Source: Prochlorococcus sp. AG-459-N19 (GTDB taxonomy: Bacteria; Cyanobacteriota; Cyanobacteriia; PCC-6307; Cyanobiaceae). From it: a DNA stretch of 64,000 bases. Made by a program: the position numbers and the translations under genes. The stretch is from contig QCRF01000004.1 in NCBI GenBank assembly GCA_003209375.1, forward strand, positions 33,628 to 97,627, read 5' to 3'. The notes under the pieces were generated by a model that saw only the letters and a program-made list of their open reading frames with translations, was not told the origin of the DNA and made no database searches. Within the stretch, counting starts at the first letter, position 1; every line of letters begins with the position of its first letter. Below are positions 1 through 64,000 of this stretch, piece by piece.

Positions 1-403
1 AATAAATACCCTTATTTGTAAATTTTTGAAAGATTTTTAAGTATCTAAAAAAACTAACTATTATTTCTAACACGTTTATATTTATTTTTTATATTATATC
101 AAGATTCAACATTGTATTAAATATTTTGTAAATGGTAAAAATATAAAAAAGATTTATAAAGAATTTACCTAAATTATATTTTTAGGAAGTAAAGATTTCT
201 TACTCTTTTCTATAATTTTAATAAAACCAAATAATGTTTGTTTTTCCAAGCTATTCTTTTTCAAGCTAATTTATAAAAATTTTTTTAGAACTTAAGCTTT
301 TAAATTTCTCGAGTAATATTCTTTACGATAAATAAACAAAAAATTTATATTTTGAACTTTTATTCTTAAGATTAATTTATTAATATTATCTTTGTAAGTT
401 TGT

Positions 404-1552
404 ATGAGAAATTATCAAATATTAATTGCCCATAATCATAGTTCTATTGAAGTAATGCATAGTTTAGTCCCATTCTATTTGTTATTAAATGAGAATTCAA
501 AATTTAATCTAAAATTTATTGATTATAAATTTCTTGATATTAGAAGACATAAAGCCGATTTGTTAATTTTGACTAGAAAGTATCATAAATACGATCATAA
601 TCAAACTAAAGATAAAAATTTTATAATAAGTGATATAAAAAAATATAGAAAAAGATATGATAAATTAATTTATTTTGATGACTCAGCTGCAGTTTCACAT
701 ATATTATATTTCATAATGCCATATGTAGATTATTATTGGGTTAGAGGATTATTAGTAGATAAAAATGAGTATGAAAAACCATTTTATGGAGGAAGAACTT
801 ATAGTGATTACTACTTTTTAAAATATGGAGTAAAAGATGAGAAAAAAAGTTTTAGTCCTGAATTTAAGTTTGATCATAATAATAAAATAAGGATCGCATG
901 GAATATAGGAATTGGGTGTTTCCCTATATTTAAAAATATATTTTTGAATAGATTTTACGTTTTTACTAGAAAATGTTGCTGTATTTTATCTTTTTTTTCC
1001 TTAAATATTATTTTAAAAAAGATCATATCTCTTTATATAATTCAGATGAAAAATTATTTAAAAGAAGAAATAAATTTAAAAAATAAGCTTAACCTAATTA
1101 ATGCAAGATTTTCTTTTGAAGGTTATGCAAATTCAGTAGGATTCAATAGAAAATTAATTATTCGTAAAATTATTAAGAACAAAAATTTTATAAAAGGAAG
1201 AATAAGTTCATGGAAATATACAAAAGAATTATCAAAAACAATAGCTATGTTATCCCCATTTGGATGGGGTGAAATATGTTACAGAGATTTTGAGGCGATA
1301 TTAAATAAAAATTTATTAATTAAGCCTGATATGGAACATATAGAAACATGGCCAAATATTTATAAAGATGAGCATTACTTTAAAATAGATTGGGATTCTC
1401 AAAATTTGTTTGAAATTGAAAATTATATTATTAAAAATAAAATTGATATTTATGGAAAAATCCAGAAATCAATTTCTGTTTATGTTAATGCCTTAGAAAC
1501 TTGTTCAAAAAGAGCAGAATCCCTATTAGAAGAAGTCCTTCTTGAAAATTAA
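404..1552 (+). CDS. glycosyltransferase-like protein of the surface polysaccharide island
   Basis: 382 aa ORF; C-terminal 'SPFGWGEICYRDFEAILNKNLLIKPDMEHIETWPNIY' resembles LPS-cluster glycosyltransferases; sugar nucleotide genes adjacent. Confidence 0.6.
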   Translation: MRNYQILIAHNHSSIEVMHSLVPFYLLLNENSKFNLKFIDYKFLDIRRHKADLLILTRKYHKYDHNQTKDKNFIISDIKKYRKRYDKLIYFDDSAAVSHILYFIMPYVDYYWVRGLLVDKNEYEKPFYGGRTYSDYYFLKYGVKDEKKSFSPEFKFDHNNKIRIAWNIGIGCFPIFKNIFLNRFYVFTRKCCCILSFFSLNIILKKIISLYIIQMKNYLKEEINLKNKLNLINARFSFEGYANSVGFNRKLIIRKIIKNKNFIKGRISSWKYTKELSKTIAMLSPFGWGEICYRDFEAILNKNLLIKPDMEHIETWPNIYKDEHYFKIDWDSQNLFEIENYIIKNKIDIYGKIQKSISVYVNALETCSKRAESLLEEVLLEN

Positions 1553-2193
1553 TATTTTTTTTATCTCTTTATTTTGAGATAAAATCTTAAATTATCAAAT
1601 TAATTTTAAAACTATCAACGGAATATTAATATATTAAATTTTCTATTAAAGTCTAGAAACTTCTTCAAAAAGATAATTTTAAATTGAAAAACAATTTCCA
1701 AGCAAATACTTCAAAGCTATCGCAAAACAGTTAGGTAATAACACTGAAAAACTTTAATATATTAATTATGCGTTTTAAATGTTGCTTTTAAGTTGGCTAA
1801 TCTAATCTCATATCAAGAAATATTTGATTTATAGATTAATAAAAAGATATTAATAATTTTGTAGCTCTTTGATAGTGATATTTACTCTTATGAATTTTTT
1901 GGAAATGGAAAATTTTAATTATAAAATTTTGGAAGCTTCATTCTTCTAAATTCTGCTTGATTTTATCTTGTTTAATATAGTGCTCTTAAATCAAGAAATA
2001 AATCATAATGGATAATTAAGAATCCATTTTAAGTTCTCGATAGTTGAGATAGGTTTAAATTTTCTTTTTTCGATTATTTAAATTAAATTTTATTTGATTT
2101 TGATGAAAAAAATGTTTAAAGTAATTATAAAGTTTGATTATTTTTAAAATTTTAGTTAATCTGAACTAATGTAAAAACATTTGTTATTTATAA

Positions 2194-3294
2194 ATGTTTG
2201 ACAGTTTTGCCATTGATAAAATCAATAAACAACCTGTTGCATTAATAACTGGCATCACAGGCCAAGATGGAAGTTATTTGGCTGAGTTTTTGTTAAATAA
2301 AGGATATATAGTACATGGAATAAAAAGGCGATCTAGTTCATTTAATACTGAAAGAATTGACCATTTATATCAAGATCCACATAAAGAAGGTACAACTTTT
2401 TTCTTACATTACGGCGACTTAACCGATAGTTCTAGTATTTATAGGATTTTAGAGATTGTACAACCTGATGAAATTTATAATTTAGGTGCTCAAAGCCATG
2501 TAGCAGTAAGTTTCGAATCCCCGGAATACACTGCTAATAGTGATGCAATTGGGACTTTAAGAATTCTTGAGGCTGTAAGAATGCTTGGTCTGATTAATAA
2601 AACAAAAATTTATCAAGCAAGCACAAGTGAGCTATACGGCTTGGTCACAGAATCACCTCAAAATGAATTGACTCCTTTTCATCCAAGGAGTCCATATGCC
2701 GTTTCTAAATTGTATGGATATTGGATCGTTGTTAATTACAGAGAAGCTTATAACATGTTTGCCTGTAATGGAATATTGTTTAATCATGAGTCTCCTAGAA
2801 GAGGGGAGACTTTTGTTACGAGAAAAATTACAAGAGGTTTCGCTAGAATCAATGAGGGACTTGAAAAATTTATTTATCTTGGCAATATAAACGCCCTAAG
2901 AGATTGGGGGCACGCAAGAGATTATGTAGAAATGCAATGGCAAATGCTTCAACAAGAAAAACCTGAGGATTTTGTAATAGCTACAGGTAGACAAGAGAGT
3001 GTGAGAAGATTTCTTGAATTAGCTGCAATTGAAATTGGATGGGGTGGTTTGAAATGGCGAGGTAAAGGAGTTGATGAGGTTGGGATTAGAATTGATAATG
3101 GTAAGGAAGTTGTTAAGATTGACCCTTCTTATTACAGACCTTCTGAGGTGCAAACACTCCTTGGCGATCCCTCCAAAGCAAAAATAAAATTAGGATGGGA
3201 GGCTAAATCCACTTTAGAAGAACTTGTTTCTGAGATGATAAGTTTTGATTTGAAAATTGCAAGAAGGGACTCATATAATTCTAAAAATTTTTAA
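2194..3294 (+). CDS. gmd: GDP-mannose 4,6-dehydratase
   Basis: [26 protein letters not shown]-binding start, STSELYG and [10 protein letters not shown] active-site motifs, [13 protein letters not shown]. Confidence 0.95.
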
Positions 3295-3709
3295 TTTAAA
3301 ATACCTTATGAACTAGAGTTGATTTCAAAAATTTTGGGACTCTAATTTAATTCTGAATCTTTTATTAAATACAGATATTGAGTTAGTAATATATATCCAA
3401 TCTATTATGGAACTCAATATGGAGTATTGAAAATCTATTAATAAGGTACTTTCGGTGATAAATAAAAATTATTGCTTGTCAAATGTTTTGAAAGCCTTTT
3501 AGCTAAAACCATTAAGTTTCAAGTTGGATTAGTAAATTCTATTACAAGTTAAATATTTTATCCAAGAATATAAAGGTTATTAATGCCGATGATGTGCAAA
3601 TGTATATCTCAAAAAGTATTTATTAGAGATTATTTAATATTAAAAATCAAAAAAATGATTTTTATTATTCCAAATAATTAGATATTTGAATTTCAATAAC
3701 AGCTGTTTA

Positions 3710-4876
3710 TTATATTAGTTCCTTTAAAAATCTATTTACTTTCTTGCCTATATAGTCACTTGATAAATATTTTGATGCATATCTTTTCCCATTTATTCCA
3801 ATACTTAACGAAAGATTCTTATTACCACCTAATTCTAAGAAGGCATTGGCAAGATCTTCAGGCTTCAGAGTTTTAGGAATAAAAAAGACCTCTTTTTTAT
3901 GTTTAAACAATAATGAAAAGGGTTCTACATTTGTCAATATTACTGGTTTCGATGTTGCAAAATATTCTGGTAATCTAGTCGGAAATACATGAGCTGTTTC
4001 TTCATCATCTTTACGAAGATGCACAAAACAATTTGCTGTATCTAATAACCTTGCCTTTTTGGTATTTGATAGAAAACCTGTTGTTTTTATATTTTTATTT
4101 TTTTTTACATTTTTAATTACGTTTCGTAATAAAAGTCTTTCAAAAAAAGTAGATCCTTGATTTCCAATGATTATTAATTCAGTTGATAATCCTTTTTGAT
4201 TAGCTATATCAATAGCCTTAATTAAAACCATGGGCATTTCTCTTCGAAATAATCTTCCCATGAATATAATTCGGAAACTTTGTAATTTATTTTTAGAGGA
4301 GGATTGAAAATTATTTAATTTTTCAAATCTAGGCAATAAAGCAGGAAATAATACTGATTTCTTACCAATAGATTTTGCAAATTTCTCCCATTTTGGAGTA
4401 AGAACTATAAATCCATCAATATTGTGAAAGCTATTTAATAGGGCTTTTGTTTGCATGTAAAACACTCCATTTAATAAAGTTCTCGGAGTGATTGGCATTC
4501 TTTCTCCACAATCAACAACGCATTTTATATTGTGTTTATGACAGATTGAATTTATTGGATCTATTAAAGTTGAAAATGTGGAGTAAACAATAATAATTTC
4601 GATATTTAGAGTCTTTATTAGTTTTGATAAATTTTTCTTATAAAAAATGGAGGCTCTAAGGTTCGCATCAAATGCTTTTGGGAGAAAAAAATGTTTTTTA
4701 GGTAAATTACAAATAACCCTATTCTTTCTTATAGCAAAATCATTTTTAATGTAATTAAAGCCGCAAAGGAAAACATTATTATTAAATTTGTTTAAAGCAT
4801 CAGATAATAAATTCAAACGATTTAATGCAGCACAGGGAACACTAAAAGCATTTGAAGTGCAAATTAAAATATTCAT
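3710..4876 (-). CDS. glycosyltransferase, group 1/GT4-like
   Basis: 388 aa; two-domain GT-B-like layout, 'RIIFMGRLFRREMPMVLIKAI', 'LPEYFATSKPVILTNVEPF'. Confidence 0.7.
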   Translation of the reverse strand: MNILICTSNAFSVPCAALNRLNLLSDALNKFNNNVFLCGFNYIKNDFAIRKNRVICNLPKKHFFLPKAFDANLRASIFYKKNLSKLIKTLNIEIIIVYSTFSTLIDPINSICHKHNIKCVVDCGERMPITPRTLLNGVFYMQTKALLNSFHNIDGFIVLTPKWEKFAKSIGKKSVLFPALLPRFEKLNNFQSSSKNKLQSFRIIFMGRLFRREMPMVLIKAIDIANQKGLSTELIIIGNQGSTFFERLLLRNVIKNVKKNKNIKTTGFLSNTKKARLLDTANCFVHLRKDDEETAHVFPTRLPEYFATSKPVILTNVEPFSLLFKHKKEVFFIPKTLKPEDLANAFLELGGNKNLSLSIGINGKRYASKYLSSDYIGKKVNRFLKELI

Positions 4877-5088
4877 TCTAATCCTTAAAAAAGTAAGTTA
4901 TTAAATCCTATTACTTTATGAAAAAAAAAACTAATGGAGGATAACTTAATATAAAAAAGATAAAGTTATACTAGTCAAGAGTATAATTTTTTAAATCAAT
5001 TTCGAAAACAACACTAATATGTGTTCTATGAATATCCTATTATAGATTTTGAGATACTTATCTATTCTTAATTAATTTAATTAAATAA

Positions 5089-6051
5089 TTGATGATGGAT
5101 TCAAATACATTTGAAAAATGCTTCATTGCAGGTCATAAAGGTATGGTAGGCTCAGCAATATTGAGGAAATTAAAAGAAAATAAAAAATATGAAATAATAA
5201 CAGCCGAAAGATCTGAGCTTGATTTGGTAAATCAAGTACAAGTTTCAGAATTTTTTCAAAGTAATAAACCTTCCATTGTTATTTTGGCTGCTGCTAAGGT
5301 TGGCGGCATCAGGATAAATAGAACAAAGCAGGCAGATTTCCTATATCAAAATCTGATGATTCAAAATAACGTTTTACACTCTGCTGCTAAAAGTGGTGTA
5401 AAAAAAATTTTGTTTTTAGGTAGCTCTTGTATATATCCAAGAGAGTCGCCTCAACCTATCCTTGAAGAATATTTAATGCAGGGTCCTCTAGAACCAACAA
5501 ATGAAGGTTATGCATTAGCCAAAATAAGTGGACTAAAATTAGCTCAATTTTACAGTCATAGCTACGGTATAAAATGTATCTGCCCAATGCCATGTAATCT
5601 CTATGGAACAAATGATAATTTTGATAAAAATAATTCTCATGTGTTAGCGGCCTTAGTTAGAAGATTTGTTGATGCAGTTGAAGAATCTAAGGATTGCGAA
5701 ATGTTATGGGGAACTGGCGATGCAATGAGAGAATTTCTTCATGTTGATGATGCTGCCGATGCTTTTTTATTACTTCTTGAGAAATGGGATTCAAGTGATC
5801 ATGTCAATGTCGGTTCAGGTAAAGATATATCAATTAAAAATCTTGCAAAGAAAGTTGCATATTTTGCAGGATATAAGGGAGATATAAGATGGGAGAATTC
5901 ACCCCAAGAAAATGGGATGCCCCGTAAACTATTAGACGTTACAAAAATCAATAAGTTAGACTTTAAACCAAAAATTTCATTAGATGATGGAATCATTCAA
6001 ATGATTAAAATCTATAAAAACTCAAAAATTATTCATAACAATCAAATTTGA
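5089..6051 (+). CDS. fcl: GDP-L-fucose synthase-like epimerase/reductase (Fcl/WcaG or ColC-like)
   Basis: FIAGHKGMVGSAILRKL, AAAKVGGI, SSCIYP, EGYALAKISG, NSHVLAALVRRF motifs of the GMER family. Confidence 0.85.
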   Translation: MMMDSNTFEKCFIAGHKGMVGSAILRKLKENKKYEIITAERSELDLVNQVQVSEFFQSNKPSIVILAAAKVGGIRINRTKQADFLYQNLMIQNNVLHSAAKSGVKKILFLGSSCIYPRESPQPILEEYLMQGPLEPTNEGYALAKISGLKLAQFYSHSYGIKCICPMPCNLYGTNDNFDKNNSHVLAALVRRFVDAVEESKDCEMLWGTGDAMREFLHVDDAADAFLLLLEKWDSSDHVNVGSGKDISIKNLAKKVAYFAGYKGDIRWENSPQENGMPRKLLDVTKINKLDFKPKISLDDGIIQMIKIYKNSKIIHNNQI

Positions 6052-6054
6052 TAA

Positions 6055-7230
6055 ATGATCCCTTTAATGAAGAACGCGTTCACTAATGAACATAAAACAA
6101 AAGAACTTTTAGCAGAATTTATTGTCTCAGCAGACAAACTAAGTATGGGAGATAAATGTTTTAAATTTGAGAGAGAATTTTCAATAATTCAAGAAACAAA
6201 ACACTCAATACTTTTTAATAGCGGTGGGAGTGCAAATTTAGCTTTATTACAAACTTTAAAAAATCTAAATCGCTTAAAAAATAATTCAAAAATTGGATTT
6301 TCCGCATTGACTTGGTCAACGAATGTAATGCCGATTATTCAATTAGGTATGATCCCAGTAGCTATTGATTGTGAACCAAATACTTTGAATACAATGTCTA
6401 CAAATATTCTTGATACTTTAAATTACTGCGATTTAGATGCAATATTTATAACGAATGTTCTTGGTTTCTCTGGGGATCTTGAAAAAATAAAAGATATTTG
6501 TGAATCAAAAAATATAATATTAATAGAAGATAATTGTGAAGCTTTAGGAACTAAATTACCATCAGGTAGAACAGGTAACTTTGGCCTAGGAGCCTCATTC
6601 TCATTCTTTGTTGCTCATCATATGTCAACCATTGAAGGTGGGATGATATGTACAAAAGATGATGAAGTTGCTCAAATGCTTAGAATGGTTCGAGCTAATG
6701 GATGGGATAGAAATTTGACTGCTCAACAACAAAATAATTTAAGAAGTGAATACGAGGTTAAAACTGAATTTCAAGCAAAATATACTTTTTATGATCTTGG
6801 ATTTAACTTTAGACCAACAGAAATTACAGGTTTTATAGGTTTAGAGCAATTAAAATTCCTTGAAAACAATATTCAAAAAAGGAGAGATAATCATTTAGAG
6901 CTGGATATGCAAGTTCAAAAAAATTTGGATTTAATAAGCGTTCAACACTCACATATTAAAGATATATCACCTTTTGCTTTCCCAATTATTTGCAGAGATG
7001 AAGAAAAAAGATCTTATTATTGTGAGCAGTTTGCATGTTCAGGTATTGAGATTAGACCTATGATTGCAGGCAATATACAAAATCAACCTTTTTTTAGAAA
7101 ATATGTAGATAAATCTTTCTCATGTCCGGGTGCAGATTTCTTGCATAAGAATTCATTCTATTGTGGTAACTATCCAGAGTTAAATACTGCTGATTTAGAA
7201 TTAATTAAAAGTTGTTTATATAGAATTTAA
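6055..7230 (+). CDS. DegT/DnrJ/EryC1/StrS-family PLP enzyme, ColD-like 3-dehydratase (His replaces catalytic Lys)
   Basis: Sugar aminotransferase fold motifs (NSGGSANL, EDNCEALG, FNFRPTEITGFIGLEQL) with SFFVAHHMSTIEGG where aminotransferases have Lys. Confidence 0.75.
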   Translation: MIPLMKNAFTNEHKTKELLAEFIVSADKLSMGDKCFKFEREFSIIQETKHSILFNSGGSANLALLQTLKNLNRLKNNSKIGFSALTWSTNVMPIIQLGMIPVAIDCEPNTLNTMSTNILDTLNYCDLDAIFITNVLGFSGDLEKIKDICESKNIILIEDNCEALGTKLPSGRTGNFGLGASFSFFVAHHMSTIEGGMICTKDDEVAQMLRMVRANGWDRNLTAQQQNNLRSEYEVKTEFQAKYTFYDLGFNFRPTEITGFIGLEQLKFLENNIQKRRDNHLELDMQVQKNLDLISVQHSHIKDISPFAFPIICRDEEKRSYYCEQFACSGIEIRPMIAGNIQNQPFFRKYVDKSFSCPGADFLHKNSFYCGNYPELNTADLELIKSCLYRI

Positions 7231-7328
7231 AAATCCAATTATTTTTTAAAGCTTGATAATTTACACTATGAGAGATCTATTCCCGCATTATTATTTAAAG
7301 AGATTGATTTTTAACACAAAGATATATT

Positions 7329-8687
7329 TTAAATAGTTGATACGTTTTTGATTTTATTTTTTGTATTTTCATCAATTATGCATTTAAGGCCTGAAAGCAA
7401 TATCCAAAAAAGTAGATTTATCTTACCATCGTAGTAAGGCATGTCATTGAGGTGAAAAATTATTGAGCAAAAAGAAGAAGTAAGCCAATATTTATTGATG
7501 CAATAAAGGCCAGTTTTATTATTAACTTTAATAAGTTTATAACTTTCATAAAGAAGTTTTATTACAAAAATTGTAAAAATTACTGAAGCAAATATGCCGT
7601 AATTATAAGTAACTTCAAGAAATATATTATGAGTATGAGTAGTTAGTGAAATTTTACTTTTTAAAAAATACATAATTGTAAACGTTGAAGCCCCCCACCC
7701 AAAAAAAGGTTTCTTAAGAATAAATAAAATTGTATTTTTATATGTATCGTATCTATGCAAATAATTTAAATTAAATTCAGAAATAGAAAAAGACTTACTA
7801 AGCAATTTTGTAGGAATTACAGTATCGATAATCTCGATGATATAAAGGGGTAAAAAAGATTTGAGTAAATTAATAAGTATGAGAGCTCCGAAAGCTATTG
7901 AAATTATTGAAAATATAATTTTTGAACTAAAAACTAATAAAGTTGATACTGAGATGCTAAATAAGCCATTCCTTGAGCTGGTTAAAATTAAAAGATAGAA
8001 AATTAAGGATGAATATAGCAAATAAATTAAGAATTTATACTTTTTAGACTTATTTTTAATTATTATAAAACAAGCAAAAGGCAATATTGTCGCTAACCAA
8101 TAAGATGTATAGTTTGGATTATTGAATAAGCCAGTAATTCCAGATTCCGCATTCTCAAAGGGTTTTTGAAACCATGTAATTAAACCAAAGAAAGTTGTGA
8201 AGGGACCATACCAACTTAACCAATTTTGAGTTACGCAACTAAAAATTACAGGTATTGATCCTATTAATAAGGCCTTGCAGAATAATATTCTTTGTTTGGA
8301 ATTTGCCAGATAAGATTGAAAGGCGTAAAAAGTTAAAAATAAAGGTAGCCAATTAAAAAGATCGATCCACGAACCCTTTATTAAATGTACAATTTCCTCG
8401 TTATCAATTGTAAAAACTTTAAATACGTAACTAATTAACATTAGTAATGAAAGAATTAAAAGAGAAATATTCCATTTATCTTCAAGAAATTTATTACCGT
8501 TTTTAATTAATGATAAAAAAATAGAAATTAAGAGAAAGATAGCACTTATAGGAAGTGCAGAAGGTAATAAAGAAATTCCTATCAAAAAACAAATTTGACC
8601 TAGAAAAATATATTCCTTTGATTTAAATAAATTTAATAGAACATCAATTATTTTTTTAGGATATATTTTCTTCTTTAATGAACTCAT
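7329..8687 (-). CDS. O-antigen ligase/polymerase-like multipass membrane protein
   Basis: Highly hydrophobic 452 aa with TSSRNGL and THTHNIFLEVTYNYGI motifs typical of the Wzy/WaaL family. Confidence 0.7.
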   Translation of the reverse strand: MSSLKKKIYPKKIIDVLLNLFKSKEYIFLGQICFLIGISLLPSALPISAIFLLISIFLSLIKNGNKFLEDKWNISLLILSLLMLISYVFKVFTIDNEEIVHLIKGSWIDLFNWLPLFLTFYAFQSYLANSKQRILFCKALLIGSIPVIFSCVTQNWLSWYGPFTTFFGLITWFQKPFENAESGITGLFNNPNYTSYWLATILPFACFIIIKNKSKKYKFLIYLLYSSLIFYLLILTSSRNGLFSISVSTLLVFSSKIIFSIISIAFGALILINLLKSFLPLYIIEIIDTVIPTKLLSKSFSISEFNLNYLHRYDTYKNTILFILKKPFFGWGASTFTIMYFLKSKISLTTHTHNIFLEVTYNYGIFASVIFTIFVIKLLYESYKLIKVNNKTGLYCINKYWLTSSFCSIIFHLNDMPYYDGKINLLFWILLSGLKCIIDENTKNKIKNVSTI

Positions 8688-8747
8688 GTGCTAATTGAAA
8701 AAATATTTCTTAAGATTTGACAAACTTCTTTGGTTAAAATAATTCAC

Positions 8748-8820
<73 letters not shown>

Positions 8821-8956
8821 ATCTTTTTATTATATCCAACACTATAAGCCAAAACAATCTAAGTAAATTCTTTTTATGATTTAGTAAATATCTATTTATT
8901 TATATTCTCTTTCAATAAGAAATCACATAATATTAAAATATCATGCACTTTTAATT

Positions 8957-9640
8957 TTGCCCAAAAGACTTACTGAAAAACAAAAAAAAGAAATATTGAA
9001 AAGTTTTAGATCTGGTGTAGCTATTGATGTTTTGTCACAAAAACATAATTGCACTCATTCAACTATTACTAGAAATCTGAAAAAAAGTCTTGGAGAATTT
9101 GAATATAAGGAGTTATTAAATAAAAGTAAATCCTTAAAAGAGAAATCTAAAATATATAAGAAGCAAAATAATGATTTTAAAGAAACAAAGTTTGATATTG
9201 AAGAATTTAAAAATGATTCCAATGATCCTTACGTTTTAGATGAAAATATAACTGTTTCAAATTTTGCACCAATTGATTCTTTTTTTGAAATTGCTCCAAT
9301 AGATTATGAGATGGATAATGCATCTCGAAAAGAATTAAGTTCAGTTCCCTTATCAGACGTAGATTTCCCTAAGGTTGTTTATATGATTGTGGATAAAAAA
9401 ATTGAGTTAGATATAAAATTATTAAAAGATTTTCCTGAATGGGATTTCTTACCTCATGATGATTTGAATAGAAAAACTATAGAGATTTTCTTTGATTTAA
9501 ATCTTGCTAAAAGATCTTGTAATAAAGAGCAAAAGGTACTTAAAGTCCCAAATACTGATGTATTTAGAATTACAGCACCTATTCTTATTGAAAAAGGAAT
9601 TTCAAGAATAGTTTGCGCTGAAAATCTTATAGCTCTTTGA
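8957..9640 (+). CDS. conserved hypothetical protein with N-terminal helix-turn-helix-like segment (TTG start)
   Basis: 227 aa ORF; 'LTEKQKKEILKSFRSGVAIDVLSQKHNCTHSTITRNLKK' looks like an HTH. Confidence 0.6.
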   Translation: MPKRLTEKQKKEILKSFRSGVAIDVLSQKHNCTHSTITRNLKKSLGEFEYKELLNKSKSLKEKSKIYKKQNNDFKETKFDIEEFKNDSNDPYVLDENITVSNFAPIDSFFEIAPIDYEMDNASRKELSSVPLSDVDFPKVVYMIVDKKIELDIKLLKDFPEWDFLPHDDLNRKTIEIFFDLNLAKRSCNKEQKVLKVPNTDVFRITAPILIEKGISRIVCAENLIAL

Positions 9641-9647
9641 GCTCTTT

Positions 9648-9860
9648 TTACTCATTATTGAAAACCAAAAAGCTTCCAAAAATAGAACCTAATATAAAAC
9701 TAGAACCTGCTATAAAACTTATTGGGAGTTCAATAGATTTGCTGATTAACAAGTCTACCTTGCTTTTGTTTGAGCTATTTTGTATCCCAATAAATAAAAG
9801 CGCAAATAAACAAAAATTGAAAGTTGCTGTGAAGAATAATTTTTTAATAAAAAATCTCAT
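9648..9860 (-). CDS. small LapA/DUF1049-like membrane protein
   Basis: From internal Met (MRFFIKKLFF...): two TM segments, 'GIQNSSNKSKVDLLISKSIELPISFIAGSSFILGSIFGSFLV' matches the DUF1049 pattern; longer ORF start at 9971 overlaps rsmI. Confidence 0.55.
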   Translation of the reverse strand: MRFFIKKLFFTATFNFCLFALLFIGIQNSSNKSKVDLLISKSIELPISFIAGSSFILGSIFGSFLVFNNE

Positions 9861-9885
9861 ATAAATTAATAATTTATTTATGACT

Positions 9886-10746
9886 TTAAACCATATTATA
9901 AACTTCGCTTTTTTTAAGTCCATTCCTCTTGGCCAAGTATTTAGATGCTTCTGACAAACTAAGGCCTGCATTAATTAAATCATTGAGATCTTTTTTTATA
10001 ATTAATTTATCAGGATTTAAATCTCTTTTTTTTATACCTTTAACAACAATTGTTATTTCTCCAATAATATCTTTATCTTTGAAAAATTCAATAACTTCAC
10101 TAATATTATTTCCAACATGTTCTTCAAATTTTTTTGTTAATTCTCTTGCCACCATTATTTCTCGATTTCCTCCACAAAATTCAAATAATTCTTTTAATAA
10201 TTTTCTGAGTCTCTTAGGAGATTCATAAATTATAGTTGTTTTTTCATTTTTACTTATCTCCAAAAGAATTTTTTCTCTACAAATTTTTTTTTTAGGAAGA
10301 AAGCCTTCGAATACAAAACTAGAGGACGATAGCCCACTTGATACAAGTGCTGCAATTGCAGCACATGCTCCAGGAATACAAATAATATCAACCCCTTCAG
10401 ATTTTAAGCTCCTAGCAATATCTTCCCCTGGATCGCAAATTCCTGGCATGCCAGCATCACTGACAATTGCTATTGATTTTCCTTCTTTGAGATCTTTTTT
10501 TATTTTTGGGATTTTAATTAAAGAATTGTGTTTGTTAAAACTTATAAGTTTATTTGAAATATTGAACTTGTTCATTATTTTTTTTGTTTGTCTTGTGTCC
10601 TCACAAGCAACTAAAGAAACATTTTTAAGAATATTTAATGCTCTTTGGGAAATATCATTTAAATTTCCAATTGGAGTACCAACCATATATAAAGTACCGT
10701 TTTCCGGTTCCTCTTTTCTATGGGATAATAGGGAATTATTATTCAT
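9886..10746 (-). CDS. rsmI: 16S rRNA (cytidine(1402)-2'-O)-methyltransferase
   Basis: GTLYMVGTPIGNLNDISQRAL, ACEDTRQTKK, SDAGMPGICDPG, PGACAAIAALVSSG. Confidence 0.95.
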   Translation of the reverse strand: MNNNSLLSHRKEEPENGTLYMVGTPIGNLNDISQRALNILKNVSLVACEDTRQTKKIMNKFNISNKLISFNKHNSLIKIPKIKKDLKEGKSIAIVSDAGMPGICDPGEDIARSLKSEGVDIICIPGACAAIAALVSSGLSSSSFVFEGFLPKKKICREKILLEISKNEKTTIIYESPKRLRKLLKELFEFCGGNREIMVARELTKKFEEHVGNNISEVIEFFKDKDIIGEITIVVKGIKKRDLNPDKLIIKKDLNDLINAGLSLSEASKYLAKRNGLKKSEVYNMV

Positions 10747-10749
10747 TTA

Positions 10750-11652
10750 ATGATTAAATTACCTTCTGGAGTAGATATTTATAATCTTATCGATGATATA
10801 AGAATTTTCAGCTGGCAAGCAGCAGATATTTTGCTTTATTACTCTAGATTGTTAGAAAATTCAGATTATAAGAAAAAAATACTCAAAAATAATAATGAAG
10901 ACGATCCTGTTACTTTGGCTGATTTAAAAGTTAATGAAATAATCATTAAAAGAATTAATGATAAATACAAAAATATTAATTGGGATATTTTGAGTGAAGA
11001 AAATGCAAAAATTTCTGAAGAAATTTTTGATGTTAAGTCTGATTGGATATGGGTTCTTGATCCTCTTGATGGAACGAAGGATTTTATACAAGGAACGGGC
11101 AATTATGCAATGCATTTAGCATTGAACTTTAAACAAAAGCCGCATATTGGGTTTGTTTTGATTCCAGATAAAAATCAATTATGGATCAGTGATGGAGAAA
11201 AAACTTGGTGTGAAAAAAGAGACGGATCAAAATATAAACCAATTTTATTAGAGAGTAAAAATCTTCAAGAAATGACTTTAGTAACAAGTAAAAATCATGG
11301 AAATGAAATTTTGCAAAATTTAATTAAGAAAATTAATTTCAACAAAGTAGAAATTATGGGAAGCATTGGCTGCAAATTAGCATCTATAGTCAGGGGAGAT
11401 AGTGATATTTATATCTGCCTAAGTTTACCTGGAGAAAGCTCGCCAAAAGATTGGGATTTTGCTGCACCAGAATCAATTCTTAATGCATCTGGCGGTGCAA
11501 TTACAAATATAGATAATGAAGAACTAACCTATGGACAAAATTGTTTTGAACATGGGGGCATTATTGTTGCAACTAATGATAGGAATTCTCATGGTCGTAT
11601 TTGTCTAGAAATAAAGAAAATTATTGAGGAGAATAGAATTTATCCCCTCTAG
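10750..11652 (+). CDS. cysQ: 3'(2'),5'-bisphosphate nucleotidase / inositol monophosphatase family
   Basis: WVLDPLDGTKDFI and WDFAAPESIL metal-binding motifs. Confidence 0.85.
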   Translation: MIKLPSGVDIYNLIDDIRIFSWQAADILLYYSRLLENSDYKKKILKNNNEDDPVTLADLKVNEIIIKRINDKYKNINWDILSEENAKISEEIFDVKSDWIWVLDPLDGTKDFIQGTGNYAMHLALNFKQKPHIGFVLIPDKNQLWISDGEKTWCEKRDGSKYKPILLESKNLQEMTLVTSKNHGNEILQNLIKKINFNKVEIMGSIGCKLASIVRGDSDIYICLSLPGESSPKDWDFAAPESILNASGGAITNIDNEELTYGQNCFEHGGIIVATNDRNSHGRICLEIKKIIEENRIYPL

Positions 11653-11655
11653 TTT

Positions 11656-13821
11656 TTAATTAAGTGGAGCAACTGGAGTAGGAGTTGGTTCTGGATAAGA
11701 CATTCCACTATTTTGTCCTACGCCTCTCAATGTAAGATTAATTCTCCCTCTGCTATCTATCTCTCTAACTCTTACGGTTACTTCATCTCCTTGCCTTACA
11801 ACATCTTCGACTCTCTCAACCCTTGCTTCTGATAATTGAGAAATGTGAACCATCCCTTCTTTGCCAGGTAAGATTTCTACGAAAGCACCAATTGGTATGA
11901 TTCTAGTTACCACACCAGAGAAGATTTCACCCTCATGAACCTTGCGTGTTAACCCTTCTATTATCTTTTGAGCTTCTTCTGCCGCAGCTCCGTCGTGAGA
12001 AGCAATAGTTACAATCCCGCCATCTTCTATATCTATTTTTGTGTTTGTTCTTTCAGTAATTCCTTTGATAGTTCTGCCTCCAGGTCCAATTACTGTTCCA
12101 ATAAGCTCAGGATCAATCCTAAAGCTTAAAAGTCGAGGAGCGTGAGGAGAAAGGGATTCCTGAGGTTTATCGATTGCGTCTTGCATCTTTTCTAAGATAT
12201 GTAATCTTGCAGGACGAGCTTTTTTAATTGCATCAGAAATAATAGAAACAGGCAAACCTGTAATTTTCATGTCCATTTGTAATGCGGTTATTCCCTTATC
12301 AGTTCCAGCAACTTTAAAATCCATATCTCCAAGAAAGTCTTCAATCCCTTGAATATCTGTGAGAATTCTCACTTCTTTCCCTTCCTTGATAAGACCCATA
12401 GCAGTACCACCTACAGGGGCTTTTAGAGGAACTCCTGCATCTAATAATGAAAGCGTACTTCCACATACAGACCCCATTGAAGTCGAACCATTAGAACTTA
12501 AAACTTCGCTAACTACTCGTAATACATAAGGAAATGTTTCTTTCCCAGGTAATACAGGGATTATTGCTCTCTCCGCTAATGCTCCATGGCCAATTTCTCG
12601 TCTCCCAGGAGTTCTCATTGGTCTTGTTTCTCCTACTGAATAAGGAGGGAAATTATAATGGTGTAGGTAAGTTTTTTCAGTGCTTGGATTCAAGTCATCC
12701 ATTTCTTGCGCATCACTTGGCGTACCTAAAGTAGTAGTAGATAAAACTTGTGTTAAACCTCTTTGAAATAATGCAGAACCATGAACTCTTTTTGGAAGAA
12801 TACCTGCAGAGGCTGATATTTTTCTAACTTCGTCAAGATCTCTTCCATCAACTCTTTTGTTATCGTTAATGATTTGTGAACGCATTAATTTTTTTGTAAG
12901 TTTTTTAAAGTCGGAACTTAATAACTTATCATTCTGAGAAAGGAGAACTTTTAATTGGTTATCATCTTTCAAAGATTCAATTTTACCTTGAGTCTCAACT
13001 TTTATTTTTTCGAGTTCAATATCTCTCTCCTCTTTGGAAAGATCAAATTTCTTTAAAATCAACTCAATTGGTTTTGTGCAATTTTTCTCTAAATAAGAGG
13101 GCAATGTTTTATCTTCTTCGGGTTCAGATGGTTTAACCTGTTTTATTCCCAAATCTTTTAGTAAATCTTCTTGAGATTTAATAAGCTCGGTAACTGCTTC
13201 ATAACCAAAATCTATAGCTTCGATAGTATCTTGCTCTGATAATTGGTTGGCACCTGCCTCAATCATGACAATGCCGTCAGGTGACCCTGCCACAACAATG
13301 TCTAAATCTCCTTTCTCTATCTCTCTATAGCTTGGATTTAAGATGAAATCATCGCCTATAAGACCAACTCTAACTGCAGCCATTGGCCCATAAAATGGAA
13401 TCTCTCCAAGTAAAGTTGCTAGCGATGCCCCAGTAACCGCTAAAACATCTGCTGGAACTCTTTCATCCAAAGAAAGGCAAGAGGCAACTATTTGTATCTC
13501 ATCTCTCATCCATGAAGGGAAAAGTGGCCTAATTGGCCTATCAATTAATCTTGCAATTAAAGTGGCTCTTTCTGGAGGGCGACCTTCTCTCCTCATAAAA
13601 CCACCTGGAATTCTTCCGGCAGCATAAAGTTTCTCCTCATAGTCACATATAAGAGGCAGAAAGTCTGAAGCATCTTTTTTTGTAGTTTTTGTAGCTGTAA
13701 CTAATAGAGAGGTGTCCCCACACTCAATCATTACTGATCCATTTGCTTGAGGAGCATAAAGTCCTGTAGTTAGTCGTATCTCTCGTCCGTCAAACGTGAT
13801 CGACTTATTTTGTCCTTCCAC
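11656..13821 (-). CDS. pnp: polyribonucleotide nucleotidyltransferase
   Basis: 721 aa with two RNase PH domains, KH ([14 protein letters not shown]) and S1 domain. Confidence 0.98.
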
Positions 13822-14006
13822 TTTTTAAATTATAAATCTATACATAATTTATTCTTACATTTTATAGGGACATATTGAGGAAATTATTTAGATAAGCTAT
13901 AAAATTTTTTAAAAATGTCGATATTTTGTCCCAAAACGAATAATAATTACTCCTGAGAATATTTATTTTAGAAAATATGGAGCTAAATTAAAACACTTAA
14001 ATTATT

Positions 14007-14309
14007 CTACCAACTTGATTTAACTACCCCAGGAAGTTCACCATTATGAGCTCTTTGCCTTAACTGATTCCTGCAAAGACCAAAATCTCTATATACCCCT
14101 CTAGGTTTACCAGTTGCCCAACATCTATTTCTTACTCTATTTGGTGCAGAGTTTCTTGGCAGACCTTGAATCTTTCTATGAATTTCTAACCTTTCCATTG
14201 GATCCTTTGCGGCATTAAATTCATCTAATAATGATTTCCTTTTTGCAGCATATTTCTTAACAAGTTTTTTGCGTTTAACTTCTCTAGCAATCATGGACTT
14301 TTTGGCCAT
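14007..14309 (-). CDS. rpsN: 30S ribosomal protein S14
   Basis: [16 protein letters not shown]... [35 protein letters not shown]. Confidence 0.98.
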
Positions 14310-14372
14310 TTAATATAATCTAAAAAACTATATAGTATCCTAACAGCTCGGAGAACATTTTTTAAAATTTAT

Positions 14373-15452
14373 TTATTGGTTTAATAATCTTTGTACAATT
14401 AATAATTGACTAGTATCTCTGATAATAAGCAAAATGCTTAATCCAACTAAAAGAAAGAAACTGGACTGAGTAACAACCATTTGTATCTTTACTGGTACAG
14501 GTTTTCCTCTAAACCCTTCAATTAAAGTGAAAACAAGTTGTCCTCCATCTAATAATGGTAAAGGTAATGAATTAAGTACTGCTAAATTAATAGAAATTAA
14601 AGCTGCAAATAATAATATCCCTGTGCTTCCCTGTTGTGATAGTTGAGCTCCAATTTCAACGATTTTGACTGGCCCACTTAATTGTTGAGCTGTTGAGGAA
14701 AAATTTGTTATCAGTCCTTTATAGCCTTGGATTGTTTTAACTAAAAGTGAAGAAAACTCATTATTGGTATATTTAAAAAGTTCGAAAACGTTTTTTGTCT
14801 TTTTAGTTTCTTTCCTTATATTTGGTTGTAATTGAGCACCTATTGTTCCTTTGCCATCAACATTCTTTGGTATCAAAGTTAAATCTTTGAAAATCCCATC
14901 TCTTTCGATTTTTATTAAAATTGGTACATCTGATGAATTTTGAATTTCTTTTACTAAAGTAGAAACAGCTTGATCACCAATACCTAAAGTACTAGTTTCA
15001 ATTTCTAATATTTTGTCTCCAGGTTTTAAGCCTGCAAGAGAAGCAGCCTTCTCAGGTTGAGTAGCCAAAACTAAAATCCCTGGTTCTGGATCAAATGGAA
15101 TCCCAACAGTAGTTATATTTAAAATTAAGATTGTGTAAGCAAGTATCAAGTTAGCGATTACCCCAGCTGAGATAACAATAACTCTTTGAATTATTGGCCT
15201 ATTTTTTAAAAGATTTGGATCTTTAGGGTCAATATTATTTAGTTCTTCATCAGGAAAGGATACAAAGCCTCCTAGAGGAAAGGCTCTGAATGAATAAGTG
15301 ATATCTTTAATTTTTTTTTGAATAATTGAGGGCCCAAAGCCAATTGAAAATCCATCAACATAAATACCTTGTAAAATTGCTGCAAGAAAATGACCCATCT
15401 CATGAAAGAATATGAGAAATCCAAGTACTGTTATTGAAGTTAAAACATTCAT
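14373..15452 (-). CDS. rseP: M50 site-2-type membrane metalloprotease
   Basis: FHEMGHFLAA zinc motif, PDZ region, NSLPLPLLDGGQL. Confidence 0.93.
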   Translation of the reverse strand: MNVLTSITVLGFLIFFHEMGHFLAAILQGIYVDGFSIGFGPSIIQKKIKDITYSFRAFPLGGFVSFPDEELNNIDPKDPNLLKNRPIIQRVIVISAGVIANLILAYTILILNITTVGIPFDPEPGILVLATQPEKAASLAGLKPGDKILEIETSTLGIGDQAVSTLVKEIQNSSDVPILIKIERDGIFKDLTLIPKNVDGKGTIGAQLQPNIRKETKKTKNVFELFKYTNNEFSSLLVKTIQGYKGLITNFSSTAQQLSGPVKIVEIGAQLSQQGSTGILLFAALISINLAVLNSLPLPLLDGGQLVFTLIEGFRGKPVPVKIQMVVTQSSFFLLVGLSILLIIRDTSQLLIVQRLLNQ

Positions 15453-15461
15453 TATTTTATA

Positions 15462-16739
15462 TTAAGCAGTTTTTAAAAAATTTGATCCAAAATATGGAAC
15501 AAGAGCATCTGGAATCTTAACGCTACCATCTGATTGTTGGCCATTTTCAAGGATAGCGGCCATTGTTCTTCCAATAGCTAGACCACTGCCATTTAAGGTA
15601 TGTATGTATATATTTTTTTTATCAATTTTTGACCTTATTGATGATCTACGTGCTTGAAAGTCTAGACAATTACTGCAACTTGAAATTTCTCTATAACATT
15701 TACTACTGGGAAGCCAGACTTCAAGATCAAAAGTTCTACTTGAAGAAAAGCCTAAGTCTCCAGTACAAATATCTACTAATCTGTACGGTAAGTTGAGCTC
15801 TTTTAAAATGCTTTCTGCATCAGAAGTAATCTTTTTATGAGCTTCTAAAGATTTACTTGGATCACAAAACCAATAGAGCTCAACCTTATTAAATTGATGA
15901 AGCCTTATTAAACCTTTAGTATCCCTTCCATAACTTCCAGCTTCTCTTCGAAAACATGGACTATATGCAACATACTTAATAGGTAATTTCTTTGGATCAA
16001 TAATCTCGTTTCTATGAAAAGCAGTTAGTGGAACTTCAGCCGTTGGAGAAAGCCATAAATCGTCATTAGAACATTTAAAACTTTCATTTGAAAATTTAGG
16101 CAATTGTCCAGATCCTCTAAGACTTTCTGAATTTACTAAAACTGGAGGCATTAACTCTAAATAACCATTTTTAGTATGCATATCAAGCATGAAATTAATC
16201 AATGCCCTCTCTAATCTGGCACCATCACCTATAAGAGTAATAAAGCGACTTTTTGATATTTTTGTTGATTTTGCAAAATCAAAAATATTGAGACTTTCGC
16301 CTATTTCCCAGTGTGATTTAAGATTATCTTTTCTAATAGGATCCCCCCAAGTTTTTATTTGTTTATTATCACTTTCATCTTTCCCAATAGGCGCATCTTG
16401 GCTAGGAAAATTTGGCAAATTATAAATCTCATCATCTACTTGTTTATCAAGTATCCGTTGTTTCTCTTCAAGCTCAGAAATTTTAATTCTGTATTCGTTT
16501 CCCCTTTTCTTTAAATCATCTATATCTGTTGAGTTCTTATTTTGCGATTTCCCAATTACTTGACCTATTAATTTGCTTAATTTTTTGCTCTCGGATTGCA
16601 GAGTGGATAACTCTATATCAATTTCTTTTTTTTTAACAGTTAATTCATGTATATAAGATATCTCATAAACTTTTCCTCTTAAGGATAAATTTTCTTCAAC
16701 AAATGTTGGATTTTCTCTTATTAATTTTTGATCTAACAC
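15462..16739 (-). CDS. serS: seryl-tRNA synthetase
   Basis: [11 protein letters not shown] start, coiled coil, class II motifs ([40 protein letters not shown]). Confidence 0.97.
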
Positions 16740-16861
16740 TCTTTTTTTTTTATACCTTAATCAAGATAGTTAATCTCAATTCATAATTTGGGATTTTTGA
16801 TAAAAAATTAACTTAATTAATGATTTCTTACCTATTTAATGTTTTTAAAATTAAATTTTAG

Positions 16862-18328
16862 TTACGATGCAGATCGAGCTCGCCCTGTAGATGACCAATT
16901 TTTTAGTAAATCAATTTGCTCTTTGGCTGTTCTAGATAAAGGAATTAATTCAGAAACTGCCTTTATTAGATCTTTTTCCATCAGCTCTCTATCTTCAGAA
17001 AATGAAATGTGCATTCCCTCTATAACAGCTTGTTCAAGTTCTGCACCCGAGAATCCATCTGTTCTATCAATGATAGTAGAGAGAGGGAAACTGTAATTTG
17101 GTCTTCTTTTTCTCAAGTGCAAATCCAGAATACTTAATCTTTCTTCAGAATTTGGTAAATCAAGAAAAAATATCTCATCAAACCTCCCTTTCCTTAATAA
17201 TTCAGCAGGAAGCTTATCTATAGCATTAGCGGTAGCAATAACGAATACAGAGGATTCTTTTTCAGCCATCCAAGTTAGCAAACTTGCCAAAACCCTCTGA
17301 CTTGTACCTCCATCACTTCTAGCATCGCCACCAAAGCCTTTATCAATTTCATCGATCCAAAGGATACAAGGAGACATAGCCTCAGCTCTTAATATTGCTT
17401 CTCTTGTTCTTGCCTCGCTTGAACCAACAAGGCTAGAAAATAGTCTTCCTACATCTAATTTAAGTAGAGGCATCGACCAACTCCTAGAAATTGATTTTGC
17501 GGTAAGCGATTTCCCTGTTCCTTGCGCTCCAACGAGTAAGACTCCTTTGGGAATAGGTAATCCATAGTCTCTAGCTTCTTTAGAAAAGGCCCTGTATCTT
17601 TGATTAAGCCAAACTTTTAGAACGTTTAACCCCCCAATATCATCTTGACTTGATTTGGCATCGAAAAATTCTAAAATTTCACTTCTCGCGATAACTTGTT
17701 TTTTTTCTTCAAGAATATCCTTAATATCTTCTTTACTTATTTTTCCTCTTTGAGCAAGTGCCTTTGCAGTGACTTGCTTTACTTTTATTTCGGTTAGTCC
17801 ACTTGAAGCCATAGAAAGTTCGTTTAAGTCTTGTTCTTCAAGATTTGAATTGGTATTGGTCGCAATTTTTTTTATTAGATTTTTTAATTCTTTTTGATCA
17901 GGTAAAGGTAAATTTAAAATTGTCATTAATTCATCCAACTCCTCTGATGATGGAAATAAATGAGAACTAATAATTAAATTATGACTAGTTTTCTTAAGCG
18001 AAGAAGATAGTTCTTTAATAGTTCTATTAATAGATGGATCATCATAAAATTTATGAAAATCTTTAACTAATAAAACTGTTGAAACTGTAGTACTTTGTTC
18101 TTTAAGCCAATTGAGCACTCCTAACGGATTATTAGAAAATTTACCTTCTTCATTTATTATTCCTTTTATACCGCTAACACAATCCCAGCAGACTAATCTT
18201 TTTATATTTAGTCTTTCACAGGAAAAATTTACTAATTTTTCTAATCTTTCCTCTTCTTTAGTTTTGATCCAAATTAATGAGGTTCTTGATTTTATGAGTA
18301 ATTCTAAATTTCTACACCAAGAATTCAT
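16862..18328 (-). CDS. ycf46: AAA ATPase, Ycf46-like
   Basis: Walker A GAQGTGKS, Walker B LWIDEIDKG, AAA domain in C-terminal half. Confidence 0.85.
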   Translation of the reverse strand: MNSWCRNLELLIKSRTSLIWIKTKEEERLEKLVNFSCERLNIKRLVCWDCVSGIKGIINEEGKFSNNPLGVLNWLKEQSTTVSTVLLVKDFHKFYDDPSINRTIKELSSSLKKTSHNLIISSHLFPSSEELDELMTILNLPLPDQKELKNLIKKIATNTNSNLEEQDLNELSMASSGLTEIKVKQVTAKALAQRGKISKEDIKDILEEKKQVIARSEILEFFDAKSSQDDIGGLNVLKVWLNQRYRAFSKEARDYGLPIPKGVLLVGAQGTGKSLTAKSISRSWSMPLLKLDVGRLFSSLVGSSEARTREAILRAEAMSPCILWIDEIDKGFGGDARSDGGTSQRVLASLLTWMAEKESSVFVIATANAIDKLPAELLRKGRFDEIFFLDLPNSEERLSILDLHLRKRRPNYSFPLSTIIDRTDGFSGAELEQAVIEGMHISFSEDRELMEKDLIKAVSELIPLSRTAKEQIDLLKNWSSTGRARSAS

Positions 18329-18343
18329 TATTTAAGATTCAGA

Positions 18344-19486
18344 CTATTTTTTGCTGTTAGGTTCGAAAGGTAATCTTTTATCAGAGATAGTTGAAGCAGA
18401 AGTTGTTATTACTTCATTTTTAGCCAACAATTGCTGATCCAAAATTTTCTGTAAATTCTCAGGGAGAGCTTCTTTATTAAGCAGAAAAGTCTGAAATGCT
18501 TGGAAAATATTAGCAACAACCATGTATAGCAAAACACCTGCTGGGAGAGGGAAAAACAGAAACATTCCAGTTATCATAACTGGTGTAATTTTGTTTGCTG
18601 TTGATTGCTGTGGATTCGCCGGCATCCCTTGACTAGATAAAACTTGGGAAAGTAGTAGGGTTAATCCAAAGGCTCCTACTAATGCAGCAATATCCCAATT
18701 AATTACCCCATCTACATAAAAACCAACTTGGCCAAGAGCTTTAATAAATAAAAAACCACTTTTGGCAGCTAGACCAGGGATTTTTGCCTCGATTGTTGCA
18801 TCTCCTGGTTTAATTGCAGTGACTGTTCCGTCCTGGGTAACTTTAAGATTTTCGGATCCTTTAGAAACTGTCCAAGTGGGGAGAAATTTTGATCCGTTGT
18901 CGTATTTAGATAAAACTTCCGAATAACTATTACCATTTGTTGTTTGTAAATTTATTTTTATAGATTCTTCTGTTCCTAATTTTGTTCCATTAGGGATTGT
19001 GGCTACCACAGGGAAATGTGATTTTTCCGTTATAAATATAGAGTGTCTTGGGGATTTGTAAGGTTTTGGATCAATGGCTGCAACTTGATCCTGTGGAACG
19101 ACTTTGAGATTTATGTTGTAAGGGACATCAGCAAATGGAGATCCTCTTAGGGTTGCAAACAATGCAAAAAGCACAGGCATTTGTACAATCAAGGGAAGAC
19201 AACCCGCCAGGGGACTCCCAAACTCATTCATTAATTTTCCAAGTTCTTCTTGCTGCTTTTTTGGATCACCTGAAAACTTAGATTTTATTTCTGCTTGCTT
19301 TTTTTGCATTACAGGTTGGGCAATCTTCATTCTCCTAGCGCTCCTAATGGAACCAGCGCTAAGAGGGAAAAGAGCAATTCTAATTACTACTGTCAATGCA
19401 ACAATAGCTAAACCATAACTAGGAACTAAACCGTAGAAAAAATCTAGAATCGGGATAAGTAGTTTTTCAGAAATGAACCCTATCAC
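18344..19486 (-). CDS. yidC: YidC/Oxa1 membrane protein insertase
   Basis: [30 protein letters not shown]; gene order with rnpA/rpmH. Confidence 0.95.
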
Positions 19487-19558
19487 GATATTAAAGAGAG
19501 TGAAATTTTACTAGACATTTTATTTTACAGGAAAAAAAGGATTTTGTAATTAATTTAT

Positions 19559-19972
19559 TTAGGATTTAGTAGCAAATCCTTCTACCTCGTTGAGATTTGG
19601 GATTTGTGATCTTTTTTTTAAATTTTCCTCAATAAATTTTTGCTTTTCTCTGAATAAAGGTAATGATTTCATTTCAACCTTTGATCCGTCATTAAGGATA
19701 AGAACCATATCACCATATGAACCGAAACCTCTCGGAATAGATCTGATTTCTTCAATATTACTTAATGAAACTTGTGTTTTATTTTTGCCAAACCATCCCC
19801 CATCTATTGTAATTCTTTTGTTAGTAATTTTATACCTTAACCACAATGCTCTAACAATTGCGGCAAAGGTAAATGGCAAACCAAGAATAGTTATCCCCGC
19901 AAAAAGATTTATTATTAAATCACTTTTAGCAGGGCCACCTTCATAAAAGGTTTCTTCATTTATGTTAATCAT
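19559..19972 (-). CDS. bacterial PH-domain membrane protein
   Basis: Two TM segments then 'RYKITNKRITIDGGWFGKNKTQVSLSNIEEIRSIPRGFGSYGDMVL'; between rnpA and yidC. Confidence 0.75.
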   Translation of the reverse strand: MININEETFYEGGPAKSDLIINLFAGITILGLPFTFAAIVRALWLRYKITNKRITIDGGWFGKNKTQVSLSNIEEIRSIPRGFGSYGDMVLILNDGSKVEMKSLPLFREKQKFIEENLKKRSQIPNLNEVEGFATKS

Positions 19973-20355
19973 TTGATTAGACGAGATTTGAACATTAAGT
20001 TTTGAAATTCCTCCAAAAGTTTACTTTTATCATTGCAGAAATCTCCAAATTTAAGGTTAACAAGTAACCAACAAGGTTTGTGGTTATTAATTTTTTGAAT
20101 GTTAGTTAATAACCAATCTTGAAGAATTCTTTTTAATTTATTTCTTTCTACAGCTTTTTTTGAAACTTTTTTGCTAATAGCAATTGCAATCCTAAATTTG
20201 TTAGAGGGATTTGTTAATTTATGGGATAAAAGTATTTCTGGATTTGATCTTGCAACTTTAAATGTCATTAATTTACCATGGTAAATTGTGGAATTTCTAT
20301 GAATATAATTAAAAGTCCTATGACCTTTTAAACGCATATCCTTAGGTAAGGCCAT
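19969..20355 (-). CDS. rnpA: ribonuclease P protein component
   Basis: MALPKDMRLKGHRTFNYIHRN, RIAIAISKKVSKKAVERNKLKRIL. Confidence 0.93.
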   Translation of the reverse strand: MALPKDMRLKGHRTFNYIHRNSTIYHGKLMTFKVARSNPEILLSHKLTNPSNKFRIAIAISKKVSKKAVERNKLKRILQDWLLTNIQKINNHKPCWLLVNLKFGDFCNDKSKLLEEFQNLMFKSRLIK

Positions 20356-20366
20356 TTAAATTTGAG

Positions 20367-20504
20367 TTATACCGCTATCCTTTCTCTACCTTTTTGTCTT
20401 CTGCTTTTAATAACTCTTCTACCAGTATGCGAACGCATTCTTACTCTAAAACCAGATACGCGTTTTCTTTTTCTTGAAGTTCCGCCAAAAGTTCTTTTAG
20501 TCAT
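20367..20504 (-). CDS. rpmH: 50S ribosomal protein L34
   Basis: Translated by hand: [45 protein letters not shown]; below the ORF-track length cutoff. Confidence 0.97.
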
Positions 20505-20534
20505 TTGTTTAATTATCCTTATTTAATTTATCAT

Positions 20535-21113
20535 TTAATCGATCACTATAGTCCAGCTTCCTAAATAACTTGAAAATGATTTCCCTTTAGGTTGCCCATA
20601 CGAATGAAATTGAAATAAACCTGATTTTCTTGGATTAAAAACTTTCAAGACAATTGCATAACTATCTTTATTAGAGGGAATTGGGCTGTAGGGGTAAATA
20701 TCTAATGAACGTAGGCCTGATTCATCAGTATTGATTTCGATATCAGCTGCAATTTCTTCTAAACATTTTGTTCTACTCTCAAAACCGCCTATTTTTACTT
20801 TGCAAAAACTAATTTTTTCGTTTTTCAAAGTGGAATTAAAGGTTTTGGGAATTGCTAATTTAATTTTTAAGAGATCTGTTCTTCTGTCAGATGGCCTCAA
20901 GAAAAAATAAATTGTATTTCTAAACTTCCTTTTATTTTCTTTTTGAAACCACTTTAATCGTCTATAATTAGAATCTTGATCCCATTGAAATTCTAAAGCT
21001 GCTTTAGCATTTTGGATATTATCAAAAAAAGGAGTTGCAACTAAAATTGTGGGAATAATAAAAAATCTTAAAATTTTAAGATTTAAAGTAATTTTCTTTG
21101 GAATTTTTAACAT
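20535..21113 (-). CDS. DUF2808-like exported protein
   Basis: N-terminal hydrophobic signal, 'LEFQWDQDSNYRRLKWFQKENKR', cyanobacterial family pattern. Confidence 0.65.
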   Translation of the reverse strand: MLKIPKKITLNLKILRFFIIPTILVATPFFDNIQNAKAALEFQWDQDSNYRRLKWFQKENKRKFRNTIYFFLRPSDRRTDLLKIKLAIPKTFNSTLKNEKISFCKVKIGGFESRTKCLEEIAADIEINTDESGLRSLDIYPYSPIPSNKDSYAIVLKVFNPRKSGLFQFHSYGQPKGKSFSSYLGSWTIVID

Positions 21114-21186
21114 TGAGAGATTAGGATTTTTTAATAATTGAGTTCGTGCTATAAAATTTTAAGCGGAAGAATTTATATCAGTAAGG

Positions 21187-21558
21187 TTAACATCTATCTG
21201 TCCTTAATTTTGCAGCGCCTCTCAAATAAGGATGCATTATTGGCTTATTGGGTGGCAATAAAACTTGGGCCATTATCCTTACACAAAAATCAACATCATT
21301 AGATACGTACATTTGTTGGCAGTCTAAAAAAGCTACTGAATCAAGTCCATTTAATTTCCTTGCAACTGAAGCGGGGAAACATGCATCTAAATCTTTTGTT
21401 GTGGTGAATATGATGGATAATATGTTCGTTTTAATCAAATTGTTGCGTGAAATCAATTCATTAATTAATTCCACTACGGAAACTTCTATTTCCTTAACAG
21501 AATTCCCAGATGCTGTTGTAGCTCCACGAATAAATGTAATTTTATGATCATCTTTCAT
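21187..21558 (-). CDS. aroH: chorismate mutase (AroH class)
   Basis: IRGATTASGNSVKEI, FTTTKDLDACFPASVARK, HPYLRGAAKLRTD. Confidence 0.93.
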   Translation of the reverse strand: MKDDHKITFIRGATTASGNSVKEIEVSVVELINELISRNNLIKTNILSIIFTTTKDLDACFPASVARKLNGLDSVAFLDCQQMYVSNDVDFCVRIMAQVLLPPNKPIMHPYLRGAAKLRTDRC

Positions 21559-21576
21559 TTTTTTAGAAATATCGAG

Positions 21577-22386
21577 TTAAGGCTTATATAACCAAAGTAC
21601 TTTATTTGATGAGTCAAACTCAAAAAAGATATTGTTAATAATTTTCTCAATCATCCTACTTCCGGGAATTAGTCCAAGTATTTTTTTCTTTTTTTTCCCA
21701 AACGTTAAGGGCTGGATTTTAGGATCAATATTAACCATTTCTGCAGCTAGTTCCCTTGCAACAAATTCATCTCCAACTTCATCAACTAGTCCTAATTCTT
21801 TAGCTTGCGTACCAGTGAAAATTCTTCCATCGGCAAATTTCCTTACTTCTTCAACAGGTAAATTTCTTCCCTCAGCAACAGCTTCAGTAAATTGTTTATA
21901 GCTTTCATCAATAAGGCCTTGAAGCAATCTCCTTCCATCCTCACTTAAAGGTTTATCGGGTGAAAGTATATCTTTAAATACACCGCTTTTAACAGTTTCG
22001 AATTTAATACCAACTTTGTCTAATAATTCAGATAGATTATTTCCTCTTATAATCACACCAATTGAACCTGTAATTGTGCCTGGATTCGCAACTATTTTGT
22101 CAGATGCAACACCAATGTAAACACCTCCTGATGCTGAGATGTTCCCAAAACTAGCAATGACTTTACAACCTTTATCTTTTAGTCTTTTAATGGCAGAGTA
22201 TATTTCTTGGCTATCACCAACAGTACCGCCTGGCGAATCAATTCTCACGATTAAAGCAGGAAATTCTCTATCCTCAATTTGTTTAAGAGCTTTAAGGACA
22301 GAAACTCTTGTTGAACTTGTAATAGGCTCATCAATTACTATACGAGCCATTCTTTTTTTTGACTTTCGTCTAAAAGGCCAAATCAT
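21577..22386 (-). CDS. sppA: signal peptide peptidase, protease IV-like
   Basis: IDSPGGTVGDSQEIYSAI, GNISASGGVYIGVASD, GTITGSIGVI. Confidence 0.93.
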   Translation of the reverse strand: MIWPFRRKSKKRMARIVIDEPITSSTRVSVLKALKQIEDREFPALIVRIDSPGGTVGDSQEIYSAIKRLKDKGCKVIASFGNISASGGVYIGVASDKIVANPGTITGSIGVIIRGNNLSELLDKVGIKFETVKSGVFKDILSPDKPLSEDGRRLLQGLIDESYKQFTEAVAEGRNLPVEEVRKFADGRIFTGTQAKELGLVDEVGDEFVARELAAEMVNIDPKIQPLTFGKKKKKILGLIPGSRMIEKIINNIFFEFDSSNKVLWLYKP

Positions 22387-22438
22387 TCTTTTAAGGTAAA
22401 TTCATAAAACTACTTTAAAAAGATTATCAGCAGACCTA

Positions 22439-23380
22439 ATGAATTCAATCCTAAATTGGTTTTTAATGATACTACCATTTGCACTTTGGGGTACATCAAT
22501 GGCGGCTATGACCCCCTTAGTATCTAGTGCTGGCCCAGAGTTTGTGGCGTCTTTAAGATTACTACCTGCAGGAATTCTTGTTCTAATAACAACATATTTG
22601 TTTAAGAGAGATTTAAAAATCTATAGATGCGATTTGAAGTGGTTTTTAATATTTACCATTGTCGATGCCACTTTCTTTCAATTTTTTCTAACTTATGGTA
22701 TTGAAAAAACTGGAGCAGGTCTAGGTTCTGTCTTAATTGATTCTCAACCGCTTTTGGTAGCTATCTTAGCGAGGGCAATTTTTGGAAATCTAATTAATCC
22801 AATTGGATGGTTAGGACTACTTTTTGGTTTGGGTGGAATAGTATTTTTGGGAGTCCCACAAGAATTTTTAGGAAATTTGTGGTTGATGTCTGATGTTTCT
22901 ATTAATAGTGTCGTTTTTAACTTTGGAGAGCTTTGGATGCTTGCAGCTTCTCTAGCAATGGCATTAGGGACAATTTTAATAAGATTTACTTGTACTAAAA
23001 GTGATCCAGTTGCAGTTACAGGTTGGCACATGGTTTTAGGGAGTTTGCCCTTAATTATTAAGCACTGCTTACAATCAAATTTCAAAATAATTCCAGATTG
23101 GTCACTATTTGATTGGGGACTTATGTCATTTTCAAGTATTTTTGGAGGAGCAGTGGCGTATGGATTGTTTTTCTACTTTGCTAATAATAAAGAAATAACT
23201 GGATTTAGTACTCTTGCATTTTTAACTCCAGTATTTGCTCTTCTCAGTGGAGGTGTTTGGTTAAATGAAAGACTCACAATTGTGCAGTGGGTAGGAGTTG
23301 TGTTTGTTCTTATCTCGGTATTTTTTGTTAGCCAGAGGAAGAGTTTATGGGAAAATAAAATTTCTGATACTACTATTTAA
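22439..23380 (+). CDS. EamA/DMT-family permease
   Basis: About ten TM segments, duplicated EamA pattern. Confidence 0.85.
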   Translation: MNSILNWFLMILPFALWGTSMAAMTPLVSSAGPEFVASLRLLPAGILVLITTYLFKRDLKIYRCDLKWFLIFTIVDATFFQFFLTYGIEKTGAGLGSVLIDSQPLLVAILARAIFGNLINPIGWLGLLFGLGGIVFLGVPQEFLGNLWLMSDVSINSVVFNFGELWMLAASLAMALGTILIRFTCTKSDPVAVTGWHMVLGSLPLIIKHCLQSNFKIIPDWSLFDWGLMSFSSIFGGAVAYGLFFYFANNKEITGFSTLAFLTPVFALLSGGVWLNERLTIVQWVGVVFVLISVFFVSQRKSLWENKISDTTI

Positions 23381-23408
23381 TAAGTGTCTTTTTGTAAAAA
23401 GTCTAATA

Positions 23409-24485
23409 ATGCGAATAGTTTTGATTAGTACTCCAATAGGGTTCTTAGGAAGCGGCAAAGGTGGTGGAGTTGAATTAACTTTAAATTCTTTAGTTTCAGG
23501 TTTAATTTCTTTAGATCATTCCGTTGAGGTTATAGCTCCAAAAAATTCAAAGTTACATGAAAGTGATTTAAAAGCAAAATTACATTTTGTGGAAGGTGAA
23601 GATCAAATTAGTTGGCAGCATCAAGATTACAATGCTCCTGTTAGTATCCCAGACAATTCCCTTTTAGCAGGAATGCTGGAAAAGGCATTGGAAATGGCAA
23701 AAAATGCAGATGTGTTGTTGAACATGTCCTATGATTGGCTACCAATTTGGATGACTCTAAATATTGAGATTCCAATTGCACATATAATTAGTATGGGTTC
23801 TGAAAGCTCGGTTATAAGTAATTTAATTTCAAAGGTATATACTAAATATCCAAATAATTTTGCTTTTCATACAAAAATACAAGCTAATGATTATCCATTC
23901 ATAAAAAAACCAACAATTATTGGTAATGGATTTAATTTAGATAATTATACTTTTCAAGATTCATTTAATGGATCCTTAGCATGGGTTGGGAGAGTGGCAC
24001 CGGAGAAAGGTTTAGAGGATGCTGTTTATGTTGCAAATGAACTAGGCGAAAAACTAAAAGTTTGGGGAGTTACAGAAGATGAGACCTATGCCTCAAGAAT
24101 AGAACAATCTTTTCCTCAAGGAACGATAGATTGGAAGGGTTTTTTATCAACCAATGAATTACAAAAAGAACTCGGTAAATGCAGGGTTTTGCTAAATACT
24201 CCGAAATGGAACGAGGCATATGGGAATGTAATAGTTGAAGCTTTAGCCTGTGGAGTGCCAGTCATAGCATATAAAAGGGGAGGACCTAGTGAAATTATTC
24301 AGCATGGGCAAACAGGATATCTGGTTGATCCTGATGATAAAAAAAATCTGCTTTCCTATGTGGAAATTATTGAAAAAATAAAGCGCAAGAATTGTAGAGA
24401 ATGGGTAGAAAAAAATGCTTCCACAGATATATTTGCTAGCAAGGTTGTGAATTGGCTTAATAAGGTAATAAACGAATATAAGTAA
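23409..24485 (+). CDS. glycosyltransferase, GT4-like
   Basis: Starts at internal Met MRIVLISTPIGFLGSGKGGGVELTLN; NEAYGNVIVEALACGVPVIAYKRGGPSEIIQHGQTGYLV. Confidence 0.9.
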   Translation: MRIVLISTPIGFLGSGKGGGVELTLNSLVSGLISLDHSVEVIAPKNSKLHESDLKAKLHFVEGEDQISWQHQDYNAPVSIPDNSLLAGMLEKALEMAKNADVLLNMSYDWLPIWMTLNIEIPIAHIISMGSESSVISNLISKVYTKYPNNFAFHTKIQANDYPFIKKPTIIGNGFNLDNYTFQDSFNGSLAWVGRVAPEKGLEDAVYVANELGEKLKVWGVTEDETYASRIEQSFPQGTIDWKGFLSTNELQKELGKCRVLLNTPKWNEAYGNVIVEALACGVPVIAYKRGGPSEIIQHGQTGYLVDPDDKKNLLSYVEIIEKIKRKNCREWVEKNASTDIFASKVVNWLNKVINEYK

Positions 24486-24500
24486 AATAAATTCATTTAA

Positions 24501-26306
24501 ATGATTCCTATTAACGCAAAAAAAAGGCTCATAACCCTATTGATAATTTTAATTTCCGGGATCATCATATTTATTTTAGGTTTAGGTACTACAGGACTGG
24601 TGGATGAAACGCCCCCTTTATTTGCTGGTGCGGCAAGGGCAATGAGTGAATCTGGCGACTGGATAACTCCAAAAGTCAATGGAATGTTTCGCTTTGATAA
24701 GCCTCCATTAATTTATTGGCTAATGGGTTTTTTTTACTCATTACCGAAAAACGAGATTTGGGATAGTTTAGGGACACTCTCAGCAAGACTCCCTTCTGCT
24801 TTGGGATCATTATTTTTAATGTTGATGATTGGAGATACTTTGTTTTGTTGGCCACAGAAGGGTGATAGGCAACTACTCACTCCTATAGTTTCATCATTAG
24901 GCTTTGCCTTATCTCCACTAATAATTATCTGGAGTAGAACTGCAGTCAGTGATGCCCTTTTAACTGGAACTTTAGGGATTAGCCTACTTTTGTTTTGGAG
25001 ACGAATGGCAAGTGAAAATAATGACCTATGTATTTCTGCGTGGGTATTTTTAGGTTTTGCAATTTTAACTAAAGGACCTGTTGCATTTGTTTTGGCATTA
25101 TTGACTGTTACATCTTTTTTGTTTAGTCAGAAGAATTGGAAAAAGTTGCTTCGTAAGATAAATCCTAAGAAAGGTTTTTTAATAACAATATTAATAAGTG
25201 TTCCGTGGTACATATTAGAACTTATAAAAGAGGGCAAGCCTTTTTGGGACAATTTTTTTGGTTACCATAACTTTCAAAGATATACCTCAGTTGTCAACAA
25301 TCATGCAGAACCATTCTGGTTTTTTCTTTTCATTATGATATTGGCTTCATTACCATTCACACCTTTTTTGTATCATGGGATATTCAAAGCCTTTATGGAT
25401 TTATTGAAAAGTTCAAAAGAAAATTGCAATACTAACGACAGCCTTTTTACATATTCTTTATGTTGGTTAACATCAGTTTTAATTTTCTTTAGTCTGTCTG
25501 CTACGAAACTTCCAAGCTATTGGCTGCCAGCAATTCCAGCAGCGGCAATCTTAATTAGTAATAGCTTTATAAACTTAACAAATTCAAAGAAAAGTAATCT
25601 ATATTTATGGCTTTTTAATTTTTTAATTTTGTTTGGCGTCTCAATGGCATTCTTTTTTTCAAATAATTGGTTAAATTTAATTAATGATCCTGAAATGCCT
25701 AATCTTGCATCTGAATTAATAAGCTCTGGGGTAATTTTTAAAGCAAAATTGTTCTTCTCTTCATTTACACTTCTTGCAATAATTTTATTTTATCTAAACT
25801 CTAAAAGTATCCTTTTTTACCTTCAAGTTTTTCTGTTAATTGGGCAATCTTTCTTGATGTCACCAATTAGAAAATTAGCGGATACCTCAAGACAATTACC
25901 TTTAAGGAATATCTCAGAATTAATTTTAGATGTTCGTGAGGGTAGGGAAACTTTAGCAATGATTGGGATTAGAAAGCCTTCATTACATTATTATTCTAGG
26001 CAAATAGTTTTTTATGAACCAAATACAGAAGAGGGATTAATTAATTTGTCAGACAGGTTAACTAATGACAGGAGAGAAAATTATTATGATCAACCCGATT
26101 ATGAATACAAATCTCTATTGGTTGTGATAGACGAATTCTCTTCCCGCCAAAAGCAATGGTCAAAAATTAATCGTCAAAAATTGGGTAAATTTGGAATTTA
26201 TAATTTATGGCGAATTCAAAAAAGTGATTTAAATAAGTATTCGAAATTTTTATTGAATAGTGGTTTTAAATCTAGCTGGAAAAATAGAAAAGTTGAAAAT
26301 TTTTAA
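24501..26306 (+). CDS. PMT/ArnT-like membrane glycosyltransferase
   Basis: 601 aa, DETPPLFAGAARAM and FRFDKPPLIYWLMG motifs of the PMT/ArnT family. Confidence 0.85.
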   Translation: MIPINAKKRLITLLIILISGIIIFILGLGTTGLVDETPPLFAGAARAMSESGDWITPKVNGMFRFDKPPLIYWLMGFFYSLPKNEIWDSLGTLSARLPSALGSLFLMLMIGDTLFCWPQKGDRQLLTPIVSSLGFALSPLIIIWSRTAVSDALLTGTLGISLLLFWRRMASENNDLCISAWVFLGFAILTKGPVAFVLALLTVTSFLFSQKNWKKLLRKINPKKGFLITILISVPWYILELIKEGKPFWDNFFGYHNFQRYTSVVNNHAEPFWFFLFIMILASLPFTPFLYHGIFKAFMDLLKSSKENCNTNDSLFTYSLCWLTSVLIFFSLSATKLPSYWLPAIPAAAILISNSFINLTNSKKSNLYLWLFNFLILFGVSMAFFFSNNWLNLINDPEMPNLASELISSGVIFKAKLFFSSFTLLAIILFYLNSKSILFYLQVFLLIGQSFLMSPIRKLADTSRQLPLRNISELILDVREGRETLAMIGIRKPSLHYYSRQIVFYEPNTEEGLINLSDRLTNDRRENYYDQPDYEYKSLLVVIDEFSSRQKQWSKINRQKLGKFGIYNLWRIQKSDLNKYSKFLLNSGFKSSWKNRKVENF

Positions 26307-26554
26307 CAAAGCCTTCTCTTGAGAAGAGCCTTTTTTAGATCATCAAGGCTGCACTTGCTTGGGATATCGATATTATTCAAATCTTCCATTAATGCTAGAT
26401 CGATGACAGAATCTTCGGCTAAAAAACTAAAAACTTCATTAATGCTTATTCCCATATCTTGAGCCATCTCTGAGATAAGCCTTAGAGTCTCCCTCCTCAC
26501 AGAAATCCTGAGATTTAAGGGGATAAATTCATTTTCAGGGTTTGCTGACTTCAT
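26303..26554 (-). CDS. small ribbon-helix-helix-like hypothetical protein
   Basis: 83 aa, 'LNLRISVRRETLRLISEMAQDMGISINEVF' resembles RHH/CopG. Confidence 0.45.
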   Translation of the reverse strand: MKSANPENEFIPLNLRISVRRETLRLISEMAQDMGISINEVFSFLAEDSVIDLALMEDLNNIDIPSKCSLDDLKKALLKRRLC

Positions 26555-26635
26555 AACCTAAATCTTAAGACATTATTTAGTTATCAGGATATAAACTTTA
26601 CAATATTCATTAATCATGCTCAAAGGAAGCTCCCC

Positions 26636-27505
26636 TTAAGTTGCTTCCATAAATAAATTCATAAATATTTTTAATAGGGGAATTGTAATTATTGAAATTA
26701 AAGTTGTAGTAAAAAGGATTTTTGAAGCGATTTGTTGTTTTACACCATAAGCCTCTGCCATTAATATCGTGGATATTGCTGTTGGGGTCCCTGCCTGAAG
26801 AATTATTGCTGATGTTTGATAGAAATTAAAATCTAAATATTTGCACACTAAAAAAATAATAAAAGGAAGAATAAATAATTTTAATAAAATTGAAAATTTA
26901 ATTTCTTCATTTAGATCTAAAATCTTTCCCTTTTGATTTGTTATTATTCCAAGTCTTGTTCCCACAATTATTATTGCCAATGCAATAACTACTCTTGCAG
27001 GAATCCAAAGGTAGTTGCCTAGAATTTCATCTATTTGGAAATAATATGCAAAAAGTACACCAATAATTCCTCTTGATGCAGGACTATTTATTAATGCATT
27101 TAATAATCCATTTATATTTAGGATGTTCTTATTTTTGGATTTTTCTTGAAGAAAAAAAGGTCCAAATATCCAAGCGAAAAGTGTTGTTCCCAAATCAAAT
27201 CCTATAGTGAAATTAATAGTTGTTGAAGGTAGAAGAGCCATCGCAATGGGTATTCCAAGAAATGATGTATTGCCTATTAGGCCTGCCAGCTGCAATGTGT
27301 AATTTGGAAGCCTTTTTTTAAATATTGGGATTAAATTTATTAAAACTATTAAAAATCCAATTAGGGAGAATGCTAAAAATGCACTTTTAATTAGGTTTAT
27401 GTCAATACCTTCCTTTAATAGGAGACCCATTACACTTAATGGAATGCCAAATCTTATTAGAGGTATCGCAATATATTTTGAAATCTTTGGATTCTTTTTC
27501 CCCAT
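26636..27505 (-). CDS. AEC (auxin efflux carrier)-family permease
   Basis: Multipass; 'LQLAGLIGNTSFLGIPIAMALLP', 'TPTAISTILMAEAYG'. Confidence 0.8.
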   Translation of the reverse strand: MGKKNPKISKYIAIPLIRFGIPLSVMGLLLKEGIDINLIKSAFLAFSLIGFLIVLINLIPIFKKRLPNYTLQLAGLIGNTSFLGIPIAMALLPSTTINFTIGFDLGTTLFAWIFGPFFLQEKSKNKNILNINGLLNALINSPASRGIIGVLFAYYFQIDEILGNYLWIPARVVIALAIIIVGTRLGIITNQKGKILDLNEEIKFSILLKLFILPFIIFLVCKYLDFNFYQTSAIILQAGTPTAISTILMAEAYGVKQQIASKILFTTTLISIITIPLLKIFMNLFMEAT

Positions 27506-27631
27506 AAAAAAACCAAAGATTAAGAAAGGGATAATATTTATGAAGAGAGAGTAGATGCTATTAATTAAATATTTGTTAAAGCAATATTAACTTGCCGAGG
27601 TGCAGTAAAAATTTTTTTTATTATTGAGAAT

Positions 27632-27886
27632 TTAAATTATTTTCCAGATTGCTTTGTCAGGAATTAGAGGAGATTTATATAAATTTTCTGGTTCTGTAGT
27701 CATAACTCTCCATGTAGGAACCCTACAAGTTATGTAAGCAGGGCTTTCTATTAGAACTCCTGGTTTCTCATCAAATGTACAAGTAAAACCTTCTTTCCAA
27801 TACCCACCATTATTAAGGCTACCTTTAAACCAAACCCAGCATTTTGAAGTTTTCAAGATCAGAAAATTTTTGTTTATCTTAATCAA
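27632..27886 (-). CDS. small hypothetical protein
   Basis: 84 aa ORF, Cys/Trp-rich, no recognised domain. Confidence 0.45.
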   Translation of the reverse strand: MIKINKNFLILKTSKCWVWFKGSLNNGGYWKEGFTCTFDEKPGVLIESPAYITCRVPTWRVMTTEPENLYKSPLIPDKAIWKII

Positions 27887-27934
27887 TATTTAAGTAATAA
27901 ATCTAAAGTTTATTACTTTTAAAAATTATTTTAA

Positions 27935-28198
27935 TCACTTTATGTTTTTTGAAAAATATATTTTAAAAATTAATATCAACAGATTTAAGGTAAGGGTAAT
28001 TAAATTTGCTATCAATATTGGCGTAGATGAAATTTTATAACCGTAAATAATCCAAGACAATACACCTATGATGAACATTATTAGTGTTGTTAAAGAAACA
28101 TCATCTGCCTTTTTTGTGTTTAAAGTTTTTATCAATTGAGGAAGAAATGCCGCTGTTGTTAAAATCGCTGCAAAATATCCAAATATATCTTCATTCAT
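27935..28198 (-). CDS. SemiSWEET/MtN3-like PQ-loop transporter
   Basis: 87 aa, three TM, 'AFLPQLIKTLNTKKADDVSLTTLIMFIIGVLSWIIYG'. Confidence 0.85.
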   Translation of the reverse strand: MNEDIFGYFAAILTTAAFLPQLIKTLNTKKADDVSLTTLIMFIIGVLSWIIYGYKISSTPILIANLITLTLNLLILIFKIYFSKNIK

Positions 28199-28214
28199 AA
28201 AAATATTTTAAAAA

Positions 28215-28949
28215 TTATTCTTTAATAAAATCATTCAAAAATCCCAAGGGATCCCTCATGTTTGATGAATATCCAAGCACATCATTTGAAAAAAATTTAT
28301 AAATAATTTGATCTTTATTGTTCATTAGAAAAGAAGCCCCTCTTTGAGGAAGGTATTCTTCATTAAGAATATAATCACTCCAATTTTGAATAATTTCATT
28401 CATATTATTTAATCTAAATGTTGCTAATTCAAATGGTCTCAAATAGCCATCCCCGAAAACCTGTCTGAATGAATTACCTGAAAATTTTAGGAATTTTAAA
28501 ACTTCAATTTTGTCAAATTCTGAGTAGATTTGCTTAGCTTGAGGGTCTCCTAAATAACCCCTAATAACTTCTTTGATTGTTTTAAAAGAATTTATTCCAG
28601 ATAGCATCAAAAACATATTTATCCAACCTCCTAAACCAATATCTAATCCTTTTGAAACTTCAAGATTTTTATGAATTTGGTTATTAGAAACGACTATTAA
28701 ATTTTCTTCACGAAAGCCAGTAAAGTTACAGAATTTTTCTTTTCCATTTTGGTTTCCAATAGCAATTGCAAAAATATCTAAATTTCTATCTTGATTATTA
28801 TCGATAAAATTTTTTAAATTTATTGCATATTCAAAGCTATCAAAATCTCCTAATAAACCAAATAAAATAATTAATTTAAATTTTTTTTCTCCTTTTAAAT
28901 TATATTTTTCAATAATATTTTCGATATTATTTTTAAATTTGTAAGTCAC
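28215..28949 (-). CDS. AhpC/TSA-like (PrxL2-type) protein
   Basis: 'IAIGNQNGKEKFCNFTGFREENLIVVSN', 'GDGYLRPFELATFRLNNMNEI', 'QRGASFLMNN'. Confidence 0.6.
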   Translation of the reverse strand: MTYKFKNNIENIIEKYNLKGEKKFKLIILFGLLGDFDSFEYAINLKNFIDNNQDRNLDIFAIAIGNQNGKEKFCNFTGFREENLIVVSNNQIHKNLEVSKGLDIGLGGWINMFLMLSGINSFKTIKEVIRGYLGDPQAKQIYSEFDKIEVLKFLKFSGNSFRQVFGDGYLRPFELATFRLNNMNEIIQNWSDYILNEEYLPQRGASFLMNNKDQIIYKFFSNDVLGYSSNMRDPLGFLNDFIKE

Positions 28950-29089
28950 GATGTTTTAAATGTTTTATAAAATATTCTCAAAAAATTTTTCTTACTTAAA
29001 TTAGTATAAAATTTTACACGAAAAAGTTTTTAAAGAAATTAATTTAATGTTTTTAGATTTTATTATTTTAATGTAAACATTTTGAAGTT

Positions 29090-29614
29090 ATGACTGTAGG
29101 AATTTATTACGCAACTACAACTGGAAAAACTGAAGACGTAGCTGATCGTCTTCACAACTTTATTTCTTCAGCGGAAGCACCTAAAGATGTATCTGATGTG
29201 GATGATCTTTCAGAATTTGAAAATCTTGATGGAATTATCTGCGGGATACCTACTTGGAATACTGGCGCCGATGAAGAAAGATCGGGAACTGCATGGGATT
29301 CAATCTTAGAGGATATTGGCGAACTAAGTTTATCAGGAAAAAAAGTTGCAATTTTTGGTTTAGGAGATTCTTCTACATATACAGAAAACTATTGTGATGC
29401 AATGGAAGAACTTCATAGCTATTTCACAAAAGCAGGCGCCGAAATGGTCGGTTATGTAGATAAATCTTCTTATACATTTGATGAGTCTAAAAGTGTTATG
29501 GGAGAAAGCTTTTGTGGATTACCTCTTGATGAGGATAGTGAATCAGATTTGACCGATTCACGTCTTGAAACATGGGCTGCTCAACTTAAGGGTGAAATCC
29601 CTTCATTGGCGTAA
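29090..29614 (+). CDS. isiB: flavodoxin
   Basis: MTVGIYYATTTGKTEDVADRL FMN-binding loop, GIPTWNTGADEERSGTAWDS, GLGDSSTYTENYCDAM. Confidence 0.95.
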   Translation: MTVGIYYATTTGKTEDVADRLHNFISSAEAPKDVSDVDDLSEFENLDGIICGIPTWNTGADEERSGTAWDSILEDIGELSLSGKKVAIFGLGDSSTYTENYCDAMEELHSYFTKAGAEMVGYVDKSSYTFDESKSVMGESFCGLPLDEDSESDLTDSRLETWAAQLKGEIPSLA

Positions 29615-29689
29615 GCTTTCTCAGATATTACTTCCCTAATTTGTAACATTTGTTCTTTCACAATATGTTTTTTTTACAAAAGTAATTAA

Positions 29690-29721
29690 ATCTGTAAAGA
29701 ACGTGTAAAAACTTTACAGAT
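29690..29721. promoter_or_regulatory. perfect 10-bp inverted repeat between flavodoxin and pcb
   Basis: ATCTGTAAAG-aacgtgtaaaaa-CTTTACAGAT; no T-tract follows. Confidence 0.6.
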
Positions 29722-29757
29722 AAGCAATATGCTCAATTTGCTGTTTACTTAAATCAA

Positions 29758-30816
29758 GTGTTACAAACTTACGGAAAATCTGATGTCACCTATGACTGGT
29801 ACGCAGGGAATTCTGGTGTTGTTGGCCGTTCAGGTAAATTCATAGCTGCCCATGCTGCCCATGCAGGCCTAATGATGTTCTGGGCAGGAGCTTTTGGATT
29901 ATTCGAATTGGCTCGTTACGATGCCAGTATTCCGATGGGTGCACAGAAAGCGATTGTTTTGCCTCATCTAGCGGGTATTGGAATTGGTGGCGTTGAAAAT
30001 GGTGTTATTACTGAACCATATGGAATTGTTGTAATTTGCACATTACATCTAATTTTCTCAGCAGTACTGGGTGCTGGGGGATTATTACATTCCAACAAAT
30101 TTGCAGGAGATCTTGGAGACTACCCAGAAAATAGTAAGCCACAAAAATTTGATTTCGAATGGGATGATCCAGATAAATTAACTTTTATTCTTGGTCATCA
30201 TCTTATCTTTCTTGGGCTTGGAGCAATTATGTTCGTTGAATGGGCTCGTATTCATGGAATTTACGATCCAGCAATAGGATCTACAAGACAAGTTATTTAC
30301 AATTTAGATATTGCCGCTATCTGGAATCATCAATTCGATTTTTTAAAAATAGATAGTCTTGAAGATGTTATGGGAGGACATGCTTTCCTAGCTTTCCTTG
30401 AAATAATTGGAGGAGTTTTCCATATTTGTACTAAACAATTTGGAGAATATACAGAATTTAAAGGGAAAGGATTACTTGGAGCTGAGGCAATTTTGTCATA
30501 TTCAGTTGTTGGTGTTTCTTATATGGCTTTTGTTGCTGCTTTTTGGTGTGCTTCAAATACAACCATATATCCAATCGATCTATATGGAGAACCCTTAAAG
30601 CTTCAATTTGAATTCGCTCCTTATTTTACTGATACAGTAGATTTAGGTTCAGGAGCTTATAGCTCAAGAGCTTGGCTTGCTAATACTCATTTTTATTTGG
30701 GTTTCTTTTTCTTACAAGGTCATCTTTGGCACGCACTAAGAGCAATGGGATTTGACTTTAAGAAAATTGGCCAAGCTTTTGACAATATTGAAAATACAAA
30801 AATTACTCAAAATTAA
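29758..30816 (+). CDS. Pcb divinyl-chlorophyll a/b-binding antenna protein (GTG start)
   Basis: LQTYGKSDVTYDWYAGNSGVVGRSGKFIAAHAAHAGLMMFWAG; CP43/IsiA-like six-TM layout without the long luminal loop. Confidence 0.95.
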   Translation: MLQTYGKSDVTYDWYAGNSGVVGRSGKFIAAHAAHAGLMMFWAGAFGLFELARYDASIPMGAQKAIVLPHLAGIGIGGVENGVITEPYGIVVICTLHLIFSAVLGAGGLLHSNKFAGDLGDYPENSKPQKFDFEWDDPDKLTFILGHHLIFLGLGAIMFVEWARIHGIYDPAIGSTRQVIYNLDIAAIWNHQFDFLKIDSLEDVMGGHAFLAFLEIIGGVFHICTKQFGEYTEFKGKGLLGAEAILSYSVVGVSYMAFVAAFWCASNTTIYPIDLYGEPLKLQFEFAPYFTDTVDLGSGAYSSRAWLANTHFYLGFFFLQGHLWHALRAMGFDFKKIGQAFDNIENTKITQN

Positions 30817-30828
30817 TTTAAACTTAAA

Positions 30829-30863
30829 AAAAACCTCTCCTCAAACAGAGAGGTTTTTTTTTG
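30829..30863. terminator. Rho-independent-type terminator downstream of pcb
   Basis: AAACCTCTC-loop-GAGAGGTTT followed by T-run. Confidence 0.85.
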
Positions 30864-30892
30864 TAGAATTATTTCACTTATTCAAAAAATTA

Positions 30893-31546
30893 ATGGATAA
30901 TATAAAAGAAATCAATTGTAAGGAGCTTTTCAGAAATGCTTATGAAAATAGGTATACCTGGAAGGATGATTTTCATGGTTACCAAGGTAAATGTACCTTC
31001 TTAACTAATCATAGTATTCATAAAGGTAACTTCATATTAGGGAAAGACTTTAAACCAAATATTCAAAAAATAGAAGATGAGAATGTTATTAAAAGTATTG
31101 CCTCTCAGTTATTTGAAGTATGTATACATAGGGTAAAAAGAGAATTCGATTTTGTGCATTCAGAAAATAATTTTAATTTACTAAAAAAATCTGAAAGTGG
31201 GATTGAAATGAGTGTTTCAGGTAAGAATCAAGGTGATAAATATAGAGTTAAAAATAACTGTATTAATATGGTCTACAGAAAAATTCATGGAACTATAATT
31301 GAAATTTTTGTTGAAGAATTTTTAGATACAGGAACAGGTGCCCTCAGTAAAAAATATAGTAGTCAACAAATTAATTCGGATACACTTGAGGCAAATTCTC
31401 AAAAATTGGAATACGAGGATGAATTTCTAAGTATGGGTAAAGACGATTATTGGATATTAAATTCGAGGACAATAAAATACTTAAACCAAAATCAAGAAAA
31501 AGAAACGCAAAAGTTTCTTTTTGAGGATCTATGCTTATTAACTTAG
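30893..31546 (+). CDS. DUF3386-like cyanobacterial protein
   Basis: From internal Met: 'FRNAYENRYTWKDDFHGYQGKCTF' pattern; upstream part of ORF overlaps pcb. Confidence 0.7.
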   Translation: MDNIKEINCKELFRNAYENRYTWKDDFHGYQGKCTFLTNHSIHKGNFILGKDFKPNIQKIEDENVIKSIASQLFEVCIHRVKREFDFVHSENNFNLLKKSESGIEMSVSGKNQGDKYRVKNNCINMVYRKIHGTIIEIFVEEFLDTGTGALSKKYSSQQINSDTLEANSQKLEYEDEFLSMGKDDYWILNSRTIKYLNQNQEKETQKFLFEDLCLLT

Positions 31547-31550
31547 TTTT

Positions 31551-31796
31551 TTATTCAACCAATCTAAACCCTTTATCAAGTAGTTTTTGATATAGGAGTC
31601 TTGCTCTAAAAGCTAGAATTTGCTCTTCATTTTCATTACTAATTACATGAAAGTAATTATTATCTAATTTATTTTTGCTAAAGCATACATTTGCTTCACC
31701 TAATCTTAAAGTCCAATTCTCTTCATTAGCTAAATGTTGATTAGGTCCAAGATCCCAAGGACATTTTTCAGGATATTTTTCTCTTTTAGAACCCAT
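31551..31796 (-). CDS. small conserved hypothetical protein
   Basis: 81 aa, WTLRLGEANVCFSKNKLDNNYFHVIS. Confidence 0.5.
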   Translation of the reverse strand: MGSKREKYPEKCPWDLGPNQHLANEENWTLRLGEANVCFSKNKLDNNYFHVISNENEEQILAFRARLLYQKLLDKGFRLVE

Positions 31797-31897
31797 ATGG
31801 TTAATTTTAACTACCCAATATTAGTAAAAATTTAAAAGTATGGCTATGAAAAATAGACGTTAACTTTTTCAAAGAGTTGTTTAATGTAATTAAAAAT

Positions 31898-32536
31898 TTA
31901 CTCTTTAGAAGCAATTAAACAATAAAAAGGGTCTTTATTTAAAAAATTAAAGATATTAAGTGCTGGTTCAGTAAACTTTTTGATAATTTTGGGCTCATTA
32001 AATCCGTTTGAGATTAATACTTTTCTTACATACTTGACCCTTTCTTCTTCAGTAGATGAAGTCCATATTTTAGGAGCTTTATGCCAAAATGCTCTGTTTG
32101 AAAAAGAAATAATAACCTTGCCATTTCTGCTCAATATTCTTGCAATCTCTTTGGTTAAATTCTCTGGATATTGTAAATATTGCCATGCTGCGACCATTAA
32201 GCAAAAATCAATGCTTTCATTGCCTAAAGGAATTTCTTGATTTAAATTGAAATTTTGTATCCAATAAGTATCAAAAATTTTGTTTTTCTCAAGTTCCTGT
32301 TTGTTTAATCCATGTCCAATAACCTTTTTATATTTTTTCTCTTGAGGTAAATAACTATCCCAGCTGGACATTAAATCTAGTACAATTGAATAGTCTGAAA
32401 TTTCTTTTTTATAAACATTTGATAGATATTGCCTGAAGTTTGCATCTAAATGATAAACAAATTTTGGGTCAGAATAAAATTCTTCATCATTGCTTTCATC
32501 AAGTTTTTTTCTTTGATAATTATTTAAAACTTCCAA
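31898..32536 (-). CDS. SAM-dependent methyltransferase-like protein
   Basis: 'VLDLMSSWDSYLPQEKKYKKVIGHGLNKQEL', 'SIDFCLMVAAWQYLQYPENLTKEIARILSRNGKVIISFSNR'. Confidence 0.75.
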   Translation of the reverse strand: MEVLNNYQRKKLDESNDEEFYSDPKFVYHLDANFRQYLSNVYKKEISDYSIVLDLMSSWDSYLPQEKKYKKVIGHGLNKQELEKNKIFDTYWIQNFNLNQEIPLGNESIDFCLMVAAWQYLQYPENLTKEIARILSRNGKVIISFSNRAFWHKAPKIWTSSTEEERVKYVRKVLISNGFNEPKIIKKFTEPALNIFNFLNKDPFYCLIASKE

Positions 32537-32687
32537 AATGACTACTAAGTGATGTAATTCAAATTTAGTAAATAGATATTCATATTGTGATTTACAAATA
32601 TATTTTGCATTTAATTAATTAAAGATTTTTAGAAAAGCTAGACATTTATTAAAAAAAAGTTAAATTAATAATTAATGATTTTTTAAA

Positions 32688-32858
32688 ATGATTGAATTCA
32701 AAAGGAGTAAAAAAAGTAGATCAAAAAATGCCCTTTTCAATCCCTATAAAAACGGAATAAGTCAATACGATATGGCATATCTTTCATCAAAAAAAGTTTT
32801 AAAAAATAAAACTTTTTATCTACAAAATGATTTTCAAAAAGATAATTTAGCTGCATAA
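32688..32858 (+). CDS. small unknown ORF (56 aa)
   Basis: MIEFKRSKKSRSKNALFNPYKNGISQYDMAYLSSKKVLKNKTFYLQNDFQKDNLAA*; ends 2 bp before the MIF ATG. Confidence 0.45.
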   Translation: MIEFKRSKKSRSKNALFNPYKNGISQYDMAYLSSKKVLKNKTFYLQNDFQKDNLAA

Positions 32859-32860
32859 TT

Positions 32861-33193
32861 ATGCCTTATATTAATGTTTCTACTTCAGCAAAAATAGATG
32901 ATAAAAAAAAATTACTTGAAGAATTCTCAATATTAGTTGCGTCTTTAACAAATAAATCAAAAAGATTTGTTATGGCAAAGTTAGATGATAATTTAGAAAT
33001 GTATTTTGATGATGAAAGACCTTGTTGCTTTTTAGAAATTAAGTCAATAGGCTCTTTAAATCCTTCAGAAATGGCAAAGCAAATATCCAATTTTGTTTAT
33101 GAAAAAATTGGAATTCCAATAGATAAAATTTATATTTCATTTGAGGATGTTCCTGCTTCATTGTGGGCATGGAATGGAAAGACATTTGGCTAA
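32861..33193 (+). CDS. MIF-family tautomerase homologue
   Basis: MPYINVSTSA N-terminal Pro; 'IPIDKIYISFEDVPASLWAWNGKTFG' C-terminal MIF signature. Confidence 0.9.
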   Translation: MPYINVSTSAKIDDKKKLLEEFSILVASLTNKSKRFVMAKLDDNLEMYFDDERPCCFLEIKSIGSLNPSEMAKQISNFVYEKIGIPIDKIYISFEDVPASLWAWNGKTFG

Positions 33194-33216
33194 GAATTTT
33201 TTTAGATATAAAGCTA

Positions 33217-33603
33217 ATGGAAATAAAAAAATTAGTCGATTTAAATAAACTTAGAACTGCACCTCAATTAAGTAAAAGGCAAGAAAAAAATTTTTTAGAG
33301 GAGCTAGAAGCAAATATTTTTAATGCCGATTGGATAACAATAGGCATAATGGCACCAACTGATAATAAAGCTATTGAAGCATTACAATCAATTTCTAATA
33401 AATATTCCTCAATTAAATTTGGGGATCTAGGTTCCCTTCATGCTGATGGATGTGTTTTCTTAAAAGCCAATCAAAAAACTAGTAATGTTTTTGTCAGATC
33501 TGAAAATGGTCTTGGAGAAGGAATTTTAATAACATGTCAGTATGATGAAGATTTTAAAGAATCTAATACTTATGGACCATTGCCATTGGATTTTTTTAAA
33601 TAA
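33217..33603 (+). CDS. DUF1824-like protein
   Basis: Internal Met MEIKKLVDLNKLRTAPQLSKRQ; 'ITIGIMAPTDNKAIEALQSI', 'GEGILITCQYD'. Confidence 0.65.
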   Translation: MEIKKLVDLNKLRTAPQLSKRQEKNFLEELEANIFNADWITIGIMAPTDNKAIEALQSISNKYSSIKFGDLGSLHADGCVFLKANQKTSNVFVRSENGLGEGILITCQYDEDFKESNTYGPLPLDFFK

Positions 33604-33758
33604 TTAATTCTCATTTAATTTTTATGAAAGATCTAATTTAATGACAGCTTTTTATTGGATGATATTTTTGAGGACTTTGATTTAAGATATTTTTTACTTT
33701 AAAGCTTTGTTATTATATCTAGTGGCATTGATCTAAATTTTTCTACTATTATAATTTA

Positions 33759-34634
33759 ATGTTTTTTCAGGATATAATTCAAAATTTAAATAATTTTTGG
33801 TCAGAAGAAGGTTGTTTAATTATGCAGCCTTACGATACTGAAAAGGGCGCTGGTACAATGAATCCTCATACTTTTTTAAGGGCAATTGGACCCGAACCTT
33901 GGTCTGTTGCATATGCTGAGCCATGTAGAAGACCTACAGATGGACGTTTTGGTGATAATCCTAATCGAGCACAACATTATTTTCAATATCAAGTAATAAT
34001 TAAGCCCTCCCCAGATGGGATTCAAGAAAAATATTTAAAATCTCTGGAATCTCTTGGGATTAATCCTAGAAATCATGACATAAGATTCGTTGAAGATAAT
34101 TGGGAGTCGCCAACTCTTGGGGCTTGGGGCGTAGGTTGGGAAGTATGGCTAGACGGAATGGAAGTTACTCAATTTACCTATTTTCAACAGTGCGGGGGAG
34201 TTGATTGTCAACCAATACCAATTGAAATTACATATGGTTTAGAGAGAATTGCAATGTTTTTGCAGGATAAAGAAAGTATCTGGGACTTAAACTGGAACAA
34301 AGATTTCAAATATAGCGATATTTGGCTGCAATTTGAAAAAGGCCAATGTTCATATAATTTCTCTGAATCTAATCCTGAAAATCTCAGGAAATTATTTGAG
34401 ACATATCAAGATGAAGCAAATTCATTAATTGAAAAGAAGCTAACTTACCCCGCGCTTGATTATGTTTTAAAGTGTAGCCATACCTTTAATTTGCTTGATG
34501 CCAGAGGCGTAATATCAGTAACTGATCGTGCACAATATATTGAAAAAATTCGAAAATTAGCAAGAGAAGTTGCATCTTCTTGGATGGAAGAGAGAAATGG
34601 TTTGAATTTTCCCTTAATAAAAAATACTTTTTAA
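33759..34634 (+). CDS. glyQ: glycyl-tRNA synthetase alpha subunit
   Basis: [47 protein letters not shown]. Confidence 0.98.
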
Positions 34635-34727
34635 ATAATTATCCCAAGTTGAATTTTATGTAATATTTGTTACACGTAAATGAAACTTATAGCTCTACCC
34701 GAAAAAGTTACCCAAGATACAATTTAT

Positions 34728-34760
34728 TTACCCATCTTTGTGGGTAATTTTAGTGTGAGG
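34728..34760 (+). promoter_or_regulatory. porin 5' UTR hairpin plus candidate Yfr1 sRNA target site
   Basis: TTACCCA-tctttg-TGGGTAA hairpin (34728-34747) followed by GTGTGAGG (34753-34760), 4 nt before the ATG at 34765. Confidence 0.6.
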
Positions 34761-34764
34761 TAAA

Positions 34765-36093
34765 ATGAAACTCTTCCAACAAATGTTGGTTGCAGGTGCT
34801 TCTTTGAGTTTATTAACTCCAATGGTCGCACAAGCATCCGATATAAGTATTGAAGAAATGAATAGCTACTCTCGTAGTAGCAAAAGAAAATCTTCAAGAC
34901 TTGATAGTAAAACTTTCATTAACACAGTTAGTGAAGATATTGCAAACCTTAAAGGTAGTGATGATGGCCTTGAGGTTAAGCAAAATAATTTTGAAGCTGG
35001 TAGCTTCTCAGAAACAACCACTCTCGATGGAGCTCTTGTTTTTGCGGCTACAGCAATAGATGGTGCATCTAAAGTAGATTCAACAGTAAATGAGGCTCTA
35101 CAGACTATGTACACATACACCATGAATCTAAATACTAGTTTCACTGGTGATGATAATCTTTATGTTCGCTTAAGAACGGGTAATGGAAAGGCATCTAATG
35201 GTGCTTTCTATGAAAAAACCGCTTTCTATCATACAGATACTTATTCAGGTGGTGTTGACAGTCTTGCCGTTGACAAAATTTGGTACACAACACCTATCGG
35301 CAGTAGCGAAAATTGGACAGCAACAATAGGTCCAAAAATTGAAAACTACTACATGTATGCTGCTCCTGTTTCAATTTATAGACCTGGATTCCACAAAGCC
35401 TTCAAGTTAGGTAGTCTTAGCGGCATAATGGGTGCAAGTACAGCTACTGGCGTAGGTATTAAATATGTTGGGGACAACGGATTTGCTTTTAGTTCTAATG
35501 TTGTTTCAAAAGGCGGTGATGATGCATCTGGTTTCTTAACAAATGAAGATGAGAATAAGTGGGATACTATGCTTGCCTATACGCAAGATCAATATCATGT
35601 TTCTCTTTCATTGTCTAAGCAACATGAGGATTGGGCATCTTTCGAATATTACGCTACTACCGCAGCTCATGAAGTAGAGGAAGACTCAAATGCTAATGCT
35701 TATGCTGCAAGAGCATACTGGAGGCCTCAGGAATCAGGAACAGCTATGCCTGAAATATCTGTTGGTTACGATATTATCAGTTTGGAAGGACAAACAGGTA
35801 ACAGTGTTAAAGAAGCAAGTAGTTACTTTGTCGGTTTAGGTTGGCCTGATATGTTCCAAGACTCTGACTACATTGGATTAGGTTTTGGTCAGCCATTAAA
35901 GGTTGATGAAACAGCTAATGGTGCAGCTGCTGATGATGCAGGCTTAGATCCATTCTTATGGGAGGCAAGTTACTCATTTAAAGTAAATGATTCAATAACA
36001 ATGATTCCTGCTATTTTCGGTGGAACTGATATCCAAAGTTCAACTGATCAGGATATCTTTGGAGCAGCACTAACAACTAAGTTTAAATTCTAA
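34765..36093 (+). CDS. outer-membrane porin without an evident SLH domain
   Basis: Signal peptide MKLFQQMLVAGASLSLLTPMVAQA; beta-barrel-like repeats, C-terminal '...AALTTKFKF'. Confidence 0.85.
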   Translation: MKLFQQMLVAGASLSLLTPMVAQASDISIEEMNSYSRSSKRKSSRLDSKTFINTVSEDIANLKGSDDGLEVKQNNFEAGSFSETTTLDGALVFAATAIDGASKVDSTVNEALQTMYTYTMNLNTSFTGDDNLYVRLRTGNGKASNGAFYEKTAFYHTDTYSGGVDSLAVDKIWYTTPIGSSENWTATIGPKIENYYMYAAPVSIYRPGFHKAFKLGSLSGIMGASTATGVGIKYVGDNGFAFSSNVVSKGGDDASGFLTNEDENKWDTMLAYTQDQYHVSLSLSKQHEDWASFEYYATTAAHEVEEDSNANAYAARAYWRPQESGTAMPEISVGYDIISLEGQTGNSVKEASSYFVGLGWPDMFQDSDYIGLGFGQPLKVDETANGAAADDAGLDPFLWEASYSFKVNDSITMIPAIFGGTDIQSSTDQDIFGAALTTKFKF

Positions 36094-36119
36094 AATCTAA
36101 ACTTAAGATAAAATAAAAG

Positions 36120-36146
36120 GGAGCACTTAAGTGCTCCTTTTTTTTT
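36120..36146. terminator. Rho-independent-type terminator downstream of porin
   Basis: GGAGCACTTAAGTGCTCC perfect palindrome followed by T-run. Confidence 0.9.
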
Positions 36147-36182
36147 AAATTTTTGAATTATAACTCTAGGATGATTTAAGAT

Positions 36183-36422
36183 TTACCAACAATTTTCTCC
36201 TTCTCCAATAGGAACGCATACACTTGCTTTCGCTGCTTCATCCGCTAATTTTTGAGCCTGTTCATCCAGAATGAAATCGGCTTCTATAGACATATCTGTA
36301 TTCCATTCTTTCAGCCCTCCCAAGTCACTTTCTTCTGCTTTTAAGGCTGAGTTCCCAGCAGAGGTCAGTGCTACTACACTAGTTGTTGCTAAGAATAATG
36401 CAATAGAATTTTTTTTATTCAT
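36183..36422 (-). CDS. small exported hypothetical protein
   Basis: 79 aa, signal-like N-terminus, two C-terminal Cys (CVPIGEGENCW). Confidence 0.55.
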   Translation of the reverse strand: MNKKNSIALFLATTSVVALTSAGNSALKAEESDLGGLKEWNTDMSIEADFILDEQAQKLADEAAKASVCVPIGEGENCW

Positions 36423-36508
36423 TTAATTAATCTTTCTGAATACATAGTAATTAATCTAGGCTGATTTTTCTAATCGATGTATAAAATGATGCTTGTTAAA
36501 TTGCTTAT

Positions 36509-37174
36509 TCAATTACCTAGTCTTCTTAAAAAATTTGAATATGATTTGTAAATTAGATCAACTTCGTCCGATCTTCCATATTTAGCAAGTAATGATCTTG
36601 CGGCAGCATCTAGATCAAACAAATATTCTCTTTCTTCAATGCTTTTTACATAGCTTTCAATCCAACCAATAAATACTAATCTCTCACCATCAATAACTTT
36701 TTCTACTGAATGTAGATATGTACTAGGATAAATTATTATCTCCCCTGCCTCAAGTTTAAATTTTTCTTCTGAGTTTAAACTCTCTATTGATAAAGAACCG
36801 CCTTTATAATTATTTTTACAATTTAAAAAAACTGTAAAAGATAAATCTGCTCTTCCTGACGACATATAAGCATTGTCAATATGACGTCCATACTTCATCC
36901 CAATTGTAGACTTTGAGAAGATTGTTCCATGAATTTTTTTTGGTAATGCAAAGCTCTTTATCAGTTCATTACTAAGGATTTTTTTTGTAATCAATCCAGA
37001 AAACTTTATTGATAAATCTGAATCTCTTCTCAGTTGTAAATTATTTTTTCCCTTGGCGGCATGCTTCCCAGCAGTTAGCTTGCCATCTTCCCATAGTAGT
37101 GATTCTTTTTCTAAATTTTTTCTAAGAATCTCTAATTCTTCAGAATTTAATAGTTTATGAGTTAAATAATTCAT
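36509..37174 (-). CDS. PiuC/PKHD-type 2OG-Fe(II) dioxygenase
   Basis: 'GMKYGRHIDNAYMS', 'DLSFTVFLNCKNNYKGGSLSIES', 'GEIIIYPSTYLHSVEKVIDGERLVFIGWIES'. Confidence 0.88.
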   Translation of the reverse strand: MNYLTHKLLNSEELEILRKNLEKESLLWEDGKLTAGKHAAKGKNNLQLRRDSDLSIKFSGLITKKILSNELIKSFALPKKIHGTIFSKSTIGMKYGRHIDNAYMSSGRADLSFTVFLNCKNNYKGGSLSIESLNSEEKFKLEAGEIIIYPSTYLHSVEKVIDGERLVFIGWIESYVKSIEEREYLFDLDAAARSLLAKYGRSDEVDLIYKSYSNFLRRLGN

Positions 37175-37276
37175 GCTTGATATAAAAAATGATACAAATT
37201 GATGTATAGAAATTCTCTTCGTGAGGCCTTGCTATGAAGATAGATATAAAGTAACCATAGATACTATTTTGTAAAA

Positions 37277-38299
37277 GTGCAAAATCTAAAAAAACTACTT
37301 TACTCAGCATTAACTTGTACATTTATGCTAAACGTCAATATAGCTGCTAATTCAACAGAAAAAGAAGTCAAAGTTTATTCAGGGAGACATTACAACACAG
37401 ATAGAATTATTTATAAAAAATTTGCAGAAGAAACTGGTATAAAAGTTCGACTAATTGAAGCTGCTGGCATCTCCTTAATCGAGAGATTAAAAAGAGAAGG
37501 AAAAAATTCACAAGCTGATTTAATATTACTAGTGGATGCCGCAAGAATCACTAATGCAGCCAAAGCTGGATTACTTCAATCAATAGAATCTTCTAATTTA
37601 GAAAATGATGTACCCGTTGGATTAAAAGATCCAAATAAGGAATGGTATGCATTAACAAGAAGAGTAAGAGTTATGGTCGCTAATCCAAAAGTTGTAGATA
37701 TAAGTAAAATTAACGACTATACAGATTTAGCTGATCCATACTTTAAGGGAAAAGTATGTCTAAGAAATAGAAAAAGCCCATATAATCAGTCTTTAGTTGC
37801 TAATCAGATAATAAATAAAGGTGAATCAGAAACTCAAGCTTGGTTAAGCGGGATGATTTCAAATGTCTCACAACCTTTTTTCCCAGGAGATATATCTATT
37901 GTAAGAGCAGTTTCTAAAAGAAAGTGTGGTGTTGGTATCGTAAATCATTACTATGTTGCAAGAATGCTAGCTGGCGTAAATGGAAGAAGAGATGCTTTAT
38001 ATGCAAAGAGAACAACAGTCCTTACACCTAATCCTGCACATGTAAATATTAGTGCTGGTGGTTTATCCAAATATGCAACAAATAAAGCTGAAGCAATTAA
38101 GCTTCTCGAATTTTTGGCATCCCCGATAGGGAGTAAAGGACTTGCTGCTCCGACTTTTGAACATCCTCTGAAGGAAGTTAATCAGAATGAAATAGTAAAG
38201 AACTTTGGTGGATTTACATCTGATAGTGTTACTGTAGAAGAACTTGGAGAAAAAAATTCTCTAGCTATTAAATTGATGAAGGATGCAGGATGGAATTAA
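37277..38299 (+). CDS. futA: iron(III) ABC transporter substrate-binding protein, FutA/IdiA-like (GTG start)
   Basis: Signal peptide, VKVYSGRHYNTDRIIYKKFAEETGIKVRLIEAAG. Confidence 0.92.
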   Translation: MQNLKKLLYSALTCTFMLNVNIAANSTEKEVKVYSGRHYNTDRIIYKKFAEETGIKVRLIEAAGISLIERLKREGKNSQADLILLVDAARITNAAKAGLLQSIESSNLENDVPVGLKDPNKEWYALTRRVRVMVANPKVVDISKINDYTDLADPYFKGKVCLRNRKSPYNQSLVANQIINKGESETQAWLSGMISNVSQPFFPGDISIVRAVSKRKCGVGIVNHYYVARMLAGVNGRRDALYAKRTTVLTPNPAHVNISAGGLSKYATNKAEAIKLLEFLASPIGSKGLAAPTFEHPLKEVNQNEIVKNFGGFTSDSVTVEELGEKNSLAIKLMKDAGWN

Positions 38300-38361
38300 A
38301 AATTAAAATAATTATATAGTTCAAAAAATTTTCTTTATTATGTGCAAACTTTTAAACAGGC

Positions 38362-38446
38362 GGAGAGGTGGCTGAGTGGTCGAAAGCGAACGACTCGAAA
38401 TCGTTTAATAGGAAACTATTCGTGGGTTCGAATCCCACCCTCTCCG
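38362..38446 (+). tRNA. tRNA-Ser (anticodon CGA)
   Basis: GGAGAGGTGGCTGAGTGGTCGAAAGC... CTCGAAA loop, long variable arm, GGTTCGAATCCCACCCTCTCC. Confidence 0.96.
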
Positions 38447-38711
38447 GATTATTTTTCGTGTCTGACATTGTCTGAAGGATTCTGATAGTTTCACAATATT
38501 TTTAAAAAATAGTATTAGCAAGAGTTTTTTCATTTTCTTCTTAAAAATAGTGTCTCATGGTGTCAGGCAGATTCTGGTAATGTCAGATCATTTTTTCTGA
38601 AAGTGTTGGGAGAAATGTTGGGAGAATTTCCTCCGATTTCTTAAAACCTAGTATCTGGCAGTGTCTGTCAGTGTCTGACAGAAGCAAATCGACTTACACC
38701 CTCTCCGGATT
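38436..38711 (+). repeat. direct repeat of the tRNA-Ser 3' end (38436-38450 and 38697-38711), candidate att scar
   Basis: CACCCTCTCCGGATT present twice, 261 bp apart; imperfect similarity continues (TTTTTcGTGTCT / TTTTTaGTGTCT). Confidence 0.75.
38458..38680 (+). repeat. three clusters of 10-bp-phased decamers (consensus about GTGTCTGACA)
   Basis: 38458: gtgtctgaca ttgtctgaag gattctgata; 38550: gtgtctcatg gtgtcaggca gattctggta atgtcagatc; 38651: gtatctggca gtgtctgtca gtgtctgaca. Confidence 0.7.
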
Positions 38712-38938
38712 TTTTTAGTGTCTCTATGTCAGGTTAATTGAGACATTGTCAAACCTTTTTTTTACAGAAAATGTTGGTGGAAATTTAGGTAGATTGGGTT
38801 TGATTTTTAAAATGAATTTTTTTGATTGATGTTAAAAACTTTTAGGAAATAATTTCTAAAGCAGAATCAACTAATTTTTCCTATATTTGCTCAATTCCAA
38901 AGAAGAGAGTGAAAATAGTTAATAATTAACGATGTTTC

Positions 38939-39341
38939 TTAATTAATTTCTTTTATCCATTTAAATTCTATCTTATTAAATTTGTCTATTTTTTCTTGGA
39001 ATAATTCTTTTTTATTGTATTTTGTTCTTTGATTCTTACACCAATTTTGTAGTTTTTGATCTTAATTAGTTGGAGAAGTATGACCTTTGGTTATGAAAAG
39101 TTTTTTCAATGCTGCATAAGAATCGTCCCATCTTTGTTTTACAGGACCCCAAGCAAAATTTAGTTCCTCAAGAAGTTTGATTTTGTCTTGAGATATATTA
39201 TTTTATATTATGTTGCCTTTGTTTCGCACACCAAACTTCTAAATAACTACTCAATGCTGAAGAAGAAGAATCTTTATTATAAATAAAAAGTTTAAAATTC
39301 CTAGATAGATTATTAATAAACAAAGATAATGACTTGGTCAT
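38939..39341 (-). pseudogene. helicase-associated (HA)-domain protein relic
   Basis: Minus strand: MTKSLSLF...YLEVWCAKQRQHNIK* / frameshift / ISQDKIKLLEELNFAWGPVKQRWDDSYAALKKLFITKGHTSPTN*DQKLQNWCKNQRTKYNKKELFQEKIDKFNKIEFKWIKEIN*. Confidence 0.75.
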
Positions 39342-39371
39342 TTTAATTTTGATAAGTGTTACCTTTGAAAG

Positions 39372-39971
39372 GTGATTTTTAGAATCATTTTTTTAATAAT
39401 TATTTGGAATATTAGAATTTATATGTACAAAAATAATCAAAATTTTAAATCAGTAATTTTTAAAGTTTTTTTTACCTACTTGGTTGTATATCTTTTGGCA
39501 TTAGTATTTAGATATAGCAATAATGTTGAATCTTTACTAAATAATATTCAATACAGATATTTGATAGTTTTGAACATATTTTCTATATTTTTAGGTTTAC
39601 CTCTATCGATTATTTTTGACTTTATATTAATAAAGCTATTTGGGTTATATTATGTTTTATTTTTTTCTCCTTCTTTAACTATTTTGAGTTTTGTTCAAGT
39701 TCTTATTTTGAGAAAAATTAATTTAAAACTTTTAAAAAGAATCTCTTTTTTTAAAAAAATAGAAAATAATTATCTTTTAAAATTATTTAAAAACCTTACT
39801 TTTAGGTCTTCTTACATAATAATCTTAAGATCATTCCCAATTTTGCCTCATATTTTAGGAAGCTATATTATTGCCTCTTCAAAAACTAAAAGTAAGGTTA
39901 TTTTAATAAATACATTTTTGGGATCAGTTTTTTATTATATTTTTTTATGCTTAATAATTTCGAATGTCTAG
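39372..39971 (+). CDS. VTT/DedA-like multipass membrane protein
   Basis: Hydrophobic 199 aa; 'IIILRSFPILPHILGSYIIASSKTKSKVILINTFLGSVFYY' resembles the VTT-domain core. Confidence 0.5.
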   Translation: MIFRIIFLIIIWNIRIYMYKNNQNFKSVIFKVFFTYLVVYLLALVFRYSNNVESLLNNIQYRYLIVLNIFSIFLGLPLSIIFDFILIKLFGLYYVLFFSPSLTILSFVQVLILRKINLKLLKRISFFKKIENNYLLKLFKNLTFRSSYIIILRSFPILPHILGSYIIASSKTKSKVILINTFLGSVFYYIFLCLIISNV

Positions 39972-40145
39972 TGCAGTTATTCTTGAAACCTCGTAAAATT
40001 AAAAATTTCATATGAGTTTTAATTCTCTTAATTTGCAGATAAATCTATAAAAAAATATAGAACTATTAAAAATATTTTTTACTATTAGCGAAATTATTTT
40101 ATAGGAAACTTTGAGATTGATTAATTTTATTTCAATTGCCTATAA

Positions 40146-42005
40146 TTGAAAAATTACTCTCAAAATATAAGAATTTTTTATATGAGATTGGTTTTTTACT
40201 TATTTTTGATTAGTCAATTATTAAACCTTATTGGAGTATTTGCAGAAAAAGTTAGAGAAGATTCGTCAAGATTAAATACGATTAAATGGGAAAAGATAGA
40301 GGAAAATAAATCTAAACCATTTAAAAAGATTATCTGGAGATCCTATAAGAATGATGAATCTTATTTTGAAATTAAAAAACAACAAAGTTCAATAATACAA
40401 AAGACTAAATCATCAAACGAAGAAAGAATTTCTGAACCCCCAAAAAAATCTGGTTCTTCTATTACTGAAATTGAACCTTATTTGCCTCTCAATAATTTCC
40501 TTGAATATGATAATTTTCAAACCTCAGTTAGGTGGAAATCATCTTTTGATGGAGGTAAAGCAGGAGGCACCGGCCAACAAAACCCCTCATTTGTAATAGA
40601 TTATGGGATCTCAGATTCTTTATTAATGACCATTAATTTTTCTGAGGCGGATGATAAATTATACAATGCAATTAATGGTCAAAAAGTAGATTATCATTGG
40701 CAAAACTATGCTTTTTCATTTAAGAAAAAACTATTAAATAATAATGAAAATAGCTTTGTAATATCAATAGTTCCAACCCTTGAGTATTGGAGGCATGCTA
40801 GTGGTTCTAGGGATTCTAAAAGTATTTATAATCAGAAAGATAATCTAGATGGTAAAGACAGATTTGATAATTTGATTGGATCTTTATCTTTGCCTATATC
40901 AAAAAAATTAAATCAAAACTTTACTGCATTAATAGTTCCAGGTGTAACATTCTTGCCTGAGAAATTAGGTTCAAAAGGAATTGGAAAAAATGCGTATGGT
41001 AATAATTTCTATATTGGAAGCGGTTTTGTTTTAGATATGGCTAAAAATGTTAATTTTCTTGCCTCTTATACATCTCCTTTAGGCCCAGGTAATAACTATT
41101 TTGACAAGGATTTAAACTACTCCAGAAGGCCTATTTATAGTGTTGGTTTGGGATGGGATGTTAATTCCAAGATTGGTTTTGAAGGAAAAATAACAAATTC
41201 ATTTGGAGCTTCCCCTTCGACTGGATTGCTAACTATCCCATCAGATAATAAGCCGCTCTACTCTGCCAATATAACCTATAAACCTCACGGAGAGGATACA
41301 TATCTTACTCCTCTAAGTCAAAGAGATAAATTGATTAGCACTGGTGGGATTACTGTAAATAATGCCTTAATACCAAGAGTTGGAACTTCACAAATTAATT
41401 TTAACTATGATAACAATGGAAATTTGTTTGGTTCTTATGGTTACTCCTTATCAAATATATTCAAATTAGAGTTTCTTAATATTGGAAGTTTTAATGAAGT
41501 AAACATAAGCGGGGATAAAAATTCAAATTTATATTCAACTTACTTAGATGACGGTAATCTTAATTTCAGGTTAGGAGGTAAATTATTAATATTAAGTCCT
41601 CAAAAAAATGATCTTTATTGGATGTCTTTAAGATCATCAGTTGGAAGAAATAATGATACTAATCAAGGTTATTTATTCTCTGAATTAATAAATACTTTTA
41701 GAGTAAACAATTGGTTAGCAATTAACATTAGTCCAAAATATTTCTTTAGCGGGGTTGAAAGTTTTGGGGGGATAGGCTTATCAAGTTATATAAATTTATT
41801 AGATAATATAATGCTTATCCCAGAAATAAATACATCAATTAAAAATGATTCGGATCTAAATTCTACTATTGCATTGAGATATTCTTTCTCGCCAGAAAAG
41901 TCATTAGATTTATATTATTCTAATGCTGTAGGAGTACAAGACATTGGACAACTTCTTAAGGATAAAGAATATAGGTTAGGAATAAAGTTGAATTTCTTAC
42001 TATAA
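40146..42005 (+). CDS. large beta-barrel-like outer membrane protein of unknown function
   Basis: 619 aa, N-terminal hydrophobic segment, alternating strand-like C-terminal two thirds. Confidence 0.55.
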   Translation: MKNYSQNIRIFYMRLVFYLFLISQLLNLIGVFAEKVREDSSRLNTIKWEKIEENKSKPFKKIIWRSYKNDESYFEIKKQQSSIIQKTKSSNEERISEPPKKSGSSITEIEPYLPLNNFLEYDNFQTSVRWKSSFDGGKAGGTGQQNPSFVIDYGISDSLLMTINFSEADDKLYNAINGQKVDYHWQNYAFSFKKKLLNNNENSFVISIVPTLEYWRHASGSRDSKSIYNQKDNLDGKDRFDNLIGSLSLPISKKLNQNFTALIVPGVTFLPEKLGSKGIGKNAYGNNFYIGSGFVLDMAKNVNFLASYTSPLGPGNNYFDKDLNYSRRPIYSVGLGWDVNSKIGFEGKITNSFGASPSTGLLTIPSDNKPLYSANITYKPHGEDTYLTPLSQRDKLISTGGITVNNALIPRVGTSQINFNYDNNGNLFGSYGYSLSNIFKLEFLNIGSFNEVNISGDKNSNLYSTYLDDGNLNFRLGGKLLILSPQKNDLYWMSLRSSVGRNNDTNQGYLFSELINTFRVNNWLAINISPKYFFSGVESFGGIGLSSYINLLDNIMLIPEINTSIKNDSDLNSTIALRYSFSPEKSLDLYYSNAVGVQDIGQLLKDKEYRLGIKLNFLL

Positions 42006-42017
42006 AATACAGAAAAT

Positions 42018-42269
42018 TTAGTTTTCCCAAAATGGGTCCGTAGTCAAAGAAACCTCTAATGTACATTTTTTATTATTTTTAATTTCACTGATACAAGCCC
42101 TTACTGTTTTACCATTTACATCTATTTCACAGGCTCCACAACTTCCTGTAAGGCAGCCAGTAGGGATTTTCAAACCTGCTTTTTCAGCTGAAGAAAACCA
42201 GTTATCTCCCTCTGAAACAAATGTTTCTTTATTATTTGACCATCTTACTTTAATATTTTTTTCTTTCAA
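42018..42269 (-). CDS. [2Fe-2S] ferredoxin
   Basis: CLTGSCGACEIDVNGKTVRACIS cluster-binding pattern. Confidence 0.88.
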   Translation of the reverse strand: MKEKNIKVRWSNNKETFVSEGDNWFSSAEKAGLKIPTGCLTGSCGACEIDVNGKTVRACISEIKNNKKCTLEVSLTTDPFWEN

Positions 42270-43795
42270 ATTAAAAATGATTTGAGATTTAAATGCTTGT
42301 GGAATTCATTCGCAAGATTATCAATAATGGATTCTCTCTTCTCTTTATAAGATATTGATTTTTTATTTAATATTGGTAGATTTTTACTCTTCCTTATTAA
42401 ATTAATATATTGGTCTCTCCAACTGTCATTTTCAAAGATCCCATGAATGTATGTTCCTGCGATAGTTCCCCCTTTATTATTTTCTTTGTACCAACCTAGA
42501 TCTAGATCTCTAAAAATAGGGTTAATCTTTAATGAACTTTGCATGTCGTCCAATATAGTTTGACCATTATGAATTTCAAATCCATTAATTTCTGATTGGC
42601 ATGGCCATATCGATTCAGAGTTGATTTGACGTGTTAATTTTTTTTTAAAGAAAGTCGTTTTTAATGGTAGTAATCCAATTCCTTTAGTTTTTTGTTCAGA
42701 ATAATTTCTGGAACCCTCTTTAAAATAAGGATCTTCAAGTGTAGTCCCCAACATTTGTAAACCTCCACATATTCCGAAAATATTACCTTTGTTATTTGAA
42801 TATTCCCTTATATCCTTCGATAAGCCAGAATTTTCAAGAAATATTTGATCTTTAATCGTTTGTTTACTACCAGGAAGAATAATAAAGTCATACTTACTAA
42901 GGCTTTGTGATTCTCTAATCCATTCAATTAATATTGAATCTTCATTTTCTAAAGGGTCAAAATCTGAAAAGTTACTTATTGAGGGCAACTTTATAATTCC
43001 AACTTTTATTTCAGGATTTTTAGGAAGTGATTTTTTTTCTATTAAATCTAAAGAATCCTCTGGGGGAAATGAATCATTTAACCATGGAATAATACCAATA
43101 ACAGGGATTTGAGTTTGATTCTCTATCCACTTTTTCCCTTCTTCAAATAATGAAAGGTCTCCTCTGAATCTATTTATAATGATTCCCTTAATAAGCTTCT
43201 TTTCTTCAGGCTTCATTAATTCAAGAGTACCAATTATTTGTGCAAATACTCCTCCCCTTTCAATATCAGTAACCAAAATGCAATTTGCATTTAAATACTT
43301 AGCAACTCTTAAATTAGTTAGATCTCTATGAATTAAATTCATCTCTACAGGACTTCCAGCCCCTTCGATGATTAAACGGCAATTCGGATTTCGTTCGTAA
43401 ATAGACTTTAAACTTTTTTTAATTACTTCCCAGCCAGGAATAAACCAATCTTTATAGTAATTTTGTGCGGTTGTGGTCCCTATGCTTTTGCCAAGGTGAA
43501 TCACCTCGCTTGTTGAGTTCCCTTGCGGTTTTAATAAAATGGGATTCATCTCTGTAGAGGGATTAATTCCACAAGCGAAAGCTTGAAGTGCTTGAGAATA
43601 TGCCATCTCTCCTCCCTCCCAATCAACCCATGCGTTATTACTCATGTTTTGACCTTTATATGGTACTGGTTCTTCTCCTAAATTTTTAAGAATCCTGCAA
43701 ATAGCAGTAACCGTTAACGATTTCCCAGCTCCACTGGAAGTGCCTAGGACCATTATTGGTTTCTTTATTTCATGTAATTTTGCTTTTAACTCCAT
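42266..43795 (-). CDS. cobQ: cobyric acid synthase
   Basis: PIMVLGTSSGAGKSLTVTAICRIL, PYKGQNMSNNAWV, GICGGLQMLG, GTYIHGIFEND. Confidence 0.96.
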   Translation of the reverse strand: MELKAKLHEIKKPIMVLGTSSGAGKSLTVTAICRILKNLGEEPVPYKGQNMSNNAWVDWEGGEMAYSQALQAFACGINPSTEMNPILLKPQGNSTSEVIHLGKSIGTTTAQNYYKDWFIPGWEVIKKSLKSIYERNPNCRLIIEGAGSPVEMNLIHRDLTNLRVAKYLNANCILVTDIERGGVFAQIIGTLELMKPEEKKLIKGIIINRFRGDLSLFEEGKKWIENQTQIPVIGIIPWLNDSFPPEDSLDLIEKKSLPKNPEIKVGIIKLPSISNFSDFDPLENEDSILIEWIRESQSLSKYDFIILPGSKQTIKDQIFLENSGLSKDIREYSNNKGNIFGICGGLQMLGTTLEDPYFKEGSRNYSEQKTKGIGLLPLKTTFFKKKLTRQINSESIWPCQSEINGFEIHNGQTILDDMQSSLKINPIFRDLDLGWYKENNKGGTIAGTYIHGIFENDSWRDQYINLIRKSKNLPILNKKSISYKEKRESIIDNLANEFHKHLNLKSFLI

Positions 43796-43861
43796 TAGTA
43801 ATTTATATTAATTTTAAAATTTATTAATTATTAAATTGAATTATAATTTGGTAAAAAATTT

Positions 43862-44473
43862 GTGTTAATTCTAGCCTCTGCTTCTCAATCTAGAAAGAAA
43901 TTACTAGAAAATTGTCAAATTGAATTTATCCAAATATCAAGTGACTTTGATGAAAATACTATTAAAGAAAAGAATATATTTAACTTAGCCTTGGAATTAT
44001 CTTTTCAAAAGGCAAATAGTTTATCTGAAAATATTCAAAACATATCATTGCCTAAAGAATTGAATTTTGGCCCTTTGGAAATACTTGGGTGCGATTCAAT
44101 TTTTGAATTTAAAGGAGAAGCTTATGGAAAACCATCTAATAAAGAGGAGGCATTTATTAGATGGCAAAAAATGTCTGGAGAATTTGGATTTTTACATACT
44201 GGTCATACTCTAATAATTGGAAATTTTGATTCAACTTCCAAAATTTTTAAAATTACCGAAATAATAAAAAAAACAGTAAGTTCAAGAGTTTATTTTTCTA
44301 GTTTGGAAGATTGGGAAATCAAGAGTTATGTAGATACTAATGAACCTTTATATTGTGCGGGAGGATTTGCCTTGGAAGGTATAGGCGGAAAATATATAGA
44401 AAAAATAGAGGGTTGCTTCAGTAATGTAATGGGATTAAGTTTGCCATGGCTTAGAGAAAATTTATATAGATAA
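43862..44473 (+). CDS. maf: Maf-family nucleoside triphosphate pyrophosphatase (TTG/GTG start)
   Basis: [38 protein letters not shown]. Confidence 0.92.
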
Positions 44474-44486
44474 TAAAATTGAGCAA

Positions 44487-44518
44487 AAAAAAACCCTTTC
44501 CGAAGAAAGGGCTTTTTT
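44487..44518. terminator. bidirectional terminator between maf and psbC
   Basis: aaaaaaCCCTTTC-cgaa-GAAAGGGctttttt. Confidence 0.88.
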
Positions 44519-44532
44519 AGTTGAGATAGAAA

Positions 44533-45915
44533 TTAATCTAAATCAGGCATTTCTAGAGCTGGTTCACTCTTTCTGTCGATTCCTTTTTCGAAACCAGCAG
44601 CGGCTGCTCTAGCACGTCCAGCATGCCAAAGATGACCGATGAATGTAAACCATCCTAGGAAGAATTGAGCTGCAGCTAACCATTGTCTTAAGTTAACGAA
44701 GTTAACAGCATTAGGCTCTGTAATGATTCCACCAACAGAGTTGATAGAAGCGTTTGGAGCATGAGTCATATATTCAGCTGCTCTTCTTACCTGCCAAGGC
44801 TGAATATCATTTTGGATTTTCTCAAGGCTCAATCCATTAGGTCCTCTTAGAGGCTCTAACCATGGCCCTCTGAAATCCCAAAATCTCATTGTTTCACCAC
44901 CAAATATAATTTCACCAGTAGGAGATCTCATGAGATACTTACCTAGACCTGTTGGTCCCATTGTTGAACCTACGTTAGCTCCAATTCTTTGATCTCTCAC
45001 AAGGAAAGTAAAGCTTTGAGCCTGTGAAGCTTCAGCATTTGTTGGGCCATAAAATTCTGAAGGGTAAGCAGTATTATTGAACCAGATGAATGTTGAAGCA
45101 ATAAAGCTTGCTACACAAATTCCACCAAGAGCATAACTTAGTAGTCCTTCACCATTCCAAATGAATGCTCTTCTTGCCCATCCAAAAGGTTTTGTGAAAA
45201 TGTGAAATAAACCACCAATAATGGCAGTAATACCAACATAAACATGTCCACCAACAATATCTTCAATAGAGTTAACACCGATTATAGAACCAGCTCCTCC
45301 CCATGGAGATCTGAATAGATATCCAAGGATAACTCTAGGATCTAATGTTGGGCTGACTAGTCTAACTTCCCCACCGCCTGGTGCCCATGTATCATAAGCG
45401 CCACCTACAAACATCCAGTTAAAAACGAAGAAAAGAGCACCGACTCCTAAAACAATTAGGTGATAACCCAATATATTAGTCATCTGATTCTTATCTCTCC
45501 AATCTGTAGAAAAGAATGGGAAGTCTTCTTCAAGTTTTTCAGGACCGGCTAAAGAGTGATAAACACCACCAAATCCTAAAACTGCTGAAGAAACTAAATG
45601 CATTACACCTGCAACAAAGAAGGGATAAACATCAGTAATTTCGCCACCAGGGCCAACTCCAAAACCAAACATTGCTACGTGAGGCATACAAATTAAGCCT
45701 TGTTCCCACATTGGTTTATCAAATGTGAAATGACTTACTTCGAATAGCATCATTGCACCGGCCCAAAAAACTATGAGGCCAGTGTGAGCAATATGAGCTC
45801 CGAGTAAACGGCCAGATAAATTAATTAATCTGGCGTTACCTACGTACCAAGCGTAACCAGTTTCTTCAATACTCTGGTTAGGAGCTCTAAGTAAACTATT
45901 AAAGGGCGTTTCCAC
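44533..45915 (-). CDS. psbC: photosystem II CP43
   Basis: [49 protein letters not shown] start at 45915 preferred over 45942; overlaps psbD. Confidence 0.96.
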
Positions 45916-46975
45916 GTGGTAGAACCTCCTCAGGGAATACAAAGTTTTCGTGTGGTTGATCCACAGAAGACATCCATGCTCGCATACCTTCGTTCAAAAG
46001 TATATTTTTTGTATAGAAAGTTTCAAATTCTGGATCTTCTGCTGCACGTATTTCTTGGCTTACGAAATCATAAGCTCTTAAGTTTAGTGCTAAGCCGACA
46101 ATACCAATTGAAGATGTCCACATACCCATAACAGGTACAAATAGCATCAAGAAATGTAAGAAACGCTTGTTTGAAAAAGCAATACCGAAGATTTGGCTCC
46201 AGAATCTATTCGCTGTAATCATTGAATAAGTTTCTTCTTCTTGAGTTGGATCGAAAGCTCTAAATGTTGAACTTTGAACCTTACCATCTGTATAAATACT
46301 TGTATCTTCATACAAAGTATTTTGTACTGTAGCTCCATGAATAGCGCAAAGTAAGGCACCACCAAGAATTCCAGCAACTCCCATCATGTGGAATGGATTT
46401 AAAGTTATATTGTGAAAACCTTGAATGAACAGAATGTAACGGAAGATTGCTGCAACACCGAATGAAGGTGCGAAGAACCAACTATGCTGTCCTAATGGAT
46501 AAATAAGGAAAATACTTGTAAAAACTGCAATTACCGCTGAGAAAGCTAGTGCGTTGTATGGTCTAATTCCAACAAGGCCAGCAATTTCAAACTGACGAAG
46601 CATAAAACCAATAAGGCCAAATACTCCATGTAATGCAACGAAGTTCCAAAGACCACCAAGTTGTAGCCATCTTACGAAACTACCTTGGGCTTCAGGACCC
46701 CATAAAAATAGAAGACTGTGTCCCATGGCATCACCAGGGGTACTTACAGCTGCTGTTAAAAAGTTACAACCTTCAAGGTATGAGCTTGCAACTCCGTGTG
46801 TGTACCAAGAGGTAACAAATGTTGTTCCGACGAACCAACCACCTATAGCAAGATAAGCACAAGGAAGTAAAAGTAGTCCGGACCAACCAATAAATACAAA
46901 GCGGTCGCGCTTCAACCAATCATCGAGGACATCAAACCATCCTCTTTGTGGGGCGCTACCAACTGCGATCGTCAT
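45899..46975 (-). CDS. psbD: photosystem II D2 protein
   Basis: [29 protein letters not shown]... full-length D2. Confidence 0.99.
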
Positions 46976-47157
46976 GAGAAATCGTTTTTTAGCTTCGGGA
47001 TACGCAGTGACTGTAACAAAGATTTAGAGTAATGTGGGGAAATATTTGTATATCTGAAACGCCTTGTAAAGCTTTCCTGACTTTTTTATTAAAAAATAGG
47101 TAAGAATACTCCCTAAGTTTGTTAAATTATCTGAATTAGGTTCAAAAAAGATAAAAA

Positions 47158-47715
47158 ATGAATTCAGATCTCAGGTCTTTCGATAAAATCGAACAAAAAA
47201 TTGGTGGATCAAGAAAAATTTCAAACTATATTATTGGAGGAATGCTAACAATAGGAGGTGTTGGGTTTCTTTTGGCTTCTTTATCTAGTTATACAGGAAG
47301 GGATCTACTACCTCTTGGAAACCCTTCAACCTTATTATTTATACCTCAAGGAATAATAATGGGAGCATACGGAGTCATAGCCAATTTATTAAATTTTTAC
47401 TTGTGGTATTTGGTATACATAAACTTTGGTTCAGGAAGTAATTCGTTTGATAAATCCACACAATCTGTAGAAATAAAAAGAAAAGGATTATTTAAAGATA
47501 TTGAAGTTAAATTGAATTTTGATGAAATTAAATCGGTAAAGTTGGATATTAGTGAGGGATTTAATCCTAGAAGAAGAATTGCCTTGGTATTAAAAGGTAG
47601 AAAAAAACCTCTCCCTCTAAGCGGAGCAGGTGAACTTAAACCACTGCTTCAAGTTGAAGAAGAAGGAGCTCGTCTGGCTAAATTTTTGGATGTTAATTTG
47701 GAGGGCTTAAAATAA
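47158..47715 (+). CDS. ycf4: photosystem I assembly protein Ycf4
   Basis: YIIGGMLTIGGVGFLLASLSSYTGRDLLP..LLFIPQGIIMGAYGV. Confidence 0.93.
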   Translation: MNSDLRSFDKIEQKIGGSRKISNYIIGGMLTIGGVGFLLASLSSYTGRDLLPLGNPSTLLFIPQGIIMGAYGVIANLLNFYLWYLVYINFGSGSNSFDKSTQSVEIKRKGLFKDIEVKLNFDEIKSVKLDISEGFNPRRRIALVLKGRKKPLPLSGAGELKPLLQVEEEGARLAKFLDVNLEGLK

Positions 47716-48368
47716 AAAAAAAATATTTTTTAAAAACATTATCTTTTATACAGGTTTTGTTTTTGGTGCAAGCTTGTAGTTATAAAAATAAGATTGATTC
47801 AAATTATTACTGCCAAAAACTTAAATTTAATTGTATTCAGAGTAATAAAGTGGTTTATTTCAAAACCACAAAAGGGGATTTTGAGGTTAAATTATTTGGT
47901 AAAGATAACCCAGTGACAGTATCAAATTTTATAGAAAACATAGAAAATAATATTTATGTAAATCAAAAATTTTATAAAATAATAAATTTTCCCGAAATAA
48001 GTTTTATACAAGTAGGTGTTAATCCTAAAAATAAATTTTACATTGATGAAAATCAAACCTTAAAAAAGGCAAGTCCTTCAATACCTTTAGAAATAAAATT
48101 CAAAGAAGAAATAAAACCAAGATATAACTATCAAATAAAAAATCCTAATGAAACTGAAAATTTAGTTAATACTTTTGACAGTGGATCAATTGCTATGGTT
48201 AAGAGCGGTAAGAATAAGTCTTCATCTACTGAGTTTTTTTTTGTAACTAGTAAGATCCCAGAACTAGATGGAAGGTATTCGATTTTTGGAAAGATTATTA
48301 AAGGATTAGAAGTACTCGAAAAAATCAATAAAGAAGACTACATCAAGGCAGTCCAAATATCTAATTAA
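47712..48368 (+). CDS. cyclophilin-type peptidyl-prolyl isomerase, predicted lipoprotein; probable ATA start (ORF track starts at TTG 47757)
   Basis: [53 protein letters not shown]; reading from ATA gives [21 protein letters not shown] lipobox. Confidence 0.8.
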
Positions 48369-48889
48369 ATTTCTAGAGAATATTTGTTTATTTTCAACAT
48401 TTCTGTATTAACTCCTGAAGAGCGTTTAAGAGCTACCTTACCAGTCCTCGCTATTTCAAGTATGCCGTATGGTTCGAGTAATTTCTCAAGAGCAACTAAC
48501 TTCCCAGGATCTCCAACTACCTCAAGAGTTAAGGCCATATCTGATACATCAACAACTTTTGCACGGAAAATCTGTACTATATCAAGGATATTACTCCTAG
48601 TATCTTCTTTCGAGGAAACTTTTAGTAACATCAATTCCCTTTCAACAGCTGCGAGATTAGTAAAATCTACAACTCCCAGAACATTAAATAACTTATTAAG
48701 TTGCTTAGTCATTTGCTGAAGAGTTTCATCATCACCCTCTACTACCATTGTTAACCTTGAAATCCCTTTAGATTCTGCAGGCCCTACTGCAAGACTGTCT
48801 ATGTTAAAGCCCCTTCTAGCAAAGAGACCTGAGATTCTACTCAAGGCTCCAGATTCATCTTCTACAAGAACTGATAATGTATGTTTCAT
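48365..48889 (-). CDS. ilvH: acetolactate synthase small subunit
   Basis: [36 protein letters not shown]. Confidence 0.96.
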
Positions 48890-48892
48890 GTT

Positions 48893-49852
48893 TTAAAAGG
48901 TTTTTAAATCTCTAATCCATTCATAAGAGATTCTATTGAATACTGAAGGGGCTTCATCATGGATACAATGCCCTGAATTGGATACTATTTTTAGTTTTAC
49001 CCATCTATGGAAATTTGCAATCTTTTTACCAAGAAACAAAGGTATAAAATTATCTTTTTCGCCCCAAATCAATAAAAAGGGAACTTTTCTTGAGGCGCTG
49101 AGTTTTCTCAAAAGGTAAGAGGCTTGAAATTTTTCATCTCTTGAAGACATCCCAATACACATTGCTCTTAATGATCTAGCTGAAGTTCTCCTTAAAACTG
49201 GTTTTGTCACCAAATCTATTAGTTCGCGATCAATATTATCTTTTTTGAAATAGGCAGAATTTAGTCCCAGTTTTATGACTCCTAATTTGGTTATTAAAAA
49301 TAAAATAATCTCCAAAGGGAAAAATATAAAAAATATTCTTATGAAGTTATTTTGAAATTTTATAAGTGATGATTTTTTTGTTGTGGACTTTTTATTTTCT
49401 TGAATTTGATCTGGCAAAGGCGATGCAATAACTGTTGCAATCTGATCCTCCAATGAAACAGCGCATGTTAAAGCAACTAGTGATCCAAGGGAATTGCCAA
49501 TAAGAATTACTTTCCCAGAATTCTTTGGTCTTATCACCTGTGCAATAAAGTCTTTCACTTGATTAGACCAAATCTCATTATCTAGTTTTCCAATTTGTCT
49601 AATCCCAGGTTGATCTGAATCCCCAAATCCTATTAAATCCAAAGAATAAGAGGCAAAATTCTTTTTTGCAAAATACTCTAAATTGTTTCGCCAATGTTTT
49701 CGACTTGCTCCAAATCCATGGAGAAAGATAATTGGAATTTCATTATCTTCGCCTGTAACACTCCAACAAATTTTAAAACCATTCCAATTCCAGTAATTAG
49801 GAATGTTTATATTTTTTTTTAAATTATTACTCATATACTTAAAAATTTTCAA
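48893..49852 (-). CDS. alpha/beta hydrolase
   Basis: PIIFLHGFGASRKHWRNNL, LIGNSLGSLVAL, LIWGEKDNFIPL, SGHCIHDEAP; start may be 49834. Confidence 0.88.
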   Translation of the reverse strand: MKIFKYMSNNLKKNINIPNYWNWNGFKICWSVTGEDNEIPIIFLHGFGASRKHWRNNLEYFAKKNFASYSLDLIGFGDSDQPGIRQIGKLDNEIWSNQVKDFIAQVIRPKNSGKVILIGNSLGSLVALTCAVSLEDQIATVIASPLPDQIQENKKSTTKKSSLIKFQNNFIRIFFIFFPLEIILFLITKLGVIKLGLNSAYFKKDNIDRELIDLVTKPVLRRTSARSLRAMCIGMSSRDEKFQASYLLRKLSASRKVPFLLIWGEKDNFIPLFLGKKIANFHRWVKLKIVSNSGHCIHDEAPSVFNRISYEWIRDLKTF

Positions 49853-49927
49853 GATATTTGCATTATCTACTTTTTTAACAAATAAATGTATATTGAATGT
49901 AAATTATAGTAAACATTAAATTTTACT

Positions 49928-50026
49928 ATGGCAAAAGAAATTTTTAGTATTGCAGCAGTTTTTTGGATACTGATACCAATTGGATTGGTTGGTGGTGCAT
50001 TGTTATTAAAGTTTCAGGGTGATTGA
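49928..50026 (+). CDS. petM: cytochrome b6f subunit PetM
   Basis: [32 protein letters not shown], single-TM 32 aa; translated by hand. Confidence 0.88.
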
Positions 50027-50083
50027 TTCTCACGAATACATCACAATTTGAGTTATGGTCTAAACGTTAAGCAAATCTTAAAT

Positions 50084-51046
50084 ATGAAGATTCTTTTAGT
50101 AGGAGCAACAGGGACACTTGGTAGACAAATAGCAAAACAAGCTACAGAAGATGGACATGAAGTTAGATGCTTTGTAAGAAACCCAAGAAAAGCTTCCTTT
50201 CTACAAGAATGGGGTTGTGAACTAACAAAAGGTAATTTATTAAATTCTTCTGATATTGAATATGCATTACAAGATATTGAAGTTGTTATTGATGCAGCTA
50301 CCAGTAAACCAGATGATCCTAAAAGTATTTACGAAATAGATTGGGATGGAAAAGTTAACTTGTTCAATGCTTGTGAATCTTTAAATGTAAAAAGAGTAAT
50401 ATTCCTTTCAATTCTTTTAACAGAAAAATTTAGAAATGTTCCATTAATGGACATAAAATATTGTACTGAAAAACTTCTTGAGAAATCTGATCTAGAATAT
50501 ACCATTTTCAAATGTGCAGCTTTTATGCAAGGAGTTATAGGTCAATTTGCTATCCCAATTTTAGATAGTCAAGCAGTATGGATGAGTGGAACTCCAACTA
50601 AAATCGCTTACATGAATACTCAAGACATGGCAAAAGTTATTATCGCAGCAGTTAATAATCCAAAAACTCATAGAACATCATTGCCATTGGTTGGTCCCAA
50701 AGCATGGGATTCAAACGAAGTCATATCCTTATGTGAAAAATTTAGCGAAAAGAAAGCTAAAATTTTTAGAGTTTCACCTTTTCTGATTAGTATCACTCAG
50801 AAATTAGTTTCTTTTTTCCAAGATTCTTTAAATGTTGCTGAAAGATTGGCTTTTGCCGAAGTAACTAGTAGTGGTGAATCATTAGATGCTGACATGAGTA
50901 AAACTTACGAAATATTAGAACTTAAAAAAGAAGATATGACCTCACTAGAGAATTATTTAAAGGAGTACTATCAACAAATACTTAAAAGATTAAGAGAGAT
51001 GGAAGCAGATCTTAATATTGAGGAAAAAAAGAGATTACCTTTTTAA
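50084..51046 (+). CDS. ycf39: NmrA/Ycf39-like NAD(P)-binding protein
   Basis: MKILLVGATGTLGRQIAKQATEDGHEVRCFVRNPRKASFLQEWGCELTKGNL. Confidence 0.9.
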   Translation: MKILLVGATGTLGRQIAKQATEDGHEVRCFVRNPRKASFLQEWGCELTKGNLLNSSDIEYALQDIEVVIDAATSKPDDPKSIYEIDWDGKVNLFNACESLNVKRVIFLSILLTEKFRNVPLMDIKYCTEKLLEKSDLEYTIFKCAAFMQGVIGQFAIPILDSQAVWMSGTPTKIAYMNTQDMAKVIIAAVNNPKTHRTSLPLVGPKAWDSNEVISLCEKFSEKKAKIFRVSPFLISITQKLVSFFQDSLNVAERLAFAEVTSSGESLDADMSKTYEILELKKEDMTSLENYLKEYYQQILKRLREMEADLNIEEKKRLPF

Positions 51047-51067
51047 TATTGCAATTTTAGAATTATC

Positions 51068-51083
51068 TAGTATATTTGTACTA
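51068..51083. promoter_or_regulatory. candidate LexA/SOS box
   Basis: TAGTATATTTGTACTA, near-palindrome, one half-site change from TAGTACA-NN-TGTACTA. Confidence 0.5.
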
Positions 51084-51100
51084 TATATATATTATTGATT

Positions 51101-51313
51101 ATGTCTGTTTCTAAGTCTAAAAATCTTGAACGAAAACTAGATAATTTTGCAAAAGAAGCAAAAAATGAATTGAATAATGTTTGCGGGTCACCATTATGGG
51201 AAAGCCTTGGCTTTGTTTTTTTTGATCAATTAGAAGATTCTGAAAAAATTGCGAAAGCAAATTTTTATTATGGTCAACTTCAAATAATTAATGAAATTAA
51301 ATTTTCTATTTGA
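51101..51313 (+). CDS. small hypothetical protein
   Basis: MSVSKSKNLERKLDNFAKEAKNELNNVCGSPLWESLGFVFFDQLEDSEKIAKANFYYGQLQIINEIKFSI. Confidence 0.6.
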   Translation: MSVSKSKNLERKLDNFAKEAKNELNNVCGSPLWESLGFVFFDQLEDSEKIAKANFYYGQLQIINEIKFSI

Positions 51314-51404
51314 ATTGAATTTCATATTTTTACGTATGATATTTTTCTTAAATCAATTTTGCCAATCTTTTTCTGATAATATGAACCTAGTAAAATATTA
51401 ATTA

Positions 51405-51671
51405 ATGATTGAAACTTCAGGTGTAATAGAAAAAGAACAGGGGAATGGATTTTATTTGGTTACATTAGAAAAACCTGAAGGACATCAATGTTTATGTAGA
51501 GCTGCAGGCAAATTGACTAAATTTAGAATTAAATTATTAGCTGGAGATAAAGTTTTAGTTGAGATTAGTCCTTATGATCTTTCTAGAGGGAGGATAACTT
51601 ATAGAGAAAGAAATGCAGGTGGTGCTAAACCTACTACTAATAAAAATAACCCTAAGAGAAATAATAAATAA
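51405..51671 (+). CDS. infA: translation initiation factor IF-1
   Basis: MIETSGVIEKEQGNGFYLVTLEKPEGHQCLCRAAGKLTKFRIKLLAGDKVLVEISPYDLSRGRITYRER. Confidence 0.93.
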   Translation: MIETSGVIEKEQGNGFYLVTLEKPEGHQCLCRAAGKLTKFRIKLLAGDKVLVEISPYDLSRGRITYRERNAGGAKPTTNKNNPKRNNK

Positions 51672-51680
51672 AAAGATACT

Positions 51681-53057
51681 TTAGATAATATTTTTTATCG
51701 CTTCTTTAAACTCACTTCTTTGCTTAACACCTTGCCATTGTTTTTTTAATAATTTTTCTTTAAAAAGTTGAACTGTTGGTGTACCGTTAATACCAGCTTG
51801 TTTTGCAATATCTTGGTCTTTATCGATATCTATTTCAACGCCAAGTACTGCACCATCAAGTTCTTTAATTACCCTTTTTAACTGAGGTTTCAAAACATGA
51901 CAGGGGCCGCAACTTGGAGAACTAAAAATTACTAAGATAGGTTTTTTACTCTCGTGATAAAGTTTCCTTAATGCATAACTGCCTTTTTGCCATTCAGAAT
52001 TTGAATCGAAAGTATCTTCATTAACTTCTTCTTCATTAAAATCTGATGAATTAAGTTTTTTTTCTGGTTCGGGTGTTTCTCTGACTATAGTTTTTGCTAA
52101 GTTTTTCTCGGCTAGCCACCTTTCGGTAGCTAATGCTGCCATACACCCAGTTCCTGCAGCGGTAACTCCTTGTCTCCACTCAGAATCCACAACGTCGCCT
52201 GCTGCGAAGATGCCTTCAATAGATGTTTCTGGCCTTCCTGATTTGCAAGCAATATATCCTTTTTTATCTAAATCAATTTTGTTGCCTAAGAACTTCGTAT
52301 TTGGTGTGTGCCCTATCGCGTAAAAAAGACCTTTTATATTGATTTCCCCTTTACCTTCTTGAGAGTGAATAGTTTCTATTTTCTCAAGCCATTCAGAGCC
52401 ATCCGCTTTATCAACTTTTGTGTTCCAATGAATTTCTATCTTTGGATTAGCTTTTACTCTATCTACCATTGCTGCGCTAGCCCTTAATTTTTCTGATCTA
52501 ACAATCAAATGCACTTTGCTTCCATACTTTGTGAGATATGCTGCTTCTTCACATGCAGAGTCGCCCCCTCCAATAACAGCTAATTCTTCACCTCTAAATT
52601 GTGGGGTCGCTCCATCACATATTGCACAAGCACTTATTCCTTTACTCCAGAATTTATCTTCATTTATCACCCCTAATCTATTTGCACTTGCTCCAGTTGC
52701 AATAATGATTGAGTTAGATTTTATAGTTCCTTCTAAAGTTTTTAATTCAAAGGGATGTGAATCAGTATTTATTGAGACAACATCACTTTCGTATAAATTA
52801 GTGCCCCATCTTTCGGCTTGAGCTTTCATTAGATCCATCAACTCAGGACCTAATACACCATCTGGAAAACCTGGATAATTTTCAACAAATGTTGTAGTCA
52901 TTAATTGCCCACCAGGAATTCCACCAGAATTAAATCCTGTAACGAGCAATGGTTGAAGATTTGCTCTTGCTGCATAAATGGCAGCTGTATAACCTGCAGG
53001 ACCTGAACCAATGATTACAACATTTTCTATGTTAGGATTTTTTTCTCTATTTTCCAT
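51681..53057 (-). CDS. trxB: NADPH-thioredoxin reductase fused to thioredoxin (NTRC type)
   Basis: NTR CAIC redox motif plus C-terminal thioredoxin [13 protein letters not shown]. Confidence 0.95.
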
Positions 53058-53136
53058 TTATTTGCAAATTCCACTTCCAATAATAATAAAATTACCTAAA
53101 TATTGTAGGGCGGATTTCACTCGATAGATTTATTTC

Positions 53137-53394
53137 TCAATCGTTGACTTTTTGGTCTAATGACTTTTTTAATTCATTTGGGAAATTTAAAACAGAATCT
53201 TTTAAATTTTCATTCTTTTCGCCAATATGTAATATCCACTCTCTAAATTCTTCTGCGATTGCATAACTGTCTTCATACCTTTCTAAAGTGTCCATTGCAG
53301 AAATTCTATTGGTTGCCCAACAGGTGGCTATGTCGATCCTTTTTCTAATGAAATTGTCCATTGAAAGATTTAAGTTGTATATAGATAAACACAT
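53137..53394 (-). CDS. small conserved hypothetical protein
   Basis: 85 aa ORF, no recognised domain. Confidence 0.5.
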   Translation of the reverse strand: MCLSIYNLNLSMDNFIRKRIDIATCWATNRISAMDTLERYEDSYAIAEEFREWILHIGEKNENLKDSVLNFPNELKKSLDQKVND

Positions 53395-53515
53395 CAGAGA
53401 ACTTATGTAATGTCTAATAAGTTACAACTTTGTACTTCCAAACAATAATTTAATCTTTAATTAATATTTGAGCCAATTTTTGGATGAATTATAAAGAAAA
53501 TATAGAGAAATAGAA

Positions 53516-54094
53516 TTAGACTGCCTCGCTGTGATTAGCAAGTAGCCTTTCAACTTCCTCAAAACCCTCTTTAGCTGAATTTATTGCAAGTTCCTCGCTC
53601 ACTTTTTCTTCTGATATTAATTTTGCGGATATTTTCTTTAAAAGAGTTTCTTTCTTTTCTCTTAGTGAACTAACAATTTCTTCTTCAATAATAGATTTTA
53701 TTGCTTTAGAAATTATTTTTTTATCATTTGCTTCCTCGAATGTGCCCTGAACTAATTCTTGAATAAACAATCGATGAACCTCACTACTCCTTAGAAAGCT
53801 TTCTGTGGCATTAATAATTCCTTCAACAAGAGCTTCATCAGGTTCAGAATCATTTTCTGCCAGCTTAAATTCCCAATCTAAATGTCTTCTTTGCCAACCT
53901 GCCGAGTGGAGACTGGGCATTACTGTCTGTGAATAAGTATCAACTGACATTTCATAAATTCTCTCTGCTAATTTCTCGCACCAGTCTCTACCATGCTTTT
54001 CTAGATTTTTCTGCATAGCTTGCCTTGGAACAGCATGACCACCATGATGACTGTGGCACACTCCATCAGGACATTCGATTGCTTTTATACTCAT
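53516..54094 (-). CDS. conserved hypothetical protein
   Basis: 192 aa; His-rich N-terminus CPDGVCHSHHGGHAVP. Confidence 0.6.
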   Translation of the reverse strand: MSIKAIECPDGVCHSHHGGHAVPRQAMQKNLEKHGRDWCEKLAERIYEMSVDTYSQTVMPSLHSAGWQRRHLDWEFKLAENDSEPDEALVEGIINATESFLRSSEVHRLFIQELVQGTFEEANDKKIISKAIKSIIEEEIVSSLREKKETLLKKISAKLISEEKVSEELAINSAKEGFEEVERLLANHSEAV

Positions 54095-54221
54095 TGGATT
54101 GTTTAGTACTTATATATTCTAGATAGCTATTTTTTATAGAAAAGAAAATATATTTTTAACAAAAATCCAAGACTTTTGACTTTCTTCAATTTATATTTAG
54201 TATGTTTAAAAAATAAATAAA

Positions 54222-55352
54222 TTGACAAAGATACTTATTCCTTCCGAAACAAGCCCTGGTGAAAGGAGAGTTTCAGCTACACCAGATGCGGTAAAGAAAT
54301 TAAAAAGCCTTGGATGTGATGTTTATATTGAAAGTTCAGCAGGGAAATTATCAGGATTTAGTGACTTATCATATGAAGAATCGGGCGGAACAATAATAAA
54401 CAACTTAGATCAAAAAATATGGGGTGAAGCGGACTTAATATTTTGCGTTCAAACTCCATCAGAGGATAATCTAACTAAGTTAAAGAAAGGGGCTGTTCTT
54501 CTCGGTCTTCTCAACCCATATGGTAATAAGGAGCTTCTAAGGATTATAAATATTAACAAGATTTCAGCTTTATCACTAGAGTTGCTTCCGAGGATTAGTA
54601 GAGCTCAATCTTCTGATGTTCTTTCTTCACAGGCCAATATTGCTGGATATAAAGCAGTTCTTTTGGCTGCAAGTGAGTTAGATAGATATTTCCCAATGCT
54701 CATGACTGCAGCTGGAACAGTCCAACCTGCCAAAGTAGTGGTTCTTGGTGGAGGCGTTGCAGGATTACAGGCAGTTGCGACAGCAAAAAGACTTGGGGCA
54801 ATAGTATTTGTATCTGATATTAGACCTGCTGTTAAAGAACAAGTAGAGTCCCTCGGAGCAAGATTTATAGAACTTCCTGAAATTGAGGAAAAGCCAGGAG
54901 AGGCAGGAGGTTATGTAAAAGCTGTAACACCCGAATTCCTCTCAAAACAGAAGGCAACTTTAACTAAATATTTATCTGAAGCTGATGTTGCTATATGTAC
55001 TGCGCAAGTTCTAGGTAAAAAGGCCCCTGTTTTAATAGACTCACCCATGATTCAAAAAATGAGGCCTGGAGCAGTAGTTATTGATTTAGCAGTTTCTCAG
55101 GGAGGGAACTGCGAAGGAACAAAATCAAATGAAACTATTATCAAAGATGGGGTAAAACTTATAGGAGCGGGGGAATTACCCTCTTCAGTTCCTTATGATG
55201 CAAGTTCACTTTATGCTAAGAACCTAACATCTTTGATTACACCATTTATAAAAGATGGTCTAATTAAATTAGATAAAGAGGATGAACTCATTTCTGGATG
55301 TTTATTAAGCGATGAAGGAGTTGTTCTTCAAAATAAAGTTTTTGAAAATTGA
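54222..55352 (+). CDS. pntA: NAD(P) transhydrogenase subunit alpha part 1 (TTG start)
   Basis: TKILIPSETSPGERRVSATPDAV, VVLGGGVAGLQAVATAKRLGA. Confidence 0.95.
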   Translation: MTKILIPSETSPGERRVSATPDAVKKLKSLGCDVYIESSAGKLSGFSDLSYEESGGTIINNLDQKIWGEADLIFCVQTPSEDNLTKLKKGAVLLGLLNPYGNKELLRIININKISALSLELLPRISRAQSSDVLSSQANIAGYKAVLLAASELDRYFPMLMTAAGTVQPAKVVVLGGGVAGLQAVATAKRLGAIVFVSDIRPAVKEQVESLGARFIELPEIEEKPGEAGGYVKAVTPEFLSKQKATLTKYLSEADVAICTAQVLGKKAPVLIDSPMIQKMRPGAVVIDLAVSQGGNCEGTKSNETIIKDGVKLIGAGELPSSVPYDASSLYAKNLTSLITPFIKDGLIKLDKEDELISGCLLSDEGVVLQNKVFEN

Positions 55353-55364
55353 GGTTTTAAAATT

Positions 55365-55658
55365 ATGTCTTTTATAAGTCTTCTTTGGGTTCTTTTACTT
55401 GGTAGTTTATTAGGCCTCGAGTTAATTGGAAAAGTTCCTCCTACTCTCCACACACCTCTAATGAGTGGAGCAAATGCAATTTCTGGAATAACAATGCTTG
55501 CAGCCTTGACTTTAATTGTAAAAGCAGAAGGCAACGTACCACTTTTAATCATTGGTTCAGTTTCTCTTGGATTTGCTCTTTTCAACGTTGTAGGCGGTTT
55601 CTTTGTAACTGATCGAATGCTTGCGATGTTTAGTCGTAAACCATCAAATAAGAAGTAA
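55365..55658 (+). CDS. pntA2: NAD(P) transhydrogenase subunit alpha part 2
   Basis: 97 aa membrane part, PPTLHTPLMSGANAISGIT. Confidence 0.93.
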   Translation: MSFISLLWVLLLGSLLGLELIGKVPPTLHTPLMSGANAISGITMLAALTLIVKAEGNVPLLIIGSVSLGFALFNVVGGFFVTDRMLAMFSRKPSNKK

Positions 55659-55666
55659 TTTTTAAA

Positions 55667-57106
55667 ATGAATCTACCTGTAATCATTAAATTCGTTATTG
55701 ACCTTCTAGCAGTACTTTTACTGGCTTTGGGAATAAAAGGATTGTCAAAAGTAAAATCAGCAAGGGATGCCAATAGATTAGCTGCATTCGCAATGTCGCT
55801 ATCAGTAGTAGGATTACTTTCTTATTATTTAGGCACTTCTGGAATTGCTATTCAGTCTTGGATTTGGATAATAATTGGATCAATAATAGGTAGTTTATTA
55901 GGAGCAATTCTTGCAAAAAAAGTACCTATGACCTCCATGCCAGAAACAGTGGCATTGTTCAATGGTTGTGGAGGAATGTCATCACTTTTGGTGGCCTTAG
56001 GAGTAGCTATTTTCCCTTTTTCTAATAGTGTGGAAAATCTTGATTTTTTTAAGTCACTGATTAACGAAGTTTCAATATCTGTTTCTATATTTGTTGGTGC
56101 CATAACTTTCACAGGTTCAATTGTGGCGATGGCAAAGTTACAGGGTTGGTTGTCAACTCCAGGATGGACTCAGAGCAAAGTTAGACATTTTGTAAATATT
56201 GTTTTTGCAGTTGCTTCCTTGATTGCCTTTTTTGATTTGATAAACGGCAATACAAGTTCTATTTGGCTTTTAGTTATAGTTTCTTCTTTATTAGGTATTG
56301 GAGTTACTTTGCCAATTGGTGGAGCTGATATGCCAGTCGTTATATCTTTATTAAATAGCTATTCAGGGATTGCCGCAGCAGCAGCAGGTTTCGTTGTAGA
56401 TAGTCAGCTTTTGATAGTAGCAGGCGCAATGGTTGGAGCGGCAGGTCTAATACTTACTCAAGTAATGTGCAAGGGTATGAATAGATCATTGGTCTCAGTT
56501 CTTTTTGGAGGATCTTTATCGGCACAAAGTACATCCTCTTCTGGCTCAGGAGAATATACAAATATAACTTCTTGCAGTGTTGAAGAATGCGCATTGACTT
56601 TAGAGGCAGCCAACAAGGTAATTATTGTTCCTGGATATGGTCTAGCAGTAGCTCAAGCTCAACATACTTTAAGGGAAGTGACAAAAAAACTAGAGCAAAA
56701 TGGTATTGAAGTTGTTTACGCAATTCATCCAGTAGCAGGGAGGATGCCTGGACATATGAATGTACTTTTAGCAGAAGCAGATGTTCCTTACGAACAACTT
56801 AAAGAAATGGACGTTGTAAATCCTGATTTTCCAGCAACGGATGTTGTTTTAGTTTTAGGAGCAAATGATGTGGTTAATCCTCAAGCTAAAAATGATAGCT
56901 CTTCTCCTTTATATGGTATGCCAGTTCTTGATGTGCAGGAAGCAAGAACGGTATTTGTAATTAAACGTGGTATGAGTGCAGGTTACTCCGGAATAAAAAA
57001 TGATTTATTTGATCTGCCAAATACCTCAATGGTCTTTGGTGATGCAAAAAAGGTACTGAATGATTTGATTGGAGAATTAAAGGATCTTGGGGTTGGGGAG
57101 AAATAA
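55667..57106 (+). CDS. pntB: NAD(P) transhydrogenase subunit beta
   Basis: VIIVPGYGLAVAQAQHTLREVTKKLEQNGIEVVYAIHPVAGRMPGHMNVLLAEADVPY. Confidence 0.97.
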   Translation: MNLPVIIKFVIDLLAVLLLALGIKGLSKVKSARDANRLAAFAMSLSVVGLLSYYLGTSGIAIQSWIWIIIGSIIGSLLGAILAKKVPMTSMPETVALFNGCGGMSSLLVALGVAIFPFSNSVENLDFFKSLINEVSISVSIFVGAITFTGSIVAMAKLQGWLSTPGWTQSKVRHFVNIVFAVASLIAFFDLINGNTSSIWLLVIVSSLLGIGVTLPIGGADMPVVISLLNSYSGIAAAAAGFVVDSQLLIVAGAMVGAAGLILTQVMCKGMNRSLVSVLFGGSLSAQSTSSSGSGEYTNITSCSVEECALTLEAANKVIIVPGYGLAVAQAQHTLREVTKKLEQNGIEVVYAIHPVAGRMPGHMNVLLAEADVPYEQLKEMDVVNPDFPATDVVLVLGANDVVNPQAKNDSSSPLYGMPVLDVQEARTVFVIKRGMSAGYSGIKNDLFDLPNTSMVFGDAKKVLNDLIGELKDLGVGEK

Positions 57107-58175
57107 TAGTATATCTTTTAGTTTTTCGGATTACGTAAAAAATAAGCCATTTCGAGAAGTCTTACCTTGGATAGGTGGCGACTTACAAACTTTGAGAGAT
57201 ACTTTTGTTATTGATTTTGGTAAATCAAAAAAAAATAAAAAAATATTCTTTCCGATTAATAAAATTCTTTCTAAAAAATTTGAATGTGATTATCTTTTAG
57301 GTTTTTTAGAATTACCTGAAAACTTAAACTCAATTAGGGGTTTTGTAATCGTTACACATGGTTTAGGGGGCTCAACTAAACGGTTTGGTTTAAGAAGAAT
57401 ATCTAGGAAATTAGAAAAAAATGGTTTTGGAGTTCTTAAATTAAATCTAAGAGGATCTGGATCAGCGAGATATTTAGCTAAAGGAAATTATTGTGCTAGA
57501 TGCTCTAGTGATGTTATTTCAGCAATTAATTATTTTAAAAAATTGATTAATTTAGAGTTCAAAGATCTTATGAAAAGAAATAATAATCTTCCAATTTATG
57601 GTGTTGGATTATCTTTAGGCGGAACAATTCTTTTAAATGCCTGCCTAGATTACGATAAAAACAAAGGAGACAAACTTTTAGATGGCCTTGCCTGCGTGAG
57701 TACCCCTTTAGATTTATCTTCATGCAGTCTGTGTATTGAAAAACCTAGAAATTCTATCTACCAAAAATGGTTACTTCACCGCTTAAAAAATCAGTTATGG
57801 GAGGGATTTAATGATGAAGGCAAACTCCTTGATAAGGAGAAATTAAGAATAAAAATTAGAAATTTAAAAAGTATAAGAGAATTTGATCAGAAATTTACAG
57901 CTCCTAGTTGGGGGTTTAACTCTTTAGAGGATTATTATATTAAAGCTTCTCCAATATTTAGAATCCAAAACTCAATAAAAAAATTACCTCCAATGCTTTT
58001 TATTCATGCCAAGGATGATCCCTGGGTTCCATATAAGGATACTTTGAATTTAAGAAAAGAATCTATTGATAAATTTACTGTTTTAATAACTGAAAAAGGA
58101 GGTCATAATGGTTTTCATTCGATTAATGGCTGCTGGTCAGACGAAGTCGTAAAGAACTGGTTTATGAGTATCTAG
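57087..58175 (+). CDS. YheT-like alpha/beta hydrolase (TTG start, overlaps pntB)
   Basis: VTHGLGGSTKRFGLRRISRKLEKNGFGVLKLNLRGSG, GVGLSLGGTILLN, HAKDDPWVP, GGHNGF. Confidence 0.88.
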   Translation: MGLGRNNSISFSFSDYVKNKPFREVLPWIGGDLQTLRDTFVIDFGKSKKNKKIFFPINKILSKKFECDYLLGFLELPENLNSIRGFVIVTHGLGGSTKRFGLRRISRKLEKNGFGVLKLNLRGSGSARYLAKGNYCARCSSDVISAINYFKKLINLEFKDLMKRNNNLPIYGVGLSLGGTILLNACLDYDKNKGDKLLDGLACVSTPLDLSSCSLCIEKPRNSIYQKWLLHRLKNQLWEGFNDEGKLLDKEKLRIKIRNLKSIREFDQKFTAPSWGFNSLEDYYIKASPIFRIQNSIKKLPPMLFIHAKDDPWVPYKDTLNLRKESIDKFTVLITEKGGHNGFHSINGCWSDEVVKNWFMSI

Positions 58176-58506
58176 GACTACTTAAAAATGGTGTTTTTTT
58201 AAAAATCCATTTTTCTATTGGCTTACCGTTAATAATATGTGAGGTAAAAATTTCTGAAATTTTTTCTGGAGAAACTTTCTCATACCAAATACCATCAGGC
58301 CAAATAAGAAGAATTGGGCCGTTCTTACATACCCTTAAACAGTCAGCTTTTGATCTTAATATATGAATGTTTTTAGTAGAGGGATCATTCTCAAATTTTT
58401 TTAAAGTCTTTTTCAGACATTCCCATGCTTTTTGACCTTCATTGCCTTTAAAGCATTTCTGTTTTGTGGGAGTTGCGCATAATAGAAGATGTTTTTTTAT
58501 ATTCAC
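58162..58506 (-). CDS. thioredoxin-like [2Fe-2S] ferredoxin
   Basis: HLLLCATPTKQKCF ... SKADCLRVCKNGPILLIWPDGIWYEKVSPEKI. Confidence 0.85.
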   Translation of the reverse strand: MNIKKHLLLCATPTKQKCFKGNEGQKAWECLKKTLKKFENDPSTKNIHILRSKADCLRVCKNGPILLIWPDGIWYEKVSPEKISEIFTSHIINGKPIEKWIFKKTPFLSSPRYS

Positions 58507-58508
58507 TT

Positions 58509-59738
58509 TTATCCAATACTTACGTATTTTTTCCCTTTTTTAATTTCTTGCTTAACAAAAAGTCTGGCCCAATTGTCTACTTCAAGAATATCCTCCAATT
58601 CGGGACTCAAATTCAAATTCGCCATATGTGATTCACAAGCTTTACTTATAAATGTTGGAATTTCTTGAAAAGAAATTTTTTCTTTGAGGAATTGTTCAAC
58701 AGCCATTTCATTAGCAGCATTTAAGACTGCAGGCATAGTCCCAGAAGATTTTCCTGCAGCATAGGCAAGTCCCATGCATGGATATTTAAACTCGTCTGGC
58801 TCTTTAAAAGTTAATTCCCCAATTTCACTTAGATTTAATCTTTTCCAATTTGTTTTAAATCTTTCAGGCCAACTCATCGCATATAAAATGGGTAGTTTCA
58901 TATCTGGCCAACCTAGTTGAGCTAATACTGAAGAATCTTCCATCTCAATCATTGAATGAATAATACTTTGAGGGTGGATAACTATTTCGATATTTTCGTA
59001 AGAGGTCCCAAATAAATAATGAGCTTCTATAACTTCTAATCCTTTATTCATAAGAGTTGCAGAATCTACAGTTATTTTTTTTCCCATATCCCAATTAGGA
59101 TGTGAAGTCGCATCTTCAACTGTGACATGCTTTAAATCCTCAACGGCCCAATCTCTGAAAGCACCACCAGAAGCTGTTAAATGTATAGCTTTTAAACCCT
59201 TAGGCATCTCTCCTGTTGAAAAATCTGCATTTTTACAATTAGGTAATCCTTGTAAACATTGAAAGATAGCAGAGTGTTCTGAATCAGCAGGTAAAAGCCT
59301 ACTATTATTTTTCTTTAATGCAGGAATAACAATTGGTCCTGCAGCAATTAAAGTTTCTTTGTTAGCAAGTGCAATATTTTTCCCCGCATTAATTGCTGAC
59401 ATTGTTGGAATTAAGCCTGCACAGCCTACTATCCCTGTTACAACAGTATCTGCCTTATCCCATGCCGCAACTGCGTTAATCCCCTGCTTTCCACCTAAAA
59501 CCAAGGGAGCATAATCCAAATCTAAGTTATTAATATTATCTTTTAAATCTTCTATAAGACTTTCATCCTCAATTGCAACTACCTCTGGTTTATGTGTTTT
59601 AACTTGTTCAGTTAATAAACTAATATTTCTTCCTGCGGAAAGAGCTACGGCTTTAAATTTATCAGGCTGCTCACTAGCTATTTCGAGAGTTTGAGTCCCT
59701 ATTGAACCAGTAGAACCGAGCACAGTAATGTATTTCAA
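58509..59738 (-). CDS. dxr: 1-deoxy-D-xylulose 5-phosphate reductoisomerase
   Basis: [51 protein letters not shown]. Confidence 0.97.
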
Positions 59739-59820
59739 TTTTCTCTGATATTTCTAATATCTTCCCATTTAAAGGTGTATTTAAAAAACAAAAATTTCAA
59801 ATTGGTTTTTTTCTTAAAAT

Positions 59821-61290
59821 TTAGACCCTTATCCATGTTGTTATTTCCTTTGATTGATCAATAAGTTCAATACCTTTTTCTTTTAACAAATTCCTGATTT
59901 CATCCGCCTTCGCATAATTCTTTTCCATTTTTGCTTTCAATCTTTCATCAATAAGCGATGATATTTCGTCTTCTTTTATTTTACTTTCTTTTACTAAAAC
60001 CTCTTTTTTAAGACCAAGTACCTCGGTCAACTTTTCTAGAGTTTTTAAATTCTCAAGTAGAAAGAATTTTTCATTTAGGTCTATTTTAAAACCTTCAACC
60101 CTTTGAAATTGGTTTAAAAAGTTTTTTAATGGTTTCGCTAAATCGTAAATAATTGCAATAGCACCTGCTGTATTAAGGTCATTTCCAAGAGCCTCAGAAA
60201 ATTTAAGCTTTTTTTGAGATAATTCAAAACTTATTTTCTCTTTATATTCTACTTCGAGAAATTCATGTTTTTCAATAGTTCTAAAAGCACCTTTTGTAAG
60301 GTCCATAAAAGAAAGGGCTACATTAATGTTTTTCCAAGCTTCTGAAGCACTCCTTAAAGCTTCTTCAGTAAAATCGAGTGGTTTTCTATAATTAATAGTC
60401 ATAACAAAATATCGCAAAGTCATAGGGCTTATACCTGACGCTATTAGCTCTCTAATAGTTTTAAAATTTTTAAGAGATTTACTCATCTTTTGTCCATTTA
60501 CATTGACCATCCCATTATGTAACCAATAGTTTGCTAGCTTTTTGCCATTGGCTGCTTCTGATTGGGCGATTTCATTTTCATGATGTGGAAAAATCAAATC
60601 AGAACCACCTAAATGGATATCAATAGTATCTCCTAATTCATCTTTAACCATCGCCGAACATTCAATATGCCATCCTGGCCTACCTTTACCCCATGGTGAA
60701 TCAAAAAATGGTTCATCATCTTTGGCTTTTTTCCATAGTGCAAAATCTTGCGGATTAAGTTTTTTACTATTTTCATCATTAGCCATTCTTCCTTGCTGAT
60801 TGATATTTTGTTCTTGTATATTTTGGTTGCTTAGCTTTCCGTAATTTCTATTTTTAAAAACAGAATAATAAACATCTCCATCCCTAGAGTATGCATAACC
60901 TTTGTCCTCAAGGATTGTTATGAATGAGCAGATATTGCATATATGATTCGTTGCTCTTGGCATACTATCTGGACGCATTATTCCTAAAGAATCCATATCT
61001 TTATGAAATTCAATAATATTTTTTTCAGATACTTCCTTCATTGAACTGCTTTCTTCTTTAGCTCTTTTTAAGATCTTGTCATCAATATCTGTAAAATTTT
61101 GAACATACTTAACTTTGTAATCACTGTAAATTAAAAATCTTCTCAATACATCCCAAGCTATATAACTTCTGGCATGACCAAGATGACATAAGTCATAAAC
61201 AGTTACTCCACAACAATAAATTTTTACTACATCATCTATAGGCTTAAAAACCTCAACTCTTTTGCTTAAAGTATTAAAAAGTTTGATCAT
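59821..61290 (-). CDS. cysS: cysteinyl-tRNA synthetase
   Basis: YCCGVTVYDLCHLGHARSYIAWDVLRR, GWHIECSAM, HLGGSDLIFPHHENEIAQSEA, KMSKSLKNF. Confidence 0.98.
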   Translation of the reverse strand: MIKLFNTLSKRVEVFKPIDDVVKIYCCGVTVYDLCHLGHARSYIAWDVLRRFLIYSDYKVKYVQNFTDIDDKILKRAKEESSSMKEVSEKNIIEFHKDMDSLGIMRPDSMPRATNHICNICSFITILEDKGYAYSRDGDVYYSVFKNRNYGKLSNQNIQEQNINQQGRMANDENSKKLNPQDFALWKKAKDDEPFFDSPWGKGRPGWHIECSAMVKDELGDTIDIHLGGSDLIFPHHENEIAQSEAANGKKLANYWLHNGMVNVNGQKMSKSLKNFKTIRELIASGISPMTLRYFVMTINYRKPLDFTEEALRSASEAWKNINVALSFMDLTKGAFRTIEKHEFLEVEYKEKISFELSQKKLKFSEALGNDLNTAGAIAIIYDLAKPLKNFLNQFQRVEGFKIDLNEKFFLLENLKTLEKLTEVLGLKKEVLVKESKIKEDEISSLIDERLKAKMEKNYAKADEIRNLLKEKGIELIDQSKEITTWIRV

Positions 61291-61314
61291 CTTAAATTAA
61301 GTATTTCATAAGGT

Positions 61315-64000
61315 TTATTTTGTCTCCATCCAATTGTCTCCAATACCAATATCAACTAAAAGGGGCACATTTAATTTTACACAATCTTCCATAGTCTTCT
61401 TTACTAATTTCGTCGTAATTTCCAAAGAATCTGGTTCAACTTCAAACAATAATTCATCATGTACTTGTAAAAGCATTTTTGCGGGAACATTCATTTCTAT
61501 GAATTTCTTATTTAGTTGAACCATTGCAATTTTAATAATGTCTGCACTTGAACCCTGAATTGGTGCGTTAGCTGCGGCTCTTAATGACTGTGCTTCCATG
61601 CCAGCCCTTCTTGCAGATTGCAAGTCAATTTCGTAAGGATCTTTTCCTATTAATCTTCCAAGTCCATTTTTATCAAACTTAAATTCTCTTTTTCGACCAA
61701 AAATTGTTTTTACATAACCTTTTGATAAGGCAAGCCTTTCTTGGAGTTCAAGAAATTTGAAAATTTTTGAATATCTTTCTTTGTATTTTATTAGGAATTC
61801 TTTTGCCTCTGGAGTGCTTACTCCTGTTGAACGTGCAAACTTTTTTATACCCATACCATAGATAACTCCAAAATTTATTGTTTTCCCAACTCTCCTTTCG
61901 TCGGATGATATTTCTTCTTTTTCAAAAATTAATCTTGCAGTCAAAGAATGAATATCATCATTTTTATGAAAAGCATTAATTAGTATTTCTTCATCCGCTA
62001 AGTGGGCAAGTATTCTTAATTCGATCTGAGAATAATCAGCTGATAAAAGTTTCCAATTTTTTTCAGGCAAGAATGCTTTTCTTATTCTCCTACTAAATTC
62101 AGTCCTAACCGGGATATTTTGAAGATTAGGATTGCTACTACTTAGTCTCCCCGTCGCTGTAGCAGCTTGATTAAAGTTTGTATGAACTCTCCCTGTCTTT
62201 GCGTTTATAAGATTTGGAAGAGCATCAATATAGGTGCTAAGTAATTTGCTAAGAGTTCTGTGTTTTATTAAATGTTGGATTATTTCATGTTCGTCGACTA
62301 ATCTCTCAAGAACTACTGCATCAGTACTCCATCCTGTTTTTGTTTTTCGTGATTTCTTTTTATCTAAATTTAATTTTTCAAACAAGATCTCACCAAGTTG
62401 TTTTGGTGAAGATAGATTAAAATTCTCTTCAGCTAATTCATAAACTTTACTTTCAATATCTTCTAAGGTGCTTTTTAGTTCTTTTGAGAGTTTATCTAAA
62501 TAAGGGATGTCGATGGTTATCCCATTCATTTCCATTTGAGACAATACCGGCTCTAAAGGCAGCTCAATTTCTTCGAACAATTTGATTAATTCATCTTTTT
62601 CCTTTGAAAATCTTTCTTTAAAAATATTGACAATCTTAAAAGTTAGTAATACATCATAACCACAGTAAATACTAGCTTCATCAATATCAACAAATGAAAA
62701 GTCTTTATTTTTCCCAACTGTTTCCTTAAATGAAGGAGGCTTAAATCCAAATAATCTAAAACTAATTTCACTTAACCCATGTTTCTCATGATTATTAAGA
62801 AGGTAGTCTGCTAACAAGGTGTCAAAGGTTACGCCTTTAAGATCAAGTCCATGATTAAAAAATATTTGTCTATCAAATTTAGAATTTTGGAGTGCCTTTT
62901 CTTTGTTTGGATCTTCGATCCAATTTCTTAGCTTTGAGAAAACATCTTCAATTGATAATTGATTGAGAGTCTCCTTTTTTGTTTGATGACCAACAGGTAT
63001 ATAAAATAAATCGTCATTTTCTTCTCCAAGACATAACCCTATCCCAACAAGTTCCGCATTGATTGGATTCAAACTATTGGTCTCTGTATCTAAAGAAACT
63101 ATTTGATTGGTCTTGTCTAATCTTTGAATTAATTTATCAAGTAATTCGAAATCATTTACAACAGTTACGTTGATTTTAGGGATTTTATTTTCACTATTTT
63201 CTAATTCATTATTACCTGATACTTTTGGTGCCTGCTCCTCCTCTTTAGCTACATTATTTTTGTCAAAACCACCTTTGCTGAAAGTTGAATTGAAAATTTC
63301 AATTTGTCTAAGTAGTGTTGATAGTTCTAATTTTTTCAGTGACTCTGAAAGTAGTTCTTGATTTATATTTTTTAATTCATAACCGTTACTTAAAATCAAA
63401 GGTACCTCAGTATTTATTTTTGCTAAATCTCTGGAAAGAAATGCATTATGTTTATCGTTTCTGAGCTTTTCTATAACTGAACCTTTGATGAATCCTTTAT
63501 ATTTCTTATCGTTGTTCTGCTGAATCTTGTCCAAAGCCTGATAGATTCCATCAAGCGTATCGTTTTCTTTTAGCAGATTAATTGCAGTTTTTGGGCCTAC
63601 CCCTTTAATACCCGGAATATTATCAGAACTATCACCAGTTAGGGCTTTAAGATCAACTACTCTTTCTGGCGCAACACCTAATTTTTCTTTTACTCCATTT
63701 TCATTCATAAGAGTTGGATTGCCACTTTTCGCATATGGACCACCACCCATATAAAGTACATAAATGTCTTTTTGATCATCTACTAATTGAAATAAATCCC
63801 TATCTCCAGAAAGAATATTCACGCACCATCCCTTAGAAGAAGCATCATTTGCAATTGTGCCAAGGAGATCATCTGCTTCGTATCCTGGAGATTTGAAAAT
63901 TGGTAAATTAAGGCTTTCTTCTAAAATGATTTCTAGTTGTTCAATATCCTGAAAAAAAACATCTGGTGCTACATCTCTATTGGCCTTATAATTTGGATCT
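61315..64000 (-). CDS. polA: DNA polymerase I, 5' end outside window
   Basis: 5'-3' exo, 3'-5' exo with intact DTE (SLDTETN) and polymerase motifs (ADYSQIELR, KTINFGVIYGMG, HDELLFEV); frame stays open 63823-64000 (DPNYKANRDVAPDVFFQDIEQLE...). Confidence 0.97.
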   Translation of the reverse strand, partial: DPNYKANRDVAPDVFFQDIEQLEIILEESLNLPIFKSPGYEADDLLGTIANDASSKGWCVNILSGDRDLFQLVDDQKDIYVLYMGGGPYAKSGNPTLMNENGVKEKLGVAPERVVDLKALTGDSSDNIPGIKGVGPKTAINLLKENDTLDGIYQALDKIQQNNDKKYKGFIKGSVIEKLRNDKHNAFLSRDLAKINTEVPLILSNGYELKNINQELLSESLKKLELSTLLRQIEIFNSTFSKGGFDKNNVAKEEEQAPKVSGNNELENSENKIPKINVTVVNDFELLDKLIQRLDKTNQIVSLDTETNSLNPINAELVGIGLCLGEENDDLFYIPVGHQTKKETLNQLSIEDVFSKLRNWIEDPNKEKALQNSKFDRQIFFNHGLDLKGVTFDTLLADYLLNNHEKHGLSEISFRLFGFKPPSFKETVGKNKDFSFVDIDEASIYCGYDVLLTFKIVNIFKERFSKEKDELIKLFEEIELPLEPVLSQMEMNGITIDIPYLDKLSKELKSTLEDIESKVYELAEENFNLSSPKQLGEILFEKLNLDKKKSRKTKTGWSTDAVVLERLVDEHEIIQHLIKHRTLSKLLSTYIDALPNLINAKTGRVHTNFNQAATATGRLSSSNPNLQNIPVRTEFSRRIRKAFLPEKNWKLLSADYSQIELRILAHLADEEILINAFHKNDDIHSLTARLIFEKEEISSDERRVGKTINFGVIYGMGIKKFARSTGVSTPEAKEFLIKYKERYSKIFKFLELQERLALSKGYVKTIFGRKREFKFDKNGLGRLIGKDPYEIDLQSARRAGMEAQSLRAAANAPIQGSSADIIKIAMVQLNKKFIEMNVPAKMLLQVHDELLFEVEPDSLEITTKLVKKTMEDCVKLNVPLLVDIGIGDNWMETK

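Follow-up and report, generated by a model that had tools for sequence, protein, structure and literature searches.

The 3' end of tRNA-Ser(CGA) in the window (the whole 64-kb stretch of Prochlorococcus DNA that was analysed) is very probably followed by what is left of two integrative elements, arranged in tandem, lacking an integrase and targeting this tRNA end. What appeared to be a scar can now be read as a history in which two insertions and a single loss of cargo are placed in order. The attachment ends of small restriction-gene islands at tRNA-Ser are hereby defined at base level, in the most abundant photosynthetic genus. The features of the locus are as follows, in window positions.

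38361..38447, + strand: tRNA-Ser(CGA), the target gene, taken as intact because its Rfam score is 63 bits
38436..38446, + strand: core 1, CACCCTCTCCG, the tRNA 3' end, attL-like
38457..38496, + strand: left end array 1 (CGTGTCTGAC ATTGTCTGAA GGATTCTGAT ...), in 10-bp register; proposed directionality-factor (AlpA/Vis-type) sites, by analogy with Apl
38549..38588, + strand: left end array 2 (AGTGTCTCAT GGTGTCAGGC ...), in 10-bp register, largely inverted relative to array 1
38603..38626, + strand: tandem 12-bp pair GTGTTGGGAGAA ATGTTGGGAGAA, proposed integrase arm-type sites, at the left-end/right-end junction
38650..38679, + strand: right end, three repeats AGTATCTGGC AGTGTCTGTC AGTGTCTGAC in 10-bp register
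38697..38707, + strand: core 2, CACCCTCTCCG, right limit of the cargo-less unit and left limit of the older unit
38708..38782, + strand: left end of the older element in decayed form, with some 90 bp missing between two copies of AGTGTCT
38771-38782, + strand: degenerate 12-bp site ATGTTGGTGGAA, a single site within the decayed left end
38818..38930, - strand: 3' remnant of an HSDR_N cargo gene, frameshifted, 88% identical over 115 nt to the relative L035

Two units behind the tRNA gene

A sequence-only reading of this DNA had reported that the tRNA-Ser tail at 38436, CACCCTCTCCGGATT, recurs exactly at 38697, and we confirmed this duplication with its spacing of 261 bp. Across the whole 64 kb, CACCCTCTCCGGATT is one of two exact 15-mers that recur within 500 bp, the other being the low-complexity ATATTTTAAAAATTA. 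The imperfect similarity described past the tail corresponds to a 28-nt repeat with 86% identity (38428-38455 versus 38689-38716), the second pair of blocks is real, with copies starting at 38591 and 38756, and the description of two diverged tandem units, each headed by a tRNA tail, is correct. The interpretation given to the two tails held in part: they fit a tandem of attachment-type remnants, but not the scar of a clean excision, which is ruled out by the two cores because it would have left a single one. The window also lacks an integrase, as had been stated; the sole PF00589 match of the genome sits on another contig.

The first unit (38436-38707) resembles both ends of the cargo-bearing relative L035. 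Its segment 38556-38595 is left-like and its segment 38626-38695 right-like; the similarity follows the left end to about 38605, is equal to both ends in 38603-38626 and follows the right end beyond. Ends of attL and attR type are thus both present, with cores at 38436 and 38697. At the level of sequence, this comparison shows the first unit to have both ends of a cargo-carrying family and no cargo. In relatives, a set of 12-bp repeats lies at each cargo end, whereas the first unit has a single pair, and we therefore regard it as an element emptied at the 12-bp repeat. Recombination or slippage between the direct 12-bp repeats would have removed the cargo, comparable to the origin of a solo LTR, in which recombination between direct repeats of both ends eliminates the internal region and leaves one copy. 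Unlike in a solo LTR, the repeats here are 12-bp pairs that form part of recombinase attachment ends, not long terminal repeats, and the two do not share ancestry.

The second unit (38697-38930) is shown by its similarity to relatives to comprise a decayed left end and, behind it, the 3' stub of an HSDR_N gene that relatives carry; in L039, the HSDR_N gene terminates at the corresponding position with respect to the left end. This distal unit would have inserted first and been pushed outward as the next element entered at the tRNA. In some relatives (L040, L051, L052, L103 and L106), displaced copies are separated from the tRNA by other insertions there, consistent with newer insertions arriving on the tRNA side. 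Past the HSDR_N stub, a broken reading frame (38950-39220, - strand) presumably resembles a helicase-associated (HA) domain protein.

An insertion hotspot and its element family

Our comparison set comprised 266 genomes of the same genus, 87 of them of good quality. Many resemble single-cell assemblies, as record titles and fragmentation suggest, and the near-complete, few-contig genomes G030 and G031 show the same structures. tRNA-Ser(CGA) is nearly universal among the 266 genomes, and the block that follows it matches in 58 of them (24 of the 87 good-quality genomes). In several relatives, the match is broken into two pieces with 2.5-6 kb between them, while the flanks stay constant, with futA upstream and ferredoxin-cobQ-maf downstream; the site is therefore a hypervariable insertion point. 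The sequence-only reading had taken the locus for a tyrosine-recombinase-type attachment site and proposed a search for strains with an element between the two tails. Such strains exist, with elements of 0.6-6 kb, and P4-type integrases with a matching core occur in other strains. A uniform 261-bp spacing with the block in all relatives, which would have spoken against that reading, does not occur: the block matches in just 58 of the 266 genomes, and core-to-core distances range from 259 to 6052 bp. Across the family, the identity of the element ends is uncorrelated with that of the adjacent futA (r = 0.08); in the pair L043 and L052, the ends are 89% and futA 69% identical. The ends therefore move horizontally.

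Our catalogue of elements sharing these ends holds 28 members, with core-to-core lengths of 259-6052 bp; 19 of them carry internal sequence and span 0.6-6 kb between the cores. Read from the tRNA side, the left end has the core and then repeats in 10-bp register; an AT-rich stretch leads to another array of 10-bp register, after which come tandem 12-bp repeats (GTGTTGGGRGAA); after the cargo, the right end has tandem 12-bp repeats, three repeats in 10-bp register and the core. The core is CACCCTCTCCG, or CACCCCCTCCG at tRNA-Ser(TGA). Spacing is fixed in nearly all 28 elements, the left 12-bp site beginning at a distance of 165-169 bp from the left core and the right sites lying 94 and 82 bp ahead of the right core. 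In each of the three arrays, the 10-bp periodicity was stronger than in any of 300 joint column shuffles (right arm, 0.54 versus 0.25). The 12-bp pair was found in 28 of the 266 genomes, and a reversed-pattern control gave no match in the same set. At the loci examined, all matches of the pair lie at tRNA-Ser and are oriented as the tRNA, and among 85,462 species the pair matched picocyanobacterial records only (Prochlorococcus-titled records plus one Synechococcaceae and one Synechococcus MAG).

The cargo genes sampled include those for HNH_2, HSDR_N, MrcB_N+NOV_C, ResIII-type helicase with HSDR_N, GIY-YIG and EcsC proteins, several of them restriction-type. A search for Phage_integrase (PF00589) at the tRNA-Ser loci of type-a carriers found none. 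Two right-end/core patterns and the 12-bp pair had no match in viral contigs, nor did the window block in a phage collection. Close to cargo-bearing element ends, L035 (3905-4135, - strand), L033 and L034 encode a protein of 73-76 aa that belongs to no known family and is a candidate element-linked factor.

Other end types occur at the same core. In L041, L050 and L096, the cores are preceded by AGTCAAATGGAATT, a further integrase-less end type, and a second one is seen in L040, L052 and L100, with CTTGAGATGTAATT before the cores. One of these two types has ACACGTATAAAA repeats and GTGCC arrays resembling the integrase elements of G104 and G202; the other has GTGTTGGTGGRT repeats. L097 holds a 58-bp micro-remnant (about 5936-5994) with two cores and only fused 10-bp-phased repeats between them.

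Origin of the cargo-less elements

Nine solo (cargo-less) elements of 259-295 bp were found. In a tree of the ends, built with the 12-bp repeats left out, the nine solos require nine changes, and their repeat number varies between one pair, three sites and two pairs, with L040 and L043 differing from each other. The nine changes together with the differing repeat numbers indicate repeated, separate cargo losses. Alternatively, the 260-bp cargo-less unit could itself be mobile, as a MITE-like minimal att cassette moving in trans. Such a cassette might explain why six of the nine solos measure 259-263 bp at both tRNA-Ser(CGA) and tRNA-Ser(TGA), and why the ends of the solos L043 and L052 are about 90% identical when their host futA is only 69% identical. 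However, a fixed solo size is the automatic outcome of fixed end lengths, the solos are scattered on the tree of ends, and differences in repeat number are what separate deletions would give. We therefore consider a mobile cassette unlikely, and less likely than repeated deletion.

A conserved structured ncRNA downstream of the tRNA is a far weaker candidate. The inverted left-end arrays do pair in an RNAalifold consensus, where four pairs change on both sides compared with 1.0 in shuffles, but inverted protein-binding arrays would covary too, and at -12 kcal/mol over 187 columns the consensus structure is weak. Moreover, the block has no Rfam match, is confined to little more than a fifth of the relatives (58/266) and in places stands apart from the tRNA, with other insertions in between, making this explanation very improbable. 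That the tRNA tail and its flank were simply duplicated locally, with no mobile element involved, is barely credible: the units are indeed alike beyond the tail, but relatives hold unrelated cargo between the same ends and as many as six tandem cores, and sister elements carry integrases.

Integrase-bearing sisters and known systems

The remnants of integrative elements that we favour would depend on a recombinase encoded elsewhere. A family of tyrosine recombinases of 413-445 aa is present in 22 of the 266 genomes. Where both boundaries are visible, most integrase elements measure 5-6 kb (up to 9 kb) and lie at tRNA-Ser(CGA), (TGA) or (GCT) with a matching core, so the proposed search for element-borne tyrosine recombinases with this core led to P4-type enzymes in sister elements at tRNA-Ser. 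These elements have the same anatomy with repeats of their own: an 11- or 12-bp tandem pair is placed 82-104 bp before the right core, and the left end contains a repeat related to it. The best-scoring integrases contain the domains Arm-DNA-bind_3, Phage_int_SAM_3 and Phage_integrase; among phage proteins, the P4 integrase is the closest match (29% identity). An AlpA-type regulator adjoins the integrase in G104, G202 and G132, and a serine resolvase is also present in G202 and G132. No integrase-bearing element that we found has exactly the end type seen in the window. In the genome to which the window belongs, 83% complete, neither the 413-445 aa family nor AlpA gave a match, and the carrier G195 has a candidate integrase and AlpA elsewhere in its genome (contig C29).

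In the phage P4 record, tandem 12-bp attP arm repeats are annotated on both sides of the core, and they share TTGGGGG with the Prochlorococcus 12-bp repeat. By this analogy, the 12-bp pairs are probably arm sites of a P4-type integrase. We had also considered replication iterons for these repeats, and dropped them since tandem arm pairs of 12 bp are likewise found in P4. Apl of phage 186 and similar directionality factors recognise direct repeats with a spacing of one helix turn (PMC7498355), and the 10-bp-phased arrays may correspondingly be sites for an AlpA/Vis-type factor. Crossover would occur in the core CACCCTCTCCG. Because the elements are without an integrase of their own, one would have to be supplied in trans, and the P4-type integrase of another tRNA-Ser element would mobilise them. 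A 389-aa Phage_integrase-family protein with a weak PF00589 match, encoded at G000:C3:52398-52826 and in most relatives, could be a resident recombinase.

Among known systems, the window element is best placed as CIME-like. CIMEs are decayed conjugative or mobilizable elements that retain attL and attR (PMC5704250). Likewise, the window elements keep both att ends, have no integrase that we could find (the first unit leaves no room for a transfer gene or any other), stand in tandem at one tRNA gene and have a decayed older neighbour; mobilisation would be in trans. They differ in that the autonomous relatives here are P4-integrase/AlpA elements, mostly of 5-6 kb, and in that a unit can be emptied of its entire cargo at the 12-bp sites. 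This emptying at an arm-site pair, seen nine times, is a variant feature compared with known CIME-like islands.

P4 and its satellites are similar in targeting a tRNA 3' end and in having tandem 12-bp arm sites with the TTGGGGG motif flanking the core, an arrangement present on both core sides in cargo-bearing relatives and reduced to a single pair in the window solo. The autonomous relatives add an integrase with an arm-binding domain and an adjacent small AlpA-type regulator. Nevertheless, the window elements have no integrase or other P4 gene, the target is tRNA-Ser and the sister integrase is only 29% identical; as an integrase is absent from both the window and its own genome, we did not file the element as P4-like. 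Tycheposons are reported to be 4-200 kb islands at Prochlorococcus tRNA genes (PMC10872708), and the likeness lies in cargo-carrying elements at such genes and in islands remodelled by integration. The window shares integration at a tRNA gene with a duplicated 3' end, but a PF00589 search of it found no recombinase gene; with the hallmark genes absent, we did not file the element as a tycheposon.

More speculatively, Prochlorococcus tRNA-Ser genes might act as cassette ports, where integrase-less islands with P4-type ends are inserted serially in trans, arm-site pairs serve as breakpoints for cargo loss or exchange, and empty 260-bp ends are left behind, perhaps to be reloaded. The fixed end coordinates allow a search for islands lacking an integrase and a test of their dependence on the integrases of neighbours. 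Elsewhere in the window, we observed two matches to IsrR, the isiA antisense RNA, at 30160-30331 (- strand) and 45318-45501 (+ strand), the latter near the gathering score (54.2 versus 52 bits).

Follow-up and report, generated by a model that had tools for sequence, protein, structure and literature searches.

The segment at 38436-38707 of the window (the whole 64,000-nucleotide stretch of Prochlorococcus sp. AG-459-N19 DNA analysed here, G+C 31%, located on contig C4) is a cargo-less member of a family of elements that lack an integrase and target the 3' ends of picocyanobacterial tRNA-Ser genes for site-specific insertion. Clusters of phased decamers, TGTTGG units and a tRNA-derived core constitute the two ends of the element, attL and attR, and, joined, its attP. 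Over the 261 bp from core to core the order is four decamers, a spacer, four decamers, two units and three decamers. The features of the locus are listed below with the evidence for each.

38361-38447, + strand: tRNA-Ser(CGA), the integration target, intact after insertion (ARAGORN).
38436-38446, + strand: left att core CACCCTCTCCG within the tRNA 3' end (repeat at 38697-38707; comparison of empty and occupied sites).
38458-38497, + strand: left decamer cluster 1, GTGTCTGACA/TTGTCTGAAG/GATTCTGATA/GTTTCACAAT (sequence and relatives).
38498-38549, + strand: A+T-rich conserved spacer separating the left clusters (cluster-to-cluster distance).
38550-38589, + strand: left decamer cluster 2, GTGTCTCATG/GTGTCAGGCA/GATTCTGGTA/ATGTCAGATC (sequence and relatives).
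38603-38626, + strand: two 12-bp TGTTGGGAGAA units, GTGTTGGGAGAA/ATGTTGGGAGAA, candidate integrase arm-type sites (units at both ends of cargo-bearing relatives).
38651-38680, + strand: right decamer cluster, GTATCTGGCA/GTGTCTGTCA/GTGTCTGACA (sequence and relatives).
38697-38707, + strand: right att core CACCCTCTCCG, a duplicated tRNA 3' end (repeat family D4, spacing 261).
38708 to about 38930, + strand: tandem second-element remnant, consisting of a truncated left end (GTGTCTCTATGTCAGG...) and the start of HSDR_N-type cargo (relatives).
38771-38782, + strand: single unit ATGTTGGTGGAA within the second-element remnant (relatives).

The initial annotation had placed three decamer clusters at 38458-38487, 38550-38589 and 38651-38680 in exact 10-bp register, and all three were verified letter by letter. 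A further cluster 1 decamer at 38488-38497, which brings the total at the locus to eleven in blocks of 4+4+3, had been overlooked, as had the repeated tRNA 3' end, the 12-bp units and the downstream second-element remnant. The 10-bp periodicity also held: base matches at lag 10 across the three window clusters were 6.2 SD over shuffles, and the other lags from 5 to 17 were all at or below 1.7. With both strands counted, the decamer locus was the densest 300 bp in the 64-kb window for decamers matching at 7 or more of 10 positions. In the whole assembly, estimated to be 83% complete, adjacent decamer pairs with at most 3 of 20 mismatches were confined to the tRNA-Ser(CGA) locus and a reversed-pattern control gave no matches; genome-wide dispersal of the decamers was therefore rejected. 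The perfect inverted repeat CTGTCA-gtgtc-TGACAG reported in the last cluster is present at 38665-38681. It was rejected as an operator on account of its absence from relatives, and it is probably incidental.

Movement of these elements is implied by comparison of sites among genomes. Empty sites of the form AATCCCACCCTCTCCG/TTAATTTATAGTTTCTGGAAGTC, where the tRNA is followed directly by TTAATTTATAGTTTCTGGAAGTC, were found in at least 10 genomes. In G083, which carries the element, the TTAATTTATAGTTTCTGGAAGTC flank follows the right core as it does in empty sites, and G147 holds a related element beside a matching right flank. The crossover core CACCCTCTCCG is common to attB, attL and attR, as in lambda-type attachment sites; integration at the tRNA is marked by a tRNA-derived direct repeat, and attL and attR surround cargo lacking a recombinase gene, as in non-autonomous integrative elements. 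A 1.92-kb element was 99.6-99.8% identical in three genomes in which the flanking futA and cobQ genes were 82-93% identical, which points to ends that were recently mobile. Together, the empty and occupied sites and the near-identical copies in diverged genomes imply past movement.

Relatives were sought in 200 congeners (Prochlorococcus genomes). The unit pair was found in 26 of the 200, with no match to a reversed control, and in GTDB it was almost exclusive to Prochlorococcus and Synechococcaceae. The 24-bp unit-pair pattern also occurred once each in L115 and L121, contigs labelled as Gammaproteobacteria and Chitinophagaceae MAGs, possibly by chance or through a binning error. About 20 relatives share the tRNA-Ser(CGA) target, nearly all with futA upstream, and elements are additionally inserted at tRNA-Ser(TGA). 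In some relatives the locus is split, with the left half beside the tRNA and the right half, opening with the same units, up to several kb away, so that the 12-bp units stand at both ends of the cargo-bearing elements.

The geometry of these ends is strongly conserved. The right end, measured from the last unit to the core, was exactly 92 bp in 28 of 28 distinct copies (25 in the first set and three of Synechococcus type), with identity among the 25 aligned right ends ranging from 48 to 99%; the three Synechococcus-type copies keep the 92-bp length with decamers of the GTCCT type. Among 28 left ends, 25 have their two clusters 92 or 93 bp apart, and cluster 1 in relatives lies 18-21 bp from the core with its 10-bp register kept. 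The phasing is thus retained in homologous loci, at 5.0-5.9 SD for lag 10 per cluster (21-25 homologues each), and is present in two other decamer alphabets at tRNA-Ser(TGA), GTCCC (L089, L090, L135) and GTTCTC (L091). Decamer letters differ among element families, whereas the TGTTGG units are nearly constant. Fixed length combined with drifting letters is what would be expected of a conserved folded nucleoprotein complex, and the multiple decamer alphabets suggest several element families sharing one architecture. Alphabets other than the window type, in 10-bp register, were observed as GTTCTC, GTTCA and CAGATATATC (left ends of L091 and L093; L164:2917-3129), and L091 and L093 have G-rich repeats of their own.

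Of the roles proposed in the initial annotation, recombinase attachment-site DNA carrying a phased protein array was upheld, and iterons and a packaging site were not. Neither outcome that the initial annotation had named as refuting, random genome-wide dispersal or loss of phasing in homologous loci, was observed. Every array accompanies an att core at a tRNA-Ser and exact-pattern scans of IMG/VR were empty, so that neither an iteron nor a packaging function is supported; both were rejected, given that the locus had no phage or viral-contig matches apart from tRNA-Ser itself. A broader proposal, in which the arrays are regulatory (cargo promoters or repressor operators) or iterons and recombination is secondary, is very unlikely. 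Cooperative repressors and iterons typically use phased repeats as well, and the A+T-rich spacers could contain promoters, but an identical end type surrounds unrelated cargo or none, the geometry is fixed to the att core and not to any gene, and no replication gene was seen.

A combined explanation is judged probable, namely a trans-mobilised integrase-less tRNA-Ser element with candidate arm sites in its units and a cooperative decamer array. A trans-acting tyrosine recombinase would recombine the tRNA-derived core, its arm-binding domains most likely contacting the TGTTGGKGGAA units, about five of which would fall within some 290 bp of attP. The right-end unit keeps a fixed distance from the core, and the units would be putative binding sites for an integrase N-domain. 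The decamers between units and core would be filled cooperatively, most likely with one protomer per DNA turn, and the bound protein would fold the arms and set their geometry within the recombination complex.

The decamers could instead themselves be the arm-type sites for the integrase N-domain, with the TGTTGG units accessory or mere recombination repeats, a reading we consider a serious possibility though not the favoured one. Lambda-type arm sites are about 10 bp long and may be adjacent, and the N-domain predicted for integrases of this group resembles arm-binding domains. At the autonomous locus L164 a contiguous CAGATATATC/CAGATATATC pair lies between the tRNA and the integrase gene, and repeats of about 10 bp adjoin other integrase genes (L165 type), where they could be arm sites. 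Eleven decamers are, however, more than an integrase tetramer can contact, and it is their letters that vary by element family while the units stay nearly constant. The units also resemble the arm sites of IntS, the integrase of ICEMlSymR7A, for which PMC11963761 gives five copies of TGKTGGTATC within 283 bp of attP, close to the five or so units in about 290 bp here. The same paper places a filament-forming directionality protein near the arms and reports that BldC, an excisionase relative, builds filaments in which each molecule covers one turn of DNA. These two resemblances lead us to favour the units as arm sites and the decamers as an accessory array, and by analogy the decamer binder is somewhat more probably an accessory or directionality protein than the integrase itself. 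ICEMlSymR7A differs in that it is conjugative and autonomous, encoding both an integrase and RdfS, and PMC11963761, in excerpt, describes no contiguous decamer array. An HTH_17 excisionase was rejected as the decamer binder because HTH_17-type directionality proteins were missing from several element-bearing genomes, and the accessory protein therefore remains a putative one.

Cargo would sit between two unit pairs, and recombination of these direct repeats would yield both empty copies and cargo swaps among end types. Core-to-core lengths were 258-294 bp in the six cargo-less copies (the window and five others) and 0.7-8.8 kb in 14 cargo-bearing elements. In the window, the unit pair at 38603-38626 is the putative point at which the left and right ends fused after cargo loss. 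The empty copies differ in their unit variants (GGGAGAA, GGGGGAA and GGTGGAA), which suggests that cargo was lost more than once. An HSDR_N block starting just inside the units was 93.6% identical between elements in which the left ends were only 70.5% identical, and cargo has therefore passed between end types. Cargo was sampled rather than exhaustively counted; the families sampled were MrcB_N + NOV_C, HNH_2, HSDR_N and GIY-YIG, together with the full set of type I restriction-modification genes in MIT 9107 and MIT 9201, both carriers of the GTCCC-decamer type at tRNA-Ser(TGA). This content suggests a bias toward phage defence, often through restriction genes. A 235-236-aa protein was observed beside type I restriction genes at the same kind of site in Prochlorococcus (L090:12716-13426 and L089:4626-5336) and in a Synechococcus-type genome (L206:6804-7511).

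Downstream of the second core, the truncated left end and cargo start make the locus a small tandem array. This second-element remnant matched the left ends and cargo of L051, L052 and L054 at 77-87%. The sequence after it, at 38900-39370, is non-coding and is probably decayed cargo.

Ten reference recombinases were compared with the unit-bearing elements examined, and none had a match inside them. A 409-aa protein by the right end of L039, considered as a hidden integrase in the cargo, proved to be MrcB_N + NOV_C with no recombinase. The elements are therefore presumably moved by an enzyme encoded elsewhere, most likely a 389-aa tyrosine recombinase encoded by a single-copy gene beside hemH (L169:8324-9493, - strand, equivalent to G000:C3:52326-53492). 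This core recombinase was found in 29 of 29 complete Prochlorococcus genomes and 33 of 33 complete genomes of the family. It was the sole PF00589 match in G000 (the window genome) and in the five near-complete element carriers G136, G146, G184, G002 and G098; a protein search of the window genome added one 158-aa recombinase fragment. Arg239, Arg331-His332, His354 and Tyr363 are invariant or nearly so. In the AlphaFold2 model (overall pTM 0.52), residues 3-76 form a confidently predicted helix, three strands and a helix, an N-domain that we judge to be arm-binding-like. Foldseek searches with the model listed XerA, IntI, lambda Int and Tn1549 Int, and a profile search of solved structures returned mostly catalytic-domain matches to Xer, IntI and Int; the score against NF040815 (IntI) was 40.8, with a cut-off of 220. 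The short gap upstream of the gene contained no decamers. The core recombinase is equally common in genomes without elements and so very likely has another, probably housekeeping, role.

An integrase supplied by a tycheposon or another visiting element is the alternative enzyme. Several genomes encode integrases of 391-405 aa in divergent orientation 5' of complete tRNA-Ser(TGA) genes (L089:13642-14817, L093:3804-5000, L165:3810-5027 and L171-L184), and these integrases were set aside as the obvious helper in that their loci indicate the anticodon arm and not the 3' core. The tRNA copies at integrase loci start at the anticodon arm, which would place the exchange point apart from the 3' core used here. 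G-rich repeats were seen beside the tRNA-Ser(TGA) integrase genes, with repeats of about 10 bp in some families. Other integrases (L185-L190) terminate in a 3' half of tRNA-Pro beginning at the anticodon.

These loci also bear on whether the elements are defective tycheposons, inserted by an integrase of their own that has since been lost and now immobile, which is unlikely. Prochlorococcus does have tycheposon-like integrases at tRNA-Ser(TGA) and tRNA-Pro, and tycheposons are the known tRNA-linked elements of the genus (named in PMC10872708). However, no unit-bearing element examined contains an integrase, the integrase loci have tRNA copies, or 3' halves beginning at the anticodon arm, on their flanks in place of a 3'-terminal core, and near-identical copies in diverged genomes indicate recent movement that does not require an internal integrase.

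Tycheposons and additive tRNA islands are the nearest known kinds. Tycheposons of Prochlorococcus, as named in PMC10872708 and PMC10803314, share the tRNA target, variable cargo, att repeats and genus, and deep-branching tyrosine recombinases adjoin a neighbouring tRNA-Ser target. The elements described here differ in lacking a recombinase, in their core-to-core size of 0.26-8.8 kb and in a core that is 3'-terminal rather than in the anticodon arm. The elements carry no deep-branching tyrosine recombinase of their own, the defining tycheposon feature, and are therefore not filed as tycheposons, although the decamer/unit ends may already figure in the original tycheposon description. Methylophilaceae fGI-2 (PMC10872708) has tRNA-target cassettes separated by tRNA 3'-end copies, and Alteromonas fGI1 (PMC4119200) is an additive flexible island of cassettes at a tRNA, both of strain-variable length. 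In excerpt, these two accounts describe the repeats and their cargo without giving the geometry of the arms, whereas the ends here are defined to the base.

Integrons offer a further parallel, in that a chromosomally fixed tyrosine recombinase could likewise serve mobile cassettes in trans. In contrast to integron gene cassettes, which have attC and IntI, the elements have two-armed tRNA-core ends of their own, no attC or attI, a tRNA target and a candidate recombinase with a predicted arm domain. An integron-like system, in which one vertically inherited core recombinase shuttles defence cassettes at tRNA-Ser in trans through 92-bp ends and a decamer-bound filament, is put forward as a tentative and rather doubtful extension.

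The cargo-less scar in the window is accounted for by joined element ends, and for a class of small defence cassettes from a highly abundant phototroph the ends are now defined at the base level. It becomes directly testable which recombinase reshuffles the tRNA-linked islands of Prochlorococcus and Synechococcus. If one fixed core recombinase does serve mobile cassettes in trans, the arrangement would be new, alongside those of integrons and tycheposons.
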